DNA of 64,000 nt from contig NZ_JADKSO010000001.1 in assembly GCF_015351245.1 (NCBI RefSeq), positions 868,001 to 932,000 on the forward strand, in the 5' to 3' direction. Position numbers and translations under genes: made by a program. Positions 1 to 64,000 of the stretch are shown here, piece by piece; the first letter of the stretch is position 1, and each line of letters starts with the position of its first letter. The notes beneath the pieces were generated by a model. It was not told where the DNA came from. It made no database searches and saw only the letters and a program-made list of their open reading frames with translations. This DNA comes from Rathayibacter sp. VKM Ac-2879 (GTDB lineage Bacteria; Actinomycetota; Actinomycetes; Actinomycetales; Microbacteriaceae).

Positions 1-530
1 GCTGAGGCAGAACCGCCACTAGTGTCGCGCACGGGCTCGCGCTTCGACCCGGTCGCCAATGCAGATCGGCTGGCAATCGGTTTCGAGGTGCCTGGTGCAA
101 TGGGGTACGGCTGCGGTGCGGACTCGAGTCGGTAGTCGTTGGGCGCAGGTCAGTGGAGAGCGTTGGCCGCGGCGGCGCGCTCCACCGCGGTGAAGGCGGA
201 CCGTCCAGTCCCCGTTGTCGTAGTTCACCGTGACGCTCCGAGAGCCCTTCTCGTCGGTGGAGGAGAGCCCGAGCGGAGGAAGTCCGCATGGCAGGGGCGA
301 GCCATGGGGCACCTGCATGCCCGGTTGTGGCCGCCGCGAAGGGAAGAGCAACGGGCTCGCTCACCGCGTCGGGGCCGACCCGGTAATGTGTTCGGCCGCC
401 TGGTCGCGCTATGCCGTGATGGCCACCGGACGCGACGAACTCCTGGCGATGCCGCCGTCACTTTTCCCTCCTGCTGCATGGTCACGATGAGGCTGCTCCT
501 TCTCTGCCTGAGCTTCGACGACTTATTTAC
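1..530. other. Region without a supportable gene
   Basis: Open frames exist on both strands, but none combines a ribosome binding site, a recognisable family and plausible composition. A plus-strand frame open from base 1 to a TAG near 138 could be the tail of a gene entering from the left, and a minus-strand frame contains a protein-like stretch (SVTVNYDNGDWTVRL, around 190-240). I could not assign either. I see no RNA gene here. Confidence 0.4.
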
Positions 531-571
531 CGTCCTTGAAGACACTATGTGTGATAGTGTCCTAGAGGACG
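531..571. promoter_or_regulatory. Paired MarR-type operator upstream of the NTF2-like gene
   Basis: Two copies of an inverted repeat with consensus TGTCCT-NN-AGGACA lie at 531-544 (CGTCCTTGAAGACA) and 558-571 (TGTCCTAGAGGACG), 27 bp apart start to start. The 13-bp spacer ends in GTGATAG. The same pair with the same 27-bp spacing lies upstream of the SDR gene at 2060-2100 in the opposite orientation. This suggests one regulator controls both promoters, most likely the MarR protein at 2114-2644. The link to that regulator is inferred from proximity. Confidence 0.65.
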
Positions 572-654
572 GTTTCGGAGCCGCCGGGGTCCCGTTCAGC
601 GGATGCCTCGCCGCGTGCACGACAGGGATCTCTCATCGGAGAAGGGAACACACA

Positions 655-1014
655 ATGAGCAACAAGCTGGAAGACAATGAGCTGCCGGCCGCGGTGCGCG
701 GTTTCGTCGACGGATGGCAAGGGGGCGACGCGGACAAGGTCGGAGCGCTGTTCGCCGAGAACGCGGTGGTCTCGGACCAGGGCGAGACGCATCGTGGTCT
801 GGACGAGATCCGCGGCTGGATCAACAAGGACATCAACCTCTTCACCACGACCCTCTCGTTCCTGCGGGCGCGCGAGGTCGACGGCATGGTGGGAGCGTCG
901 TACCGCCTCGAGGGCGACTTCCCCGGCGGGGTCGCGGACCTGGAATACCAGTTCCACCTCAACGACGACGGGCAGATCGTCCAGCTTGACTTCGCGCCGG
1001 CGCAGGCCGTCTAG
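655..1014 (+). CDS. NTF2-like / SnoaL-type small protein
   Basis: A 119-residue protein of the nuclear-transport-factor-2-like (SnoaL-like) cone fold, a scaffold used by polyketide cyclases, isomerases and many stress-linked proteins of unknown substrate. The N-terminal helix pair (about residues 9-30, RGFVDGWQGGDADKVGALF) and the following strand (AVVSDQGETHRGLDEIRGW) match the usual pattern. No catalytic residue set is obvious, so no reaction is assigned. ATG 655 is chosen because GGAGAAGGG lies at the right distance upstream; a longer in-frame opening to 139 has no such site. The gene sits behind a double MarR-type operator shared with the SDR gene, so it is probably induced by the same signal. 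A strong hairpin follows the stop. Confidence 0.8.
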   Translation: MSNKLEDNELPAAVRGFVDGWQGGDADKVGALFAENAVVSDQGETHRGLDEIRGWINKDINLFTTTLSFLRAREVDGMVGASYRLEGDFPGGVADLEYQFHLNDDGQIVQLDFAPAQAV

Positions 1015-1024
1015 CTGACGAACA

Positions 1025-1062
1025 CGAGAAGAGGCCGCCCCAGCCAGGGCGGCCTCTTCTCG
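1025..1062 (+). terminator. Rho-independent-type hairpin after the NTF2-like gene
   Basis: A perfect 16-bp inverted repeat (1025-1040 with 1047-1062) with a 6-nt loop starts 10 nt after the stop codon. There is no long T tract, as is usual for high-GC actinobacterial terminators. Confidence 0.75.
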
Positions 1063-1162
1063 TTGCCAGGATGGCTCAGACTCGGCCGCAGCATCCAGCA
1101 GGGAGACGGCACCAGTGCTGGCAGGCTTGTCAGTATGGTGTGACCTTTGCGGCTGACGACAA

Positions 1163-1196
1163 CGCGCCGGCCAGCCGAGGTGCAGCTGACCGGCGC
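1163..1196 (-). terminator. Hairpin after the SDR gene
   Basis: A 13-bp stem with one mismatch (1163-1175 with 1184-1196) and an 8-nt loop lies 16 nt past the SDR stop codon on the minus strand. Confidence 0.6.
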
Positions 1197-1212
1197 GTGA
1201 GCTGACGTGTCG

Positions 1213-1998
1213 TCAGGCCGTGCGGACAGTCCCGCCGTCAATCACGACCTCGGCACCCACGATCGCTGATGCCCGATCGGACACGAGGAAGCCCACGAGG
1301 TCCGCCACCTCCTCCGTCTCGGCGAAGCGGCCCAGGGGCACGCCTCCGAGCGAATCGAGGACGAGCTGTGCGGCCTCCTCGCGACTGATCCCGTTGCCCT
1401 CGGCGATCCGGTCGTAGAACACCTTCGTGCCCTCCGTGCTGATGCCGCCGGGGCTGATCGTGTTGACGCGCACGCCCTTCGGTGCGACCTCGGTAGCGAG
1501 TCCCTTGCTGTAGGTGCGGAGCGCGCCCTTCGCTGCCGCGTAGGGGAGTGTGGACTCCCACTGCGGCACCTGGCGCTGGATCGAGGTGAAGTGCAGGACG
1601 ACCCCCGAACCATTGGTGATCATGGTGGGAATGAGTGCGGCGTCCAGGCGCACCGCGCCCAAAAGGTTGAGCTGGAGCTCGGCGATCCACTGCTCGTCGG
1701 AGATGACCGCGAAGCCGCCCGTCGGCGTCGATGATCCCCCGACAACGTGCACGAGGATGTCGACGCCACCGGCCTTCAGCATCTCCGCGGCGACGATCTC
1801 GGTGCCCTCCTTCGTGGAGGTGTCGGCGGCGATGAAGCGGTCGGGGCGGTCGTAGCCCTCCGGCATCGACCGAGCCGACACGTAGACGTCCGCCCCGAGT
1901 TCGCGCAGCCTCTTCACGACCGCTACGCCGGTGCCCTTCGTTCCTCCGGTGACCAACGTGCGGCGACCGTCCAGGCGATCGCGATCCGTGCTTGCCAT
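1213..1998 (-). CDS. SDR family NAD(P)-dependent oxidoreductase
   Basis: A 261-residue classical short-chain dehydrogenase/reductase. The cofactor loop TGGTKGTG is at about residues 17-24, the catalytic Ser lies in HFTSIQ (about 143), and the YAAAKG motif (about 156-161) supplies the Tyr and Lys. SPGGI and the C-terminal VIDGGT strand complete the fold. Substrate is unknown. It is transcribed away from a promoter region (2060-2100) carrying two copies of the TGTCCT/AGGACA operator, directly downstream of the divergently unrelated but same-strand MarR gene. The regulator therefore probably represses this gene and the NTF2-like gene together. Length and motifs are normal for the family. Confidence 0.9.
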
Positions 1999-2059
1999 GT
2001 GTGTGTCCCATCACTCGATGAAGTCGTCAAGCGCTGACATGAAGCCGCGCTCCAAATCC

Positions 2060-2100
2060 TGTCCTGTGGGACAGTAGCACAAGTGTTGTCTTGGAGGACA
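2060..2100 (-). promoter_or_regulatory. Paired MarR-type operator and promoter of the SDR gene
   Basis: Operators TGTCCTGTGGGACA (2060-2073) and TGTCTTGGAGGACA (2087-2100) are spaced 27 bp start to start, exactly as in the pair at 531-571. Read on the minus strand, the spacer ends in GTGCTACTGT, which could supply a -10 element (TACTGT) lying against the second operator. That arrangement would let a dimer on either site block RNA polymerase. Confidence 0.65.
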
Positions 2101-2113
2101 TGAATGGGAGGCG

Positions 2114-2644
2114 TCACTCCTTGGGCGGGAGGAGGCCTCGTTCGAGCATCTTCTCGGCCGAGGTGATCGCGTCTTTGACGAACCTCACCGTGAGGTCGGT
2201 GTAGGTCTCGATGTCGCTCTCGGACCAGCCGTCGAGGACCTCCGCGATCATGCGGTCGCCGAGGGTGTACACGCCGTGGGCGGCGGTCTGACCGGCTTCC
2301 GTGAGGCTGATGAGGGTTGCCCGACGGTCGGAGGGATCGGTGCTGCGCCGCACCAAGCCGTCGGCTTCAAGCCGGCGCACGATCTTGCTCACATGCGAGG
2401 CCCCGGTGGACAGCACCTCCGACAGGGCGGAGGGCCGCATTGGACCCCAGGCGAGCAGATGCCGGAGGGTCGAGTGCGACTGCTGGTCGATGCTCTCCCC
2501 GCTCTTCGCGAGAATCTCGCCCTGAAAGGCGGGAGAGTCCCACAGCAGAATCAGCGCACTGAGGTTGGCCAGCAGCTCGGAGCGGTACGGGAAGTCGCTC
2601 GCGCGGCGCGGTCGCGCCGCCTCGGAGTCTGCACTGTCGCTCAT
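2114..2644 (-). CDS. MarR family transcriptional regulator
   Basis: A 176-residue winged-helix regulator. The DNA-binding core is at about residues 60-120: helices STLRHLLAWGPMRPSALSEVL and THVSKIVRRLEADGLVRR-type recognition, then the wing STDPSDRRATLISLTEAG. There is no cysteine in the protein, so thiol-based redox sensing of the OhrR type is unlikely and a small-molecule ligand is more probable. A -10-like TAGAGT lies 6 nt before the ATG, pointing to a leaderless message. It sits just upstream, on the same strand, of the SDR gene whose promoter carries the double TGTCCT/AGGACA operator. It is the obvious candidate to bind that site. Confidence 0.88.
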   Translation of the reverse strand: MSDSADSEAARPRRASDFPYRSELLANLSALILLWDSPAFQGEILAKSGESIDQQSHSTLRHLLAWGPMRPSALSEVLSTGASHVSKIVRRLEADGLVRRSTDPSDRRATLISLTEAGQTAAHGVYTLGDRMIAEVLDGWSESDIETYTDLTVRFVKDAITSAEKMLERGLLPPKE

Positions 2645-2650
2645 CCCGAA

Positions 2651-2656
2651 ACTCTA
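2651..2656 (-). promoter_or_regulatory. -10 element of the leaderless marR-type transcript
   Basis: TAGAGT read on the minus strand is followed by 6 nt and then the ATG at 2644, so transcription would begin at or next to the start codon. Confidence 0.45.
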
Positions 2657-3187
2657 CTGAGCGCGAGCGCGAATCAATGTCGCGCGAGACACCAGTGACA
2701 GACCGAGGAGCTGTCCAGTGCAGAGCCGCGGCAGAACGTCATCGCGGCGCCCGCGGGTGTGCGGGTGCCGCAGCAATCCACTTTAATGTCTTTTAGGACA
2801 GTAAGTGCTACTGTTGACCCATGGGTTCGAGCGGCGCAATCGAGTTTGGAGGCGGCGACGCGGCGCTGGGCCGGCCTCAAGATCGATGGCGAGGCACCGG
2901 GAGCACTTCCTCGAGCAAGTCGGCGTTCTGGTGCAATCGGTGCGGTCTTCCAGGGAGTCACCTTCTCTGAGGTGCTCCCAAAGAACGCTCTCAGTCACGT
3001 ACCCGCCAGCTCGAGAATGCTCCCCGACGAATGGACCATTAAACCCGTGCCGGGGATGCACCCACGCTTGCGCGTCCTGCTCTGCGAGGCGGACACATAG
3101 GCACCACATCCCGCTGCTCGTCGCCGCGAACGAGCCTGACCGGAGCCGTGACCGAACCCAGCCCCGGTCTTCGAGGAAAGAGGCTTC
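2657..3187. other. Non-coding or decayed stretch with a third operator copy
   Basis: About 530 bp in which no open frame looks like a protein. It contains the third operator copy (2787-2814). Directly after that operator an ATG at 2821 opens a frame of about 48 codons with no recognisable family, so a gene once controlled here may have decayed. The 3' end carries GAGGAAAGAGG, the ribosome binding site of the gene at 3188. Confidence 0.45.
2787..2814 (+). promoter_or_regulatory. Third MarR-type operator with adjoining -10-like element
   Basis: TGTCTTTTAGGACA (2787-2800) matches the operator found upstream of the NTF2-like and SDR genes. It is followed by GTGCTACTGT (2805-2814), identical to the ten bases found in the SDR promoter spacer. 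The orientation points to the right. There is no clear second operator at 27 bp. Confidence 0.5.
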
Positions 3188-4324
3188 ATGGGAACAATGG
3201 ACGAGCTGATCAACTCGACCGTGGTTGACCATCTGCGATCATCGCTGCATGCCGTGCAACCCACGCTCGACCTTTCGACGCTGACCGAGACGCGCACGGC
3301 CCTCGGCGAGATGCGGTTGCGGGACAGGGTCGACCTGGTACGGGACGCGCTCCTGACCGACCTCCCATCTCATTTCGCGTCATCGGAACGCATCGTGCAA
3401 GAGGTGCTCTCGGTGCCGGAGTTCGCGGGATGGATGATCTGGCCGACAACGGAGTTCGTCGCCGCACGAGCACTAGAAGACGGGTCGACGGGTGCATTCG
3501 ACGCGGCCATGATGCTCCTCGCGCGGCTGACTGTCGGACTCAGCAGCGAGTTCGCCATCCGCGACATGCTCATCGCTCGACCCGAGCGCGCGCTCGGCAT
3601 CATCCGCACCTGGACCGAGCACGAGAACGAGCACGTACGCCGGCTCACCAGCGAAGGCACACGCGCCTACCTGCCGTGGGCGAAACGCGTGCCCTGGCTG
3701 ATAGAGAACCCCGATGCCACCCGAGGGATCCTGGACACGCTGTACCGCGATGCTGCCGAGTACGTGCGGCGGTCGGTCGCCAACCACCTCAACGACCTCA
3801 GCCGCGTCGATCCCGCTCTGGTCACGCGCACAGCTCAGGGCTGGACCGAGCGAGCCGACGCGCACACGCCCTGGGTCATCCGCCGCGGTCTGCGCACCCT
3901 GGTCAAGAACGCCGACCCGGAAGCGCTCACGCTGCTCGGCTACTCCGGTACGCGCCTGCGCGTCGGGCTCCCGCAACTCTCGAGCACCACCGTCCGCTTC
4001 GAGGAGGCACTGACCTTCACTGCGGTCATCACCAACGACGGCGACACGGATGCGACTGTCGCGATCGACTACTCCATCGGGTTCCTGCGCTCCAACGGGA
4101 CCATCAGCCCCAAGACGTTCAAGCTGACCTCCCGCACGATCGCACCAGGCGAAAGCGTCACCGTCGCGAAGATCCACTCCTTCCGCCGCATCACCACCCG
4201 CACCTACTACCCCGGAACGCACTTCGTCACCGTGCAGGCCAATGGCACTCGCTCGCCCCGAGCCGACTTCACGGTGCACGAGGCGAGCGGCGACCCCTCC
4301 GCATCCCGAGGAGACAGCGCATAA
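3188..4324 (+). CDS. DNA alkylation repair protein (AlkD/AlkC-like HEAT-repeat family)
   Basis: A 378-residue protein resembling the HEAT-like-repeat DNA alkylation repair family. Repeated amphipathic helices run from about residue 40 to 260 and include characteristic stretches such as VRRLTSEGTRAYLPWAKRVP and VRRSVANHLNDLSRVDPALV. The C-terminal 110 residues form a beta-rich, Ig-like module (LTFTAVITNDGDTDATVAIDY), as seen in AlkC-type members. By family knowledge these are glycosylases that remove N-alkylated purines without base flipping. The active-site Asp/Glu cannot be placed by eye. The start has GAGGAAAGAGG 5 nt upstream; a second ATG lies 3 codons further on. A MarR-type operator lies about 375 bp upstream, and its relevance is uncertain. 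Confidence 0.78.
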   Translation: MGTMDELINSTVVDHLRSSLHAVQPTLDLSTLTETRTALGEMRLRDRVDLVRDALLTDLPSHFASSERIVQEVLSVPEFAGWMIWPTTEFVAARALEDGSTGAFDAAMMLLARLTVGLSSEFAIRDMLIARPERALGIIRTWTEHENEHVRRLTSEGTRAYLPWAKRVPWLIENPDATRGILDTLYRDAAEYVRRSVANHLNDLSRVDPALVTRTAQGWTERADAHTPWVIRRGLRTLVKNADPEALTLLGYSGTRLRVGLPQLSSTTVRFEEALTFTAVITNDGDTDATVAIDYSIGFLRSNGTISPKTFKLTSRTIAPGESVTVAKIHSFRRITTRTYYPGTHFVTVQANGTRSPRADFTVHEASGDPSASRGDSA

Positions 4325-4348
4325 CCGAGCCGACGGCCCGGCCGCGGT

Positions 4349-6307
4349 TCAGCCGCAGCGCAGCGCTGGGTAGGCGGTCGTCGACGTGGACGTCGCCTTC
4401 ACGCCATTCACCGTCCCGCTCGCGGCGATCGAGACCTGGCCTGCCTGGATCGATGCGGCACGAGTGGTGAACGCCGCGGAGACGGTCTTGCCGGGTTGGA
4501 CGGCGGTCACGCTCTTGACACCCCAGGGCGTGGTGGTAACCAGATCGACCGGCACAGCGTTGGCATTCGTGCTGGAGACCGTGACCACGACCCGCCCCAC
4601 TACGCACCGCGCGGCGGTCGTGCTGGCGAGAGACAACGCCGGCGCCGGGCGGACGTCAAGGGCGGACTTCGCCCACTTCTGGTTGGGCTGACCGTTGCAG
4701 TCCCACAGCAGCAGTCCGGTGCCGGCCGCCGTCAAACCGCGGTCGACGTCGAGGCATTTGCCAGCCAGGACGCTCCGGAGGGAACCATCGGTGCCGATCG
4801 TCCACTTCTGGTTCTGCTGGCTGTTGCACTCCCAGAAGAGGACCGCCGTACCGTTGGCCGTGAGGCTGCGGTCGACGTCGAGGCACTTGCCGCCGACCAT
4901 GAGCTGCTGGTCGCGCTCGACGAGGCGCTGCGAGAGCGAGTTCGCGGAGCAGTCGGCGATGATCGCGCGATCGCCGTCGTTGAGCGCTCCGCCGGCGGCG
5001 TCGACGCAGCGCTGCGCGAGCTCGGACTTCAGGGCGAACGTCGTGCTATCGACGCTGCCGGGCGTGATGCGCAGGAGGGCGAGGCCGTGCCGGGGAACGG
5101 ACGCTGCGATCGATCCGGTGCTGTTCGAGGTTCCGCCCGTGTAGAGGTCCTCGACCGAGTAGCCGGTCGTTGTGGTCAGTCCGATCTCGGCCGCGGTGGT
5201 GCGGATCGCCGTGCTCGACCCGCCGCGGTTGAGGAGCCCCACCGTGACGCTGCCGTCGGACATGGGCTTGGCCCAGACCTCGACGTCGCCGTCGTCCCGG
5301 ACGCGTGCCGCCTGCTTGCCGTTCGGGTCCTGGTTGACGGCGATGATGCGCTTGTTCGTCAGGATCGTCCGGGTGTCGGCCGACATCGTGGTGATGTCGT
5401 TGCCGGCGATCAGCGGTGAGCCCATCAGCGCCCACATGCCGAAGTGCGCCCGATTCTCGGTGGGGGAGAGGACGTTGTTCTTGCCGACCTCGAGCATGTC
5501 GGGGTCGTTCCAGTGGCCGGGTCCGTTCCAGGCGGTCAGGCCCGCCTGCACGTCGAGGATCTCGGTGACCCCCATGAAGCAGTCGGCTGTGCAGCCGGAG
5601 GACCACGTTGCGGTGATGTCCTCGGTGGTCCGCCACATGTCGGCGATGTCGCCCCAGTAGTACTCTGCGCCGCGGTTGGGCTGGGCGCTGTTGGGGTTGA
5701 TCGAGTAGACGATCGGGCGCCCCGTGCCGCGCAGGGCGTCCCGCATCAGGGTGAACGCGTCGATCTGCTCCTGCAGCGTGCCTTCCTGCGAGCACCAGTC
5801 GTACTTGAGGAAGTCGACGCCCCATGATGCGAACGTGTTCGCGTCCTGGACCTCGTGTCCGCGCGCTCCGGTCGCCCCGGGCGTGGCGCCGAACAGCTGC
5901 GCGCAGGTCTTGTCGCGGGGTGCCTGGTAGATGCCGAACTTCAGCCCCTTCGAGTGGATGTAGTCGCCCAGCGCCTTCATTCCCGACGGGAAGCGGACGG
6001 GGTCTGCTTGGAGGCTGCCGTCGGCGGCGCGGTTCGGCGACTGCCAGCAGTCGTCCACGACGACGTACTCGTACCCGGCGTCCTTCATTCCGGAGGACAC
6101 CATTGCGTCGGCGGCGCCACGGATTTTGGCCTCGTCGATCCCGCAGTAGAAGGTGTTCCAGCTGTTCCAGCCGAGTGGTGGAGTGAGTGCCGGGCTGTTC
6201 GTCGCGGCCTCGCTCGGTGCAGGCGGAGTGACACTCAGCAGTGCTGCAGCGGCCAGGACGACCGCCGTCAGCATCGCCCAGGGTCGCCGTCGCGTGTGTC
6301 TCGTCAT
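4349..6307 (-). CDS. Secreted GH27 alpha-galactosidase with ricin-type lectin domain
   Basis: A 652-residue exported glycoside hydrolase. The signal peptide (residues 1-35, Arg-rich start then AMLTAVVLAAAALLSV) precedes the GH27 barrel, which opens with LTPPLGWNSWNTFYCGI. The barrel carries the nucleophile region FLKYDWC and the acid/base region GHWNDPDMLEVG. The barrel is followed by a beta sandwich, then a ricin-B-type lectin segment with two copies of KCLDVDR...QNQKW. A C-terminal module of about 90 residues resembles an exo-galactosidase-associated Ig-like domain. It should release terminal alpha-galactose from plant galactosides outside the cell. ATG 6307 is preceded by GAGGA; an upstream in-frame ATG would add a non-signal extension. 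A LacI-type palindrome lies at 6479-6496. Confidence 0.93.
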   Translation of the reverse strand: MTRHTRRRPWAMLTAVVLAAAALLSVTPPAPSEAATNSPALTPPLGWNSWNTFYCGIDEAKIRGAADAMVSSGMKDAGYEYVVVDDCWQSPNRAADGSLQADPVRFPSGMKALGDYIHSKGLKFGIYQAPRDKTCAQLFGATPGATGARGHEVQDANTFASWGVDFLKYDWCSQEGTLQEQIDAFTLMRDALRGTGRPIVYSINPNSAQPNRGAEYYWGDIADMWRTTEDITATWSSGCTADCFMGVTEILDVQAGLTAWNGPGHWNDPDMLEVGKNNVLSPTENRAHFGMWALMGSPLIAGNDITTMSADTRTILTNKRIIAVNQDPNGKQAARVRDDGDVEVWAKPMSDGSVTVGLLNRGGSSTAIRTTAAEIGLTTTTGYSVEDLYTGGTSNSTGSIAASVPRHGLALLRITPGSVDSTTFALKSELAQRCVDAAGGALNDGDRAIIADCSANSLSQRLVERDQQLMVGGKCLDVDRSLTANGTAVLFWECNSQQNQKWTIGTDGSLRSVLAGKCLDVDRGLTAAGTGLLLWDCNGQPNQKWAKSALDVRPAPALSLASTTAARCVVGRVVVTVSSTNANAVPVDLVTTTPWGVKSVTAVQPGKTVSAAFTTRAASIQAGQVSIAASGTVNGVKATSTSTTAYPALRCG

Positions 6308-6478
6308 TGAGAGTCCTCGTGTTCGATCTGTATGTGGGGGAAGTATCGTCGACCTCTGCGTCGTGGACGCGCAGGCCAGCGGGGGAGGCGCCATCCGGAG
6401 GTCTCGGATACGACGACCCGGGCCTCATCGGTGCGGCCATGGGTCGGCCGTTCAGCGGAGGTGCTGAGCGTTCGTTCT

Positions 6479-6496
6479 GATGTTAGCGTCAACATC
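6479..6496. promoter_or_regulatory. LacI-family-type operator upstream of the alpha-galactosidase
   Basis: GATGTTAGCGTCAACATC is a palindrome whose core TGTTAGCGTCAACA closely resembles the TGTTAGCGCTAACA operators bound by LacI-family sugar regulators in actinobacteria. It lies about 170 bp upstream of the GH27 start. No LacI gene is present in the window, so the regulator must be encoded elsewhere. Confidence 0.55.
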
Positions 6497-6900
6497 CGTA
6501 TCCCCGTGGCGCATCTTCACGCGGTACCAGGTTACTCGTGCCGTCGTCGATCGCCCCAGCGTCGTGGCGAGAGTTGCGGCAGTAGTCGCGGACAACGGCG
6601 CCTCGGTGGAGACCCTCGCTCACACCTCGCCGCGCAGACCGGGCGTCGGATCGTGATCCCACTACGAGCCTTCTCATCGGAACTCGCTCGGCACCGGAAC
6701 GCGAACGTCGAAAGGCCGTCGCCGCGCTCGATCGACACGAAGACGTCCGGGCAGTGGCATCGATACTCCGCCTCGAACAACCGACGCAATCGGACACATC
6801 ACGCGAGAACACCTCGAGCCACTCCGGAATAAGGTCTCCTTGTTTTCAGAGAAACCATCTGCCGTGTCGACGCCCAGTTCACCCTCGGTTCGGACGCGTT
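6497..6900. other. Intergenic stretch, no gene recognised
   Basis: About 400 bp between the GH27 promoter region and the terminator of the exporter. Several frames are open on both strands, but none has a family signature or ribosome binding site. It may be gene debris. Confidence 0.4.
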
Positions 6901-6940
6901 CGCCGCAGAGCCCCGGCGAGAGGGCCGGGGCTCTGCGGCG
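6901..6940 (-). terminator. Terminator of the MFS exporter gene
   Basis: A perfect 17-bp inverted repeat (6901-6917 with 6924-6940) with a 6-nt loop lies 35 nt downstream of the exporter stop codon. Confidence 0.8.
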
Positions 6941-6975
6941 CCGGGCGTCGTCCCGGCGAAGGGTTTCGAGCGGGG

Positions 6976-8409
6976 TTAGCGGTGCTGATCCTTGCTGAGG
7001 AGGGCGACCGCGGCTCCGGCCACGGCGATGCCGGCGGCGCTGAGGAACAGCCAGGAGAAGCCTCCCGTCAGGGCCTCCGGCGCGGCGACTCCCGTGCGGA
7101 CCAGGGACTCCGTGCGGATGGCGGCGACGGTGGACAGCACCGCCAGCCCGAGCGCACCGCCGATCTGCTGGCTGGTGTTGACCAAGCCGCCGGCCAGGCC
7201 CGATTCGCCACCCTCGACACCGTCGACCGAGAGTTGGGTCGTGGTCACGAAGGCGCCACCCAGGCCGATCCCGATGAGGACGGTCGGGCCGAGCAGCTGG
7301 CCGACGAACCCGGCGTCCGCCGGCGCGAACGACAGCCACACCAGTCCGGCGGCCAGCGCCAGGAGTGAGCCGACGAGAGTGACCTTCGTTCCGACCCGGG
7401 TGATCAGCGCGGGAGCCACTCCGGCGACGACGACGAGCGCCCCGGCGAGCGGCAGCTGCGTCAGACCGGTGGTCAGCGCGTCGTAGCCCAGGATGGCCTG
7501 CATGTAGACGGAGAGGGCGAAGAACAGGGCAACCATCGCGGCGCCGATGAGGAGCATCACGATGTTGCCGACGGTCAGGTTGCGGTTGGCGAAGATGCTG
7601 AGTGGCACGAGGGGATCGGCGGCGCGGCGCTCGATGAGGATGAACGCGGCGCCGAGGACGAGCGCAGCCGCAGCCAAGCCCAGGGTGAGCGGGTGCACGA
7701 ATCCGAGCTGCTCGACCGCGCTCAGGGCCCCGACCGCTGCGACGAGAGCGCCCGTGACTGTCGCGGCTCCGGCCATGTCCAGCTTGCTGGTGGCACCTAC
7801 GGTGTCGCGCGTCACGAGGAATGGAACGGAGGCGAGCACAAGCAGCCCGATCGGGACATTGACGAAGAAGACCGACTGCCAGCCGAGGGCTGAGGTCAGG
7901 ACACCGCCGAGCAGGACGCCCGCGGCGGAGCCGATGCCGGCCACGCCGCCCCACACGCCGAGCGCCTTCGACCGCTCTGCGCTGCCGGGAAACAGATGCG
8001 TGAGCAGGGCGAGTGCGGCGGGAGCAAGCAACGCGGCAGAGGCGCCCTGGAGGGAGCGGGCCGCGAGTAGCATCCCGCTGCTTGTCGAAAGCCCGGCCAG
8101 TGCGGAGGCGCCGATGAAGCCGGCGACGCCGATCAGGAAGACTCGGCGGTGACCGTAGCGGTCGGCGAGCCGTCCACCGAGGAGGAGGAGACCGCCGAAG
8201 GCGAGCACGTAGGCGGTGATGACCCAGGCCAGGGCAGCGGTGTCCAGGTGAAGCTGCTCGCCGAGGATCGGCAGCGCGATGTTGACGATGGACGCGTCGA
8301 GAACGACGAGGAACTGCGCGAGGGCGAGCACCGTGAGTGCTAGCCACCGATGCGAGCTCCGCGGGCCGGTACCCCCGGCGGAGGTGGGGACCAAGAGTGC
8401 AGTCGACAT
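6976..8409 (-). CDS. DHA2-family MFS drug:proton antiporter
   Basis: A 477-residue integral membrane protein with about 14 hydrophobic segments. It carries the DHA2 signatures: LDASIVNIALP in helix 1, the motif-A loop GGRLADRYGHRRVF (about residues 78-91), and an antiporter motif-C-like GSAAGVLLGGVL in helix 5. The family exports cationic or amphipathic drugs using the proton gradient. The gene is downstream of a TetR regulator on the same strand, and its promoter region contains an operator (8435-8452) shared with the regulator's own promoter. It is therefore probably de-repressed by one of its substrates. Confidence 0.9.
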   Translation of the reverse strand: MSTALLVPTSAGGTGPRSSHRWLALTVLALAQFLVVLDASIVNIALPILGEQLHLDTAALAWVITAYVLAFGGLLLLGGRLADRYGHRRVFLIGVAGFIGASALAGLSTSSGMLLAARSLQGASAALLAPAALALLTHLFPGSAERSKALGVWGGVAGIGSAAGVLLGGVLTSALGWQSVFFVNVPIGLLVLASVPFLVTRDTVGATSKLDMAGAATVTGALVAAVGALSAVEQLGFVHPLTLGLAAAALVLGAAFILIERRAADPLVPLSIFANRNLTVGNIVMLLIGAAMVALFFALSVYMQAILGYDALTTGLTQLPLAGALVVVAGVAPALITRVGTKVTLVGSLLALAAGLVWLSFAPADAGFVGQLLGPTVLIGIGLGGAFVTTTQLSVDGVEGGESGLAGGLVNTSQQIGGALGLAVLSTVAAIRTESLVRTGVAAPEALTGGFSWLFLSAAGIAVAGAAVALLSKDQHR

Positions 8410-8434
8410 GAAGGGCTAACCTTTCATTAGGAGA

Positions 8435-8452
8435 GTGAATAGTCACTCACTT
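8435..8452. promoter_or_regulatory. TetR operator in front of the MFS exporter
   Basis: AGTGAATAGTCACTCACT matches the site at 9093-9110 at AGTGA-N-T-NNN-CACTCACT. Both contain a GAGTGA/TCACTC dyad. It lies 26 bp upstream of the exporter start codon. Confidence 0.65.
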
Positions 8453-8528
8453 GGAGGGAAATGAACTGGTCGGAGGGACGCGAGTTGATCGGAGGAGCGG
8501 GCGCGGCGGTCGGGGGCCGCGTGACCGA

Positions 8529-9089
8529 TCACTCAGGGTGACGGATGCCGTGCGAGAGGATGCGCGCCCAGTCCTCACTGAGGGTGTTGATCTGGGCGGT
8601 GACCAGCAGATGGCAGAGCTGCCCGTAGGCGACGAAGCGCTGCACGTCGTCGTCGCCTGCGCCCGAGCGTCGTTTGGCGAACTCGGTGACGGAGGCGAGA
8701 CCCGCCCGCAAAGCTCTGCCGACCTCCGGGACGTCGGCCACCGACTGTGCATGCACCTGCAGCATCAGCAGGGTGCGGTCGCTGATGAGCTCGGCATACG
8801 CCTCGCCCATCGCGTCGAGCACGCCAGCCGGGCTCTGATCGGAGGCGTTGTCAGCGCCGGCTGCGAGTGCCGCGAGGATTTGCTCGAAGCACGCCTCCAG
8901 CGCGACCACGAACAACGACTCCTTCCCGGAGAAGAGCTTGAAGACGTACGCGGGGGAGATCCTCGCCTCGCGAGCCACGTCGGCGATGGTCGTGCCGTGG
9001 AAGCCGCCCAGTGCGAACCGGCGCAACGCCGCCTCCGTCACGAGCGGGCGGCGAGACTCGGCGGTGGAGAGTGTGCTCGAACTGGCCAT
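8529..9089 (-). CDS. TetR/AcrR family transcriptional regulator
   Basis: A 186-residue regulator. The N-terminal helix-turn-helix (about residues 10-55) reads TEAALRRFALGGFHGTTIADVAREARISPAYVFKLF in overlapping pieces, typical of TetR. The remaining helices form the ligand-binding and dimer domain. ATG 9089 is preferred over an in-frame ATG 8 codons upstream because a -10-like TACAGT ends 7 nt before it, fitting a leaderless message. An operator-like dyad at 9092-9111 covers that promoter. The same half sites precede the MFS exporter downstream, so this is an autoregulated local repressor of drug efflux. Confidence 0.88.
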   Translation of the reverse strand: MASSSTLSTAESRRPLVTEAALRRFALGGFHGTTIADVAREARISPAYVFKLFSGKESLFVVALEACFEQILAALAAGADNASDQSPAGVLDAMGEAYAELISDRTLLMLQVHAQSVADVPEVGRALRAGLASVTEFAKRRSGAGDDDVQRFVAYGQLCHLLVTAQINTLSEDWARILSHGIRHPE

Positions 9090-9091
9090 GA

Positions 9092-9111
9092 GAGTGACTG
9101 TACACTCACTC
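9092..9111. promoter_or_regulatory. Autoregulatory TetR operator overlapping the -10 element
   Basis: GAGTGACTGTACACTCACTC is a 20-bp dyad with two central mismatches. It covers the -10-like TACAGT (9097-9102, minus strand) directly upstream of the regulator's start codon, so binding would exclude RNA polymerase. Confidence 0.65.
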
Positions 9112-9287
9112 ATTGCCGTCCGCAACGGTGCGCGTCGATCAGTGACCCCATCGGAGCGAACAGGGCCGCCGACGGCCGGCACCGGTCGCCGCTGGCGGTC
9201 CGTCGGGAGCTCAGAGTCAGGACCGATTCTCCGGTCGTGAGTCTCGCCGGCGTCAGCGGAACGTCTCGGCGGCGAGGAGTGACGCAA

Positions 9288-9322
9288 CGAACCCGCCGCG
9301 CATCGGGCGAGCGGCGGGTTCG
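9288..9322 (-). terminator. Terminator of the small secreted protein gene
   Basis: A perfect 12-bp stem (9288-9299 with 9311-9322) with an 11-nt loop, 11 nt past the stop codon of the minus-strand gene at 9334-9663. Confidence 0.75.
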
Positions 9323-9333
9323 CGAGCGGCAGG

Positions 9334-9663
9334 TCAGGCGCAGTACCAGGAGTAGGCGTTGCTCTGGTTGCTGAAGTACGCGTTCTGGCCGTACTGGCGC
9401 GAGCACCAGTTCTGAACGCTGAGGTTCTTGCGCTCGTTGCGGTCCTTTGCCCACGGCGCATTGTTGTAGAAGCACCGCCAGCCGTAGACGCCCTGGTCGG
9501 GGTAGTACAGGTATGCCTCCCAGCCGGCCGTCTGATATTGCAGCCGGCACGCTTGCGTCATCTCGCCGGAAGACAATGCGGACGCGGGAGCGGCGAACCC
9601 GAGGACGCCTCCGACTGCGAGCAGACCGCCGACGGCGGCAGCGAGGATCTTGCGTCTGAACAT
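9334..9663 (-). CDS. Small secreted protein with four cysteines, function unknown
   Basis: A 109-residue protein with a clear Sec signal peptide (residues 1-29, Arg-Arg-Lys then a hydrophobic core ending APASA). The mature part is about 80 residues, rich in Tyr, Trp, Asn and Gln, with four cysteines (contexts QACRL, WRCFY, NWCSR, YCA) that could form two disulfides. I do not recognise the family. It ends with a C-terminal Cys-Ala. The start has GAGGCAAAG upstream and the gene stands alone with its own terminator. It could be a secreted defence, adhesion or host-interaction peptide; none of these is supported beyond the architecture. Confidence 0.75.
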   Translation of the reverse strand: MFRRKILAAAVGGLLAVGGVLGFAAPASALSSGEMTQACRLQYQTAGWEAYLYYPDQGVYGWRCFYNNAPWAKDRNERKNLSVQNWCSRQYGQNAYFSNQSNAYSWYCA

Positions 9664-9787
9664 CTTTGCCTCGATTCGTGCCCCGATAGTCCGGGGATGA
9701 CGCCGGGCGACGCGCCCGATAGCGCACTGTCTACCGGCACGGCTAGGTTGAGGGCGAACAGCCCCCTACCCCGTGAGGAGTCCGAGG

Positions 9788-10489
9788 TTGCCCCGCCCTC
9801 GTAAGCCGCCCGCCGTTCCCGAAACCGCTCTGCATGAACTCGGCCTCGAAATCCGGCACTGGCGGGAACAGCGGGGACTGACGATCTCCGAGCTGGCGAC
9901 TCTGGTGGGAAAAGACAGACGCACGATACTCGGCGCGGAAGACGGTCGAGATCGTCCGTCGGAGGCGACGGTGAATCTCATCGAACGGCAGCTGTCCTCG
10001 GGCGGTCTGATCGCCGCGCGATATGAGGCCGTCCTGGCGGAACGGCGCCAGTGGCGCTTAGAGCGAGGGATTCACTTCACCCCGGCTCCCGACGCCCGGG
10101 ACGATGATGCCTCGAGCTTCCTCGACGAAACGATCGCCGATGGAACGATGATGGAGCCCGGTCACCGGTTCGAGAAGACGTGGACGATCCGCAACGTCGG
10201 GACCGTCACGTGGGAGAACAGATTCCTGGTCCGGATCGGGATGTCGGCTGGTCCCGGCCTCATCACCACTCCCGAACGCGTCGCCGTCACGGCCACAGCT
10301 CCGGGCGAGACCTTCACGGCCCGGGTGTCGTGTGTCGCGCCGTATGAGGAGGGGATCAGTCGCGCGAACTTCAAGATGGCCGATGACGAAGGCCGACTCT
10401 TCTTCCCTGACCGATACACCGTAGGGCTTCAGATGCAGGTGATCGTGCGACCCGAGAGGAAGCGGACCACTGCGGCGGATCGCGAATGA
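9788..10489 (+). CDS. XRE helix-turn-helix protein with NBR1-Ig-like domain
   Basis: About 233 residues. The N-terminal part (about residues 12-75) is a Cro/C1-type HTH: LGLEIRHWREQRGLTISELATLVGKDRRTI. The C-terminal part (about 110-225) is an Ig-like domain of the NBR1 FW type, with TWTIRNVGTVTWENRFLVRI and later FPDRYTVGLQMQVIV. In actinobacteria this pairing is a recognised architecture of unknown role; NBR1 FW domains mediate protein contacts. TTG 9788 is favoured by GAGGAG 7 nt upstream; a GTG at 9773 would add five residues without a ribosome binding site. It lies 61 bp before the MazG-like/helicase pair on the same strand and may or may not belong with it. Confidence 0.75.
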   Translation: MPRPRKPPAVPETALHELGLEIRHWREQRGLTISELATLVGKDRRTILGAEDGRDRPSEATVNLIERQLSSGGLIAARYEAVLAERRQWRLERGIHFTPAPDARDDDASSFLDETIADGTMMEPGHRFEKTWTIRNVGTVTWENRFLVRIGMSAGPGLITTPERVAVTATAPGETFTARVSCVAPYEEGISRANFKMADDEGRLFFPDRYTVGLQMQVIVRPERKRTTAADRE

Positions 10490-10538
10490 GCGGCCGGAAC
10501 GGGAGGTCGCCGCTCACCCACGGAACCGGACGGTCGGC

Positions 10539-10544
10539 TAGCGT
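10539..10544 (+). promoter_or_regulatory. -10 element of the MazG-like/helicase transcript
   Basis: TAGCGT followed by 6 nt and the ATG at 10551, which fits a leaderless message. Confidence 0.45.
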
Positions 10545-10550
10545 CGCCGC

Positions 10551-10871
10551 ATGACGTCCCCCGAATTCCGTGCCGAGCTCGCGGCCTTTGTCGCGGAGCG
10601 GGACTGGGAACAATTCCACACGCCGGAGAACCTGGCGAAGAGCATCGCGATCGAAGCGGGCGAGCTGCTGGAGTGCTTCCAGTGGAGCGCGGAAGGCGAG
10701 ACGGAATCCGTCCGTTCCGAGCTCGCGGACGTGCTCACCTACTGCCTTCTCCTGGCCGAGCGCATCGGCGCAGATCCTGAAGAGCTCGTGCGCGCCAAGC
10801 TCGAGGTGACGAAGGGGAAGTACCCGATCGACAGATCCCGAGGGAGCAGCGCGCGCTATGACGCGATGTGA
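10551..10871 (+). CDS. MazG-like nucleotide pyrophosphohydrolase
   Basis: A 106-residue all-alpha NTP pyrophosphohydrolase of the MazG/iMazG (DCTPP1-like) superfamily. The metal-binding signature is visible as EAGELLECFQWS (about residues 36-47) followed by ELADVLTYCLLLAERIG (about 57-73), giving the E-x2-E ... E-x2-D set of acidic ligands. Family members hydrolyse (d)NTPs to NMP and pyrophosphate. Its 3' end overlaps the next gene by 14 nt, so the two are translationally coupled. Pairing with a GIY-YIG/DUF2075 helicase suggests nucleotide-pool manipulation alongside nucleic-acid processing, possibly in phage defence; that is inference. Confidence 0.88.
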   Translation: MTSPEFRAELAAFVAERDWEQFHTPENLAKSIAIEAGELLECFQWSAEGETESVRSELADVLTYCLLLAERIGADPEELVRAKLEVTKGKYPIDRSRGSSARYDAM

Positions 10872-12705
10872 GATCGAGCGGGTCGTCCTCGACGGCGCGT
10901 CCATCGCCGTCTGGTCCCTCGCCGATGATCGGCACTCGAATTGGCCCGTCGTCTATGTGCTCCACGAATCGCGAAGACGCGGTAGGCCGTTGCCGAGGGT
11001 CTACGTGGGGGAGACGCGGAGCGCGTCGTCCCGGCTGAGGCAACACCTCGGCTCTCCCGACAAGGCGGGCCTCGACTCCGCACGCATCATCGTCGACTCG
11101 ACGTTCAACAAATCGGCGTGCCTCGATCTCGAGTCGTTCCTCATCCGCCTGTTCGCCGGCGACGGTCAGCTGGCGGTGCTCAATCGGAACGAGGGCATCG
11201 TCGACTCCGACTACTACGAACGCGCGTCGTATCGGGAGCGTTTCGAGGAGATTTTCGAGCGTCTGCGGAGCGAAGGGCTCTTCGCGCGCAGCATTCCGGA
11301 GATCGAGAACGATGATCTCTTCAAGCTGTCTCCCTTCAAGGCTCTGACCCAGGAGCAGGCGGTCACGGTCGTCGAACTCATGGAAGGCCTGGTCGAAGAC
11401 AGGCGAACGGGCACACGGTCGACGTCGATCCTCCAGGGCGAGCCGGGCACGGGCAAAACCATCGTGGCCCTCTACCTGCTCAAACTCCTGGTCGACATCC
11501 GCGCCGTCGCAAAGAGGTCCGACCTCGCCGAGGAGGCACACGGTGACGACTCCGTCGGAGGCGACTCGGTCTTCTCGGACTTCTTCCTCCCGGGCATGCG
11601 GGAGGTCGTGCGCGACCTTAGGATCGGTATCGTCGTGCCTCAGCAGTCCTTGCGGAAGTCGATAGCGAACGTTTTCTCGAAGACGCCGGGGCTGAGCCCG
11701 ACGATGGTGCTGACTCCCTTCCAGGTCGGCGAGGACCCCGGCCACTGGGATCTGCTGGTCGTGGACGAGTCGCACCGCCTCACCCAGAGAGCGAACCAGT
11801 CGTCGGGATCACTGAACAAGAAGTTCACGCAAATCACAACGATGCTTTTCGGGCGTGACGATCACGACAAGACCCAGCTGGACTGGATCCGAGCGAAGAG
11901 CGACCATCAGATCCTCTTGCTCGACGCAGCGCAGACGGTTCGGCCGGCCGACCTGCCGCGCTCTGTCATCGACCCGGTGATGCGGAGAGCCGCTGAGGAG
12001 CATCGCCTGCACCGTCTGTCGACGCAGATGCGGGTTCACGCGGGCACGGACTTCGTCGCGTACATCAGAAAGATCTTGGATCCCGCCACAGCCGTCCTCC
12101 CTGCCCGGCCCGACTTCGGGGAGTACGACTTGCGGTTCTTCACCGACCTCGCTGCCCTTCGCTCCCGACTGCGTGAACGAGAGAAAGAGGGAGGACTCGC
12201 GCGCCTCCTCGCGGGCTATGCCTGGCCGTGGACCTCTCGTCATTCGCGCGGCGCGCACGACTTCGAGATCGACGGGGAGGCGTTGCGATGGAACAGCACG
12301 CAGACCGACTGGATCGCCGCGCCCGGGTTGAGCGAGGAGGTCGGATCGATCCACACCGTGCAGGGCTATGACCTCAACTATGCGGGCGTGATCATCGGTC
12401 CGGATCTGCGCTGGGATGAGCGTGAAGCCAGGCTCGCGGTGTCGCGGAAGGACTATCACGACAAAAAGGGCAAAGAAAACAACCGTCGTCGGATGGGGCG
12501 CGACTACACGGACGACGAACTCCTCCAGTTCGTCGTGAACATCTATGCCGTGCTCCTCACCCGGGGCATGCTCGGCACCTACGTCTACGTGTGCGATCCG
12601 GCGTTGAGGGAGCGACTACGAGCCGCTTTCGAGCGACGTGCTCACGGGCTCCTGACGGGCGCCGGCGAGGTGTCGCCCAGCCTGGCTGGCGATGATCGAG
12701 GCTGA
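10858..12705 (+). CDS. GIY-YIG nuclease / DUF2075 superfamily I helicase fusion
   Basis: A 615-residue fusion. Residues about 30-105 form a GIY-YIG endonuclease-like domain: VVYVL, then RVYVGET, an Arg in the following helix (SRLRQHL) and a Glu in LDLESFLIRLF, the usual catalytic set. Residues about 170-600 form a DUF2075 (Schlafen-like helicase) domain: Walker A GEPGTGKT (about 194-201), Walker B LLVVDESH (about 299-306), LLLDAAQTVRP, the arginine-bearing QMRVHAGTDF, VQGYDLNYAGVIIGPDL, and LLTRGMLGTYVYV at the end. ATP-driven nucleic-acid remodelling plus cleavage is the likely activity. The preceding MazG-like gene overlaps it by 14 nt. All key motifs look intact. Confidence 0.88.
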   Translation: MTRCEIERVVLDGASIAVWSLADDRHSNWPVVYVLHESRRRGRPLPRVYVGETRSASSRLRQHLGSPDKAGLDSARIIVDSTFNKSACLDLESFLIRLFAGDGQLAVLNRNEGIVDSDYYERASYRERFEEIFERLRSEGLFARSIPEIENDDLFKLSPFKALTQEQAVTVVELMEGLVEDRRTGTRSTSILQGEPGTGKTIVALYLLKLLVDIRAVAKRSDLAEEAHGDDSVGGDSVFSDFFLPGMREVVRDLRIGIVVPQQSLRKSIANVFSKTPGLSPTMVLTPFQVGEDPGHWDLLVVDESHRLTQRANQSSGSLNKKFTQITTMLFGRDDHDKTQLDWIRAKSDHQILLLDAAQTVRPADLPRSVIDPVMRRAAEEHRLHRLSTQMRVHAGTDFVAYIRKILDPATAVLPARPDFGEYDLRFFTDLAALRSRLREREKEGGLARLLAGYAWPWTSRHSRGAHDFEIDGEALRWNSTQTDWIAAPGLSEEVGSIHTVQGYDLNYAGVIIGPDLRWDEREARLAVSRKDYHDKKGKENNRRRMGRDYTDDELLQFVVNIYAVLLTRGMLGTYVYVCDPALRERLRAAFERRAHGLLTGAGEVSPSLAGDDRG

Positions 12706-12725
12706 TACCCGACGGAAGGTTCTCT

Positions 12726-13493
12726 GTGAGCATGTTCAAGCGCGTCCTCGGCATGGCGTCGAAAGCCCTCGATTCGACGAGCGGGTCCTCCTCGGCGGGG
12801 ACGACCGACTGGCGGGGGCTGGTGCGGACCGTCGCCGACAAGGTGGCCGCGCCGCAGCACGCTCCAGCCCGGCCAGCCGCCCCCGTTCGCCCGCAGGACG
12901 CCGTTCGCCCGCAGGACGCCCGACCTGGGCAGGTCAGCCAGGAGGATCGCGCGGCGATCGCGCGCTACGACTACCTCCTCCGCACCGCCGAGCCCGAGCA
13001 GCTGGAGCAGGTGCACCGTGAGTCCTTCGCGAGGCTGACGCCCGCGCAGCGTGCGCAGGTCGAGGCGCGCCTCCGGGAGGAGCTGCCCGCGAACGAGCGG
13101 CCGCAGTCGTCGGCGCCGGAGGACCTCGCGCGCGCGGCGACCCGGGGCGAGGCGCACAGCCCTGGATTCCTGAAGCGGATGTTCTCCAAGCCCGGCGCGC
13201 TGGCGGGAGCCGGGGTCGGAGCGGCGGCGGGCGTCGGGCTGGGCGCGGCGGGCGGACTCCTTGCGGCCGTCGCGGGCGGCGCAGTCCTCAGCACAGTGGC
13301 GGGTCCGCTCTTGGCGCACGCGTCAGAACTCGGGGTCGATGTCGAGAACCTCGCGGGAGGTCTCGGCGACTTCGGCGAGGTGACCGGCGGCGTGGGCGAC
13401 ATCGCGTCGGGCGCCGGCGAGCACTTGTCGGGGTGGGGCGAGCAGGTCTCGGACTTCCCTGTGCCGGGCCTCGGAGACCTCTTCGACCGCTGA
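12726..13493 (+). CDS. Conserved actinobacterial hypothetical protein with Gly/Ala-rich hydrophobic segment
   Basis: A 255-residue protein of a family common in Microbacteriaceae, often mislabelled as a cation-transporting ATPase. It has no P-type ATPase motif. Visible parts are an N-terminal amphipathic stretch, a Pro-rich linker with a duplicated VRPQDA, and a conserved helix block (RAAIARYDYLLRTAEPEQLEQ, about 75-115). A Gly/Ala-rich hydrophobic region follows (about 160-205), then a Gly-rich acidic tail. GTG 12726 has GAAGG 7 nt upstream. No function is assigned. Confidence 0.8.
   Translation: MSMFKRVLGMASKALDSTSGSSSAGTTDWRGLVRTVADKVAAPQHAPARPAAPVRPQDAVRPQDARPGQVSQEDRAAIARYDYLLRTAEPEQLEQVHRESFARLTPAQRAQVEARLREELPANERPQSSAPEDLARAATRGEAHSPGFLKRMFSKPGALAGAGVGAAAGVGLGAAGGLLAAVAGGAVLSTVAGPLLAHASELGVDVENLAGGLGDFGEVTGGVGDIASGAGEHLSGWGEQVSDFPVPGLGDLFDR
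12883..12918 (+). repeat. Two exact 18-bp tandem repeats
   Basis: CCGTTCGCCCGCAGGACG occurs twice in direct succession inside the gene at 12726-13493, encoding a duplicated VRPQDA-type motif in the linker. Confidence 0.85.
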
Positions 13494-13576
13494 GCGCGGA
13501 AGTCGTCGGGCGACGCGGCGCCTCGATCTCCGTCGTGCGCGCCGGACGAGATCGCCGATTCACGCGCGCGCCGTCG

Positions 13577-13582
13577 TACCCT
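13577..13582 (+). promoter_or_regulatory. -10 element of the PLDc_N gene
   Basis: TACCCT followed by 7 nt and the ATG at 13590; fits a leaderless transcript. Confidence 0.4.
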
Positions 13583-13589
13583 CGACTGC

Positions 13590-13961
13590 ATGGGGTTCGT
13601 TTTCTCGCTGGTGATCGTCGTGCTCATGGTGCTCGCACTGGTCGACGTGGTGCGGCAGCCGGACAATGTGATCCGCAATCTGCCGAAGATCGTCTGGGTT
13701 CTGCTGATCGTGTTCCTTCCGATTATCGGAGTCTCGCTCTGGTTCCTGCTCGGGCACGAGTGGAAGCGGGGCGACGGCGGCGCATTCGTGCCCGGCGGAT
13801 TCGCATCGCGCCGACGTCCGCAGGGGCCGGTCGTGCTGCGTCCGCCGGCCAAGAGCACCGAGGAGCAGCTCGCCGACCTCGAGCGGGAAGAGGCGCACTA
13901 CGCGCGGCTCGCCGAGGAGCAGCGTCGTCGCCGAGAGGGCGAGCGCCCGCAGGACGCGTGA
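13590..13961 (+). CDS. PLDc_N-domain membrane protein
   Basis: A 123-residue protein with two transmembrane segments. The first is FSLVIVVLMVLALVDVV (residues 4-20). The second, about 33-55, contains the PLDc_N signature KIVWVLLIVFLPIIGVSLWFLLG. The cytoplasmic tail is charged, with an Arg/Glu coiled-coil stretch (STEEQLADLEREEAHYARL). The family is the N-terminal module of cardiolipin-synthase-like proteins, but stand-alone copies in actinobacteria have no known activity. There is no ribosome binding site; a -10-like hexamer 7 nt upstream implies leaderless expression. Confidence 0.85.
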   Translation: MGFVFSLVIVVLMVLALVDVVRQPDNVIRNLPKIVWVLLIVFLPIIGVSLWFLLGHEWKRGDGGAFVPGGFASRRRPQGPVVLRPPAKSTEEQLADLEREEAHYARLAEEQRRRREGERPQDA

Positions 13962-13986
13962 GCGCAGGACGACGGCCCGCCGCCTC

Positions 13987-14892
13987 CTAGCCGCCGGTCG
14001 AGAAGTTCGACGCAGCCCACTGCACCGAGGCGATCTTTGCCTGGCCGGCGATGCTGGGATGGAAGTAATCGGTCGTGCCGATCAGCGCCTTGGTGATCGG
14101 AGTGGCCGTCAGGGCGCCCCCGTCCCAGTCGCAGCGGGTGCCCGAGGCCGCGCACGCGTTCTGCAGCGCGGTGTTGTACTGCGCCGTCCTCGTCTTCGCG
14201 GCAGCGGCGGAGGCGGTGGCCGCCGCGGTCCCGAGGCGAGCGCCGGTCGCGCTCACGCCGCGCGTGGTGCGGCAGAGGTTGCCGGAGGACCAGATGACCG
14301 AGCCGAAGCCGCTCTTGACGACAGCCCATTCCGCTGCGACGTTTGGCATCGACGAGAGGACGATCGTGGCGGAAGGCCAGGCGGAACGGATCTTGGTGAG
14401 GGCGGCCGTGGCTCCGCTCGTGAAGGCCGCCGCAGTGGTCATGGTGTAGCCGTCGGCGGCGACCGGGTTGGCGGCCGCGCAGAGGTCGTTGCCTCCGATC
14501 AGGAGGGTCACGACATCGGGATGCACGCCGGCGGCGACCGCGGCGTCGACCCGTGCGGGGACTCCGGCGATGAGGTCCCCGGTCTTGGCGAAGTTCGCGG
14601 TCGTCACGGTCGTGCCCGGCTTGGAGGCGCGCAGACGGCTGGCGAAGGAGTTGACGGCGGTCGCGGTGCCGGTCGACCAGTTGTTGCGCGGGCAGTCCGC
14701 GAACTGGCCGCAAGTGCCGTATGCCTGGGTGATGGAGTCGCCCAGGCTCAGCACCGACAGGGTCGGCGTGGCGGCGGAGGCGGTGCCAGCCGGGACGAGG
14801 GCTGCTGCGGCGGCGAGGACGGCGCCGATGGCGAGCGCGCGCAGGCGCCGGCGCCCGGCGCGCGGCGGACGAGGGGTGGACAGGAGGCGCAT
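13987..14892 (-). CDS. Secreted SGNH/GDSL-type esterase
   Basis: A 301-residue exported hydrolase. The signal peptide (residues 1-41) has an Arg-rich start and ends GTASA. Block I contains the nucleophile serine in LSLGDSITQ (about residues 48-56), block III is GGND (about 135-138), and block V carries the Asp-His pair in TDYFHPS (about 280). This gives a complete Ser-Gly-Asn-His set with six cysteines, typical of actinobacterial secreted lipases/esterases. Substrate is unknown. The start is placed at the Met before the signal peptide; the longer open frame to 15018 would bury it. Confidence 0.88.
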   Translation of the reverse strand: MRLLSTPRPPRAGRRRLRALAIGAVLAAAAALVPAGTASAATPTLSVLSLGDSITQAYGTCGQFADCPRNNWSTGTATAVNSFASRLRASKPGTTVTTANFAKTGDLIAGVPARVDAAVAAGVHPDVVTLLIGGNDLCAAANPVAADGYTMTTAAAFTSGATAALTKIRSAWPSATIVLSSMPNVAAEWAVVKSGFGSVIWSSGNLCRTTRGVSATGARLGTAAATASAAAAKTRTAQYNTALQNACAASGTRCDWDGGALTATPITKALIGTTDYFHPSIAGQAKIASVQWAASNFSTGG

Positions 14893-15090
14893 GGGGGACC
14901 GATCTCGGTGAGGGATGACGGGACGGCCCGTCGCTGCTGACGCTAGAGGACCCCCGGCCTGGCCCAGCTCGAACGGTTGACCCCAGAACGGGCCGTACAG
15001 CGGATTTGCGCTGCGCACGGACGCGGCGCATGCGGGAAACGCTGCGTGCTGCGGGATCGCGCCTCGCCCGCTCGCGGGACTCGCCGGAAC

Positions 15091-15312
15091 TCAGGCGGGA
15101 ATCGTGCCTCCGAGGGATCGCGCGGCGATCTCGGCGGCACGCTCTGCCTCCTCGACCGTCGAGAACGGGCCGGTCGAGACGAGCACGGCACGGCTGGTGA
15201 GGAGGGGGTCGATCTCGAGTCGGAATCGGGGCAGCTCTGCTCCAGGGACGACGACGATCCTGACCCCGTTCCGGCTCCATCGCGCGGGTTGGATGGTGGG
15301 AATCTGTGTCAT
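15091..15312 (-). CDS. Small conserved hypothetical protein
   Basis: A 73-residue protein without signal or membrane segment. It reads as alternating strands and a C-terminal helix (STVEEAERAAEIAARSLGG), the layout of a small SPOR/DUF-like alpha-beta fold, but no family is recognised. The ATG at 15312 has GGAGAG at 4-9 nt upstream, while a longer frame starting at 15435 lacks one. It lies between the SGNH hydrolase and a MarR regulator on the same strand, too far from either to call an operon. Confidence 0.6.
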   Translation of the reverse strand: MTQIPTIQPARWSRNGVRIVVVPGAELPRFRLEIDPLLTSRAVLVSTGPFSTVEEAERAAEIAARSLGGTIPA

Positions 15313-15445
15313 GGTGCTCTCCGCTTTCGCGTTCGTCGGCACGGGTGGCTGACGCCTCCGCCGTGCACGCCCCACGGTATGTCGCTCGACCCGGATCCCG
15401 AATGGGCTTGACCTTTCGGCGACGGCGGAGTGCAACGTGTCGCCG

Positions 15446-15943
15446 TCAGTCCAGTTCGTCGAGCGTGTCGCTGATGGTGCGCAGACACTCGATGAGCACC
15501 GAGACCTGGCGCGGGTCGAGGCCGCCGAGCACCTCGCCCTCGGCGGCGACCAGGTGCCGCATCGCCTCGTCGACCCGCTTGGTGCCCCGCGGGGTCAGCG
15601 AGACGATCTTGCTGCGGGAGTCGGCGGCGTTCTGCTCCCGCACGACCAGCCCGCGTGCCGCGAGACGATCGACCCGGTTGGCGAGGGTGCCGCTCGAGAG
15701 CGCGAGTCTGAGCGAGAGGGCGGAGGGGGTCATCCCGCTCGCCCCGTTCTGGCGGAGCAGGGAGAGCAGCTCGAACTCCCACGGGGCCAGGTCGCTGACC
15801 GCGAACGAGCGGCGACGCACCTCCTGCACGCGAGGGCTCAGTCGGCGCAAGCGCGAGACGACATCGAGAGGCGCGAAGTCGAGGTCGGGCAGCGCCTCGG
15901 CCCACGCGTCGATCACCAGATCGACATCGTCGTCTTCTCGCAT
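15446..15943 (-). CDS. MarR family transcriptional regulator
   Basis: A 165-residue winged-helix regulator. The HTH reads WEFELLSLLRQNGASGMTPS, then LSLRLALSSGTLANRVDRL and the wing VREQNAADSRSKIVSLTPRG (about residues 55-125). One subgroup with this look senses phenolic or lipophilic ligands. It lies 40 bp beyond the 3' end of the monooxygenase operon on the same strand, so it could control or be the last member of that cluster. No operator was identified. No cysteine lies in the sensing region. Confidence 0.85.
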   Translation of the reverse strand: MREDDDVDLVIDAWAEALPDLDFAPLDVVSRLRRLSPRVQEVRRRSFAVSDLAPWEFELLSLLRQNGASGMTPSALSLRLALSSGTLANRVDRLAARGLVVREQNAADSRSKIVSLTPRGTKRVDEAMRHLVAAEGEVLGGLDPRQVSVLIECLRTISDTLDELD

Positions 15944-15983
15944 TCCCCCGATTATCCTCGGCCCACGAGGTGTTCGGCGACGC

Positions 15984-17471
15984 CTACCGGGCCGTGCGCT
16001 CGAGCGGCTCCGAGACGGGGGAGTCGTACGCGCTGGGATCGACGCGTGCGAGCCGCTCGCGGAAGGCGAAGGCGAAGTCGGGCCAGATCAGGGTCAGACG
16101 CCGACTCTCGGCGTCGAGATACCAGCTCTCGCAGCCTCCGTTCGTCCAGACGGTGTCGGCGCTGAGCGCGTCGACTCGGGCGACGGAGGCGGCCTCGGCC
16201 TCGGCGCTCACCTCGAGGACCGTGCCCCTTGCGTCGGCGAGGTGGTCGAGGGCCGCGAGCACGTACTCGATCTGCGACTCGATCATGTGCACCGCCGAGT
16301 TGTGGCCGAGGCTCGCGTTCGGGCCGTTGACGACGAAGAGGTTCGGGAAGCCGTGGACGGCGAGGGAATCGTAGGCGGTCATCCCTCCCGACCAGCGCTC
16401 GGCGAGCAAGAGACCGTCGCGTCCGCGAATCCGCCGGGCGAAAGGTGGGCGCGTGGAGTGGAACCCGGTCGCGAAGACGAGCACGTCGACCTTGTGCGGC
16501 TCGCCGTCGTCTCCGATCGCCGCCGTCGCCGTGACACGGCGCAGTGGACTCGGCACCACCCGCACATGCGGCTGCGTGAGGGCGGGATAGTAGTCATCCG
16601 AGAGCAGCACGCGCTTGCAGCCGATCTCGTAGTCGGGAGTGAGCATCGCGCGCAGCTGCGGATCGGCGACGTGCGCGGCGAGGTGGCCGAGCGCCTCCGA
16701 CCGCAGCCCTTCGACGGCGGCGGGAACACCGACCCGCCCGGCGAAGCCCAGCTCGGCCCGCCAGAACAGCTCGTCACGCAGACGCTGGAGGGCGCCCGGC
16801 GCGCGGGCCAGAGTGCGCCGCTCCTGGAGCGTGTAGTCGCGATTGCGACGCGGCACCACGTACGGCGCCGATCGCTGGAACAGCACGACCTCGGCCGCCC
16901 GCTCGGCGAGGTGGGGGAGGATCTGCACGGCCGAAGCGCCGGAGCCCACGATGCCGACGCGCGCACCGTCGAGCTCGACATCGTGCCGCCAGCGGGCGGA
17001 ATGGAAGACAGGACCACCGAACCCGTCGAGGCCGGGGAGGCTCGGCAGCCGCGGCTCCGAGAGCCGACCCGCGCAGACCACGAGCACGGCGGCCGACACG
17101 TCGCCCGTCGAGGTGCGCACATGCCAACGCTGCCGGCTCTCGTCGAAGGCCGCCTCGAGCATCTCGGTGCCGAGCCGTAGCCGCGGCCCGAGACCTTCAC
17201 GGTCGACGACACGCTCGAGGTAGGCCTGGATCTCGGCCCCCGGCGCGTACAGGGCCGACCAGTCGGGCTCGGGCGCGAACGAGAAGGAATAGAGATGCGA
17301 GGGGATGTCGCAGGAGACGTGGGGATAGGTGTTGTCTCGCCACGTCCCGCCCACCTGCTCCGCTCTCTCGAGCACCACGAAGGAGATGTCCTCGCGGCGG
17401 CCGAGGCGCGTCGCGGCTCCGATCCCGGCGAATCCGGCGCCGACGATGACGACGTCGACCTCGGTGGCCAT
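15984..17471 (-). CDS. Flavin-containing Baeyer-Villiger-type monooxygenase
   Basis: A 495-residue FAD- and NADPH-binding monooxygenase. It shows the FAD loop GAGFAGIG (residues 11-18), the type I Baeyer-Villiger fingerprint F-x-G-x3-H-x3-W (FGGPVFHSARW, about 168-178), the NADPH loop GIVGSGASA (about 189-197), and the C-terminal ATGFHST motif. Such enzymes insert oxygen next to a ketone to give an ester or lactone. Its ATG overlaps the stop of the upstream alpha/beta hydrolase by one base (TGATG), so the two are co-translated. It is the last gene of an fgd - cofGH - hydrolase - monooxygenase operon. Confidence 0.9.
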   Translation of the reverse strand: MATEVDVVIVGAGFAGIGAATRLGRREDISFVVLERAEQVGGTWRDNTYPHVSCDIPSHLYSFSFAPEPDWSALYAPGAEIQAYLERVVDREGLGPRLRLGTEMLEAAFDESRQRWHVRTSTGDVSAAVLVVCAGRLSEPRLPSLPGLDGFGGPVFHSARWRHDVELDGARVGIVGSGASAVQILPHLAERAAEVVLFQRSAPYVVPRRNRDYTLQERRTLARAPGALQRLRDELFWRAELGFAGRVGVPAAVEGLRSEALGHLAAHVADPQLRAMLTPDYEIGCKRVLLSDDYYPALTQPHVRVVPSPLRRVTATAAIGDDGEPHKVDVLVFATGFHSTRPPFARRIRGRDGLLLAERWSGGMTAYDSLAVHGFPNLFVVNGPNASLGHNSAVHMIESQIEYVLAALDHLADARGTVLEVSAEAEAASVARVDALSADTVWTNGGCESWYLDAESRRLTLIWPDFAFAFRERLARVDPSAYDSPVSEPLERTAR

Positions 17472-18280
17472 CAGATGGCCATCCGGGGCAGGAGGGAGCC
17501 GGCCGGGTCGCGGTGCGGGTCGGCGAGGAAGCGCTCGAGCAGGGCGAGCAGCTCGGCAGGGCGCTCGGCCAGCACGGAGTGGCCGCTGTCGAGGAGGGCG
17601 TAGCGCGCGTCGTCGATCGCACCGAGGAGCGCCTCCGAACCCTCGACGCCGACGACCGCGTCGGCCGCGCAGCCGACGACGAGTGCGGGAATCCTCACCG
17701 CGGCGGCCTCCGCGGTGACGTCGGCCCGGGTGGCGGCGGCGAGGAGCGCCGAGGCGGAGGCGTTCCACGGTGCTGCGTCGAGCGTGTCGGGCGAGCGGGC
17801 GGTGAGGAGCCGGGCGAGCTCGGCGCGTGCCACCGGCTCATCTGCCAGCCGCTCCCACAGCCGGGCGACGGCGAGGAGTCTTGCGGTCGGGCGAAGCCAG
17901 CCTGCGATGAGCGCGAGGGCTCGGACTCTCGGGTCGGCTGCGGCCGCGACGGCGACGGAGGCGCCCAAGGCGTGTCCGATCACTGTCGCCTCCTGCGCGT
18001 CGAGCGCGTCGAGCGCTGCGGCGACGGCGTCTGCGCCGTCGGGCCACGGCCGGGCGAGGTCGGCGAGCTCGAGGGCCGCCACCCGATGGCGCCGGGCCAG
18101 CAGCGGCAGGAGGAGAGCGCCGTCCTCTGCCGCGCCGCGCCCCGGCGCGGTCACGAGCATGACCACAGAGCCGCTCGCCTCCCCGGCCGTGAACAGCCGC
18201 ACCCGTGACCCTGCGACGCGGATCTGCGATTCGCGGACGAGCCCCGCCTGCCTGCGCAGGAACTCCTCCCGTCGATTCAC
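17471..18280 (-). CDS. Alpha/beta hydrolase fold protein lacking the nucleophile serine
   Basis: A 269-residue alpha/beta hydrolase. The nucleophile elbow reads VIGHALGAS, so residue 104 is Ala where the family has Ser (GHSxG). The acidic residue (CAADAVV) and the catalytic His (DSGHSVL) are present. It may therefore be a non-hydrolytic relative, a binding protein or an inactive enzyme. The start is the GTG at 18280, which overlaps the cofGH stop in a GTGA junction; longer openings upstream lie inside cofGH. The stop overlaps the Baeyer-Villiger monooxygenase start by one base. Pairing with a lactone-forming monooxygenase would suit an esterase, which makes the missing serine notable. Confidence 0.82.
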   Translation of the reverse strand: MNRREEFLRRQAGLVRESQIRVAGSRVRLFTAGEASGSVVMLVTAPGRGAAEDGALLLPLLARRHRVAALELADLARPWPDGADAVAAALDALDAQEATVIGHALGASVAVAAAADPRVRALALIAGWLRPTARLLAVARLWERLADEPVARAELARLLTARSPDTLDAAPWNASASALLAAATRADVTAEAAAVRIPALVVGCAADAVVGVEGSEALLGAIDDARYALLDSGHSVLAERPAELLALLERFLADPHRDPAGSLLPRMAI

Positions 18281-20652
18281 GAGTTCGCTCGGATCGGGAG
18301 CCGCACCCGCCGCGGCCTGCTCGGCGGTGTCTCGTCGACGCGAAGCAGCCGCTCGGGAGCGACCACACCGTAGTCGGTCGTGCGTTGACGCCATCCGCGT
18401 CCGATCTCGCCGGTCAGTCGAGCGACGGTCGCGAGGTCGAGCGAGCGGTACGCCTCCGCCCCGGCCTCGGGATGCAGCGAGCCGTCGAGCAGGAGGCCGC
18501 CGAGGTCGTCCGCGCCCCCGCGCAGGAGCAGCTGCGCGGCATGCCCCCCGAGCTTGGTCCACGCGGTCTGAAGGTGCGAGATCCGTCCGTGCAGGACCAG
18601 GCGTGCCACCGCGTGCAGCGCCCGGGTCTCGCGCAGGCTCGGGCCTCGGCGCGTCCGAGCGACCACGGCGGCCGGCGCTTCGGCGGGGACGAACGGCATC
18701 GCGATGAACTCGGTGAACCCGTGCGTCTCGTCCTGGATCGCGGTGATCGTGCGCAGATGGGCCAGCTGCTGCGCCGCTGACTCCACATGGCCGTAGACCA
18801 TCGTCGCCGTGGAGGGCAGGCCGGCACGGTGGGCGGCCGTGATCGTCTCGCGCCAGTCGGCGACGCTCGGGTCGGTGCCCTCGCTCAGCACGGCGCGCAC
18901 GTCGTCGTCGAGGATGCGTGCGCCGGTGCCGGGGACCGAGCCGACTCCCGCTTCGCGCAGCGCCTCGAGCATCTCGGCCAGAGTGCGCCCCGAGCGGCGG
19001 GCGGCACCGAGGATCTCGGCTGGACGGAAGGCGTGCAGGTGCAGCGAGGGCTGCCTGCTCGCAAGGGTGCGCACGATCAGCAGCAGGTCGTCGGCCCCGT
19101 GGGGCGGTGCGCCCTGGAGGCAGAGCTCGGTGGCGCCGAGCGCGACCGCCTCATCGGCGAGCTCCTCCAGCCGCTGCACGGTGAGGCCGCGCCCTCCCCA
19201 CAGGGAGGTGTCGATGTTGCGGTTGACGACGACGGTTACCGAGTCGCCGACCGTCCCGCGGCGGAGGTCGTCGGCGAGCGCGGCGAGTGCCTCCAGGTCG
19301 TCGCCGTCGGCATCGAGCAGGGCGAGGTAATCGGAGTCGTCGAGCCCCGCCGGGTCGGCGGCGGCCCGGCCCAGCACCGCGCCGAGGGTCGGCGCGGCGA
19401 CTCGCGGAGGCGCGTCGAGCATGTCGCGGTACCGTCGCGGCCGGACCGGAGCCGACTCATCGGCGAGCCAGGTCTCGGGGTCGGCGAGAGCGGTGACATA
19501 AGGCGCGACGCGGGGGTCGATCCAGGTGTCCGCCTCCCGCAGATAGCGCGGATGGGCGGTGAGGCGTTCGTGGAGGCGGAATCCGGCCGTGGCGGTGAGC
19601 TGCGCGAGGTCGTCGATGTGAGGCCAGGGCCGCTCGGGGTTCACGTGGTCGGCGGTGAGCGGGCTCACGCCACCCCAGTCGTCGATGCCCGCGCGCAGGA
19701 GCAGAGCGAGCTCATGGGCGTCGGTCAGGTTCGGCGGTGCCTGGATCGTCATGTCCGCGCCGAGGACGAGGCGCGCGACGGCGACGTTGGCCACGTACTC
19801 GTCGAGGTCGAGATCGACCTCGTTCTGCATCGCAGTGCGCGGCTTCGCACGGAAGTTCTGCACGATGCACTCCTGCACGTGGCCCCAGCGCTCGTGCGAC
19901 TCTCGGATGGCGAAGAGGGCGTCGGCGCGCTCTGCCGCGTTCTCACCGATGCCCAGCAGCACGCCCGTCGTGAACGGGATGCGGCTGCGCCCAGCGTCTT
20001 CGAGCACGCGGAGCCGGAGGGCAGGCTCCTTGTCCGGCGAGCCGTAGTGCACCCCTCCCTTCTCGGACCACAGGCGCTCCGCCGTGGTCTCGAGCATCAT
20101 GCCCATCGAGGGCGCGACCGGACGCAGCCGCTGCAGTTCTGCCCACGACATGACGCCGGGATTGAGGTGAGTGACCATTCCCGTCTCGTTCATCACGAGC
20201 ACCGCCATGGCCCGGACGTAGTCGAGGGTGGAGGCGTAGCCGTGCTCGGCGAGCCAGGCGCGCGCGGTCGGCCAGCGATCCTCCGGGCGGTCGCCGAGAG
20301 TGAAGAGCGCCTCCTTGCATCCCAGAGCCGCTCCGGCGCGCACGATCTCGAGGACCTCCTCAGGTTCGAGGAAGGTGGACTCGCGCGTGGCCGCGAGACC
20401 TCCCGGCGTCTCGACGAAGACGCAGTAGTGGCAGCGGTCGCGGCACAGCTTGGTCAACGGCACGAAGACCTTGCGGGAATAGGTGATCACGCCGGGGCGG
20501 CCGCGACGCGCGAGTCCCTCGTCGCGCACGCGACCCGCCGCCTCGAGGAGTGCATCGAGCTCGTCGCCGCGCGCGCCGAGCAGGACCTCGGCGCTCGCGC
20601 GGCTGAGGGGCTCGCCCTGGTCGAGGCGGGCGAGGAGGCTAGCCGTGCTCAT
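18277..20652 (-). CDS. fbiC: FO synthase-like CofG/CofH fusion; second radical-SAM cluster motif missing
   Basis: A 791-residue bifunctional FO-synthase homologue, for the deazaflavin core of coenzyme F420. The N-terminal CofG half is intact, with C-x3-C-x2-C in LCRDRCHYCVF (about residues 70-80), then APSMGMMLETT and GIGENAAERADALFAIRESH. The C-terminal CofH half is recognisable from VVNRNI onward (LCLQGAPP, VPGTGARILDD, MVYGHVES, FTEFIAMPFVP). However, the segment that in FbiC carries the second C-x3-C-x2-C motif is replaced by DTSLWGGRGL, about 17 residues shorter. That half cannot bind the usual [4Fe-4S] cluster. The reading frame is unbroken. The gene lies 8 nt after fgd and shares a GTGA overlap with the hydrolase. 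Confidence 0.88.
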   Translation of the reverse strand: MSTASLLARLDQGEPLSRASAEVLLGARGDELDALLEAAGRVRDEGLARRGRPGVITYSRKVFVPLTKLCRDRCHYCVFVETPGGLAATRESTFLEPEEVLEIVRAGAALGCKEALFTLGDRPEDRWPTARAWLAEHGYASTLDYVRAMAVLVMNETGMVTHLNPGVMSWAELQRLRPVAPSMGMMLETTAERLWSEKGGVHYGSPDKEPALRLRVLEDAGRSRIPFTTGVLLGIGENAAERADALFAIRESHERWGHVQECIVQNFRAKPRTAMQNEVDLDLDEYVANVAVARLVLGADMTIQAPPNLTDAHELALLLRAGIDDWGGVSPLTADHVNPERPWPHIDDLAQLTATAGFRLHERLTAHPRYLREADTWIDPRVAPYVTALADPETWLADESAPVRPRRYRDMLDAPPRVAAPTLGAVLGRAAADPAGLDDSDYLALLDADGDDLEALAALADDLRRGTVGDSVTVVVNRNIDTSLWGGRGLTVQRLEELADEAVALGATELCLQGAPPHGADDLLLIVRTLASRQPSLHLHAFRPAEILGAARRSGRTLAEMLEALREAGVGSVPGTGARILDDDVRAVLSEGTDPSVADWRETITAAHRAGLPSTATMVYGHVESAAQQLAHLRTITAIQDETHGFTEFIAMPFVPAEAPAAVVARTRRGPSLRETRALHAVARLVLHGRISHLQTAWTKLGGHAAQLLLRGGADDLGGLLLDGSLHPEAGAEAYRSLDLATVARLTGEIGRGWRQRTTDYGVVAPERLLRVDETPPSRPRRVRLPIRANS

Positions 20653-20660
20653 CCCGGCGT

Positions 20661-21677
20661 TCAGAGTGCTCGGAGGCGCGGCGCCAGGTCGCGCTCGAAG
20701 CTCTCGAAGAAACGCTGCTGGTCGTCTCCCGGCGCATGGAACACCAGATGGGTGAAGCCCGCCTCGACGTAGGGTGCGATCTGGGCGACCGTCTCGTCGG
20801 GGTCGGAGCCGACGATCCAGCGCCGGGCGACCTGCTCGATCGGCAGCTCGTCGGCGGCGCGCTCCATGTCGACGGGGTCGGTGAGCGAGTGCTTCTGCTC
20901 GGGCGTGAGCGAGAGGGGAGCCCAGAACCGCGTGTTCTCGAGGGCGAGCGCGGGATCGGGATCGTACGACAGCTTGATCTCGATCATCCGGTCGAGCGCC
21001 GCGGAGTCGCGCCCGGCCGCTGCCGCCCCCTCCTCGACCGCGGGCAGCAGCTTCTCGGTGTAGAGCTCCATGCCCTTGCCCGAGGTGCAGATGAAGCCGT
21101 CGCCCGCGCGGCCGGCGTACTTCGCGACGACCGGGCCTCCGGCGGCGATGTAGACCGGCACTCCGCCCTCTGGCTTGTCGTAGATCGACGCCTCATGGGT
21201 GGAGTAGTACTCGCCGTCGAAGGTCACCCGATCGCCGGCCCACAGCGCGCGCATGAGTCGGACGGCCTCGCGGAGTCGGGCGAAGCGCTCCTTGAACTCG
21301 GGCCAGGTCTGCTCGCCCGCTCCCTGGTACCCGGTCGCGATCTCGTTCAGGGCCTCTCCTGTGCCGACACCGAGCATGATCCGCTCGGGGTAGAGCACTC
21401 CGAGGGTGCCGAACGCCTGCGCGATCACCGCAGGGTTGTAGCGATAGTGCGGGGTCATGACGGAGGTGCCGAGGCGGATCGTCGAGGTGCGCTCTCCGGC
21501 CGCGGCGAGCCATGCCAGCGAGAAGGGCGCATGGCCGCCGGTGTGCCGCCACGGCTGGAAGTGGTCCGAGACCACGGCGCTCTCGAAGCCGTGGCGTTCG
21601 GCGGCGACGGCGAGCTCGACGAGCTCGCGGGCGCCGAACTGTTCCGCCGATGCCTTGTATCCGAGCGTGATCGTCAT
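20661..21677 (-). CDS. fgd: F420-dependent glucose-6-phosphate dehydrogenase
   Basis: A 338-residue luciferase-like monooxygenase-fold protein that matches FGD along its whole length. Landmarks are [10 protein letters not shown] at the start, [20 protein letters not shown] (His and Trp near F420), [35 protein letters not shown], and the C-terminal [14 protein letters not shown]. It oxidises glucose-6-phosphate and reduces F420, supplying F420H2 for other enzymes. ATG 21677 has GAAGG upstream and begins at the conserved N-terminus. It is the first gene of the operon, followed after 8 nt by the cofG/cofH fusion. Confidence 0.92.
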
Positions 21678-21840
21678 CTGCAGCCTTCGAGAAGAGGGAG
21701 GGGGACGTCGAGGAACGTCGTCCTCGTGCGGTCCCTCCATTCTGCGCCCGCGTGGACGCGGCAGGGGACAGATCACCCGAACGGTGAACGGGCGCGAGAA
21801 TCCTCCCCTGTGGAGGAGGAGTCGACCCCCGCAGACGCGA

Positions 21841-22257
21841 TCAGGCGGGCGTCGCCGAGATGTTCACCATCCATGCCACGCTGAAGCGATCGACGAGCAT
21901 GCCGAAGTGGTCGCCCCACGGCGAGGCGTCCAGCGGCATCGTCACCGTGCCGCCGTCGGCCAGCGCCTCCCAGTAGCCGGTGAGTTCGGCGTGGTCGTCG
22001 CCGAAGAGCGCCACCGAGATCCGGCTTCCGGTGTCGGCGGGCATCGAGGACGGCGTGTCGGACCCCATGAGGATCAAGCCGTTGGGCGTAACGAGCTGGG
22101 CGTGCATGATCCGGTCTTGATCGGCCGGGTCCTCGCTCGCCTGGAAGTCGGCGAACGTGCTCGACATCAGCTCGCCGCCGAAGACGCCCCGGTAGTACTC
22201 CATCGCCTCCTTCGCCTGGCCGTCGAATCCGATGTAGGGGCTGAGCGAGCTGGACAT
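21841..22257 (-). CDS. VOC/PhnB-like glyoxalase-fold protein
   Basis: A 138-residue protein of the PhnB-type vicinal oxygen chelate family. It shows the N-terminal [20 protein letters not shown] and the C-terminal [22 protein letters not shown], which is the usual ending of these small dimeric proteins. Metal use and substrate cannot be told. Length is normal. It stands alone; the flanking genes point the same way but with gaps above 160 bp. Confidence 0.88.
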
Positions 22258-22421
22258 GGCCGGCCTTCCGTCGAGTGGTGCGCTCAGTATCGACGTGTGA
22301 CGCCTCCGGCGCTACACGTTCGGGCGTGTCGGCCGTCGAGAAGTCGTGCCGGACGGCCGAGATCCCCGGTTGCGGCAGGCCGTCTCGTCCGTTCGCTCCC
22401 TCCCGCTCGAATACGGGGGGC

Positions 22422-23333
22422 TCAGAGCTCGGCGCGGGTCGGCGGATTGGCGCCCGAGCGGGAGGTGGTGATGCCGGCGACGTGAGCGGCGTGGTGGCCG
22501 ACGGCGCGGAGAGCGGGCTCGTCGAGGAGCATGCCGTTCGGCGCGCCGAGACCCTGACGGAATGACTCGTCGAGGATCGCGCCCATCGCGGAGTCGCCCG
22601 CGCCGATCGTGTCGGCCACGACGATCCGCGCCGCGGGCACGGTGGCGCGGGCGACGGCGGAGGCGAGCAGCAGCCCGTCGCCGCCGCGCGTCACGACCGC
22701 GAGCTGCGCGCCCAGGCCGAGCAGCCGCGTGAGGACATCGTCGAGCTGCATCGTCGGGTAGAGCCACTCCGCGTCCTCGTCGCTCAGCTTCACGATCTCG
22801 CAGGCCGCGGCGACCCGCTCGAAGCGGGCGAGCGCCTCCCGGTGACGCCCGACGAGCGCCGGGCGGATGTTCGCGTCGACGCTCGCGGTGACGCCGGCGG
22901 GGAGGGTCTCGAGAAGCTCGACGACCGCGGAGCCGCCCGGCTCGAGGTAGACGGCGATCGAGCCCGTGTGGACGTGGTCGGCGCCGCTCGGGTCCGCGGC
23001 CGGCGGGTTCCAGGACAGGTCGAAGACGTAGTCCGCCGAGCCGTCCTCGCGCAGGAGCGCCCGAGCGGTCGAGGTCCGCGCCGCGTCGCCGTGCAGGACC
23101 GTCACTCCAGAGGCGCTGAGGTGCTCGGCGATGCGGCGGCCTCGGTCATCGTCGGCGATGTCGGTGACCAGGGTCGCGTCGCGGCCGAGGCGAGCGAGGG
23201 TGAGGGCGACGTTCGCGGGGGAGCCGCCGACATGCTCCGCGCTCTCGCCACCGCGCTCGACGATGTCGATCAGGGCTTCCCCGATCACCAGGATGCGGGG
23301 CGCCGCGCTGGTGCGGCCGTCGGTGCTGGACAT
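22422..23333 (-). CDS. PfkB-family carbohydrate kinase (fructokinase-like)
   Basis: A 303-residue ribokinase-fold sugar kinase. The N-terminal ILVIGEALIDIVERGG and GGSPANVALTLARLG match the first PfkB signature. The C-terminal ADTIGAGDSAMGAIL holds the anion hole and the catalytic Asp (about residues 238-252). Fructokinase is the most likely activity from the N-terminal pattern, but substrate specificity is not secure. The start is the ATG at 23333. It is a single gene with no sugar transporter adjacent. Confidence 0.88.
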   Translation of the reverse strand: MSSTDGRTSAAPRILVIGEALIDIVERGGESAEHVGGSPANVALTLARLGRDATLVTDIADDDRGRRIAEHLSASGVTVLHGDAARTSTARALLREDGSADYVFDLSWNPPAADPSGADHVHTGSIAVYLEPGGSAVVELLETLPAGVTASVDANIRPALVGRHREALARFERVAAACEIVKLSDEDAEWLYPTMQLDDVLTRLLGLGAQLAVVTRGGDGLLLASAVARATVPAARIVVADTIGAGDSAMGAILDESFRQGLGAPNGMLLDEPALRAVGHHAAHVAGITTSRSGANPPTRAEL

Positions 23334-23392
23334 CCCGCCATTGTGCCGCGCCGCCGTGCCGACCGCCTAGACGCCGTTAGACGTCGACGCGG

Positions 23393-23938
23393 CTAAGCCC
23401 CGAACTGTGGGTTCCGCAGCACCTCGTCGACTGTGGTCAGCGTGATCAGCGGCGCGTAGAGCGCCATGGCGTCGAGGGCTCGCGCGTGGTCGGTCTCGGA
23501 GGCGCCCGCGCAGGCGTCCCCCACCGCTCGCACGTGGACGCCCGCGTCCGCCGCCGCGAGCGCGGTCGACAGCACGCAGCACTCGGTCGAGACGCCCGTG
23601 AGCACCAGTTCGCGGGAGGCGTCGAGCGCCGCCTCGAGCTCGGCTCCCCACTTGCCGAAGGTGGTCGCCGTGACCGTCCGGTGCCCGTCGAAGCCGTCGA
23701 CGAGCTCGTACAGCCGGTCGTCGGCCGGCGCCAGTGCGAAAGGCCACTCGCGGTAGTACGGGATCCACGCGCCGCTCGGCTCCGCCGGCGCGACGAACCG
23801 TGTCATGACCACGCGCTCGCCGAAGGCCTGCAGGAGGCGTCGCGTGCCGTCGGCGGCGCGCGCGAACTCGCGCGACGCCCACGGCGACTCCGCGTCGGCG
23901 AAGACGTGCTGGAGGTCGATTGCGACCAGGAGGCTCAT
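23393..23938 (-). CDS. Isochorismatase-family cysteine hydrolase
   Basis: A 181-residue cysteine hydrolase. The catalytic Asp is in LVAIDLQHVF (residue 8), a Lys in TFGKWGAELE, and the nucleophile Cys in TGVSTECCVLSTALAA (about 118-119), the standard Asp-Lys-Cys triad. Family members are amidases acting on nicotinamide, ureidoacrylate, N-carbamoyl compounds and similar. Its start overlaps the stop of the NCS1 permease by 4 nt (ATGA), so the imported nucleobase-like or hydantoin-like compound is a plausible substrate source. The exact substrate is unknown. Confidence 0.9.
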   Translation of the reverse strand: MSLLVAIDLQHVFADAESPWASREFARAADGTRRLLQAFGERVVMTRFVAPAEPSGAWIPYYREWPFALAPADDRLYELVDGFDGHRTVTATTFGKWGAELEAALDASRELVLTGVSTECCVLSTALAAADAGVHVRAVGDACAGASETDHARALDAMALYAPLITLTTVDEVLRNPQFGA

Positions 23939-25383
23939 GCGCCCGACTCCTGGCGCCGTACCGTGTGGCGCGAGAACACCAGAGTGCCGAGGAAGCCGAG
24001 CGCGAGCGCGAGCAGGACCCCCAGGTTGGCGTAGGCCCAGTCGCCGTCGCGGCCGCCGAGCGGGCCGAGCAGGTACCCCTCCCACTCGAATCCGGGGGAG
24101 GTGTTGACCACGAGACCCCAGCCGACGACCGAGGCGAGCAGCACGAGGACCACCGGAGCGATCGCGACGCTGCCGTAGCGCCCGCGCGCGTCGTACAGCG
24201 CCTCCTCGTCGTACTCGCGGCGCCGGAGCAGGAGATCGGCGAGGAACACTCCCAGCCATCCCGCGACCGGGACGCCGAGCGTGATGAGGAAGCCTTGGAA
24301 CGGCCCGAGGAAGTCGCCAGCGACAAACACGACGTAGATCGCGCCGAGCACCATGAGCACGCCGTCGATCCCCGCCGCGACCGGTCGCGACACCTTCAGC
24401 CCCGTGCTGAGCAGCGCGAGTCCCGAGGAGTAAATGTCCATGACCGCTCCGCCGACGAGTCCGAGCAGGGCCACGACGATGAAAGGGAGAAGGAACCAGG
24501 TCGGCAGGATCCCGGCGAGCGCGCCGATGGGGTCGGCGGCGATGGCGGAGGAGAGATCGCTCGAGGAGGCGGCGAGCAGCAGCCCGACCACCACGAGCAC
24601 GACGGGTGCGATCGCGCCGCCGACCGTCGTCCAGGCGATGACCCCGGAGGCGCGCGCACTGCGAGGCAGATAGCGGGAGTAGTCTGCGGCAGCGTTCACC
24701 CAGCCGAGTCCGAAGCCGGTCATCATGAACACCAGGCCGCCGATCACGGCGGCGATCGATCCCGCGGGCAACGCTCCCACCGCAGCGAAGTCGATGCGGT
24801 CGGCCACGAGGAGGACGTACAGCACCGTCAGCACCCCGGTAGCGATCGTGATCGCGAGCTGGAGGCGCATGATCAGCCGGAATCCCGCGACCCCCGCCAC
24901 CACGATCAGCGCGGCGACGACGATCAGCGCGACCACCTTGGTCGGCACTCCGCCGTCCCAGCCGAACTCCTCGAACACCGTCGCCGTCGCGAGCACCGCG
25001 AGAGAGGCGAGCACCGTCTCCCAGCCGACGGTGAGCAGCCAGGACACGACGGCGATGAGGCGGTTGCCGTCGACCCCGAAGGCCGCCCGGCTCAGCACCA
25101 TCGTCGGCGCCGATCCGCGTTTGCCGGCGACGGCGACGAAGCCGCAGAGGAGGAACGAGACGACGATCCCGACGATCCCGACCGCGGTCGCCTGCCAGAA
25201 CGAGAGCCCAAACCCGAGCAAGAACGAGCCATAGCTGAGCCCGAGCACCGAGACGTTCGCGGCGAACCACGGCCAGAACAGGTCGCGAGGGCGACCGTGC
25301 CGCTCCGACTCCTGGATCGTGTCGAGGCCGTTGAGCTCGATGCCGCCGACGGTGCGGGCGGTCGTGGGGTCGGGAGAGGTCAT
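23935..25383 (-). CDS. NCS1-family purine/cytosine permease
   Basis: A 482-residue membrane protein with 12 predicted helices of the nucleobase:cation symporter 1 family. It opens with GIELNGLDTIQESERHGRPRD, followed by LFWPWFAANVSVLGLSYGSF, a classical NCS1 helix-1 signature. Later come GFGLGWVNAAADYSRYLPR and the WLGVFLAD segment. It should import a purine, pyrimidine or hydantoin. ATG 25383 has GAGGAC at 5-10 nt upstream. Translational coupling to the isochorismatase-type hydrolase suggests uptake and hydrolysis of the same amide-containing compound. Confidence 0.9.
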   Translation of the reverse strand: MTSPDPTTARTVGGIELNGLDTIQESERHGRPRDLFWPWFAANVSVLGLSYGSFLLGFGLSFWQATAVGIVGIVVSFLLCGFVAVAGKRGSAPTMVLSRAAFGVDGNRLIAVVSWLLTVGWETVLASLAVLATATVFEEFGWDGGVPTKVVALIVVAALIVVAGVAGFRLIMRLQLAITIATGVLTVLYVLLVADRIDFAAVGALPAGSIAAVIGGLVFMMTGFGLGWVNAAADYSRYLPRSARASGVIAWTTVGGAIAPVVLVVVGLLLAASSSDLSSAIAADPIGALAGILPTWFLLPFIVVALLGLVGGAVMDIYSSGLALLSTGLKVSRPVAAGIDGVLMVLGAIYVVFVAGDFLGPFQGFLITLGVPVAGWLGVFLADLLLRRREYDEEALYDARGRYGSVAIAPVVLVLLASVVGWGLVVNTSPGFEWEGYLLGPLGGRDGDWAYANLGVLLALALGFLGTLVFSRHTVRRQESGA

Positions 25384-25433
25384 GGCGTCCTCGTTCTCGC
25401 GGGCGCCGGCACTGCGCCGGAGCTGGATCGAAC

Positions 25434-25853
25434 CTACAGCTCGGCCGGGCCGCGGCTCTCGAAGAGGAGGCGCAGAGCCTCGAGGTCGTCGGCGACGCGC
25501 GTGCAGTCGTCGTCCCACTCCTCGAGGCTCATGCCCGGCCGGCGGCGCACGGTGAAGGCGACCTCTGCGCCGTCCCCGTTGACGAGGATCCGCAGCGGGT
25601 TGTCCACCGCGGTCCCGTCCGGGAGCGTCACCACATGGTCGGCGACGCCGAACGGGTTGCGCGGGGCGAAGCGCACCTCGACGCGCCCCATCGGCGATTC
25701 AGCGAACCAGCGGCCGTCCACTTCCTCCACCGTCGAGGAGGCCAGGCCCGCGGCCCAGCGCGGCAGCATCGCCGGGTCGGTCACGAAGTCGTACACCTCG
25801 TCGGCCGGAGCCTGGATCACGACGCCCACCGGGCGCGATTCGTAGAGCGTCAT
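25434..25853 (-). CDS. SRPBCC-family protein
   Basis: A 139-residue START/Bet v 1-like (SRPBCC) protein. The helix-grip pattern is visible as VGVVIQAPADEVYDFVTDPAMLPRWA at the N-terminus (read in pieces) and a long C-terminal helix (WDDDCTRVADDLEALRLLFES). Such proteins bind hydrophobic ligands in a central cavity; polyketide-cyclase or AHSA1 annotations are common. No specific role can be read. It lies 50 bp upstream of the NCS1 permease on the same strand and could be co-transcribed. Confidence 0.85.
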   Translation of the reverse strand: MTLYESRPVGVVIQAPADEVYDFVTDPAMLPRWAAGLASSTVEEVDGRWFAESPMGRVEVRFAPRNPFGVADHVVTLPDGTAVDNPLRILVNGDGAEVAFTVRRRPGMSLEEWDDDCTRVADDLEALRLLFESRGPAEL

Positions 25854-26073
25854 GCCGTGTGTGTCCTAGTCCTGCAGTCGTCGATGCGGTGTCGTCGTCG
25901 CGCCGGGCAGCACCCCTCGCCTCCGAACGTCCACCGTCGCCTTCTGGACTACCAGAGTGCGGGGCGCATCGCACGTTCGACCCGCCCGACCGAAGCTGCG
26001 GCGGTACCGGATGGATCCGCGGCGATGCTGAACCGATCGCCCTGGCGCTACGTTCTCCCTGGATGAGGTGGAC

Positions 26074-26583
26074 ATGTCCGAGGACCAGGCCGAGATGCTG
26101 CGTGCCCTGCACGACGAGCACTCGAGCGCGCTCTGGCGTTTCGTCCTGCGGCTGACCGGAGACCGGCAGCTCGCCGAAGACGTGGTGCAGGAGTCGCTGT
26201 TGCGAGCCTGGAAGCATCCGGAGATCCTCGCGCAGGGCGAGACGGCGGCCCGGTCCTGGCTGTACACCGTCGCGCGCAACATCGTGATCGACGACCGGCG
26301 GAGCGCTCGTCACGCACGGGAGTTCGGTACCGACGAGGTTCCCGAGCGGGCCACCGACGACAAGACCGACCAGGTGCTCGATGCGTGGCTGCTCTCGGAC
26401 GCCCTGGGCGGGATCAGCCACGATCACCGCGCGGTGATCGTGCACGCGTACTACGGCGGTCGGAGCGTGAACGAGATCGCCGAGCTTCTGGGTATCGCAC
26501 CGGGCACCGTGAAATCGCGGATGCACTACGGGATGCGCGCGCTGAAGCTCGCGCTGCAAGAACGAGGAGTGACCGAGCTGTGA
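26074..26583 (+). CDS. ECF-type RNA polymerase sigma factor
   Basis: A 169-residue sigma-70 family factor of the extracytoplasmic-function group, close in pattern to SigL/SigK. Region 2 spans about residues 10-80, with LAEDVVQESLLRAWKHP and the -10-recognition helix RSWLYTVARNIVIDDRR. Region 4 spans about 110-160, with VNEIAELLGIAPGTVKSRMHYGMRALK. ATG 26074 is chosen because GAGGTG ends 4 nt upstream; a GTG two codons earlier overlaps that site. The following anti-sigma gene overlaps by 4 nt, so stoichiometric coupling is expected. Confidence 0.92.
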   Translation: MSEDQAEMLRALHDEHSSALWRFVLRLTGDRQLAEDVVQESLLRAWKHPEILAQGETAARSWLYTVARNIVIDDRRSARHAREFGTDEVPERATDDKTDQVLDAWLLSDALGGISHDHRAVIVHAYYGGRSVNEIAELLGIAPGTVKSRMHYGMRALKLALQERGVTEL

Positions 26584-27314
26584 ACCGCGGATCGAACGAG
26601 TCCCACGGGGCCGAGCACGACGACGCGTTCCGCGACTGGGACGCCGCGTACCTCCTCGGTGCCCTCTCGATCGCCGACCGTCGTGCCTATGAGCTGCACG
26701 TGCGCACGTGCCGTGGCTGCAGGGAGGCGCTGGCCGAGTTCGTCCCCCTTCCCGGCTTGCTCGCCCACCTGCCGCAGGAGGAGGCGCTCCGCCTCCTGGA
26801 GGAGCCGCGCGTGCACGAGGAGGTGGCGTCGCCTCCCGCGCTGCTCACGCGCCTCGCGGCGGCGACCGAGGCGATCCGCCGGCGCGCTCGGGTGAAGGTG
26901 GCGTTCCTCGCGCTTGCCGCCGCCGGAGTCTCGGCGGCGACCGCGATCGCCCTCCCGCTCGCCCTCGGCCCGTCGGGGACGCCGGTCGAGACGGTCGGCT
27001 CGACCGTCTCGCTCGCGGCGGCGCCCGGGGTGCCGGTGCAGGCGTCCGTCCGCTTCGTGCCTGAGCAGTGGGGCACCCGCATCGACATGGACTGTAGCTG
27101 GAGCGACACTCAGGCGCAGTATGCCGGCGCGACCGGCTACGTCATGTACGTCACCGACAGCTCGGGGGCGACCGAGCCCATCGGCTCGTGGACGAGCACG
27201 CCGGGTTCGACGATGGAGCCGAGCCTTTCGACCGGTCTGCCGCTCGCGTCGATCGCCTCGGTAGAGGTGCGGCTGCAGGATTCGGGCGAGGTCGTGCTCA
27301 CCGGTCACCCCTGA
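26580..27314 (+). CDS. Membrane-anchored zinc-finger anti-sigma factor
   Basis: A 244-residue anti-sigma factor. The N-terminal cytoplasmic ZAS domain carries H-x3-C-x2-C (HVRTCRGC, about residues 39-46). A single transmembrane segment (about 108-130, VAFLALAAAGVSAATAIALPLAL) separates it from an extracytoplasmic RskA-like domain of about 100 residues (anti-sigma-K type beta fold). It should hold the preceding sigma factor inactive until proteolysis or redox release. The GTG start shares 4 nt with the sigma stop (GTGA). Confidence 0.9.
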   Translation: MNRGSNESHGAEHDDAFRDWDAAYLLGALSIADRRAYELHVRTCRGCREALAEFVPLPGLLAHLPQEEALRLLEEPRVHEEVASPPALLTRLAAATEAIRRRARVKVAFLALAAAGVSAATAIALPLALGPSGTPVETVGSTVSLAAAPGVPVQASVRFVPEQWGTRIDMDCSWSDTQAQYAGATGYVMYVTDSSGATEPIGSWTSTPGSTMEPSLSTGLPLASIASVEVRLQDSGEVVLTGHP

Positions 27315-27350
27315 CTCTGCTGTTCTCAGCTCGAGCCCGAGAGGACTGAG

Positions 27351-27356
27351 TAGATT
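27351..27356 (+). promoter_or_regulatory. -10 element of the dedA-type gene
   Basis: TAGATT followed by 7 nt and the ATG at 27364, compatible with a leaderless transcript. Confidence 0.4.
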
Positions 27357-27363
27357 CTCAGTC

Positions 27364-28062
27364 ATGACGATCGCGACATCCGCCCTCGCCCCCGCCTCCG
27401 CGGCGACCTCTTCCTCGGACAACATCGACCAGCTCTCGGGCCTCGTCGGCGTCGCCGCCCGGGTGATCGCCGCGCTCGGCGAGGTCGGCGTTGGGCTGAT
27501 GACGTTGATCGAGACGGTGTTCCCGCCGATCCCGAGCGAGTTGGTGCTGCCGCTGGCCGGGTTCCTCGCGCAGCAGGGGCGGATGAACCTCGCGCTCGTC
27601 GTGGTCACGGCGACGCTCGGCGCCTACCTGGGCGGGCTCGTTCTGTACTGGCTTGGCCTTCGGATCGGGACCGAGCGCTCGATTCGTCTGCTTGCGAAGT
27701 TGCCGCTGGTCGACCGCGAGGACTTCGAGAAGGCGGTGGGCTGGTTCCGCCGTCACGGCACCTGGGCGGTGCTGTTCGGCCGACTGATCCCCGGGGTGCG
27801 GAGTCTGATCTCGTTGCCTGCGGGTGCGGAGCGGATGAACCTCCTTCTGTTCTCGGCACTGACGATCCTCGGTTCCGGCGTGTGGAACGGACTCCTGATC
27901 GGGTTCGGCGCGGCCCTCGGCACGCAATACGAACTCGTCGACCAGTACGCGAGTGTGCTCGATGCCGTGATCTACGGGGTGTTCGGCGTGCTGCTCGTGA
28001 TCCTCGTCGTCCGCCGCGTGCGGAGGCACCGTGCCGTCACGCGCGCGGGCGCCGATCGCTGA
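27364..28062 (+). CDS. DedA-family membrane protein
   Basis: A 232-residue DedA/VTT-domain protein, a family of lipid-carrier flippases and envelope homeostasis proteins. The signatures are ETVFPPIPSELVLPLAGFLA (about residues 58-77) and FGRLIPGVRSLISLPAGAERM (about 139-159), plus re-entrant helices and a C-terminal membrane span. All the conserved Arg, Pro and Glu positions are visible. There is no ribosome binding site; the -10-like hexamer just upstream suggests leaderless translation. It stands as a single gene. Confidence 0.92.
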   Translation: MTIATSALAPASAATSSSDNIDQLSGLVGVAARVIAALGEVGVGLMTLIETVFPPIPSELVLPLAGFLAQQGRMNLALVVVTATLGAYLGGLVLYWLGLRIGTERSIRLLAKLPLVDREDFEKAVGWFRRHGTWAVLFGRLIPGVRSLISLPAGAERMNLLLFSALTILGSGVWNGLLIGFGAALGTQYELVDQYASVLDAVIYGVFGVLLVILVVRRVRRHRAVTRAGADR

Positions 28063-28175
28063 TCGATCGGAGGTCGGCGGAGCCGCGCGGCTCTCGGCAC
28101 AAGTCCCTCCGCCACGACCCCGGCGTGCCCTAACGTTCGAGGTGTCAGCAGTGCCCGAGGAGAAGGAGCCGCACC

Positions 28176-28736
28176 ATGTCCGAGACCGCAACTCCCACGA
28201 TGTCCCGCACGGCCGTCGAGCGCGGCTGGATCCTCGCGGTCTCGGTGATCGCCATCGGTCTCGGCGTCATCGCGGTGCTGATCCCCGGACCGACCCTGTT
28301 GACCGTCGCCATCGTCTTCGGCATTCACCTCATCGCGGTAGGCGTCTTCCGGTTGCTCCAGGCGTTCACGGCCGCGCGGCTGGAGGCGCGCGTGCGCTGG
28401 CTCGCCGGTCTGCTGGGCGGGCTCATCGTGGTCGCGGGCATCCTCTGCCTCTCGAACCCCTTCGAGTCGCTCACGGTTCTGGGCCTCGTCATCGGCCTGG
28501 GCTGGATCCTCGACGGCGTCTCGAGCATCACGAGCGGCAGGACCGCGATCGGTCCGGCGTGGCTGCCGATCGCCGCGGGCATCGCCTCCGTGATCGCCGG
28601 GATCCTGACGATCATCATGCCGGTGCTCGCCCTGGCGAGCTTCGTCACGGTCGTGGCGATCCTTCTCATCGTGATCGGTGTCGCGGGGCTCCTCCTCCTG
28701 CCCGGCCGTACTCGGGCGGAGCCAGAGCGGGCGTGA
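28176..28736 (+). CDS. HdeD/DUF308-family membrane protein
   Basis: A 186-residue protein with six hydrophobic segments arranged as three repeats of a two-helix DUF308 unit, typical of HdeD-type acid-resistance-associated membrane proteins. Examples are ILAVSVIAIGLGVIAVLIP and AAGIASVIAGILTIIMPVLA. The biochemical role of the family is not established. AGGAGAAGGAG precedes the ATG by 7 nt. The C-terminal tail is short and charged. Confidence 0.85.
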   Translation: MSETATPTMSRTAVERGWILAVSVIAIGLGVIAVLIPGPTLLTVAIVFGIHLIAVGVFRLLQAFTAARLEARVRWLAGLLGGLIVVAGILCLSNPFESLTVLGLVIGLGWILDGVSSITSGRTAIGPAWLPIAAGIASVIAGILTIIMPVLALASFVTVVAILLIVIGVAGLLLLPGRTRAEPERA

Positions 28737-28932
28737 TCGGTTCCCACCCCGCTCCCGAGCTGCTCGTCGTCGATCCCGACGGATATCTCCTCCGGTTCCC
28801 GTCCTCCCTGGGTCGGCGTCCTGCGCCGCGCTGACGCCTGGTCCTCGCGCCATCGATATGCCATCCGCTGGGTGGGCGAGGTCATGCTTGAGGCTGATGC
28901 CGAGGGACGCTCGGAACTGCTTGGCTCCCACC

Positions 28933-29256
28933 ATGACGCTGTATTCGTCCACCGAGACCCTCGAACAGATCACCGACGCACCGACACTCTCGACGGACCA
29001 CATCGAGTTCGATCCGCTCGTGCGCCCCGCCGACCTCGTGTCGGGTCTCCTGGGTGTCGCTCTGTGCTTCTACGCTCTCTTCGTGTTCGCGATCGTCCAC
29101 TGGCAGTACTTCGGGCCCGATGTCGACGAGGTCGGGATCCTCGGCTGGGTCGCCCCGCTCGTCGCCGGAGCTGCCTGCCTCCTCGCCGCCGTGACCTCGG
29201 TCGCCCTGCGAGCCTCTGCCCGCCGCGCCGACGCGCGCGACGAGGCCGCCGCGTGA
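28933..29256 (+). CDS. Small two-span membrane protein, function unknown
   Basis: A 107-residue protein with two transmembrane helices (about residues 36-58, LVSGLLGVALCFYALFVFAIV, and about 70-92, LGWVAPLVAGAACLLAAVTSVA). A conserved-looking WQYFGPDVDE lies between them, and the tail is Arg/Ala-rich. I do not recognise the family. The ATG has no strong ribosome binding site; longer in-frame openings exist upstream but look non-coding. Its stop overlaps the start of the next gene (GTGA), so the two are co-expressed. Confidence 0.6.
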   Translation: MTLYSSTETLEQITDAPTLSTDHIEFDPLVRPADLVSGLLGVALCFYALFVFAIVHWQYFGPDVDEVGILGWVAPLVAGAACLLAAVTSVALRASARRADARDEAAA

Positions 29257-29651
29257 TCGGCGAGTCGGCGCCGGTCCTCGCAAGCCCGGTCGTGCGTGTC
29301 GCAGAAGAACTGCTGCGGCGCGCCGGCTGCCTTCGCCGAGAGCACCCGTGGAGCCCCGACGCCTCCCGCGCCACCGTCGACTTCGCGCTTCTCGCCGAGC
29401 AGGCGGGAGTGCTCGACCTGTCTGAGGAGGCGGTCGCTCGCATCGCCCTGTCCCTCGCGACGGGGCGGCCGGTCGACCTCCGTCGAGCGGCCGGGTTCCT
29501 CACGCGAGGCCATGCCGAGCTCGTCATGGTCGCCATCGCCATCGCGGCCGGGCACGATCGTGCGACGAGCAGGATCCGCGTGGTGGGCGAGGAGCGTCGG
29601 GTCGAGGTGGCGCCTCCGCTCGCCGTGTGGCCCGACGACGCCGGCGTGTAG
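29253..29651 (+). CDS. Hypothetical protein coupled to the preceding membrane protein
   Basis: A 132-residue soluble protein, mostly helical, with an Arg/Ala-rich composition and no recognised domain. Notable stretches are VVRVAEELLRRAGCL and ATVDFALLAEQAGVLDLSEEAVARIALSLATG, which read like a compact helical bundle. The GTG start shares 4 nt with the stop of the upstream gene, which is the main support for this start and for the gene being real. Function unknown. Confidence 0.6.
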   Translation: MIGESAPVLASPVVRVAEELLRRAGCLRREHPWSPDASRATVDFALLAEQAGVLDLSEEAVARIALSLATGRPVDLRRAAGFLTRGHAELVMVAIAIAAGHDRATSRIRVVGEERRVEVAPPLAVWPDDAGV

Positions 29652-29723
29652 GCAGATGCCGCCGATCCGTCGTGGACTCGGCACCCCTTCCGCGTCGCTA
29701 CGACCTTTCGGAGGTGGCCGGTT

Positions 29724-29729
29724 TAGGGT
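29724..29729 (+). promoter_or_regulatory. -10 element of the helicase-like gene
   Basis: TAGGGT followed by 6 nt and the GTG at 29736, a typical leaderless actinobacterial arrangement. Confidence 0.5.
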
Positions 29730-29735
29730 AACCGT

Positions 29736-32700
29736 GTGCAACGAGTCGACGAATTCCCAGGAGCCGGACCGGTGGCGACCTCACCCGAATCCGGGCACTC
29801 GGAAGCGGCGTCCGCTCATCGACTCGCTCCGAATGCCACCTCTCCCATCGAGGTGACGAGCGGCGAGGCCGGCTATCAGAGCGGCAATGTCGCCGATCCC
29901 GTCTGGAAGTCGTGGCGGGACGAGCTCGCGACGGTGGGCGGCCCGTCGCCCCTCCTGCACTTCGTCGACTCGCCGCGGACCCGCATCGAGCTCTCGACCA
30001 CGCATCCCGGCGGCCTGCCTCTGTTCATCTCGGGCAAGACGACCCTGCTCTCCTCCCTCATCCGCGACGAGCTCGCGCTGCGTACCGCCAAAAGTGCGGC
30101 AGGAGCCATCACCGACAAGGGGATCGAGCTGCGCTCCGTGCGCGGCATCGAAGGCGTGCATCTGGCCATCGGGCTCGCCCAGTGGCGCGCGGGCGACACC
30201 GAGTTCACCGCTCCCGTGCTGCTACGTCCGCTCGCGATCCGCCGCTACGGTCGCGACTTCGAGCTCAAGCTCAAAGGACAGCCCTACTTCAACCCGCAGC
30301 TCGCGCGCGCCCTCAAGCAGCAGTTCGGCATCACGATCGACCCGCAGCAGTTTGTCGAGCTGGCCGTGCAGAACGGCGTGTTCAAGCCGCAGCCGGTGAT
30401 CGACCAGCTGCGCGGGCTCACCTCGCACCTGCCGTGGTTCGCCGTGCATCCGCGGCTCGTCGTCTCGAGCTTCGCCGACGTCGCGGGCGACATGCTGCGC
30501 GATGCTCGGATGCTCGAGCATCCGGTGCTCGACGCGGTCGCAGGCAACCCCGCCGCGAAGCGCGCTCTGCAGCAGTCGCAGAAGCTCGCGACGATCATTC
30601 CGCAGGACGAGCGACCGCCCGCGACCGACAACCTCCTGCTCGACGCCGACGCCGAGCAAGAACAGGTCATCGCGAACATCGCGGCGGGCAATTCGCTCGT
30701 GGTGAAGACCCTCCCGGGCACGGGAGGCACTCAGACGATCGTGAACGCCATCGGCGCCCTCGCGGCGCAGCACAAGCGGGTCCTCGTGGTCGGCGCTCGC
30801 CGATCGAGTCTCGACAGCATCCACCAGCGCCTGCTCTCGGCGGGTCTCGGTGGCATCGCGGTGAGCCCGCGCACGCTGCGACGCGACCTGATCCAGTCAA
30901 TCGGGCGCAACGAGAAGGCGTCCCGTCCCTCCGTCAGCGAGATCGACGATGCCCTGTTGCGCTTGCGCAAGGTGCTGCTCGACTACCGCGGCGCCCTGTC
31001 GCGCCGCGACGAGAGCTTCGGAGTCTCGGCGCTCCAGGCCCTCGAGGAACTCGCGCGCCTGTCGCAGCTGCGCACGCCTCCCTCGACCACCGCCCGCCTC
31101 GACCGTGGCGCTGTCGCGGCGCTCGCGCACAGCCGTCCGGAGGCGACGCGGATGCTGATCGAGTCGGCCCGGCTGGGGGAGTTCCGTTACGGCCCGGGCG
31201 ATTCGCCCTGGTATGGCGCCCAATTCGACTCGACCACCGAGGCCGAGGCTGCGCACGAGCTGGCCAAGCGCCTGCACCTGCGTGACCTGCCGCGCCTGCT
31301 CGACCGTGCGCAAGACGTCATCGGCCAGACCAGGATGCGCCCCTTCGAGTCGATCGCCGAGCTCGGCATCTATCTCCGGCTCCTCCAAGACGTGCGCGAG
31401 ACGCTCGACAAGTTCCAGCCCGCCGTCTTCGACCGCTCCATCCAGGACCTGATCGTCGCGACCTCCGGGCGTCGCGAGGCCGCCGAACTCTCCTCCGCGA
31501 GCCGCCGTCGGCTCAAGAAGCTCGCGCGAGAGTACATGCGGCCCGGGGCCCACGTGACCGACCTCAATGCGGCGCTCCGTCGTGTCCAGCAGCAGCGCAC
31601 GCTGTGGCAGCGCTACGCGGTCGCGGGCACGGTGCCGGAAGTGCCGGTCGGCGTCGCCGACGTTCAGGTCGCGTTCCAGCAGGTGAGCGAGCAGCTCACG
31701 AGGCTCGACGAGCCGCTCGGGCGCCGCGGCACGAACCGGCAGCTCGCCTCCCTGCCGTTGGCCGAGCTGCTCTCGATGGTCTCGGGACTCGCCGAGGACA
31801 GCGAGGTGCTCGCCAACCTGCAGGAGCGGACGACCCTCCTCTCGACGCTGCGCGACTGGCACCTCGACCCGCTGCTCGCCGACCTCTCGCGCCGGCACGT
31901 GCCTCCCGAATTGGTCGCGGTCGAGCTCGATCTGGCGTGGTGGCGCTCGGCGCTCGAGATCATGCTGACCGACGAGCGTGCGCTGCTCGGAGGCAACACC
32001 AGCGTGCTCGACCGGCTGGAGGCCGACTTCAAGCTCGTCGACGAGGCGCATGCCGCCTCGAGCGCCGAGCTGCTCGCGTGGAAGCTCTCGGAGACCTGGA
32101 AGATCGGGCTCGTCGACTGGCCCCAGGAGCGCGACGCCCTACGTGCCCTGCTGCGCTCGGAGGCTGCGATCACGCCCCACGAGTTGCAGAGGGCCGCGCC
32201 GCACCTCTCGCGCGTGCTCGCTCCGGCCTGGCTCGCCTCGCCCTACGAGGTGCACCGCATCGGCACCGAGACGACCTTCGACGCGGTATTCCTCGTCGAC
32301 GCCGGAGCGACGACGCTCGCGGAGAACGTCGGGGCGATTCGCCGAGCCAAGCAGGTCGTCGCGTTCGGCGACCCGGTGACGCAGACGCCGACTCCCTTCG
32401 GACTGCGGGTCGACGAGGCCGTCGAGTTCGGTACCAGCGCATCGCGCACCGACGTGGAGGCGCTTCACGCGCAGTCCGCGCTCGCGCGCCTCGGGGAGCT
32501 GCTCAACACCGTCACCCTGACCCGCAGCTACCGGGCAGGAGGCGAAGACCTCGCCGAGCTCGTCAACCGGCGGTTCTACGGTGGCCGCATCGACTCCCTG
32601 CCGTGGGCCGGCTCCTTCCTCGGCCATGACTCGCTACGGTTCCACTACATCGCGAGCGGGCACGGCATGCCCGAGAACGACTCCGGAGCGGTCGAGTCGG

Positions 32701-33590
32701 TCGACGCCGAGGTCGCGAAGGTGGTGGAGCTCGTCCTCGAGCACGCCGTGATCCGGCCGCGGGAGTCGCTCATGGTCATCACCGCGAGCCCGCGTCACGC
32801 GGTGCGAGTGCAGCAGGCGGTCCTCACAGCCTTCGCCAAGCGCACCGACCTCAACGACTTCATCCTCGGCGACCGTCCGGAGCCGTTCGCGGTGGTCACC
32901 CTCGAGCAGTCGGTTGCGCAGAGCCGCGACCGCGTCATCTTCTCGATCGGGTACGGGCGCACTCCGCACGGGCGCCTCCTGTCGAACTTCGGTGCGCTGG
33001 CCGAGCCGGGCGGAGAGCGTCTGCTCGCGGTCGGCATGACGCGTGCCCGCCGCTCCATGGACATCGTGTCGTGCTTCCGCCCGGGTGATATCGACGAGTC
33101 GCGCATGCGGTACGGCATGGTCGCCCTCGCTCAGGTCTTGCAGGAGGCGGAGGACCGCGTCCAGCCGAGCGACCGCGACGACTATTCCGAGCCCATGCTC
33201 GTCGACCTCGCGGCACGCCTCGAGCGTCGCGGTCTGCGCGTGAACATCGGCCACAAGGGCAAGCTCGCCCTGGTGGCCGCGCACGGCACACGCGCGGTGG
33301 TCGTCGAGACCGACCGCGATGTCAGCACGCAGAGCCTTCGAGTGTCGCTGCGCCTCCGGCCTGAGCTTCTGCGGCGACTGGGGTGGCACTACCTGCGGGT
33401 GCACAACTTCGAGCTGTTCGCCGACCCGGAGGCGGTGTCCGCGCGAGTGGCCGGGCTGATCGGTGCGCCCGGCGTCGAGGCGAGCGGCGGCACGCCGGTC
33501 GCGGTGGGTGCACCCGCAGCGGCTCGTCCGGTGTCCGCAGCGTCGAACGAGGCCGAGACTCAGCCGATCGCTCCGCTTCCTCGCGACTGA
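29736..33590 (+). CDS. Large helicase-like (superfamily I-type) protein with degenerate ATPase motifs
   Basis: A 1284-residue protein of an actinobacterial family usually annotated as AAA/helicase. The position of Walker A reads LPGTGGTQT (about residues 327-335), without the P-loop Lys. The Walker B position reads VFLVDAGATT (about 850), without the catalytic Glu. Later motifs still resemble SF1 helicases: LTRSYRAGGEDLAELVN, FAVVTLEQSVAQSRDRVIFS and LLAVGMTRARRSMDIVS. A C-terminal nuclease-like segment (about 1165-1260, RLERRGLRVNIGHKG, AVVVETDRD, LGWHYLRVHNFELF) resembles the restriction-endonuclease-like tail of such helicases. Expression is probably leaderless from GTG. A small protein follows after 2 nt. 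Confidence 0.8.
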   Translation: MQRVDEFPGAGPVATSPESGHSEAASAHRLAPNATSPIEVTSGEAGYQSGNVADPVWKSWRDELATVGGPSPLLHFVDSPRTRIELSTTHPGGLPLFISGKTTLLSSLIRDELALRTAKSAAGAITDKGIELRSVRGIEGVHLAIGLAQWRAGDTEFTAPVLLRPLAIRRYGRDFELKLKGQPYFNPQLARALKQQFGITIDPQQFVELAVQNGVFKPQPVIDQLRGLTSHLPWFAVHPRLVVSSFADVAGDMLRDARMLEHPVLDAVAGNPAAKRALQQSQKLATIIPQDERPPATDNLLLDADAEQEQVIANIAAGNSLVVKTLPGTGGTQTIVNAIGALAAQHKRVLVVGARRSSLDSIHQRLLSAGLGGIAVSPRTLRRDLIQSIGRNEKASRPSVSEIDDALLRLRKVLLDYRGALSRRDESFGVSALQALEELARLSQLRTPPSTTARLDRGAVAALAHSRPEATRMLIESARLGEFRYGPGDSPWYGAQFDSTTEAEAAHELAKRLHLRDLPRLLDRAQDVIGQTRMRPFESIAELGIYLRLLQDVRETLDKFQPAVFDRSIQDLIVATSGRREAAELSSASRRRLKKLAREYMRPGAHVTDLNAALRRVQQQRTLWQRYAVAGTVPEVPVGVADVQVAFQQVSEQLTRLDEPLGRRGTNRQLASLPLAELLSMVSGLAEDSEVLANLQERTTLLSTLRDWHLDPLLADLSRRHVPPELVAVELDLAWWRSALEIMLTDERALLGGNTSVLDRLEADFKLVDEAHAASSAELLAWKLSETWKIGLVDWPQERDALRALLRSEAAITPHELQRAAPHLSRVLAPAWLASPYEVHRIGTETTFDAVFLVDAGATTLAENVGAIRRAKQVVAFGDPVTQTPTPFGLRVDEAVEFGTSASRTDVEALHAQSALARLGELLNTVTLTRSYRAGGEDLAELVNRRFYGGRIDSLPWAGSFLGHDSLRFHYIASGHGMPENDSGAVESVDAEVAKVVELVLEHAVIRPRESLMVITASPRHAVRVQQAVLTAFAKRTDLNDFILGDRPEPFAVVTLEQSVAQSRDRVIFSIGYGRTPHGRLLSNFGALAEPGGERLLAVGMTRARRSMDIVSCFRPGDIDESRMRYGMVALAQVLQEAEDRVQPSDRDDYSEPMLVDLAARLERRGLRVNIGHKGKLALVAAHGTRAVVVETDRDVSTQSLRVSLRLRPELLRRLGWHYLRVHNFELFADPEAVSARVAGLIGAPGVEASGGTPVAVGAPAAARPVSAASNEAETQPIAPLPRD

Positions 33591-33592
33591 CC

Positions 33593-33796
33593 GTGCCCAC
33601 GCCGGAGGCGCCCGCGGGCGGGGACCGACCGCTGCGGAGCTCGCGGGGCGGCCGGCGTGTGACCCTGCCCCCGAAGCCGGGCACCGACCCGTCCCCCCAA
33701 GACACGCTCGTCTCGGACCCGGAGGCGCCTCCGCCCCGCCCCGACACGGGCCCGAACGACGCCCGCCTGCGCCAGGACGTCCCGCCGCACTACTGA
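33593..33796 (+). CDS. Small Pro-rich conserved protein following the helicase-like gene
   Basis: A 67-residue protein, rich in Pro, Asp and Arg, probably disordered. It has a VTLPPKPGTDPSPQ stretch and a C-terminal PNDARLRQDVPPHY that resembles the conserved ending of small hypothetical proteins in related genomes. GTG 33593 begins 2 nt after the stop of the helicase-like gene, suggesting co-transcription. A perfect palindromic hairpin follows. No function known. Confidence 0.6.
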   Translation: MPTPEAPAGGDRPLRSSRGGRRVTLPPKPGTDPSPQDTLVSDPEAPPPRPDTGPNDARLRQDVPPHY

Positions 33797-33812
33797 CCGT
33801 GCGCCTACGTCA

Positions 33813-33832
33813 GGTGGGCCGCGCGGCCCACC
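33813..33832. terminator. Palindromic hairpin between convergent genes
   Basis: GGTGGGCCGC directly followed by GCGGCCCACC, a perfect 20-bp palindrome between the end of the plus-strand operon (33796) and the end of mscL (33912). Probably a bidirectional terminator. Confidence 0.6.
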
Positions 33833-33911
33833 CTCCGTTCACCGGAACACGAGTATCCCCTCTCGCCGTCCCCGGCCGTTTCCGCCTGCCGGGCGCAACG
33901 GACAGGACGAT

Positions 33912-34364
33912 TCAGTCGACGTGCTTGCCCGAGTTCGAGGTGGTGGGGGTGCCGCCGTTGGCAAGCAGATCGCGGATATCAGCGAGGAGCTCGAGCTCGG
34001 TCGGCGCCTTGTCCTCGGCTGCCGGAGCGTCGGCGGCCTTCTTGGCGAAGGCGACGTTCTTGAGATGGTTGATCGGCAGGACGAACGCGAAGTACAGCAC
34101 GATCGCGACGATCACGAACTGGATGAGCGCGGAGATGACGGCGCCGTAGGCGATGACGCTGGCGGGCTCGGTCGCTGTGGCGGCGCGGATCTGCCAGGTG
34201 AGCGAGTCGAGCGAGGACGCGTCGAAGATCACTCCGATGAGCGGGTTGAAGATGCCGACGACAATCGCGTTGACGATCGTCGTGAAGGCGGCGCCGATGA
34301 CGACAGCGACAGCCAGGTCGATGACGTTGCCGCGGAGGATGAACTCTTTGAAACCCTTGATCAT
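33912..34364 (-). CDS. mscL: Large-conductance mechanosensitive channel
   Basis: A 150-residue MscL. The N-terminal amphipathic helix and TM1 read KGFKEFILRGNVIDLAVAVV (residues 3-22), then VIGAAFTTIVNAIVVGIFNPLIG. TM2 is FVIVAIVLYFAFVLPINHL (about residues 84-102). The cytoplasmic C-terminal helix carries ELELLADIRDLLA. It forms a homopentameric pore that opens under membrane tension to release osmolytes. Length and pore residues are typical. Confidence 0.95.
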   Translation of the reverse strand: MIKGFKEFILRGNVIDLAVAVVIGAAFTTIVNAIVVGIFNPLIGVIFDASSLDSLTWQIRAATATEPASVIAYGAVISALIQFVIVAIVLYFAFVLPINHLKNVAFAKKAADAPAAEDKAPTELELLADIRDLLANGGTPTTSNSGKHVD

Positions 34365-34425
34365 GGTCTGTTCTCCGTTTCTGAAGGCGGTTGGTTCCCG
34401 AAGGCGGTGGTGCGGGGAGTCAGGA

Positions 34426-34794
34426 TCAGCTCCCCGAGGAGGCGGCCCCCGAAGAAGGAGGTGCCGCAGGCGATGCGGACGAGCCCGAGGACCCGGACGA
34501 GCCGGAGGACCCGGACGAGCCGGACGAGCCCGAGGACCCGGATCCGGAGGACCCGACGTCGCCCGCCTTCACGGGCGTCGCGCCTCCGCTCGAGGCGTCC
34601 TTCGCGGGCGACTCCGACGAGCGCGAGTCGGTGCGGTAGAAGCCCGATCCGTTGAAGGTCACTCCGACGGCACTGAACACCTTGCGCAGCGCGCCCTGGC
34701 AGCTCGGGCACTCGGTGAGGCTGTCGTCGGTGAACTTCTGCACGATGTCGAAGGCGTTGCCGCACTGGGTGCAACGGTAGGAGTAGGTGGGCAC
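34426..34794 (-). CDS. FmdB-family zinc-ribbon protein with Ser/Gly repeat tail
   Basis: A 122-residue protein. The N-terminal 55 residues are an FmdB-type zinc ribbon: PTYSYRCTQCGNAFDIVQKF followed by CPSCQGALRKVFSAVGVTF, giving two CxxC pairs. The rest is low-complexity, dominated by (S-S-G)n, encoded by a repeated CCGGACGAG-type tract (about 34470-34560). FmdB proteins are putative regulatory zinc ribbons of unclear role. The start is the GTG at 34794, which begins the conserved PTYxYxC motif. The long Ser/Gly tail is unusual in length and reads as an acidic repeat on the other strand. Confidence 0.85.
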   Translation of the reverse strand: MPTYSYRCTQCGNAFDIVQKFTDDSLTECPSCQGALRKVFSAVGVTFNGSGFYRTDSRSSESPAKDASSGGATPVKAGDVGSSGSGSSGSSGSSGSSGSSGSSGSSASPAAPPSSGAASSGS

Positions 34795-34828
34795 TGATGG
34801 CTCCTCGGGAGACGGGTGGGGAGGGGGA

Positions 34829-35410
34829 TCAGCGGAGGTCGAGAACGCCCGAGGGCGTGACGACTCCGTCGACCGCCTGGTCGTGGACCTCGCGGGGCAC
34901 GCGGTCGACGAGCTCGCTGTCGAAGACGACCGCGTAGACAGGAGGGCACTTCTCCATCGAGCCGAGGGTCTTGTCGAAGTAGCCGCGACCCCAGCCCATG
35001 CGCATACCTCCGCGATCGACGGTGGCGGCCGGGACGATGATGAGGTCGACGTCGTTGATCGCGATCGGGCCGAGGAGCTTGCCGACAGGTTCGGGCATCC
35101 CAAACAGTCCTTGCGTCTCGGTGTGCCCGTCGCCGACAGCCCAATCGAGGAGTCCGTCCGCGCGCGAGATCGGGAAGAGGACTCGCAGGCCATGGCTCTC
35201 TGCCCAGCCGAGGAACGGGCGGGTGTTGGGTTCGTCGGGAGCGGAGAGGTAGCAGGCGATCGATCGCGCCTTCGTGCGGGTGGCCAGCTCGATGAGGTGC
35301 TCGGTGATGTGCGTCGTCGCTTGCTCGCGAACGGTCGAGGTCTGCGTGCGGCGGCGCTCGCGGAGCTCGGCGCGCAGCGCCCGCTTCTCGTGAGTGATGT
35401 CGGCTGGCAT
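34829..35410 (-). CDS. 5-formyltetrahydrofolate cyclo-ligase
   Basis: A 193-residue MTHFS/YgfA-family enzyme that converts 5-formyl-THF to 5,10-methenyl-THF with ATP. The N-terminal basic helix (KRALRAELRERRR) and the C-terminal nucleotide/substrate loop GMRMGWGRGYFDKTL (about residues 134-148) with LIIVPAATVDRGG before it are diagnostic. It is followed downstream by the FmdB-type gene after a 34-bp gap, an arrangement often seen in actinobacteria. It is divergent from galU. Confidence 0.92.
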   Translation of the reverse strand: MPADITHEKRALRAELRERRRTQTSTVREQATTHITEHLIELATRTKARSIACYLSAPDEPNTRPFLGWAESHGLRVLFPISRADGLLDWAVGDGHTETQGLFGMPEPVGKLLGPIAINDVDLIIVPAATVDRGGMRMGWGRGYFDKTLGSMEKCPPVYAVVFDSELVDRVPREVHDQAVDGVVTPSGVLDLR

Positions 35411-35551
35411 GCGCTCAGTCTAGAACCGGCACGTCACCCGGCAGCCGCGGAGGAGAGTGACGGACTCTCGCCTAACGGCGGCCCTTAAATGGGGTGGAGG
35501 CGTGAGCGCTGGTGGTCGCGGAAGGGAAACATTCGCGTCGTATGCCGCCGA

Positions 35552-35557
35552 TAGGAT
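35552..35557 (+). promoter_or_regulatory. -10 element of galU
   Basis: TAGGAT followed by 8 nt and the ATG at 35566; start of transcription would fall at or one base from the start codon. Confidence 0.5.
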
Positions 35558-35565
35558 GACGCCCC

Positions 35566-36456
35566 ATGGGCACTCGAATCCGCAAAGCCGTCATTCCCGC
35601 AGCAGGCCTCGGCACTCGCTTCCTGCCGGCGACCAAGGCCATCCCGAAAGAGATGCTGCCGGTCGTCGACAAGCCGGCGATCCAGTACGTGGTCGAGGAG
35701 GCGGCGAACGCCGGGCTCCAAGATGTGCTCGTCATCATCGGACGCAACAAGAACGCTCTGGCGAACCACTTCGACTCCGTCCCCGAGCTCGAGCAGAACC
35801 TCGTGAAGAAGAGCGACGACAAGAAGCTCGCCCACGTGCAGTACGCGAGCGACCTCGCCGACGTGCACTTCGTGCGCCAGGGCGAGCCGAAGGGACTCGG
35901 CCACGCCGTGTCGCGCGCCCAGCGCCACGTGGGCGACGAGCCCTTCGCGGTCCTGCTCGGCGACGACCTGATCGACGCCCGCTTCCCGCTCCTCTCGCGC
36001 ATGATCGAGGTTGCGGAGCAGCGTGAGACCACGGTCGTCGCGCTCCTCGAGGTCGACCCGGACCAGATCCACCTCTACGGCTGCGCCGCCGTCGAGGCGA
36101 CCGACGAGGACGACGTGGTGCGCATCACCGGCCTCGTCGAGAAGCCCTCCAAAGAGGATGCCCCCTCGAACCTCGCGATCATCGGGCGCTACGTCCTCAA
36201 GCCCGACGTGTTCGGCGTGCTCGAGAACACCGCGCCTGGCAAGGGCGGCGAGATCCAGCTGACCGACGCCCTCGAGCGCATGGCGCAGGATCCGGCCGAG
36301 TTCGGCGGCGTCTACGGGGTCGTCTTCCGGGGTCTCCGATACGACACCGGCGACAAGCTCGACTACATCAAGGCCATCGTGCAGCTCGCCTCCGAGCGGG
36401 ACGACCTCGGTCCCGATCTCAAGCCCTGGCTGAAGGACTTCGTCGCGGGATTCTGA
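35566..36456 (+). CDS. galU: UTP--glucose-1-phosphate uridylyltransferase
   Basis: A 296-residue nucleotidyltransferase. The N-terminal KAVIPAAGLGTRFLPATKAI and PKEMLPVVDKPAIQYVVEEA carry the nucleotide-binding loop and catalytic Lys. HFVRQGEPKGLGHAVSRA and FAVLLGDDLID supply the sugar- and metal-binding Asp. GKGGEIQLTDAL and the C-terminal FRGLRYDTGDKLDYIKA complete the GalU pattern. It makes UDP-glucose for cell-wall glycans and galactose metabolism. It is divergent from the cyclo-ligase gene and shows a leaderless promoter. Confidence 0.96.
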   Translation: MGTRIRKAVIPAAGLGTRFLPATKAIPKEMLPVVDKPAIQYVVEEAANAGLQDVLVIIGRNKNALANHFDSVPELEQNLVKKSDDKKLAHVQYASDLADVHFVRQGEPKGLGHAVSRAQRHVGDEPFAVLLGDDLIDARFPLLSRMIEVAEQRETTVVALLEVDPDQIHLYGCAAVEATDEDDVVRITGLVEKPSKEDAPSNLAIIGRYVLKPDVFGVLENTAPGKGGEIQLTDALERMAQDPAEFGGVYGVVFRGLRYDTGDKLDYIKAIVQLASERDDLGPDLKPWLKDFVAGF

Positions 36457-36506
36457 CCCGCCTTCTCGCGAGAGTCCACCGCCTCCTCCCGCCGCGGCCG
36501 GCGCAG

Positions 36507-36512
36507 TAGGGT
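36507..36512 (+). promoter_or_regulatory. -10 element of the GNAT gene
   Basis: TAGGGT followed by 6 nt and the ATG at 36519; typical leaderless spacing. Confidence 0.5.
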
Positions 36513-36518
36513 CGCATC

Positions 36519-37241
36519 ATGCCGCTGACCACCCCGACGTTCACCGAGGGTCGGGTCGCCCTCCGCCCCATCCGGGTGCGCGACGCCCGAGCGCTCGAGC
36601 GTGAGCTGATCGTCAATCGGGCCTGGCTCCGGCAGTGGGAGGCCTCAGACCCGCGAGGCGGCGCCGCCTTCGACGTGCGTGCGAGCATCCGGGCCTTGCA
36701 GCAGAACGCTCGAGCGGGCGGAGGCGTCCCCTTCCTCGTGGACTGGGACGGTGAACTCGCGGGGCAGCTCAATGTGTCCAACATCGGCTACGGCTCGATC
36801 TCGTCTGCCTCCATCGGCTACTGGGTGTCCGAACGGTTCGCTGGTCTCGGCATCACCCCCGTCGCGGTCGCCCTCGCGAGCGATCACGCCTTCTTCGACC
36901 TCGGCCTGCACCGCATCGAGATCTGCATCCGCCCCGAGAACCGGCCGAGTCTGAGAGTCGTCGAGAAGCTCGGCTTCCGCTACGAAGGTCTGCGGCGGCG
37001 GTACATCCACATCAATGGCGACTGGCGCGACCACTTCTGTTTCGCGCTCGTGAGCGAGGAGGTGCCGCGCGGAGTCCTCCGCCGCTACCTCGACGGCCAG
37101 GTGCCGCACGACATCGGCGTACCGAGCGATGCCGATCTCCGCGCCTCCCGCCGCTCCGGCCTGTCCGGTCCGCCGGACGGCGCCGGCCTCCCCTCGATCG
37201 GTCGACTGATCCGGGATCCGCGCGGACACACCTCCCCGTAA
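36519..37241 (+). CDS. GNAT-family N-acetyltransferase (RimJ/RimL-like)
   Basis: A 240-residue acetyltransferase. The core (about residues 10-185) shows VALRPIRVRDARALERELI, the central strand with ISSASIGYWVSERFAGLGITPVAV (acetyl-CoA loop Q/R-x2-G-x-G/A-like, here RFAGLG), HRIEICIRPENRPSLRVVEKLGF, and a final CFALVSEE. RimJ-type enzymes acetylate protein N-termini, often ribosomal; the target here is unknown. The last 40 residues are extra and low-complexity. It lies 62 bp after galU but with its own leaderless promoter. Confidence 0.9.
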   Translation: MPLTTPTFTEGRVALRPIRVRDARALERELIVNRAWLRQWEASDPRGGAAFDVRASIRALQQNARAGGGVPFLVDWDGELAGQLNVSNIGYGSISSASIGYWVSERFAGLGITPVAVALASDHAFFDLGLHRIEICIRPENRPSLRVVEKLGFRYEGLRRRYIHINGDWRDHFCFALVSEEVPRGVLRRYLDGQVPHDIGVPSDADLRASRRSGLSGPPDGAGLPSIGRLIRDPRGHTSP

Positions 37242-37267
37242 TGACGGCCGCGAGCCCCGCTGACTCC

Positions 37268-37273
37268 TAGCGT
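37268..37273 (+). promoter_or_regulatory. -10 element of the membrane-protein gene at 37281
   Basis: TAGCGT followed by 7 nt and the ATG at 37281, supporting that start over the in-frame GTG three codons upstream. Confidence 0.45.
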
Positions 37274-37280
37274 GGACCGC

Positions 37281-38264
37281 ATGAGTAGCGACTGGCTGGG
37301 CGGGGGCGTCGTCTGGGCGCTTGCCGCCGTTCTGTGGGTCGCCTACCTCGTTCCCACGTGGATGCGCCGGCGGTCGTACAACGCGACCGAGCGCAACGCG
37401 GTGAGGTTGCAGCAGACGCTGCGCATCCTCGCCGAGACCGCGGAGATGCCCGAGCACGTGCGTGCGGAGGCGACGGCCCGAGAGGTCGCGCTGCAGCAGC
37501 GGCGCCTCCGGGTCACCGAGACACGACGACGAGCCGAAGAGAAGGCACAGGCAATGGAGCTGGCACAGGCGGAAAAGGCGGCGCGTGAGGCGCTGCAGCG
37601 GGCGGTCGCGAGCACGAGGCAGAGCACTCGCTCAGCCTCCGGTGCGCTGCGTTGGCGACGGGGCGCGGCGTCGATCGTGCTGATCGGCTTCGCGGCGGCG
37701 ATCGTCGGACTGGCGATGCTGCCGTTCGGAGGCGGCGGTGTGCTGCCGCTGCTCGGGGGACTCGTGACCGCTCTCGGCCTCGCCGTGCTGATCGCGCTCG
37801 CGCCCGGTCGCCGTCGTGCCGCGGCTCCCGCTGCTCGCGCGACCGACGTCGATGAGACCGCCTACCGCCGCGCCGAGGTCTTCGAGGCCGAGCTCGCCGA
37901 CGAGGCGCAGGCCACGGCGGAGGCGCCCGCGGAGGTCGCCGAGGAGGCGCGCTGGACACCCCGGCCGCTGCCCAAGCCGCTGTACCTCTCGCGCGGCACG
38001 GTCGCCGCCTCCGCGATGGCCTCGATCGACGCGGTCGAGCGTTTGCGCGCAGCCGCGGCGGAGGCGGAGCTCGCGCAGCGCGCCGCTGCCGCCGACATCG
38101 CGCCACTGCGCACGCCGAGGGTCGCCGAAGCGCCGCGCGCCGCGGAGGCGCCGCACGCCGCGGAGAGCACGCGTCCCGCTTCTCGCTTCGCCTCGATGGG
38201 TGTGGTCGACGGTGTCGACGCCATCGACCTCGACCAGGCCCTGCAGCGCAGGCGGGGCGCCTGA
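37281..38264 (+). CDS. Membrane protein with coiled coil and Ala/Glu-rich tail, unknown function
   Basis: A 327-residue protein. An N-terminal membrane segment (GGGVVWALAAVLWVAYLVPTW, about residues 7-27) leads into a long charged coiled coil (about 45-115, rich in Arg, Glu, Gln and Ala). Two further membrane helices lie at about 130-175 (ASIVLIGFAAAIVGLAMLPF and LLGGLVTALGLAVLIALAP), followed by a cytoplasmic Ala/Glu/Arg tail. Such proteins sit next to cell-envelope genes in Microbacteriaceae, but their role is not known. The ATG at 37281 fits a leaderless transcript. Confidence 0.75.
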   Translation: MSSDWLGGGVVWALAAVLWVAYLVPTWMRRRSYNATERNAVRLQQTLRILAETAEMPEHVRAEATAREVALQQRRLRVTETRRRAEEKAQAMELAQAEKAAREALQRAVASTRQSTRSASGALRWRRGAASIVLIGFAAAIVGLAMLPFGGGGVLPLLGGLVTALGLAVLIALAPGRRRAAAPAARATDVDETAYRRAEVFEAELADEAQATAEAPAEVAEEARWTPRPLPKPLYLSRGTVAASAMASIDAVERLRAAAAEAELAQRAAAADIAPLRTPRVAEAPRAAEAPHAAESTRPASRFASMGVVDGVDAIDLDQALQRRRGA

Positions 38265-38335
38265 CTCGTCTTGGTGGCGCCACCGCCCGTGGTAGTGTTG
38301 ACGAGTTGTTCGGGCCGGAGACGTCCCGAAGGTAC

Positions 38336-38411
38336 GGGTCCGTGGCGCAGTTGGTAGCGCGCTTCGTTCGCAATGAAGAGGTCAGGGGTTCGAATCCCCT
38401 CGGATCCACCA
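38336..38411 (+). tRNA. tRNA-Ala (anticodon CGC)
   Basis: A full cloverleaf can be folded. The acceptor stem is GGGTCCG with CGGATCC, including the G3-U70 pair that identifies alanine tRNAs. The D stem is GCGC/GCGC, the anticodon stem CTTCG/TGAAG with loop TTCGCAA (anticodon CGC), and the T arm AGGGG-TTCGAAT-CCCCT. The CCA end (38409-38411) is encoded. It marks the left edge of a region with lower GC and mobile-element remains. Confidence 0.95.
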
Positions 38412-38469
38412 AAGTGTTATTATTCAAACTCTTGGCAAGAGTCAAGGCCGCTTCGTTCAAAGCTTGAGT

Positions 38470-38494
38470 CCCCGTCGTTAGACGGGGTCTTTTT
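38470..38494 (+). terminator. Rho-independent terminator of the tRNA
   Basis: CCCCGTC - GTTA - GACGGGG followed by TCTTTTT, a classical hairpin with a T tract, unusual in its T-richness for this genome. Confidence 0.85.
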
Positions 38495-38543
38495 GCGTGT
38501 GCGGTGCGGGCTCGCTGCTGGAGCATCCAGGCTCGGGTGGCGG

Positions 38544-39671
38544 TGGGGACTGCTGAGGGTTTCGTTGACTCGTTCTCTGTGCCGCGAGTGCGGTGGTATC
38601 GATCGTCTCGAACTTGATCGGGGTGAGTGTGCTGAGGGCGCGTTGTCGGCGTTGTCGCCGCACGCGCCGACTCTGCCCATCGATCCTTTCACGCCGGCTG
38701 CAGTGATTTCAGCGACGTGTTTCCGTGAACGGAATGGGGATCCACGGTCCGAATGTATGACCGTTCCGACCGGGTCTCGGTGACTGACAGCGCTGCGCAA
38801 TGCCTGGACCGCGAGGGACGCTTTCATCCTCGAGTCGATCGACTATCCGACGATCCGGTTCGAGTACACGTCCTTGATCGCGCAGAGATACAACGTGCCC
38901 TCCCAGTGTTGTGCTCGGTGATATCGGTCAGCCAGACCCGGTTCGGACCGGATGCGGCGAACACGCGACGGACCCGGTCCTCGTGCACGGGCGGCCCGGC
39001 CTTACGGGCCAGGCCGCGCTTCTTCGCGAACACCGACCAGATCCGCTGCTGCGAACACACCCGCAAAACGCGCCGCTCCGACGCGGTGAATCCGGCCGCT
39101 CTGAGCTCCTCAGCGAGGAACCGGTACCCGAACGTCGGATCGTCACGGTGGCCATCGAACGCGGCGTCGATGAGGTGGGCGTCGTCCCAGACACGGTCCG
39201 AGAACGACTGCTTCTTCCCGGCAGAGAACGCCTGTCTCGTGACACCCAGAACCCGGCAGGGCACCGCGACGAGGACACCGTCTGCGGCAAGCTCAAGGAC
39301 CAGCGGGAACCCCATTTTGGGCCGACCTCGCGGGAAGCGAAGTACGCCAGAGCCCGCCACATCACCTCCGCTTCCTGCCCCAGAAGCCGCTTACGGCGCT
39401 TCAGGTCCCGCATCTCGGCGGATTCGGCCGAGGCAACGCCGGACTTCACGCCGTCCTCGGCATCGGCCCTCTTCATCCAGTTGGTGATCGAGTTCTCCAA
39501 GATCCCGAAGTCCTTCGCGATCTGCGCCAGCGGCGTCCCGCCCTTCCGCGCGACGGCGACGACATCCCGGCGAAACCCTTCCGGATATGGCTTCGGCATG
39601 ACTGCCATCCTCCCAACGGCCACCAACGGCCACCACACCTCAGGAGACAACCGAACCCTCAGCAGCCCCAA
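38544..39671 (-). mobile_element. Decayed IS3-family insertion sequence
   Basis: About 1.13 kb bounded by imperfect inverted ends. The left end (38544 onward) reads TGGGGACTGCTGAGGGTTTC. The right end, read on the minus strand from 39670, reads TGGGGCTGCTGAGGGTTCGG; both continue with GTTG-N-CTC. It encloses a two-frame IS3-type transposase on the minus strand that is broken, so the element is not autonomous. No flanking direct repeat was identified by eye. Confidence 0.75.
38560..39599 (-). pseudogene. IS3-family transposase (orfA/orfB), inactivated
   Basis: orfA begins at 39599 with PKPYPEGFRRDVVAVARKG, a helix-turn-helix with DFGILENSITNWMKRAD. orfB follows in another frame with SDRVWDDAHLIDAAFDGH, QQRIWSVFAKKRGL and WLTDITEH, the first catalytic Asp. 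After that the frame is shifted, a TAG interrupts NRIVG-SID, and the next piece keeps VIHSDRGS (second Asp). The sequence around MESFF with the catalytic Glu is deleted; the C-terminal LTPIKFETI reappears in another frame. At least two frameshifts, a nonsense codon and a deletion are visible. Confidence 0.85.
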
Positions 39672-39707
39672 TTCTACGCCGGAGTGCGCATGGCGCAGAC
39701 TGGGGGA

Positions 39708-39914
39708 GTGGCGAAGAAAGCGACCCTTGTCGACGGCCTGCTGGCACCAGACGGCTCGACGGTGCGGTTCTCAATCGACGACGACATCTACGAGATTGAC
39801 CTGTCTCCGAAGAACAGCCAGGAGCTCCGGACGGCCTTCCGTCCCTACGTCGATGCCTCTCGGCGTGCGCGCCGCCGAATCATTGACCTGCCTATCGTCG
39901 GGCTGAAGAAGTAG
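39708..39914 (+). CDS. Lsr2-like protein, N-terminal dimerisation domain only
   Basis: A 68-residue protein matching the N-terminal half of the nucleoid protein Lsr2: it starts VAKKATLVDGL and continues VRFSIDDDIYEIDLSPKNSQELR. The C-terminal DNA-binding domain with its RGR AT-hook-like motif is absent; instead the protein ends in ARRRIIDLPIVGLKK. It could still heterodimerise with full Lsr2 and act as a dominant modulator, or it may be a truncated remnant. The GTG at 39708 aligns with the usual Lsr2 start; in-frame starts at 39684 and 39690 are possible. It lies 36 bp from the IS3-type right end. Confidence 0.65.
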   Translation: MAKKATLVDGLLAPDGSTVRFSIDDDIYEIDLSPKNSQELRTAFRPYVDASRRARRRIIDLPIVGLKK

Positions 39915-40559
39915 AGCCTGACCGCTGTAGTGATCAGTTGCGCCTAAGTGCAGCAGGTCCTGCAAGACTTGAAATATTCTCGGAGTGGCCTCTAGTAGTA
40001 CTTGGTAAGGTCTGTTAATTCGTTCGGGTTTCTGTTGACTTCGCCGTGTGCAGGCGGATGAGGTCGATGAGGTGCGGAAGCTGTTGGACGCGTTCGTGGA
40101 GGACGTGTGCCGCCTCGAGCGCTCAGGCATCCGTCAGGCTCTCGCTGGAGTTGTGGTCGAGATCGGCCGGAGCTGACCCACGGTTTCCCAGCAGTGAGTC
40201 CGAGAAGGAGCTCGTCGACGATGCACCAGGGTGTCCGCCGCTCGCAACGTACTGACGAAGTTTTTCGCGGTCAAGTTCCATCGACTATGTGTCAGCGGAG
40301 TGCATCCGCCTTACGAGCTAGATTCGCGGCCTCTCTGCGGGACGAGAGTTGCTCGCAGGACTGTAGTTGAGACGACATGTCTCTACGTTCTCGCCCTCAT
40401 TAAGGTGGCAGTAGGCCTGTGCGGAGACCATCGCCTGACGGCCACCTCGGCCGAGAAAGGCCTGGTCGGTCAGTAGAAAGGTGGGGGGTCATGCACGGGC
40501 GGTTTCAGCAGACGATCAAGGTTCTTGCATGTTCGTGCAACAGCACGGAAACATTCAGC
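39915..40559. other. Intergenic region of the accessory island
   Basis: About 650 bp of reduced GC. A short frame (GTG 40048 to 40176, 42 codons, ADEVDEVRKLLDAFVEDVCRL) reads protein-like but lacks support. A small dyad TTGCATGTTCGTGCAA lies near 40525, upstream of the bacteriocin promoter, and could be a regulator site. Nothing else is recognisable. Confidence 0.4.
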
Positions 40560-40588
40560 TTAGGTGTCGACTGTAGAGGTGTTACTAT
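40560..40588 (+). promoter_or_regulatory. Candidate promoter of the bacteriocin gene
   Basis: TTAGGT (40560-40565) and TACTAT (40583-40588) are separated by 17 bp, about 58 bp upstream of the bacteriocin start codon. Confidence 0.4.
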
Positions 40589-40646
40589 CCCCACAGCGAT
40601 AACGCTAATGGGGGCACCGCTTGGTGCTACGGAGAAATGGGGAAAG

Positions 40647-40976
40647 ATGATCCGAAGCAAGGTTGCAAAAATCGCCGCTGGCATCCTGGTCGCAGGCGGC
40701 CTCGTCATGGTCGGTGCTACTGCCGCCTCCGCCACGACTGTCTATCCGTCTGAGGGCGGGGTCTGGAACCACGGTGTTCGATCTGGCGGCATCTACGGTA
40801 GCGGCGGACAGGTCTACTCCGAGTACCAGCACAGCGGTAAGACCCACAAGTCCACCGCCTGTGGATATCAGGGATGTGCTTACAGCGGGTGGAAGCCGTC
40901 TTCCACCCTCGCCGTTGCTCACTGGTCCCCGATGAAGGCGACGGGGAACACCGCCTACTACGACGTACTCTCCTAG
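40647..40976 (+). CDS. Lactococcin 972-family bacteriocin precursor
   Basis: A 109-residue precursor. A Sec signal peptide (residues 1-31: basic SKVAK then AAGILVAGGLVMVGATAASA) precedes a mature peptide of about 78 residues. The mature start SEGGVWNHGV, the YSEYQHSGKTHKSTA block and the aromatic/Gly-rich composition match lactococcin 972 (mature EGTWQHGYG... and YHHGSKTHSA). Two cysteines (ACGYQGCAY) could form a small disulfide loop. Family knowledge: lactococcin 972 binds lipid II and blocks septum formation. GGGGAAAG precedes ATG 40647. A hairpin and four putative export/immunity genes follow. Confidence 0.85.
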   Translation: MIRSKVAKIAAGILVAGGLVMVGATAASATTVYPSEGGVWNHGVRSGGIYGSGGQVYSEYQHSGKTHKSTACGYQGCAYSGWKPSSTLAVAHWSPMKATGNTAYYDVLS

Positions 40977-40984
40977 GTGGTAGT

Positions 40985-41013
40985 GTGCCGGCGGGCCGAG
41001 CGTCCGCCGGCAC
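40985..41013 (+). terminator. Hairpin after the bacteriocin gene
   Basis: A perfect 10-bp stem (40985-40994 with 41004-41013) and 9-nt loop without a T tract. It may act as a partial terminator, giving more bacteriocin than downstream transporter message. Confidence 0.6.
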
Positions 41014-41085
41014 GCGGTAGGATGACTGAAAACTTTCCAGCTAACGCCTCACAACGGGCTTAGCCTAATCTCCGGGCGGTTAGAC

Positions 41086-41694
41086 ATGTTGACAAAAAAG
41101 TGGTCATTGTTGGGATGCGCAATCTTGCTCTCAGGTCTCACCGCGTGTTCAAGTCCATCTCCTTCCCCAAGTGGAGCCGCGCTAGCCCCGTCAGACGTCA
41201 AATTCACCGGACCCTGGGCTGCTGAGTTCTCGGCCAGCTACGAACGCGCATCGGATGACTTCTCGCGGAACGCAATCGTTGATGGAGCAATCTCCGAGCA
41301 AGAGTATTCAGAAATGATCGATCGCTTCAAGGGTTGCGTGTCCGGTTTGGGGTATAAAATCGACGAATACAAGCTGGACGGTTCGTTCAACCTCAATTTC
41401 CCGCCTGACACAGATGCAGACATTGCCAATGAAGACGTGAAGTCTTGTTCCCGTGATTCGGGTGAGGCGGAGATCGGCTCGCTATATAGTTGGACGCACC
41501 GTAATCCGGACAGGATGGACGAAGACACCCTCATCGTCGATTGTCTCGTCGAGGCAGGAGTTGTTCCGTCATCCTACTCGATCAGCGACTACACGAGCGA
41601 CACTACTCGCGACGACTTTCCTTTCGTCGACGAAGACAAAGGTCGTGACACCCTCGAAGAGTGCCGGGTCGATCCGCTTGGCGTCCAGTCTTGA
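41086..41694 (+). CDS. Lipoprotein of the lactococcin-972-type cluster
   Basis: A 202-residue lipoprotein. The signal peptide ends in the lipobox LTAC (Cys at about residue 21), followed by a Ser/Pro linker. The mature domain is acidic, has several cysteines (KGCVSG, KSCSRD, VDCLVE, EECRVD) and no recognised family. An anchored protein encoded directly after the bacteriocin and before the transporter genes is a candidate immunity protein shielding lipid II or the peptide's target; this is inferred from position. GC is clearly lower than in the flanking core genes. Confidence 0.75.
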   Translation: MLTKKWSLLGCAILLSGLTACSSPSPSPSGAALAPSDVKFTGPWAAEFSASYERASDDFSRNAIVDGAISEQEYSEMIDRFKGCVSGLGYKIDEYKLDGSFNLNFPPDTDADIANEDVKSCSRDSGEAEIGSLYSWTHRNPDRMDEDTLIVDCLVEAGVVPSSYSISDYTSDTTRDDFPFVDEDKGRDTLEECRVDPLGVQS

Positions 41695-41751
41695 AGGTGC
41701 TCGGCATAGCGGCTGACCGTGAAGTCAGGCTGTCGCAGACTGGAAATCGGC

Positions 41752-42837
41752 ATGAGGGCTAAAGGGTTCGGACTCACTGTGCTGGCAGGCATCTCTATCG
41801 CGGGCTCAGCATTCGTCGCAGGCCTTGCCCTTTCCGCGTCACCTGTCATCCCGCAGTCCGCTGCTTTTGATTCGTCGGCGCAGGCGAATTTCGAATTGAC
41901 GTCTCAGACCCTCCTAGATGCTCGTGCTGTGAAGCTGACAGTCGCTCAGGGTGCCCAAACGGAGGTGCAGGTTCCACGGACGGGAACTGTCACGGCCATC
42001 GGATGCGTTCCGGGTATCGCCATTATGTCTTGGAGCAATTTCATCGCGGTGGATGGCGTCAAGTTGCTGAGCCTGGCAACGACCACACCTCTGTATCGTG
42101 ATCTACGCGCTGGAGACAGCGGCGACGACGTTCGGGCGCTGCAAGCTGAGCTGGTGCGCCTCGGTGAGAATGTCCGAGTGGATGGAGTTCTAGGATCAAA
42201 ATCGATCCAGGTCGTGAACAATCGAATTCGTGAAATTGGCGGCGTTCCCTCGTCGGTTGATACGATCTCGAAAGATGAAGTCGTTTGGCTGCCGATGGAA
42301 ACGGGAACGGCGGCATCGTGCCCTATTGCGCTCGGAGCGTCAGTCGCGACCGGGGATGTCGTCGCCGCGCTGGAAACACAAGCGACAGGCGCCAACGTGA
42401 GTGCGCTCCCAAGCGATCTAGTTCCCGGACCTCGAGTCGCTGTAGTGGGTGATCTCCGTCTCGCGGTCGACGAATCCGGACGAATTGTGTCCTCGGAAGA
42501 GATTGCCACCCTGCGAGCAAGCCCGACGTTCGCGCAGGCATCTCAAGGTTCCGATGTGTCCGGCGCGGCCGGAAGCGCGCAGCCTGAGGCTTCGGGCGGC
42601 GGGGTGGTCATTGACGCAAGTCTCGAGCTCGCTTCGCCTCTCGAAACGTGGGCGGTCCCTCCAGGCGCTGTCTTCGCTTTGAACAATGCGCGTGGTTGTG
42701 TCAGCTCAAACGGAGAAAGTCTCGTCGTAGATGTCGTAGGATCCGAGCTTGGCAAGACATATGTTCTGTTTCCGAATTCTGAGGTGCCACAAAGTGTGGA
42801 TGTCTTAGCCGACCCTCCGAGTACGTGTCAGGCCTAG
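41752..42837 (+). CDS. Membrane-anchored peptidoglycan-binding-domain protein of the bacteriocin cluster
   Basis: A 361-residue protein with an N-terminal membrane anchor (VLAGISIAGSAFVAGLALSASP). It contains a PG_binding_1-like domain (about residues 118-155: YRDLRAGDSGDDVRALQAELVRLG...VDGVLGSKSI) embedded between beta segments that resemble membrane-fusion (HlyD-like) adaptors. This architecture is known from actinobacterial ABC systems of the MacB type, where the adaptor links the transporter to the wall. ATG 41752 is chosen as the start of the signal anchor; a GTG at 41719 is possible. The 3' end overlaps an alternative start of the ATPase gene. Confidence 0.75.
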   Translation: MRAKGFGLTVLAGISIAGSAFVAGLALSASPVIPQSAAFDSSAQANFELTSQTLLDARAVKLTVAQGAQTEVQVPRTGTVTAIGCVPGIAIMSWSNFIAVDGVKLLSLATTTPLYRDLRAGDSGDDVRALQAELVRLGENVRVDGVLGSKSIQVVNNRIREIGGVPSSVDTISKDEVVWLPMETGTAASCPIALGASVATGDVVAALETQATGANVSALPSDLVPGPRVAVVGDLRLAVDESGRIVSSEEIATLRASPTFAQASQGSDVSGAAGSAQPEASGGGVVIDASLELASPLETWAVPPGAVFALNNARGCVSSNGESLVVDVVGSELGKTYVLFPNSEVPQSVDVLADPPSTCQA

Positions 42838-42866
42838 AATTGAGCGACACCTCGAGGGATCCGAAT

Positions 42867-43466
42867 ATGAAGTCCGTCGAGCTGCTCGAGGTACAACATT
42901 CTTTTAACGGCAAAGGATTCTTGTTCGCTCCTATGTCTCACATCTTCCTGCCCTCGCGGAGCTACGCCCTCATGGGACCATCGGGCTCCGGAAAGTCCAC
43001 GCTCCTGGGCATCGTAGCCGGTTCTGTGGATCCGACGTCAGGGTCAATCGTGAAGACTGGTATCACAAGTACTGGCTGGGTGTTTCAAAATCCTCACGGA
43101 TCCGCGAGAAGAACAGCCGTTGACCACGTTGTATTGCCTTTGCTCGCAAAAGGCGAGAAACGTAAGGCCGCCGAGGAACAAGCCATGTCCTTGCTTGAAA
43201 CGTTTGGATTGCGGGACAGAAAAGGCGCGCCGTTCGCTCAGCTTTCTGGTGGCGAGGCTCAGCGTCTGATGCTAGCAAGAGCAGTTGCATTCTCGCCAGA
43301 TCTGCTCCTAGTTGACGAGCCGACTGCACAGCTCGACACCAAGACAGCGGAAGTGGTCATCGAGGCACTAGCGCAGGTCTCCAGCGGTGGAAGCATTGTG
43401 GTCGTTGCAACACATGACCCGCGTGCGGCCTCGGCCTGCAGCACGACCATCGAGCTGGTGGTCTGA
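42867..43466 (+). CDS. ABC transporter ATP-binding protein of the bacteriocin cluster
   Basis: A 199-residue ABC ATPase with all motifs: Walker A GPSGSGKST (about residues 36-44), Q-loop VFQNPHG, signature LSGGEAQR, Walker B LLLVDEP, and the switch His in ATHDPRA. By length and motif style it belongs to the MacB/LolD-type group that works with FtsX-like permeases. ATG 42867 has GAGGGAT upstream; a GTG at 42825 overlapping the preceding gene is the alternative. It should energise export of, or immunity to, the lactococcin-like peptide together with the permease 1 bp downstream. Confidence 0.9.
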   Translation: MKSVELLEVQHSFNGKGFLFAPMSHIFLPSRSYALMGPSGSGKSTLLGIVAGSVDPTSGSIVKTGITSTGWVFQNPHGSARRTAVDHVVLPLLAKGEKRKAAEEQAMSLLETFGLRDRKGAPFAQLSGGEAQRLMLARAVAFSPDLLLVDEPTAQLDTKTAEVVIEALAQVSSGGSIVVVATHDPRAASACSTTIELVV

Positions 43467-43467
43467 A

Positions 43468-44532
43468 TTGCGGCTTTCGGTTGTGCTTTCCGAGGCCTTG
43501 AGAAACGTTTCCACTCGTACGAGCAAGCCTCTCTTCGCATTTGTCTGCTTCGTTGTGGTGGTTGGCTCATTGTGTGTTTATGACGCCGTCACCGTTACGT
43601 CCGTTCTTGGGAAGTTCCGGGAATTTCAGGCGGCTGGGGCAACAATCTCGACCGTGAGTTCTGCAAATAGCGTAATTGGAACCGCTTGTGAACGTCTTGC
43701 AAGAGTGTCGGGCGCTCGCGCAGCGGGAGCGTTGTCGGAGGGCGAAGGCGTTGTCTTCGAAGCCCTTCCATCTTCTGCGGTGCCATCGAAAAGAGTGACT
43801 CCTAAGTTCATCGAACTTCTCGACAATCAGCACGATCCCGGAGTTGCCGGCCTGTATTTCTCTCAAGACGTAGCCACCGCGTTGAGCGTCGGGGTCGGGG
43901 ATGTCGTTCCGACTAAGAGCGGTCCTGTTTCGGTTGCGGGAATTTTCAACTACCCTGACGACGGACGACTTCCCGGGCTCGGCTGGTCGGTTCTAGTGCC
44001 GGCACCGGCGAATGAAATGTTTGACTCTTGTTGGCTCGATGTCCCGTTTGTTCAGTCGCAAGCCGCATCATTTATCCTCACGGCGGTCGCCCCGGGCAAC
44101 GTCGAGAAGCCGACCGTGAGTCAGCTGAACAGCCGATTGGGTGAGAATTATGATGTCGCAGAAGTTGTAGATACTCGGCAATCATTAATTGCGATTCCCA
44201 GCGCGCTTATTTTTGCGATTTCTCTGGGCTATGCCTTGACTCGGTCCCGTCGCCTCGAACTGTCATCGGCGTTGCACGTTGGTGTAAGAAGATCAGCCCT
44301 CGTGGTGCAGGCCACTGCCGAGAACTCCATTTGGCTTATAGCGGCGAACATCACGATCTTCTCCTGTGCGGCGTTTGTCGTGATACTCGAATCTCCGATT
44401 GATCGAGGTGCGATCTTGCTCGGAGTTGGGCGAATTGTTATTTTGGCGTCTATGGCATTGTTGCTCGGTTCTTGTCTAGGTGTAGCGGTTACTCGGGAAC
44501 GGCATATGTTCCGTTATTTTAAGGAGCGATGA
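43468..44532 (+). CDS. ABC transporter permease (FtsX/MacB-like) of the bacteriocin cluster
   Basis: A 354-residue membrane protein with the four-helix FtsX/MacB layout. There is one N-terminal helix (PLFAFVCFVVVVGSLCVYDAV), a long extracytoplasmic domain of about 200 residues, and three C-terminal helices (IAIPSALIFAISLGYAL, AANITIFSCAAFVVIL, IVILASMALLLGSCLGVAV). The TTG at 43468 lies 1 bp after the ATPase stop and follows GGTGG; a GTG 15 bp further is another option. The classical lactococcin-972 clusters instead encode a larger multi-span integral protein, so this is a variant transporter. Confidence 0.8.
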   Translation: MRLSVVLSEALRNVSTRTSKPLFAFVCFVVVVGSLCVYDAVTVTSVLGKFREFQAAGATISTVSSANSVIGTACERLARVSGARAAGALSEGEGVVFEALPSSAVPSKRVTPKFIELLDNQHDPGVAGLYFSQDVATALSVGVGDVVPTKSGPVSVAGIFNYPDDGRLPGLGWSVLVPAPANEMFDSCWLDVPFVQSQAASFILTAVAPGNVEKPTVSQLNSRLGENYDVAEVVDTRQSLIAIPSALIFAISLGYALTRSRRLELSSALHVGVRRSALVVQATAENSIWLIAANITIFSCAAFVVILESPIDRGAILLGVGRIVILASMALLLGSCLGVAVTRERHMFRYFKER

Positions 44533-44963
44533 GGACCGATTTGTTATGGACTGGGCGTCGGCGCGCCGACGATGTTGCGCGCGTGACTCAAGCCGAAGGG
44601 GCCAGCGAAGGTGACTAGCCGACGATCCGTTCGACCGTCTCCGCCCAGCTCTTCGCCGTGTGCTTTTGACGTAGCCGGGCGCTGAGCTGTCCCGTTTCAT
44701 TCTGGTTACTCCTCGATAAAACATCGAGTACTCGATATTTCAATGCCATCAAGTAAAACTCCTCGTCGGTTATGGGTTCCGCACGCGGAACTCAACATGC
44801 ATTTCTCAACTCGCTATCCTTTGTCAGAATACGCACGGTAATCCGAGGAAATCTTGCAGTCTTATTCCTGAGGTCTGATTCGTTCGTGTCGTTCTAGGGA
44901 CATCGATTTCTCGCGCGAGAGAAGGGAAGTTCCTACACTTTCGATTCCCGGAACGAGAAGTTG
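44533..44963. other. AT-rich junction with gene debris
   Basis: About 430 bp. A minus-strand tail ending at 44615 reads LSARLRQKHTAKSWAETVERIVG before a stop, which looks like the C-terminus of a deleted gene. An exact 14-bp palindrome ATCGAGTACTCGAT lies at 44723-44736. The rest is AT-rich without coding signs. Confidence 0.4.
44723..44736. repeat. Perfect 14-bp palindrome
   Basis: ATCGAGTACTCGAT in an AT-rich junction downstream of the bacteriocin cluster. It could be a recombination or regulator site; nothing further supports either. Confidence 0.5.
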
Positions 44964-45622
44964 ATGCGCTATGGCTCTACTGCAGGTTTGAATTCTGGGC
45001 AGGTCACGGAATGGGTTGCTCGGATATTCCAGATCTTCTCATTCCGCCCGTCAATACCGGGAGCACCTGCTGCGTTGAACCTGCGGCAGCAGGTGCTCGT
45101 CGCGCTGCTGCTGTCGCGGCAGAACCTGAACCAGGCCGTCATCGCAGACTTGCCCGATATCTCGCAGCCCGCGGTCTCCCAGAGCTACCGGCAGATCGTT
45201 CGACGTGCCGACGCGGAACCGCGCCGACCGGTCGATCGAACCACTCCGGGAAGCGACACCGCCAAGGCGTGAACGTGCAAACCGCGGCCGATCCTCGCCG
45301 TATCGGAACCCGCGCAGGCGCCAGACACGACCGCGCCGCACTCACAGCTTTGCATCTGGGAGCTGATCCTCGATGACACAGACTGAATCGCCGACCCCGG
45401 CCACATCGGCACCACAGCAATCACCCCCCGCAAACGATCCCGCACCGAAACGCTCGACAACAATACGAAGAAAACGAACCGACACATCTCCATCATCCGC
45501 TCGTCATCCAACGACGCATCGCCCACGGGAAGAACTGGAAGATCCTTTCGACGGGATACCGAAGATGACTGGGCGAACTCCCCTACCTCATTCGCATCGT
45601 CACCGCACTCGCACTCTACTGA
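44964..45622 (+). pseudogene. IS5-type transposase with internal deletion
   Basis: The N-terminal part is an intact HTH segment of a DDE transposase (about 45070-45210): QQVLVALLLSRQNLNQAVIADLPDISQP, then SQSYRQIVRRAD. The C-terminus of the same family reappears at about 45515-45622 as HGKNWKILSTGYRR-stop-LGELPYLIRIVTALALY. The DDE core between is missing and a TGA interrupts the tail. Only about 300 bp of unrelated sequence joins the two ends, so this is a deletion derivative. Confidence 0.7.
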
Positions 45623-45877
45623 ACCGGCCGGTAAACAACCTTTTGAATAACGCTCCCAGAAGCTCATGCGCGAGGGGTTCGCGCCTCTCGAATTCATGGA
45701 AATCGCGAAGATCTACGTGAACGCCGAGCGCCACGCCGATATGTTCTGTCTCTACATCGACTACTGCACCAAGATGGCCGACGTGTAGCAATCGGATGGT
45801 TCCGGCGGGCATTGGCGCTCTCGTTGTTTTTCTACACTTCCCGCGATGACACTGAGACGCCATAATGGGGCACAGCT

Positions 45878-46156
45878 ATGAAAGATGACCAATTCGACAG
45901 AATCTTCAGCTATATGACCAAGCGCGTCGATGCGCTCGACAGCCGTTTTGATTCGTTCGATGAGCGCCTGGATCGATTCGATGGAAGCATTGTAGAAATT
46001 CGAGGAGAGCTCGTGCAGATCAACGGTCGTCTCGACCGCGTCGAAGCCGTGAAGGACACCCTTGAATGCCAAGCCAACGCGATCTCCAACGAGCACGAGC
46101 ATGCCCTCAGGGATCACGAGCGCCGTCTCAAGAAGCTTGAGCGACGCCCGGTGTAG
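45878..46156 (+). CDS. Small coiled-coil protein, function unknown
   Basis: A 92-residue, highly charged helical protein with a heptad pattern (FDRIFSYMTKRVDALDSRFD, then DERLDRFDGSIVEIRGELVQ and NGRLDRVEAVKDTL). Similar short coiled-coil proteins are common orphans in this bacterial family. No membrane segment and no signal peptide. GGGGCAC lies upstream of ATG 45878. It sits between transposase remains and the HAD operon with no obvious partner. Confidence 0.65.
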   Translation: MKDDQFDRIFSYMTKRVDALDSRFDSFDERLDRFDGSIVEIRGELVQINGRLDRVEAVKDTLECQANAISNEHEHALRDHERRLKKLERRPV

Positions 46157-46366
46157 CGTGGCTTCATGCTCCGGTCGCGCTCAGCGAGATCTTATCACCC
46201 TTGGCATGAGCTGCCTCGTACGCACCTCGGCTGGCGTTGGAGAGCACACCACCGTGGGTGGTCACTGGGTAGCCGTTCGCTCGGCCCCACTCTCAGATCT
46301 TGTGATCGCGGTTCTGTTGGTGGATGTGCAGGAGCACCTACCGGTTCTTTGGGTGGCCAGGAGATC

Positions 46367-46513
46367 ATGCGGGAGATGGAGGGCATCGCTCTCTGGCTCG
46401 AGGCATTCCTCGAGGAGAAGGGCTTCGCGACGACACGCGGCACCTCTTCGACGTTGTCCTTCTTGCGGGAAGCCGTCGACTCCGACGAGTCGCTCGGGGA
46501 GCGCTATGCCTGA
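46367..46513 (+). CDS. Small 48-residue protein coupled to the HAD phosphatase
   Basis: A short acidic, mostly helical protein (REMEGIALWLEAFLEEKGFA at the start). AGGAG lies 4-8 nt before ATG 46367, and the stop overlaps the start of the HAD gene by 8 nt. The strong ribosome binding site and the overlap support a real gene, possibly a small partner or a coupling leader. No family recognised. Confidence 0.5.
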   Translation: MREMEGIALWLEAFLEEKGFATTRGTSSTLSFLREAVDSDESLGERYA

Positions 46514-47297
46514 CCGCGAGACGCTCGTGCTCTGCGACCTGGACGGCACGCTCTACCAGCGGGAGGAACTCGTCCCGGGCGCCGATCGGGCGGTGGCTTC
46601 GTTGAGATCCCTCGCCACCCTCCGCTTCATGACCAATACGGATTCGACGCCCACCGACACCATCGCCCGGCGTCTGGAGGGACTGGGCCTCGGGCCTATG
46701 GACGTCGCCGACGTCTTCACCCCGGTCGCGGCCGCATCGCGACGACTCGCGGGTCTCGGGCGGGCTGTGCTCATGGTCAACCAGGGTGTCGCGAGTGAAT
46801 TGGGCGCAGTGGTCCACCCGGTCTCTTCACGGGGAGAACCGGCGGACGCCGTAGTCGTCGGCGATGTCGCGGGGTTGCTTGACTACGAACTGCTCGACCG
46901 CGCGTTCGACGCGATCCGTCGCGGCGCTCAGCTGCTCGCTCTGCAGCGAGGCCGCTACTTCCGTGCAGCGGACGGAGACCACATCGACACGGGAGCGGTC
47001 GTGGCGGCGCTCGAGTACGCGACGGGTGCGACGGCCCAGGTCCTCGGCAAGCCGAGCGTCGATTTCGTCGAGCTCGCGATCGCCTCGGCCGGAGGGCGGG
47101 ATCGATTCCGGCGCATTGTCGTCGTGGGTGACGACCGTTCGAGCGACATCAGGATGGCGGTGGACGCCGCCCTCGAATCCGTCCAAGTGCGCACCGGCAA
47201 AGCGAGCGATCAGGTGGGGGATCCCAGCCTGCCGGTCGCCGATCACGTGATTGACAGCATCTCCGATCTCGTCCAGCTGGTCGGCGGCCGACCGTGA
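46506..47297 (+). CDS. HAD-IIA family phosphatase
   Basis: A 263-residue HAD-superfamily hydrolase of subfamily IIA (NagD/phosphoglycolate-phosphatase-like). Motif I is LCDLDGTLYQ (nucleophile Asp about residue 10). Motif II is FMTNTDSTP (where family members usually have TNN). A capping insert follows, then GKPSVDFVELAI with the motif III Lys, and IVVVGDDRSSDIRMAVDAAL as motif IV. It probably acts on a small phosphorylated metabolite. The stop overlaps the next gene's ATG (ATGA), so phosphatase and phosphodiesterase are co-translated. Confidence 0.88.
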   Translation: MPDRETLVLCDLDGTLYQREELVPGADRAVASLRSLATLRFMTNTDSTPTDTIARRLEGLGLGPMDVADVFTPVAAASRRLAGLGRAVLMVNQGVASELGAVVHPVSSRGEPADAVVVGDVAGLLDYELLDRAFDAIRRGAQLLALQRGRYFRAADGDHIDTGAVVAALEYATGATAQVLGKPSVDFVELAIASAGGRDRFRRIVVVGDDRSSDIRMAVDAALESVQVRTGKASDQVGDPSLPVADHVIDSISDLVQLVGGRP

Positions 47298-48238
47298 AAG
47301 TCCTCTGGCATATCTGGGACGGGGCGGCAGCCTGGATCGTCGACGCTCTCATCGAGAGATGGACCCTTCCCGTGGTCGCCGGTCTCCGTGCTGACGGGCA
47401 GTGGGGGAGCGCCGAGGCTCCGCGCCCAAATTGTCAGACGCCGACAGGATTGGCGACGCTCCTGACGGGTACGCCTCCCGCTGTGCATGGGATCGCGGGC
47501 TTCTGGGTGCCCGGGCCCGACGCATCGACGCGGAAGACGCCGATCCGTGGTTTCACCGAAGGGCTCCGGCGCGCGGAGACCCTCTGGGAGCGAGACGGCT
47601 TCGACTCGACGATGATCTCGGCCCATGTGCCGTGGGTCATCGCGGCCGACGGCTCCGTGCCACGTTCGACGGTCGTCGCGTCCGATGCGTTGAACGCGCG
47701 GATCGCGTACGAGGGATTCGTCGCTCTCCCGGATCGGGGCGACGCCGAGCTCCCTTTCGCCGACGAAGGCAGCCCGGATGCCGTCGTGACGTGCCGATCC
47801 GACGGGACAATCCACCTCGCCGAAGGAGGACGGACAGTGCTGCTGGGCGACCGATGGCATCCCGTCTGGGCCGCCAATGGCAATGGCCGGTGGTATCGCA
47901 CCGCACGCAACGAGAGCGGCGCGCTCGTGGTGGTCCGCTCGGCGATGTGGCAGACACGGGTGGAAGGCTCCCCGGAGGTCGTCGAGCGGGCGCGAAGAAT
48001 GGAACGCGAGATCGGCCCGTTCCTCGGCGACGGGATGGGATCGCTCTATCGCTCGGGGATCTTCGGCCGACGCCTGATCGATGGCGGCTCAGGAGACGCG
48101 GAACGCATCCTGCTCGAGGCTGCCGAGATCGTCGTCCGGACCATGTGGGGGCCGTTGGATGTGCGCGGACGTTCGGTTGGTGTTCTATCGCGAACGGCCG
48201 TTCCGCAACCGGAGCTGCGTACAGTCGCTGCATGGTGA
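47294..48238 (+). pseudogene. Type I phosphodiesterase/nucleotide pyrophosphatase, C-terminally truncated
   Basis: The first about 290 residues match the alkaline-phosphatase-superfamily phosphodiesterases (PF01663): metal-binding Asp in HIWDGAAAW, nucleophile region NCQTPTGLATLLTG, AVHGIAGFWVPG, and a DSTMISAHVPWV strand. The metal-binding Asp/His residues expected in the C-terminal third are absent. After about 48160 the frame reads unrelated sequence to the stop at 48238. The gene therefore seems cut by a rearrangement. A 67-bp piece of it occurs again at 49042-49108. It overlaps the HAD gene by 4 nt. Confidence 0.7.
47542..47608 (+). repeat. Copy 1 of a 67-bp direct repeat
   Basis: This segment of the phosphodiesterase gene recurs at 49042-49108 with two mismatches, exactly 1500 bp further on. 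Confidence 0.9.
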
Positions 48239-48350
48239 CTGCCGGCCACAACTCGAGTCAGGGTGGGACGCTATCTGCGTTCTATTCGGCGCTACGAGTG
48301 TTGGACAACGACAAGTATGCTGTGACTACGACACAGTAGAACGGAGCATC

Positions 48351-48827
48351 ATGCGCGTCTATTCGGACTTTCACGCAATTGCCGTTGCCGACGAGTATCG
48401 CTGGGACTACTTGGGTACGCGAGAGTGGAAGAATAGGATTTCTGCTAGGACCCCGGACGGGGGTTTGGAAATCTACACCGGTGTGCACGACGGTTACGTC
48501 GAGGTCACAGCAATCCGGGCGGAAACGGCGCCAGCAATTGACCTGGACTCTTGGGAAGTTGTCGGAGAGATGAGTATTTTCTCCGAGGATGGCTCCCTGG
48601 AGGTGCGTTCCCGTGAAGGCGATCCGTTTGAGCAGGAGAGTCTGGCTCAAGGTCCAGGTTGGTACCGGATTCGTGTGTCTGCGCGGGGAAGAGACCGCCA
48701 TTTCGACCAGGCCGTGCTGGAGTCCGGCGAAGAGTACGAGATCGTCGCTTGGTCCGAGACCGAGTTTCGGATGGAGACGAATTTGAAAGCTGCTGATCAT
48801 GTTTCGGTAGAGCTTTCGCTCTGGTGA
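48351..48827 (+). CDS. Hypothetical protein inserted between the two repeat copies
   Basis: A 158-residue acidic protein, predicted beta-rich, with no signal peptide and no recognised family. Visible stretches are MRVYSDFHAIAVADEY, GLEIYTGVHDGYVEVTAI and a closing VSVELSLW. GGAG lies at 5-8 nt before ATG 48351, and a strong terminator follows. Composition is below the genome's GC. Small beta-rich acidic orphans of this kind are often immunity or toxin-associated proteins, but nothing here proves that. Confidence 0.7.
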   Translation: MRVYSDFHAIAVADEYRWDYLGTREWKNRISARTPDGGLEIYTGVHDGYVEVTAIRAETAPAIDLDSWEVVGEMSIFSEDGSLEVRSREGDPFEQESLAQGPGWYRIRVSARGRDRHFDQAVLESGEEYEIVAWSETEFRMETNLKAADHVSVELSLW

Positions 48828-48834
48828 TCCGGCT

Positions 48835-48883
48835 CTTGCACGGAGGCGCGGCGGTGGTTCTTACCGCGGCGCCTCCGTGCAAG
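48835..48883 (+). terminator. Strong hairpin after the hypothetical gene
   Basis: A perfect 15-bp inverted repeat (48835-48849 with 48869-48883), extended inward by a weaker stem, 7 nt after the stop codon. Confidence 0.75.
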
Positions 48884-49350
48884 GCAGCGCGTCGTTTTGC
48901 GCCAGCAGGATGAGTTTGAGCTTCGGCTCTTGCATTTCATACGGCGGCGCGGTTGCTCCTGTTGTAGCTCCGCAATATAGACCTAGTCCCCGCCCTCTCT
49001 CAGCGAGGAACTCTGCCACGGAGTACCTCTGTCCGTAGCCGGATCCGCGGTTTCACCGAAGGGCGCCGGCGCGCGGAGACCCTCTGGGAGCGAGACGGCT
49101 TCGACTCGCTATCGGAGTGACCAGGTTCGAGGTCAGCATCGCGTGCCGCGAAGCCCGCTTCCGCGGAGGCGAACTCCGCCGATCCGCAGGGCTGCGCTCA
49201 CCAGCCCGAAGTCGCAGCGACCGGCGCGCGCTTCGTGCGCTCGTGCGCAGTGGCATGCAAGATTCGTGCGTCGAGTGACGATTCCCGCCGCAAAGGCGAC
49301 GTTTTGCTCGCGCGAAACGCAAAGGAAATGCTGCCGTAACAGATGCTTTC
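48884..49350. other. Rearranged non-coding stretch
   Basis: About 470 bp without a supportable gene. It contains the second copy of the phosphodiesterase fragment (49042-49108), which is not preceded or followed by further homology. The remaining sequence gives open frames with no family signal. Confidence 0.5.
49042..49108 (+). repeat. Copy 2 of the 67-bp direct repeat
   Basis: Matches 47542-47608 (inside the phosphodiesterase gene) with two differences. It begins GATCCGCGGTTTCACC and ends GCTTCGACTCG. Confidence 0.9.
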
Positions 49351-49362
49351 TAACTTTGCGCT

Positions 49363-50766
49363 GTGAATCGTCTCTCAAAGCTCTTGATGGCCAGCGCCAC
49401 CGGCGCAGCCCTTGTCCTCGCGGGCGTAGCCCCCGCCTCCGCCGCCACCGGATCGCCAGGAGGCGCAGACGGTGGCGATCCCTACTTCCCCGGTTACGGC
49501 AATACCGGCTACGACGCAGCGGGCTACAGCCTGGCGATCCGCTACGACCCGGCATCGAAGGTGCTCAAAGGGACGGCCAAGATCGTCATCGCCGCGCAGA
49601 AGGATCTGTCGCAGTTCAACCTCGACCTCGCCGACTCCCTGGCCGTCACCGCGGTGAAGGTGGCGGGAGCAGCGGCCACCTTCACGCACAGCGGGGGTGA
49701 GCTCGTCATCAAGCCGAAGCGAGTCGTCTCGAACACGTCCCAGGTCATCGTGCAGGTCGAGTACGGCGGCACGATGGGATGGCAGACCGATCAGACGGGC
49801 GCGCCGATCGGCTGGCTGGCGACCGACAGGGGAGCCATCGTCGCGAGCGAAGCGCAGGGCGCACCGACCTGGTTCCCCGTGAACGACCTCGTGACCGACA
49901 AGGCCGTCTACTCCTTCACCATCACGGTGCCTCAGGGCAAGACCGCGGTGGCGAACGGGCAGTTGCAGTCGAAGCCGCGCACCAGCAACGGGTGGACCAC
50001 TTTCCGCTACGGCATGGGCGAACCGATGTCCTCCTACCTCGCGACGGTCGACATCGGCGATTACACCGTCAAGCAGCGTACGACGTCGTCTGGCATCCCC
50101 TTGATCGAGGCGGTCGACAACAACCTGCCGCAGTGGCGTAAAGATCAGACGGCCGACTCGTTCGGCAAGGTCGACCAGATCCTGGACTACTTCGAATCGC
50201 GCTTCGGCCCGTATCCCTTCTCCTCTAGCGGAGGAATCAGCGAGAGCACGGACATCGGCTACAGCCTCGAGACCCAAAGCCGTCCTCTCTACACCGGAAC
50301 GACCGATACCCAGACGGTGGCCCACGAGCTCGCCCACCAATGGTTCGGCGACAGCGTCGGCCTGAAGCGGTGGAGCGACATCTGGCTGAACGAGGGCTTC
50401 GCGACCTATGCCGAGTGGTCCTGGGCGGCTCACACCGGCGGCGAGAGCCTCGACCAGCGCGCGGACAGCGTGATGGCACGTTCCGCGGACGACGGTTTCT
50501 GGACGCTGAACATGGTGGATCCGGGAGCAACGAGCATGTTCGACGGTCCGACGTACGAGCGGGGCGGGCTCGTCCTCGTCGAGCTCGAGAAGCGCATCGG
50601 AAGTGACGCCTTCGCCACCCTCCTGCAGCGCTGGGCAGAAGAGTACAAGTACACGAACGCCACCACCGCGCAGTTCGTCGCCCTCGCGCAGGACGTCTCC
50701 GGCACCGATTTGACCACATTCTTTCAAAACTGGCTCTTCGGTCGGCACAAGCCGACCCTGAGCTGA
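49363..50766 (+). CDS. Secreted M1-family metallopeptidase
   Basis: A 467-residue exported aminopeptidase-N-type enzyme. The signal peptide (residues 1-27, LLMASATGAALVLAGVAPASA) precedes a beta domain (YSLAIRYDPASKVLKGTAKI), the catalytic domain with HELAHQWFGD (zinc ligands, about residues 324-333) and the third ligand in WLNEGFATYAEW. The usual GAMEN-type motif is replaced by GISESTDIGYS-like sequence (about 292-301). It ends soon after the catalytic domain, the compact form common in actinobacteria. GTG 49363 follows a -10-like TAACTT at leaderless spacing. Confidence 0.9.
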   Translation: MNRLSKLLMASATGAALVLAGVAPASAATGSPGGADGGDPYFPGYGNTGYDAAGYSLAIRYDPASKVLKGTAKIVIAAQKDLSQFNLDLADSLAVTAVKVAGAAATFTHSGGELVIKPKRVVSNTSQVIVQVEYGGTMGWQTDQTGAPIGWLATDRGAIVASEAQGAPTWFPVNDLVTDKAVYSFTITVPQGKTAVANGQLQSKPRTSNGWTTFRYGMGEPMSSYLATVDIGDYTVKQRTTSSGIPLIEAVDNNLPQWRKDQTADSFGKVDQILDYFESRFGPYPFSSSGGISESTDIGYSLETQSRPLYTGTTDTQTVAHELAHQWFGDSVGLKRWSDIWLNEGFATYAEWSWAAHTGGESLDQRADSVMARSADDGFWTLNMVDPGATSMFDGPTYERGGLVLVELEKRIGSDAFATLLQRWAEEYKYTNATTAQFVALAQDVSGTDLTTFFQNWLFGRHKPTLS

Positions 50767-50787
50767 CCTCGGACGGAGAAACCACTC

Positions 50788-51798
50788 ATGCATCCCCGAT
50801 CATTCTTCACCAGTCGCCGAGGCGCACTGGTCGGTGCCCTCCTTCTCGCCGTGACTTTCGGCGCCCCCTCGCTCGCCGCTGGCCCGATCCCGTCCACGAC
50901 GGCCAGCCCGAGCTCCTCACCGTCCGCTTCGGAGGAATGCGCGACGAATGCGGTCTCGGCCCGCTTGCGCCCGGGAAGCGGCAGCACCGTCGAGCCCACG
51001 GAGGACTTGACTCCGGCGCAGATGAAGCAGGTGGAGAAGAACTTCGCGGCGAAGCTCACGGCGAAGGGTCTCACGAAGAACTCAAACGCGCCCGGCGGCG
51101 TCATCACGATCAATACCTACGTGCATGTCCTCCAGAACGACGACGGCTCTGGCGGCATCTCTTTGGACCAGATCAAGCAACAGATGACCGTCCTCAACGC
51201 CGCCTACTCCGGAAAGGCCTCCGCTACCGACGCGAAGACCGCCTTCACCTTTCGACTGATCAACGCCGACTTCACGAACAAGAGTGCGTGGTCCAGCTTC
51301 TGGGCGTATGACGACACCGACAAAGAGCTGTCCACGGCGTTGCACAAGGGGGGTCTCCGCGACCTGAACATCTTCGTCGGTCATCTCAAGGGCGACGTGC
51401 TCGGGGTGGCGAACATGCCCTGGGATGCGGGCTGGTACGGCAAGCAGGACGGCGTCAGAGTGACGACGGACTCCATGCCCGGCGGAGCGTTCGGCGGTTA
51501 CAACCTCGGCGACTCGGTCGTCCACGAAGTTGGTCACTGGCTGGGTCTGTCGCACACGTTCGAGAACGGCTGCGGAGGTGACGGCGATGGCGTTGCGGAC
51601 ACCCCCGCGCAGGACAGCGGCGACAACATCTTCTCCTGCGACGAGAATCTCGACACGTGTCCGGCAGCAGGCCTTGACCCTGTCCATAACTTCATGAGCT
51701 ATGGAACCGACTACTGCATGGATAGATTCTCGCCCGGACAAGCGAAGCGCATCGGACTCATGTATTACCTCTACCGCAGCGGGTACGACCGAGCATGA
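50788..51798 (+). CDS. Secreted M43-family (pappalysin-like) zinc metalloprotease
   Basis: A 336-residue exported protease. A signal peptide (residues 1-31) and a pro-region precede the catalytic domain. The extended zinc motif is HEVGHWLGLSH (H-E-x2-H-x2-G-x2-H, about residues 247-257), followed by the Met-turn region NFMSYGTDYCMDRFSPGQ near 305. Cysteines CGGDGDG, CDENLDTC and YCMD form the typical disulfide set. It lies 21 nt after the M1 peptidase, so the two are likely co-expressed. A 20-bp perfect hairpin follows. Confidence 0.92.
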   Translation: MHPRSFFTSRRGALVGALLLAVTFGAPSLAAGPIPSTTASPSSSPSASEECATNAVSARLRPGSGSTVEPTEDLTPAQMKQVEKNFAAKLTAKGLTKNSNAPGGVITINTYVHVLQNDDGSGGISLDQIKQQMTVLNAAYSGKASATDAKTAFTFRLINADFTNKSAWSSFWAYDDTDKELSTALHKGGLRDLNIFVGHLKGDVLGVANMPWDAGWYGKQDGVRVTTDSMPGGAFGGYNLGDSVVHEVGHWLGLSHTFENGCGGDGDGVADTPAQDSGDNIFSCDENLDTCPAAGLDPVHNFMSYGTDYCMDRFSPGQAKRIGLMYYLYRSGYDRA

Positions 51799-51845
51799 AC
51801 GACGGATGGTCAGACGCGTCGTCGCCGCGTCTGACCATCCGTCGT
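51799..51845. terminator. Bidirectional terminator with 20-bp perfect stem
   Basis: Left arm 51799-51818 pairs perfectly with 51826-51845 around a 7-nt loop, immediately after the protease stop. It lies between convergent genes. Confidence 0.85.
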
Positions 51846-51987
51846 CCTCGGTTGCTGCGACGCGACCCACTCACGCTCGATACAGGTCCTCAGCTCTGCA
51901 CGACGTCGCCTCCAACGACGCTGATCGCGCAGGCCGGTGACCGCCCTCACGAGGCCTTGCCTCCGCCGCCCAGGGCCCGCGACACGA

Positions 51988-52374
51988 CTACTCGGCGCGC
52001 AGGCCCGCCGAGCCGAGCACGAGGTCGACATCGATGCGGATGGCCACGCGGAGCGGGTTCTCGCGCGGCACACGGTAGCGCTGCGAGTACAGCTCGACCG
52101 CGTGCGCGACGGCGTCTGGCTCCTCCTCGATCGAGGCGGGGCCGCCGAGGCTGAGCCAGCGGATGCCGTCGACCTGGCCGACGGTCGCAGTGCCTCCGCG
52201 GCGCACGTTGAGCACCTTCTGACTCTCGCGAGAGGTGATGATGCGCACCACTCCCTCCTCATAGGTGAAGCCCACGGCGACGACGTGTAGACGGCCGCGA
52301 CGACCCGGAGTGGAGAGGGTGGCCAGGTGCCGCTCGGTCACGAAGGAGAGACCGTCGGCGCTGAGGATGCTCAT
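51988..52374 (-). CDS. PPOX-class F420-dependent oxidoreductase
   Basis: A 128-residue split-barrel flavin/deazaflavin-binding protein of the TIGR03618-like F420 group. Landmarks are LSFVTERHLATLSTPGRRGRLHVVAVGF (read in parts), then VRIITSRESQKVLNVRRGG and the closing VAIRIDVDLVLGSAGL. Such enzymes use F420H2 or F420 to reduce or oxidise small molecules. ATG 52374 opens the conserved part. Its presence fits with fgd elsewhere in this window. Followed upstream by a thiolase gene on the same strand. Confidence 0.85.
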   Translation of the reverse strand: MSILSADGLSFVTERHLATLSTPGRRGRLHVVAVGFTYEEGVVRIITSRESQKVLNVRRGGTATVGQVDGIRWLSLGGPASIEEEPDAVAHAVELYSQRYRVPRENPLRVAIRIDVDLVLGSAGLRAE

Positions 52375-52396
52375 CCATCGAGAGTAACGGGAGGGA

Positions 52397-53587
52397 TCAG
52401 GCCTCCAGCAGCAACGCTTCGCCCTGGCCGCCCCCGCCACAGAGGGCCGCGACGCCCAGACCGCCTCCGCGGCGCCGCAGGGCGAGCGCCAGATGCAGAG
52501 CCAGCCGTGCGCCCGAGGCGCCAACGGGATGTCCGAGCGCGATGGCGCCTCCGTCGAGGTTGACGCTCTCGGGAGGCACGCCCAGATCGTCGGCCGACTG
52601 CAGCACGACCGAGGCGAACGCCTCGTTGATCTCGATGAGGTCGAGGTCGCGGACCGCGCCTCCCCGACGCCGCAGCGCTCGGAGGATCGCGGCTGAGGGC
52701 TGCGAGTGCAGCGAGTTGTCGGGCCCCGCGACCTGGCCGTGCTCGCCGACCGCCGCCAGCCACGAGAGTCCGTGTGCGCGGGCCCAGCCACGGCTCGCGA
52801 CGACGAGCGCGGCGGCACCGTCCGAGAGCGGCGAGGAGCTGCCTGCGGTAATGGTCCCCTCGGGCGAGAACGCGGGCGTCAACCGGGCGAGCACCTCGGC
52901 GGTGCTGTCCTCGCGGATCCCCTCGTCGTCGGTGACGAGGGTCTCGCCTCCTCGTCGCTGAGGGACACGCACCGGCACGATCTCCTCCGCGAGCACCCCC
53001 GCGGCGCGGGCTCGGGCCGCCCGCTGGTGCGAGAGGGCGGCGAACGCGTCTTGACGCTCGCGGCGGATGCCGCGCTCGGCGTTGCCGTCGTCGGTGACGC
53101 GGCCCATGATCCGCTGGTCGAAGGGATCGAGGAGACCGTCCAGCAGCAGAGCGTCCTCGAGGGGGCGATCGCCGACTCCCACGCCTCCCCGCGAGCCGCG
53201 GAGGAGGTGCGGCGCGTTGGTCATCGACTCCTGGCCGCCTGCCACCACCACGTCGGCCTCGCCGACGCGCACGAGCCGGGCGGCGTCGATGACGGCGGTG
53301 AGCCCCGAGAGGCAGAGCTTGTTGAGCGTGACGGTCGGCACCTCCCAGCCCAGGCCCGCCCGGATGGAGGTCTGGCGCGCAGGCCCCTGACCGGTTCCCG
53401 CCTGGATCACCTGCCCGAGGATCACGGCGTCGACCTCGTCAGCGCGGACGCCGGATCGCTCGAGGGCGGCCCGCACGGCCGCAGCACCGAGATCGGTCGC
53501 CGAGAGCGAGGCGAAGGCGCCGGAGAAACGGACGAAAGGCGTGCGGGCGCCGCCCAGGATGACGGGGGTGCGGTCGTCTTCGATCAC
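52397..53587 (-). CDS. Acetyl-CoA acetyltransferase (thiolase)
   Basis: A 396-residue thiolase. The acyl-accepting Cys is in NKLCLSG (residue 92), the catalytic His in GHPVGASGARL (about 351), and the second Cys in ALCGGGGQGEALLLEA (about 382). NEAFA is also present. It catalyses acetoacetyl-CoA formation or the reverse in beta-oxidation. The gene follows an acyl-CoA ligase on the same strand with a 52-bp gap, which suggests a fatty-acid or branched-acid utilisation pair. Confidence 0.94.
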   Translation of the reverse strand: MIEDDRTPVILGGARTPFVRFSGAFASLSATDLGAAAVRAALERSGVRADEVDAVILGQVIQAGTGQGPARQTSIRAGLGWEVPTVTLNKLCLSGLTAVIDAARLVRVGEADVVVAGGQESMTNAPHLLRGSRGGVGVGDRPLEDALLLDGLLDPFDQRIMGRVTDDGNAERGIRRERQDAFAALSHQRAARARAAGVLAEEIVPVRVPQRRGGETLVTDDEGIREDSTAEVLARLTPAFSPEGTITAGSSSPLSDGAAALVVASRGWARAHGLSWLAAVGEHGQVAGPDNSLHSQPSAAILRALRRRGGAVRDLDLIEINEAFASVVLQSADDLGVPPESVNLDGGAIALGHPVGASGARLALHLALALRRRGGGLGVAALCGGGGQGEALLLEA

Positions 53588-53639
53588 AGGAGGCTCCTTC
53601 TCGACGGGTTCGACGGTGGGGGTTCGGCGGCTCCGCGGC

Positions 53640-55334
53640 TCACTCCAGGAGTCGCGCGCGCACTTCCCGGCGCAGGACCTTGCCGATGAGCGAGGTCGGT
53701 AGCTCGTCGACCGCCACGATGGTCTTGGGCACCTTGTACGGCGTGAGCTGTCGGCGGCAGAAGTCGCGCAACGCCTCGGGATCGACGGCGGTACCCGGAC
53801 GCAGGACCACGGCGGCGGCCACGTTCTCGCCCCCGTCGGAGCGGGGGAGGCCGACGACCGCGGCGCGCACGACGTCGGGATGGGACTCCAGCACGCCCTC
53901 GACCTCCGACGGCGACACGTTGAAGCCTCCCGTGATGATGAGCTCTTTCGCGCGGTCGACGATGGTCACGAATCCGTCGACGGAGACGGTGGCGATGTCT
54001 CCGGTTCGGAGCCAGCCACCGGGGAGGAGGGCCGCGGCCGTCTCGTCGGGACGCCTCCAATAGCCCTGGAACACCTGCGGGCCGTGCAGGAGCAGCTCTC
54101 CGGCCTCGCCGGGCGCGCGATCGACCGACGGATCGTGCGGATCGACGATGCGGATCGTCGTACTCGGGAACGGCACGCCCACGGTGCCGGGGCGACGGCT
54201 CGGACCGACCGGGTTGCCGAGCGCGACGGGAGAGCTCTCGGTCATGCCGTAGCCCTCGACGAGCAGGCCCCGGCTCGCGCGCTCCCAACGGTCGACCGTC
54301 GTGACCGGCAGCCCCATCGCTCCCGAGATCGCGAACCGGATGCTCCGCAAATCGACCTCGTGCCGCTCGGAGGCGCGCGCGAGCGCGTCGTAGATGGGCG
54401 GCACGGCGGGCAGGAACGTGGGCGGAGAGGACTTGGCGGCGGTCGTGACCAGCGTGACGTCGAAGGTCGGGAACAGCACGACCTTCGCGCCGATGCTGAT
54501 CGCGAAGGTGAGGCAGAGCGTGAGTCCGTAGGCGTGGAAGAGCGGCAGCACGGCATAGAACGTCTCGTCGCCCTCGCGCAGGCCCGGCACCCAGGCCTGG
54601 CCCTGCATCGCGTTGGCTCGGAGGTTCGAGTGCGAGAGGATCGCTCCCTTCGGGGTGCCGCTGGTACCGCTCGTGTACTGCAGCAGCGCCGTGTCGCCGA
54701 GGGAGGGGCGGGGGTAGGAGCGGGCCAGGCGGCGGTTCTCGAGGAGGCTCGCGAAAGCGATGAGGGAACGCGAGCGCGGACGTGTGGTCAGCCTCGCGCG
54801 AGCCCGTCGCGCCTTGGGCAGGGGCAGGCGCAGGGCCACGCGCTTGACGAGGGGGAACGAACGGGTGAGGTCGACCGAGACGACGCGTTCGACGCCGACG
54901 TCGGCGGGCATCGTCACAACCATGTCGGCGATCGTGTCCCATACGATCGCGAAGCGTGCGCCGTGGTCCTCGAACTGCCGCCGCAGCTCCCGAGGGGTGT
55001 ACAGCGGATTGTGCTCGACGACGATCGCGCCCAGCCGCAGCACGGCGTAGAAGGCGATGACGTGCTCGGGACAGTTGGGCAGGACGAGCGCCACGCGGTC
55101 ACCGGCCGAGACGCCCAGGCGGCGCAGGCCCTCCGCGGCGCGCGACACCTTCTCGCCGAGCTCGGCATAGCTCGTCGTCGCGCCGAAGAACTCGAGCGCG
55201 TCGCGCCGACGAAAGCGGGCCACCGAATCCTCGAGCAGGTCGACGAGGGTCTGGGTGGGCGGGTCGATCTCGGAGGGCACACCGTCGGCGTAGGAGGACA
55301 GCCACGGCTTGGTCGCCAGGTTCGAGGAGGTCAC
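53640..55334 (-). CDS. Long-chain acyl-CoA synthetase (AMP-binding enzyme)
   Basis: A 564-residue adenylate-forming ligase. The P-loop motif YTSGTSGTPKGAILSH (about residues 213-228), LPLFHAYGLT, GYGMTES, the WLRTGDIATVSVDGFVTIVDR hinge region and the C-terminal Lys in SLIGKVLRRE are all present. It activates fatty acids as acyl-CoA. The GTG at 55334 begins TSSNLATKPWLSSY, the usual N-terminus; the open frame extends further but without family match. It is upstream of the thiolase on the same strand. Confidence 0.93.
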   Translation of the reverse strand: MTSSNLATKPWLSSYADGVPSEIDPPTQTLVDLLEDSVARFRRRDALEFFGATTSYAELGEKVSRAAEGLRRLGVSAGDRVALVLPNCPEHVIAFYAVLRLGAIVVEHNPLYTPRELRRQFEDHGARFAIVWDTIADMVVTMPADVGVERVVSVDLTRSFPLVKRVALRLPLPKARRARARLTTRPRSRSLIAFASLLENRRLARSYPRPSLGDTALLQYTSGTSGTPKGAILSHSNLRANAMQGQAWVPGLREGDETFYAVLPLFHAYGLTLCLTFAISIGAKVVLFPTFDVTLVTTAAKSSPPTFLPAVPPIYDALARASERHEVDLRSIRFAISGAMGLPVTTVDRWERASRGLLVEGYGMTESSPVALGNPVGPSRRPGTVGVPFPSTTIRIVDPHDPSVDRAPGEAGELLLHGPQVFQGYWRRPDETAAALLPGGWLRTGDIATVSVDGFVTIVDRAKELIITGGFNVSPSEVEGVLESHPDVVRAAVVGLPRSDGGENVAAAVVLRPGTAVDPEALRDFCRRQLTPYKVPKTIVAVDELPTSLIGKVLRREVRARLLE

Positions 55335-55441
55335 CGGAGCGAGTATCCGGCATCCCCCTCCGCACTTGCTCGGAGCCCGCTTCTCTCCGAGGCGCCCGAG
55401 AAGGGGTGTCGAGCGGGGAGGAACCGCGCCAGGCTGGAGCC

Positions 55442-55960
55442 ATGACCGCATCGATCGACCTCCTCCGCGACGCCTTCGGCCGGGTGCACGAGAACGTGCA
55501 CGCCGTCCTCGAGGACAGCACCCCGGAGCGGCTCGCCTTCCGGGCCGACGCCCGGGCCAACTCGCCCGCCTGGCTCGTCTGGCACCTCCTGCGTGTGCAG
55601 GACGACCACCTCGCCCCCCTCGCCGGACACGAACAAGCCTGGACGGCCGAGGGGTTCCACGAGCGCTCGGGCCTCCCCTTCGCCCCGGCCGAGACCGGAT
55701 TCGGCCACGATCCCGAGCAGGTCGCGGCGCTCGCCGCGCTCCCCGCCCCGCTGCTCGCCTCCTACGCCGACGCGGTGCACGAGCGCACGCTCGCCTTCCT
55801 CGACGCGCTCGACGACTCCGACCTGGAGCGCGTGGTCGACGACAGCTGGGACCCGCCGGTCACGCTCGGCGTACGCCTCGTCTCGGTCGTCGACGACGAC
55901 GCACAGCACATCGGCCAGGCGGCCTTCGCGATGGGGCTGGCGGAGCGCGCAGAGAGCTGA
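55442..55960 (+). CDS. DinB-like / mycothiol-transferase superfamily protein
   Basis: A 172-residue four-helix bundle of the DinB/DUF664 type. The metal ligands are suggested by HENVHAVL near the start, LVWHLLRVQDDHLAPL (about residues 47-62) and DDDAQHIGQAAFAMGL near the end; the family binds a divalent metal with three His. In actinobacteria such proteins include mycothiol-dependent transferases. ATG 55442 starts the first helix. It is a single gene, divergent from the acyl-CoA ligase. Confidence 0.85.
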   Translation: MTASIDLLRDAFGRVHENVHAVLEDSTPERLAFRADARANSPAWLVWHLLRVQDDHLAPLAGHEQAWTAEGFHERSGLPFAPAETGFGHDPEQVAALAALPAPLLASYADAVHERTLAFLDALDDSDLERVVDDSWDPPVTLGVRLVSVVDDDAQHIGQAAFAMGLAERAES

Positions 55961-56060
55961 GCGCCTTCCGAGCCGGGCGCCGCGCCCAACCGTTACCCTT
56001 GACCCCGGCGCTCGCGAGGGCACCCGCGGAGCGAGGACCGCGCCACCGAGAGGAACACCC

Positions 56061-56930
56061 GTGACGTTGCCCCAGACGACCATCGCCGCCCCCGGCCAGC
56101 GCAAGGGGCGCGATGTCGCCCCCGAGATCGCCCGCTCGTGGCTGCTGGTCAACGCCACGCGCACCGAGACGTTCGACGCGGCACACGCCTCCCGGGCCGA
56201 CCAGATCGTGCTCGACATCGAAGACGCGGTCGACCCCAAGGCCAAGCCGGACGCGCGCGCCGACGTGGTCGAGTGGCTGAAGGGCGACAAGCGCGCCTGG
56301 GTTCGCATCAACGACCACTCCACGCCGTTCTGGTCGGACGACGTCGACGCGCTCAAGGGCCTGCCCGGCCTCGCCGGGGTCATGCTCGCGAAGACCGAGG
56401 CGGCCGAGCATGTGACCGAGACCTTCGATCGCCTCGGCGGCGTCACTCCCGTGCTCGCGCTGGTCGAGTCGGCGCTCGGCATCGAGGAGGCGGTCTCGAT
56501 CGCCCGCGCCCGAGGCACCTTCCGCCTCGCCTTCGGTAGCGGCGACTACCGCCGCGACACGGGGACGAGCGCCGACGACCTCGCCATGGCGTACCCGCGC
56601 TCCCGCCTCGTCGTCGCCTCCCGCATCGGCGACCTGCCAGGCCCCATCGACGGACCGACCGTGTCGAACAGCCACCCGGTGCTGCGCGAGCAGTCGGCGC
56701 TGACCGTCTCGCTCGGCCTCACGGGCAAGCTCTGCCTCGACACCGAGCAGCTCGCCGTGATCAACGAGGTCATCAGCCCCACTCCGTCCGACGTTGCCTG
56801 GGCGCGCGACTTCCTCGACGACTTCGAGGCCCGTGGCCGGGTCATTCGCGACGGCAGCGACCTGCCGCGTCTCGGCCGTGCCAAGAAAATCGACAAGCTG
56901 GCGACCGCCTTCGGGGTCAACCCGCTCTGA
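56061..56930 (+). CDS. HpcH/HpaI aldolase / CitE-like lyase family protein
   Basis: A 289-residue TIM-barrel protein of the CitE/citramalyl-CoA-lyase group. It shows SWLLVNATRTETF at the start, VLDIEDAVDPKAKPDAR with the metal-binding Glu/Asp, AWVRIND, GVMLAKTE, VLALVESALGIEEA, FGSGDYRRDTG, and KLCLDTEQLAVINEV. It probably cleaves or forms a C-C bond in a CoA ester or a malate-like acid. GTG 56061 has AGAGGA upstream. The substrate is not known. Confidence 0.9.
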   Translation: MTLPQTTIAAPGQRKGRDVAPEIARSWLLVNATRTETFDAAHASRADQIVLDIEDAVDPKAKPDARADVVEWLKGDKRAWVRINDHSTPFWSDDVDALKGLPGLAGVMLAKTEAAEHVTETFDRLGGVTPVLALVESALGIEEAVSIARARGTFRLAFGSGDYRRDTGTSADDLAMAYPRSRLVVASRIGDLPGPIDGPTVSNSHPVLREQSALTVSLGLTGKLCLDTEQLAVINEVISPTPSDVAWARDFLDDFEARGRVIRDGSDLPRLGRAKKIDKLATAFGVNPL

Positions 56931-56983
56931 CCGCTCGCGCGGGAGCCTCCTCGACGGCACACTGAAGGCGACGAGGAGGCCCC

Positions 56984-57454
56984 ATGAGCACCATCAGCAC
57001 GTTCCTGTGGTTCGACGACGCGGCCGAGGAGGCTGTGGAGTTCTATACAGGGCTCCTCCCGCGCTCGCGGATCCTCGACCGCCAGGTCGTGCCCGAGGGC
57101 TCGCCGGCGCCGAGCACCGTGGTCTCGCTGCTCTTCGAGCTCGGCGGGCAACGCTTCCAGGCGATCAACGCGGGCCCGCAGTTCACCTTCACCGAGGCGA
57201 TCTCGATCGTCGTGACGGTGACCACACAGGAGGAGCTCGACCGCATCTGGGACGCGCTCGCCGCCGGAGGCGAAGAGAGCCGGTGCGGCTGGGTGCGCGA
57301 CCGCTGGGGCCTGTGGTGGCAGGTCGTGCCGACCGTGCTCCCCGAGCTGCTCGGCGGCGGCGACTCCGAGGCCGCCTCCCGCGCGATGCAGGCGATGCTG
57401 TCGATGGGGCGGCTCGACATCAGGGCACTCGAGGAGGCATATGCCGGCCCGTGA
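56984..57454 (+). CDS. VOC-family PhnB-like protein
   Basis: A 156-residue glyoxalase-fold protein of the 3-demethylubiquinone-methyltransferase-like PhnB group. It begins TISTFLWFDDAAEEAVEFYTG and has the typical CGWVRDRWGLWWQVVPTVLPELL in the second half. Function within this large family is unassigned. Its 3' end overlaps the next gene by 14 nt, so the two are co-translated. Confidence 0.9.
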   Translation: MSTISTFLWFDDAAEEAVEFYTGLLPRSRILDRQVVPEGSPAPSTVVSLLFELGGQRFQAINAGPQFTFTEAISIVVTVTTQEELDRIWDALAAGGEESRCGWVRDRWGLWWQVVPTVLPELLGGGDSEAASRAMQAMLSMGRLDIRALEEAYAGP

Positions 57455-58145
57455 GTCCGGACGCCGACGCTCCTCCGCGACGCTACGCGCCGGCTACCTC
57501 CGCGACTACCGCTATGCCTACGCCTCCCGTTTCACGCACCTGCGCGAGGGGTGGGACGTGTCGCAGTACGCCTCCGGAGACGGGGCGCCCGTGCTGCTGA
57601 TTCCGGGCATCTACGAGACGTGGCAGTTCCTGCGGCCGGTGGCCGAGCGGCTGCACGCGAGCGGGCACCCCATCCACGTGCTGCCCGCGCTCGGCTACAA
57701 CACGCGCCCCATCGTCGCCTCGGCCGCGCTCGGGCAGCGCTACCTGCGCGAACGCGACGTGCGCGACGTGGTCGTCGTCGCGCACAGCAAGGGCGGGCTG
57801 ATCGGCAAGCACATGATGGTGGTCGACGACCGGGAGGAGCGGCGCATCGACCGGATGATCGCCGTCTCGACGCCGTTCAACGGCTCCTCCCTCGCCCGGA
57901 TCGCGCCGGCCCGAGCATTGCGCGAGTTCTCGCCGCACCGGCCGCTCATCCGGCGACTCCTCGCCGAACGGGAGGCGGATGCGCGCATCACGTCGATCTA
58001 CGGGATGCGAGACCAGTACATCCCCGGCGGGAGCAGGTTGACGGGCGCGCGCGAGAACATCGCCGTATCGGTGGTCGGGCACTTCGCCCTGCTCTCGCAC
58101 CCGCGGGTGCTCGATCTCATCGCGGCGCGGGTCGACCCCGCGTGA
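57441..58145 (+). CDS. Alpha/beta-fold hydrolase (lipase-like)
   Basis: A 234-residue hydrolase. The oxyanion region LLIPGIYETWQFLRP (about residues 52-66), the nucleophile elbow VVAHSKGGLIGKHMM (Ser about 116) and a C-terminal His in VVGHFALLSHP are visible; the acid is probably Asp near the MRDQYIPGGS loop. It resembles triacylglycerol-lipase-like esterases. It overlaps the VOC gene by 14 nt. Substrate unknown. Confidence 0.88.
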   Translation: MPARESGRRRSSATLRAGYLRDYRYAYASRFTHLREGWDVSQYASGDGAPVLLIPGIYETWQFLRPVAERLHASGHPIHVLPALGYNTRPIVASAALGQRYLRERDVRDVVVVAHSKGGLIGKHMMVVDDREERRIDRMIAVSTPFNGSSLARIAPARALREFSPHRPLIRRLLAEREADARITSIYGMRDQYIPGGSRLTGARENIAVSVVGHFALLSHPRVLDLIAARVDPA

Positions 58146-58151
58146 GGGCGC

Positions 58152-58589
58152 TCAGGACCAGGGCGTGAGCAGCACGAGCGGGATCTGCCGCTCGGTCTTG
58201 GCCTGATACTCGGCGTAGTCGGGCCACGCCGCGACCGCGCGGTCCCACCAGACGTCGCGCTGATCGCCGTCGAGGACGCGGGCCGTGTAGTCCTTCTTCA
58301 CCGGGCCGTCCTGCAGCTCGACGTGCGGCTCCTTGAGCATGTTGCCGTACCAGACGGGATGCTCGGGCGCGCCACCTTTCGAGGCGACGACGACGTACTC
58401 GCCGTCGTGCTCGACCCGCATGAGCGCGGTCTTGCGCAGCTTGCCGCTGCGCGATCCGACGGTGGTCAGGACGATGATGGGTCGGCCGCGCAGGAGGTTG
58501 CCCTCGGCTCCTCCGGTGCGCTCGTAAAGCTCGGCCTGCTCGCGGGCCCAGGCGGATGTGCTTGGTTCGTACTCTCCGATGAGGGGCAT
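58152..58589 (-). CDS. Ddn-like F420-dependent nitroreductase/quinone reductase
   Basis: A 145-residue split-barrel protein of the deazaflavin-dependent nitroreductase (Ddn) family. Landmarks are [26 protein letters not shown] (about residues 35-60), [21 protein letters not shown] (about 65-86), and the closing IPLVLLTP. These enzymes reduce quinones or nitro compounds using F420H2 made by Fgd. ATG 58589 is preceded by a -10-like TACGAT at 6 nt, which supports this start over a longer one. It is convergent with the alpha/beta hydrolase. Confidence 0.9.
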
Positions 58590-58595
58590 GCCCCG

Positions 58596-58601
58596 ATCGT
58601 A
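58596..58601 (-). promoter_or_regulatory. -10 element of the ddn-like gene
   Basis: TACGAT on the minus strand, then 6 nt, then the ATG at 58589; leaderless arrangement. Confidence 0.45.
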
Positions 58602-58701
58602 AACGCACAACCTCAGCCAGGATGGCTTCTCGCGCACGACGGTGCGTGAGAGAGCGTCTCGGCTGACGTTGTGTCGTGCGCCCGTGCACGAGGATGGAGC
58701 G

Positions 58702-60291
58702 GTGCAGTCAGCAGCCCCCCTCGACCGAGTCCGGATCGCGCTCTTGCGTGACGACCTGACCCGTGCTTCCTACCGCGTCGACGCCGTGCGCGAGCTCTGG
58801 GGCGACGCCGCGGGGCAGGCGCTGCACCGCGGCGACCGCATTCCCGCCCGCCGCGCGCTGGAGGGCGCCAGCGCTCGCGGCCCTCTGGCGTCTCTCGCGC
58901 GGCTGTTCCTGCTGGCCGATCCGGTGTCGTCCGACGAGGCGGAGGAGGCGTTCCGCGCGCTGTCCCTCGAGGGCGCGATCGAGCTCGGCCTCGTGCGCAT
59001 CGACGCGGGCTCCGCGGTGGTCGCAGCTCTCGATCTGCGGCCGTACGATGTCGTCGATGTGCACGGCGCCGCCTCCTGGTGGATCGCCTCCGATCTGGGC
59101 GAGCTCGCGCTCGGGCGCGCGCTCGCCGAGGATCACGTGCTCGGCGTCGGTGGCGCGAGCCTCACTCTCACCGGGCTGATGATCCAGCGCCCGGTCGGAC
59201 GCGTCCTCGATCTCGGAACCGGCTGCGGGATCCAGGCGCTCCACGCCTCCCGACACGCCGAGCACGTGGTGGCGACCGACATCTCGCAGCGGGCGCTGAC
59301 CCTCGCCGCGTTCACCGCTGCGCTCAATCAGATCGACACCATCGAGTTCCGCCTCGGCAGCCTCTACGAGCCGGTCGCCGGCGAGCGCTTCGACCACATC
59401 GTCAGCAACCCGCCGTTCGTCATCACGCCGCGCGCCGAGGGCATTCCCGCCTACGAGTATCGCGACGGCGGCCTCGAGGGCGACGAGATCGTGCGGCAGG
59501 TGATCCTCGGCGCCGCCGAGCATCTCGTGCCGGGCGGAGTCGCGCAGCTGCTCGGCAACTGGGAGTACCGCGAGGGCGCGGACGCCTTCGATCGGATCGC
59601 CGACTGGCTCGATGGCCCCGGCATCCAGGCCGTCGAGGTCGAGCCCGCCGGCCGGAACGTGCGTCGGGCTGGGGCGGTGTCTCCGCTCGACGTGTGGATC
59701 GTGGAGCGCGAGCGACAGGATCCGGCGGTGTACGCCGAGACGTGGATCCGCGACGGGGGCACCACGCGTGGCGCCGAGTTCGACACATTGGTCGACGCGT
59801 GGTTGAGCGATTTCGAGCGCAGGGGGGTGACCGGCGTCGGATTCGGCTACGTGACGCTGCGCCTGCCCACGAGCGCCCGCCCGCCGTTGCGCCGACTCGA
59901 GCGGCTCGACGGTCCGGTGGCCACGGCGGGCCTCGGTGGGCATCTCGCGCACTGCCTGGAGGCGACGGAGGCGCTCGCCGCCCTGGAGGACCGCTCCCTC
60001 GCCTCCCTCGCCCTGGTCGTGGCCGGCGACGTGACCGAGGAGCGGCACTACTGGCCGGGGAACGACGACCCGACGGTCCTGCGGCTGCGGCAGGGCGGAG
60101 GGTTCGCTCGTGTCGAGGAGGTGGAGACGGCACTCGCGGCGGTCGTCGGGGCGTGCGACGGCGAGCTCACGATCGGGGCGATCGTCGCGGCGGTCGCGTC
60201 GCTCCTGCGGGTGGAGGAGGAGGCGGTCGCCGACGCGGTCCTCCCGCGGGTCCGCGAGCTCGTCGCGACCGGTGTCCTCCTCCTGCCCTGA
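58702..60291 (+). CDS. SAM-dependent methyltransferase with NPPF motif
   Basis: A 529-residue methyltransferase typical of actinobacteria. An N-terminal helical region (about residues 1-125) precedes the Rossmann domain. Motif I is [13 protein letters not shown] (about 166-178), motif II is [16 protein letters not shown], and the catalytic SNPPFVITP lies at about 232-240. The N/D-PP-Y/F motif marks enzymes acting on planar nitrogen such as HemK/PrmC or RNA methylases. A C-terminal domain of about 200 residues follows. The GTG at 58702 opens the conserved part. The substrate is unknown. Confidence 0.85.
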
Positions 60292-60327
60292 GCATCGGCG
60301 TGAGGGCGGGCGCCGAGACGCCGCTGT

Positions 60328-60355
60328 CGTGCCGAGGTGCCGGTGTCTCGGCACG
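60328..60355. terminator. Hairpin between convergent methyltransferase and rnhA-type genes
   Basis: A perfect 9-bp stem (60328-60336 with 60347-60355) and 10-nt loop, between stops at 60291 (+) and 60375 (-). Confidence 0.6.
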
Positions 60356-60374
60356 GAGGCAGGTGTCTCGCGCG

Positions 60375-60893
60375 CTAGAAGAGCGTCGAATCCTTGAGCG
60401 GCGCGGCAGGGGCGGTCGCGGCGGGGCCGGCGCTCGACCAGCCAGGGCCGGCGTCGACGGGCTGCCGGCGCTGGTAGGCGGTCGCCGCATTGCGGGCGCG
60501 CACGTCGGCCGCCTCATTCATCCGATGGTTCGCGTGCCCCTTCACCCACTCGAAGGTGACAGCACGGCCTTGCAGCGCCTCGTCGAGCGCCTTGATGATC
60601 TCGACGTTCATCACGGGCTTGCCGTCGGCCTTGCGCCAGCCCTTCCGCTTCCAGCCGGCCAGCCACTCGGTGCACGCCTTGATGGCGTACTGGCTGTCGC
60701 AGAGGACGTGCAGCGGCTCCTTCTCGTGCGCGGTCGCACGCAGGAGCTCGAGCACGGCGGTGAGCTCGCCGATGTTGTTGGTGCCGTGTGGCCAGCCGCC
60801 GGCCGCCCAGTGCTCGTCGTCGACGTACCAGGCCCACCCGGCGGGGCCGGGGTTGCCGAGGGCCGATCCGTCTGCGGCGGCGATGATACTCAC
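60375..60893 (-). CDS. rnhA: Ribonuclease HI
   Basis: A 172-residue RNase HI. The DEDD residues can be placed: Asp8 (AAADGSA), Glu43 (NNIGELTA), Asp66 (VLCDSQYAI) and Asp130 (NEAADVRA), with the His/Asn-rich WVKGHANHRMNE loop before the last. It removes RNA from RNA:DNA hybrids. The C-terminal 35 residues are a Pro/Ala-rich extension. It is convergent with the methyltransferase gene. Confidence 0.94.
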   Translation of the reverse strand: MSIIAAADGSALGNPGPAGWAWYVDDEHWAAGGWPHGTNNIGELTAVLELLRATAHEKEPLHVLCDSQYAIKACTEWLAGWKRKGWRKADGKPVMNVEIIKALDEALQGRAVTFEWVKGHANHRMNEAADVRARNAATAYQRRQPVDAGPGWSSAGPAATAPAAPLKDSTLF

Positions 60894-60996
60894 GTACTGC
60901 TCCTTGCGCGGGGGGTGGCGCCCGGGCGGCGCCCTCCGAGGGTAGTCGGCTGGGGTCTCGAGCCGAGCGCGGAGGAGGAGTCGTGGCGCGTCGTCA

Positions 60997-61752
60997 TCAC
61001 GCGCGCCGTGACCGCCGCGCGAGCGTCACCCGCGTCGAGTACGGCATTGCGACCCGTTCCTGCTCGTCGAACTCCGCCGCGAGCACTCTGTCGACGGCGG
61101 CGAGCACAGCCTCCCGCTCCGGCGCCGCCATGGCGATGACGTAGCTCCGAGAGGCGAACATGTCGCGCACCCCCGCGCGGTCCAGTTCGAAGGACCAGCC
61201 GAACTCCGCGTACGCCAGCGTCTCGAGCGCCGAGCCCAGCGGAGGCCTCACGGTCTCGAAGCGCTCCGCGGTCGAGACGCCCGCGACGTCCCCGAGCTGA
61301 CGCACCCACGGCACTGACTCGTCACGGATGTTCCAGACGAGCGCGAGGATTCCCTCGGGAACGAGCACCCGCGCGACCTCGGCCCCGGCGCGCTCGGCGT
61401 CGACCCAGTGCCACGACTGCGCCGCCGTGACCAGCTCGACGGAGGCGTCGGCCAGCGGAAGCGCCTCGGCGCTCCCCGCGACGCGGCGCACGGAAGGGAG
61501 GTGCTCGCCGAGTCGCGCGAGCATGGCCGGATCCGGTTCTACAGCCGTCACGTCGAGCCTGCGCGCCACCAGGGAGGCGGTGAACTTGCCCGTTCCCGCA
61601 CCCAGATCCGCGACACGCTGGGGTGCAGAGGAGGCGCCGTCCCGCTGCGGCGTATGCGCCACCAGCCAGTCGACCGCCTCGTCCGGATAGCCGGGCCGTC
61701 CGCGATCGTAGGCATCGACCGCACGACCGAAGGCGCGGGCCCAGTCGTTCAT
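60997..61752 (-). CDS. Class I SAM-dependent methyltransferase
   Basis: A 251-residue methyltransferase of the Methyltransf_11 type. Motif I is [16 protein letters not shown] (about residues 43-58), followed by [38 protein letters not shown] and [12 protein letters not shown]. It resembles small-molecule methyltransferases with the QSWHW motif. It overlaps aroQ by 4 nt (ATGA) and is translated after it, so the two are coupled, though no functional tie is obvious. Confidence 0.92.
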
Positions 61753-62198
61753 CGCCCGCTCGCGCCGATCGTGCGCGCGAGCACGTCGACCGCGTAGCCG
61801 TAACCGGCGACGCCCGCGCCGACGATCACTGCGACGGCGATGTCCGACAGGTAGGAGTGGCGGCGGAACTCCTCGCGCCGGTGGACATTGCTCACGTGCA
61901 CCTCGACCATCGGAAGTTCGGTCGCGAGCACGGCATCGCGGATCGCGACGGAGGTATGGGTGTAGGCGCCGGCGTTGAGGACGAGGGCGGACGCGGATCC
62001 GCGTGCCGCGTGCAGCCGATCGACGATCGCGCCCTCGGAGTTGCTCTGGAAGGTCTCGATCGCGAAGCCGAGCCCGCTCGCGGTGCGCGCGGCGAGCGCC
62101 TCCGCGTCGGCGAGAGTGTCGGAGCCGTAGAGCGCGGGCTCGCGCGTGCCGAGCAGGTTCAGGTTCGGGCCGTTGACGACGAGGATCGGGAGCTTCAC
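61749..62198 (-). CDS. aroQ: Type II 3-dehydroquinate dehydratase
   Basis: A 149-residue type II dehydroquinase of the shikimate pathway. The start [19 protein letters not shown] carries the catalytic Arg and Tyr (Tyr about 24). [32 protein letters not shown] and [19 protein letters not shown] supply the remaining substrate and catalytic residues. It forms a dodecamer and dehydrates 3-dehydroquinate. The SAM methyltransferase gene overlaps its stop. Confidence 0.95.
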
Positions 62199-62228
62199 GC
62201 CTCCGACCCTAGCGGCGTGTGCCGGCGG

Positions 62229-63182
62229 TCACCGGGCGACGAGAGTGCCCAGCGGCAGCGGCGGCAGCTCGGCGCGCAGACGGATCAGCTCGCGCGCGTG
62301 CTCCTCGAGGCGCCGGTCCTCCTCCGAGCGCACCTCGAGCGGAGGGATCGCGACCGCCGCCCCGTCGGCGCCGCGCGCGACGAACACGCTCATGCACTGC
62401 GTCGTCAGCTCGAGATCGCCTGTCCGCGGATCGCCTGAGCGGACGTGCACCGCCAGGTGCATGCTGTGGGGTCCGGTGTGGATGAGCCTGGCCTCGACCT
62501 CGACGAGATGCCCGATGCGCACTGGGCGGTAGAAGTGGATGCCGCCGGAGTAGACGGCGACCGCGTCGCGCCCGCACCAGCGCTGAGCGACCGCATCGGC
62601 CGCCTCGTCGATCCACCGCATCACGATCCCGCCGTGGGCATTGCCTCCCCAGTTGACGTCGCCCGGCGCGGCCAGGAAGCGGAAGACGGTGCGCAGGCCC
62701 GTGCCGGCCTCGGTATATTGCTGCGCCTGCATCACCTCGTGCAGGCGGCGGCGGCCCCGGATGCGGGCTTCGGCCCCTTCGGCGAGCGCGAGGTCGTCGA
62801 GCGAGCGCGGACCCCACTCCGGCACTGCGCGCGGTCGCTTCTCGTCATCCACCGCAACGAAGATCAGGAGGCAGTGGGTCGCGTCCTCGTAGCGTCCCGT
62901 CCGCGGGTCGGCCTGCGCGACGCGCACCAACACATGCATGCTCGTGCGGCCCGTGTGGATGATCTGCGCGCTCGCCTCGATGAGGTTGCCGACGGTGATG
63001 GGCCGGGTGAAGTGCACGTTTCCGACGTAGGCGGTGACGCAGTAGCCGCCGCTCCAGCCGACCGCGCACGCATAGCCCGCCTTGTCGATCCACTCCAGCA
63101 CACGGCCGGCTTGGGCGCTGCGGCCGTCGGCAGTGGCGTCCTGCGGGGCGGCGAGGAAGCGGAGGGTGATGCGATCGTCCAT
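62229..63182 (-). CDS. Acyl-CoA thioesterase with two hotdog domains
   Basis: A 317-residue protein with two tandem hotdog folds. The first (about residues 1-125) and second (about 155-290) each carry the pattern of a helix with WIDKAGYACA or WIDEAADAVA, a strand with VHFTRPITVGNLIEASAQI or IHFYRPVRIGHLVEVEARL, and HTGRTSMHV or HTGPHSMHL. This is the Acot7/YciA-like arrangement that hydrolyses acyl-CoA. It is 30 bp upstream of aroQ on the same strand. Confidence 0.92.
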   Translation of the reverse strand: MDDRITLRFLAAPQDATADGRSAQAGRVLEWIDKAGYACAVGWSGGYCVTAYVGNVHFTRPITVGNLIEASAQIIHTGRTSMHVLVRVAQADPRTGRYEDATHCLLIFVAVDDEKRPRAVPEWGPRSLDDLALAEGAEARIRGRRRLHEVMQAQQYTEAGTGLRTVFRFLAAPGDVNWGGNAHGGIVMRWIDEAADAVAQRWCGRDAVAVYSGGIHFYRPVRIGHLVEVEARLIHTGPHSMHLAVHVRSGDPRTGDLELTTQCMSVFVARGADGAAVAIPPLEVRSEEDRRLEEHARELIRLRAELPPLPLGTLVAR

Positions 63183-63299
63183 GGTGCCCGTCTCGGAGGG
63201 GGGAGTGGACCCGCGGAAGGGGTGCGAGGATGGGATGTCCTCCCGCGGGCCACAGCGGTACCGACCCGCAAGGAGCCGGCAAGAGGGGGAGCCGTCGCG

Positions 63300-64000
63300 T
63301 CAGGCCGCGACGGACAAGCGCTCGGCCAGGAGGCGCAGGCGCAGCGCACGCAGCTCCTCTGCCAGCTCGCTCGGGAGGCGCTCGCCGAAGCGCGCGAAGA
63401 ACTCCTCGGTCAGCCGGCACTCGTCGAGCCAGGCGTCGACGGGGATGGAGAAGAGTTCCTCCTGAACCTCCGCCGGCAGGTTGAGGCCGTGCACGTTGAG
63501 GTTCACCGGCAGGTCACCGAGCGGGCTGCGCCGCGCCTCCGCCGTGCCCTCGAGGCGACGCACGAGCCACTGCAGCACGCGCGCGTTCTCTCCGAAGCCG
63601 GGCCAGAGGAAGGTTCCGTCCGCATCCTTGCGGAACCAGTTGACCTGGAACACGGCAGGCGCCTTCGGGCCGAGCTCCTCGCCGATCGCGAGCCAGTGCG
63701 CGAAGTAGTCGGCCATGTTGTAGCCGCAGAACGGGAGCATCGCGAACGGGTCGCGACGCAGTTCGCCCACGGTCCCCTCCGCCGCGGCCGTCTTCTCGGA
63801 GGCGATGGTCGCGCCGAGGAAGACCCCGTGCTTCCACGAGGTGGCCTGCGTCACGAGCGGCACGTTGCTCGCCCGGCGTCCGCCGAAGACGATCGCGTCC
63901 AGCGGCACGCCCTCGAAGGCGTCCCAATCGTGCGAGAGGGAGGGGCACTGCTCGGCTGGAGCCGTGAAGCGCGCGTTGGGGTGCGCGGCGGGCGTCCCGG
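63300..64000 (-). CDS. pckG: GTP-dependent phosphoenolpyruvate carboxykinase, 3' part
   Basis: The C-terminal part of GTP-type PEPCK; the gene continues beyond the right edge. The readable sequence includes NARFTAPAEQCPSL, IVFGGRRASNVPLVTQA, KHGVFLGATIASEKTAAAEG (the omega-loop lid) and FAMLPFCGYNMADYFAHWL, then FLWPGFGENARVLQWLVRR (guanine-binding). It catalyses oxaloacetate to PEP in gluconeogenesis. The frame is open to base 64000; its ending AERLSVAA is at 63300. Confidence 0.95.
   Translation of the reverse strand, partial: GTPAAHPNARFTAPAEQCPSLSHDWDAFEGVPLDAIVFGGRRASNVPLVTQATSWKHGVFLGATIASEKTAAAEGTVGELRRDPFAMLPFCGYNMADYFAHWLAIGEELGPKAPAVFQVNWFRKDADGTFLWPGFGENARVLQWLVRRLEGTAEARRSPLGDLPVNLNVHGLNLPAEVQEELFSIPVDAWLDECRLTEEFFARFGERLPSELAEELRALRLRLLAERLSVAA

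Follow-up and report, generated by a model that had tools for sequence, protein, structure and literature searches.

The locus

The window, a 64,000-nt stretch of DNA from Rathayibacter sp. VKM Ac-2879, contains five plus-strand genes for a lactococcin 972 family bacteriocin precursor, a lipoprotein, and the three parts of a putative ABC pump. Its source looks Rathayibacter-like: the acetyltransferase encoded at 36519-37241 shares 85-90% identity with its counterparts in eight Rathayibacter-titled loci. Below, L numbers denote fetched loci and G numbers sampled genomes. The features are as follows.

38336..38411, plus strand: tRNA-Ala (cgc), found by ARAGORN; left border of the strain-specific stretch, where alignment to Rathayibacter loci stops
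38412..51981, no strand: variable stretch of about 13.5 kb that contains the cluster (blastn against L002-L011)
40647..40976, plus strand: lactococcin 972 family bacteriocin precursor, 109 aa (PF09683 and TIGR01653, both above cut-off)
40985..41013, plus strand: 10-pair stem-loop following the bacteriocin gene (fold z -2.44)
41086..41694, plus strand: lipoprotein, proposed immunity protein, 202 aa (lipobox, five invariant Cys, helical model)
41752..42837, plus strand: membrane-anchored adaptor, predicted membrane-fusion protein carrying a peptidoglycan-binding insert, 361 aa (model, Foldseek, profile)
42867..43466, plus strand: ABC transporter ATPase, 199 aa (ABC_tran, 86.6 bits, E 3e-24)
43468..44532, plus strand: four-span FtsX/MacB-like permease, 354 aa (profile finds MacB; FtsX in relatives)

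The five genes are separated by gaps of 109, 57, 29, and 1 nt (starts picked by homology), and their GC contents, 54-62%, fall below the 68% of the window. Between the end of tRNA-Ala and about 51982, blastn against ten close loci (L002-L011) gave no match longer than 150 nt at the corresponding position. Alignment restarts at 51982-51994 in six of the ten, past 1.2-5.4 kb of different sequence, which marks the site as variable and not as the place of a simple insertion. The cluster's nearest counterpart (L123; 61-78% identity per protein) is in R. iranicus, in the genome of L008, about 34 kb away from the tRNA-Ala site; the cluster therefore has moved.

The initial annotation, made from the letters of the sequence, had noted five same-strand genes, low GC, and nearby transposase remains, and had proposed horizontal acquisition. 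The gene count and the GC contrast hold, and acquisition is supported. The transposase remains exist as ORFs only: overlapping minus-strand frames (38824-39671) that, by eye, look like remnants of an IS3-type transposase. A short ORF of helix-turn-helix appearance (44961-45272) is possibly the beginning of another broken transposase. The variable stretch also holds a 67-nt direct repeat (47542-47608 and 49042-49108; 97% identity, 1500 nt apart).

Promoter and terminator scans of the cluster gave results at chance level. The stem-loop behind the bacteriocin gene was matched by one of 200 shuffles, and comparable stems occur in only 5 of 23 loci. In relatives' loci, adjacent module genes frequently share 4-10 nt, and the bacteriocin and lipoprotein genes are spaced by 0-10 nt in 6 of 23 loci examined; this arrangement suggests one transcript.

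The encoded proteins

The first product is, by profile, a member of the lactococcin 972 family, as the initial annotation had held. It exceeds both curated cut-offs: 31.1 bits for PF09683 (cut-off 22; E 3.7e-7) and 34.0 bits for TIGR01653 (cut-off 32.1; E 2.6e-8). Residues 1-29 are a likely signal peptide (signal and cleavage site judged by eye), and the precursors of relatives also have Sec-like signal peptides. Lactococcin 972 itself is described as binding lipid II and blocking septum formation (PMC8538875).

The second product was correctly read as a Cys-rich lipoprotein: its lipobox Cys21 and four further Cys are all invariant in 27 relatives, and the lipobox is present in the aligned lipoprotein relatives. 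Its model is helical (pLDDT 88.2). Pfam and NCBIfam yielded no family match, PDB sequences none at E <= 1, and Foldseek, comparing the model with solved structures, none at E <= 0.001; a weak likeness to NisI/SpaI could escape both of the latter searches. Apparently the lipoprotein family is undescribed.

The adaptor (model pLDDT 86.2) models as a MacA/CusB-type membrane-fusion protein with a peptidoglycan-binding insert. Foldseek aligned it to CusB (E 1.7e-10) and MacA (5nik; E 4.2e-6), and its profile matched PDB 5nm7 (E 7e-5). The elements of a MacA-type protein are recognizable in the model: the membrane anchor; the lipoyl/barrel-sandwich domain; and the beta-barrel domain. PG_binding_1 matches the window protein at E 0.017, below cut-off, and 14 of 19 aligned relatives at E <= 0.1; profile and model place the domain within the lipoyl domain. 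The peptidoglycan-binding domain proposed in the initial annotation thus gains support from the relatives.

The ATPase likewise bears out its first description, and the permease is probably FtsX/MacB-like, as first described. The ATPase has a clear ABC_tran match, and models for FtsE, L_ocin_972_ABC, and LolD all match it below cut-off; with 115.5 bits against a cut-off of 254.85, it is not a member of TIGR03608 (L_ocin_972_ABC, "putative bacteriocin export ABC transporter"). The window permease by itself has no Pfam or NCBIfam match, and an FtsX match appears in 4 of 18 aligned relatives (best E 4e-6). The permease profile is nearest to MacB (5gko), at E 0.087 only. Hydropathy predicts two to four spans in the relatives, an approximate figure resting on home-made gene calls. 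TIGR01654 (bacteriocin-associated 7TM) matched none of the five window proteins at E <= 1; for the ATPase, this refers to the best 25 of 198 matches.

Two layouts among lactococcin 972 loci

PF09683 is present in 33 of 299 sampled family genomes, in 4 of 396 sampled phylum genomes (G001 included), and in seven of the ten genomes that L002-L011 come from. The 43 loci compared comprise all 41 from the 299-genome sample plus two from the L002-L011 genomes. To judge from shared genome labels, the same 299 genomes served in the PF09683, lipoprotein, adaptor, and peptide-profile searches. Gene calls in relatives are a home-made guess, and some loci are near copies: L139/L140, L148/L149, L155/L156, and L212/L213.

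Bacteriocin, lipoprotein, adaptor, ATPase, and permease genes follow each other in identical order at 18 of the 43 loci. The composition comparison called for at the outset thus removes the label "unusual" from the cluster, which is not peculiar to this strain. One further locus (L127) has no ATPase match and a permease split in two pieces, and four (L129, L131, L137, and L158, the last with a truncated peptide) have bacteriocin and lipoprotein only.

The remaining 20 loci are without the lipoprotein. In 19 of them a large protein (645-889 aa, 7-9 predicted spans) is encoded behind the bacteriocin, and an ATPase match then follows; L125 has no such protein. No large multi-span ORF was found at any of the 23 lipoprotein loci. 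Six of nine large proteins tested match TIGR01654, all below cut-off. This distribution of the 7-9-span protein (19 of 20 against 0 of 23) also bears out the initial contrast with a classical operon, and, judged from gene content, lactococcin 972 loci in the Microbacteriaceae have two exclusive, alternative layouts. Exclusion is at the level of the locus: G001 and G107 each have both layouts within one genome.

The lipoprotein beside other peptides

The lipoprotein profile has matches at E <= 1e-20 in 47 places, including one fragment, in 46 of the 299 family genomes; in the phylum sample it matches 5 of 396 genomes, strongly in G001 only. Forty of the 47 genes adjoin a small secreted peptide. 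For 27 this is a PF09683 match within 2 kb, and 13, at 11 loci, adjoin small secreted peptides of another kind (92-113 aa), whose genes lie directly before the lipoprotein gene (L204, L205, L207, L209, L210, L211, L212, L213, L215, L216, and L217). No peptide was found at the other seven: L003 (twice), L202, L203, L206, L208 (near a contig end), and L214.

The peptides of these 11 loci, outside PF09683, look secreted and mostly contain Cys. Nothing above cut-off was found for them in Pfam (6 given) or NCBIfam (10 given, two from the diverged modules L253 and L254). A profile built from five of them recovers those five and a sixth, in G168, beside a module; elsewhere in the 299 genomes it has two weak single matches, in G010 and G119. 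A filter for secreted peptides passes 10 of 17 loci against 29 of 3598 random anchors, a flattering ratio since the filter was set after the peptides had been seen; it misses L217. By sequence these peptides are candidate new bacteriocin families.

Pairs, lone copies, and co-divergence

Peptide-lipoprotein pairs stand without this pump at seven loci: the four bacteriocin pairs above and L212, L213, and L217, where another ABC exporter gene lies downstream. Three of the four bacteriocin pairs are in genomes with pump genes elsewhere (G173, G043, and G117). Tandem or extra lipoprotein genes occur at L136, L151, L153, L207, and L211; lone ones, with neither pump nor recognised peptide, at L003, L202, L206, and L214. 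The L003 gene (12714-13283) sits at the corresponding tRNA-Ala site of Rathayibacter sp. VKM Ac-2857, and in the tree its product is sister to the lipoproteins of the window and L123 (support 99/93). A further lipoprotein fragment is present at 19923-20156 of L003.

Co-divergence was evaluated over 18 loci, leaving out L139 (near copy of L140), L127 (incomplete), and the pair-only loci (no pump); the bacteriocin profile excludes L119 (owing to a misplaced anchor), L135, and L158. Adaptor, ATPase, and permease distances are strongly correlated with one another (r 0.76-0.81), and the lipoprotein correlates less with the pump parts (r 0.34-0.44). For the bacteriocin the highest correlation is with the lipoprotein (r 0.36; 4 of 5000 permutations), and those with the pump parts are lower (r 0.20-0.28; 259, 71, and 45 of 5000). 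In partial Mantel tests, bacteriocin-lipoprotein correlation given the pump is 0.275 (49 of 5000), bacteriocin-pump given the lipoprotein 0.13 (711 of 5000), and lipoprotein-pump given the bacteriocin 0.38 (12 of 5000). Without L123 the first two become 0.21 (148 of 5000) and 0.08 (1335 of 5000). Bacteriocin divergence thus follows the lipoprotein better than the pump, to a modest degree. Moreover, the lipoprotein tree clusters by peptide type: 8 changes are needed against a shuffled mean of 17.6, a number as low in none of 200 shuffles. Lactococcin-type rows alone need 6 changes, and 14 of 44 forks are open, with long branches.

Comparison with known systems

In the classical lactococcin 972 operon (pBL1; scbABC in pneumococcus), a secreted PF09683 peptide likewise precedes an ABC ATPase and a membrane protein. 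The window cluster differs in having no large multi-span protein, and instead a lipoprotein, an adaptor, and a separate four-span permease. For lcn972-orf2-orf3 of pBL1, orf2-orf3 are called immunity genes and a putative transporter in PMC4055356; according to PMC11796350, the functions of the scbABC-type B and C genes have been verified in no lactococcin 972 locus. A Brevibacterium operon related to lactococcin 972, in a tRNA-Val island, is described as encoding two membrane proteins and an ATPase (PMC5719810). Likened by that description, its three genes may encode a comparable adaptor, ATPase, and permease; the description mentions no lipoprotein. On gene content, the window cluster is a new lactococcin 972 variant, whose presumptive protection part is not the classical one.

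With MacAB and other membrane-fusion-protein pumps the predicted pump shares the adaptor fold, an ABC ATPase, and a permease profile nearest MacB. It differs in that ATPase and permease are separate chains and the peptidoglycan-binding domain sits inside the adaptor lipoyl domain. Unlike for MacAB, no outer-membrane partner would be expected for it.

Lantibiotic producers are described as having two arms of self-protection, a lipoprotein and an ABC transporter (LanI/LanFEG; PMC8538875). Lipoprotein plus ABC transporter is also the combination here, but the pump resembles MacB and has an adaptor, and the lipoprotein has no sequence or fold match to solved structures. By analogy, the cassette may work like LanI/LanFEG immunity.

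Immunity, export, or general resistance

These results are best accommodated by a bacteriocin with its own protection cassette, in which the lipoprotein would provide specific immunity and the pump generic clearance (probability roughly 0.6). The bacteriocin would be secreted by Sec, and its target here presumably is lipid II, a target known only for lactococcin 972 itself. Immunity specific to the peptide would come from the lipoprotein on the outside of the membrane, probably through binding of the bacteriocin or shielding of the bacteriocin's target. A MacAB-like pump of adaptor, ATPase, and permease, linked to peptidoglycan through the adaptor, would remove peptide from the membrane surface as a generic clearance module. 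The whole would substitute for the large multi-span protein and ATPase of the classical operon. If the lipoprotein gene is a cognate immunity gene and the pump generic, one would expect pairs lacking the pump, lipoprotein genes in tandem and alone, and a pump that can be recombined, and this is the pattern of the loci. Several observations count against it: pump genes elsewhere in three of the four pair genomes, with a truncated peptide in the fourth (L158); the ABC exporter at L212, L213, and L217; the 7 of 47 lipoprotein genes without a peptide; the modest size of the co-divergence; the lipoprotein-pump correlation given the bacteriocin; and the near copies among the loci.

The first two of these leave room for a role in export, and it is conceivable, if rather unlikely, that the cluster is an export and maturation machine: the pump would free the peptide from the membrane and pass it across the wall, and the lipoprotein would assist folding or disulphide formation on the outside of the membrane. 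Pump and peptide genes do adjoin, the sub-cut-off ATPase score is to a model named for bacteriocin export, the pairs at L212 and L217 precede another exporter, and conserved Cys are found in the lipoprotein and many peptides. However, the precursors have Sec-like signal peptides, no peptide that could be matured accompanies the lone lipoprotein genes, and four pairs have no pump of any kind beside them. The initial annotation had left the choice as "a different immunity or export machine"; the immunity part is favoured over the export part because the peptides look Sec-secreted, seven loci hold pump-less pairs, lipoproteins occur in tandem and alone, and the lipoprotein co-diverges with the bacteriocin.

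Still less probable is a general envelope-stress or peptide-resistance pump, which would sense damage, act against the peptides of others, and have been captured more than once by bacteriocin genes. The adaptor profile bears on this. It finds 33 places at E <= 7.1e-67 (the next, among the matches listed, is at 2.8e-28): the lipoprotein is upstream at 29; a diverged lipoprotein is downstream at three (L219, L251, and L252); and L250 has none, a bacteriocin-lipoprotein pair being elsewhere in its genome (L137). At L219 the three pump genes come after a response regulator and a kinase and are followed by two diverged lipoproteins; at L251 and L252 the module sits between a six-span ABC pair upstream and a single diverged lipoprotein downstream. 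None of the three has a peptide, and by gene content their modules look like a resistance-only form. L203 also has the module and no peptide found. Against a general pump, a small secreted peptide gene directly precedes the lipoprotein in 27 of the 29 lipoprotein-upstream modules (19 PF09683, 8 others). More diverged lipoprotein-adaptor-ATPase-permease modules at L253 (6321-6686) and L254 (8734-9114, minus strand) also have a small secreted peptide gene upstream.

It is highly improbable that the lipoprotein is needed for killing, as a co-toxin or docking factor: together with the peptide it does form the smallest pair that recurs, but lone and tandem copies would suit protection better and a lipidated protein would remain on the producer.

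Implications

A wider reading of the protection cassette has somewhat less than even odds: an immunity cassette found throughout the Microbacteriaceae would combine an undescribed family of helical lipoproteins with a MacAB-like pump tethered to peptidoglycan, and would guard the producers of various unrelated peptides secreted by Sec. The relatives of lactococcin 972 would be only one of these and the others new bacteriocin families, with the lipoprotein setting specificity.

One bacterial family has two alternative solutions, and the small peptide-lipoprotein pairs make the question approachable with two genes. The peptidoglycan-binding domain in a membrane-fusion protein suggests how a pump may be anchored without an outer membrane. 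Moreover, the lipoprotein can serve as bait for small secreted peptides that family libraries overlook.
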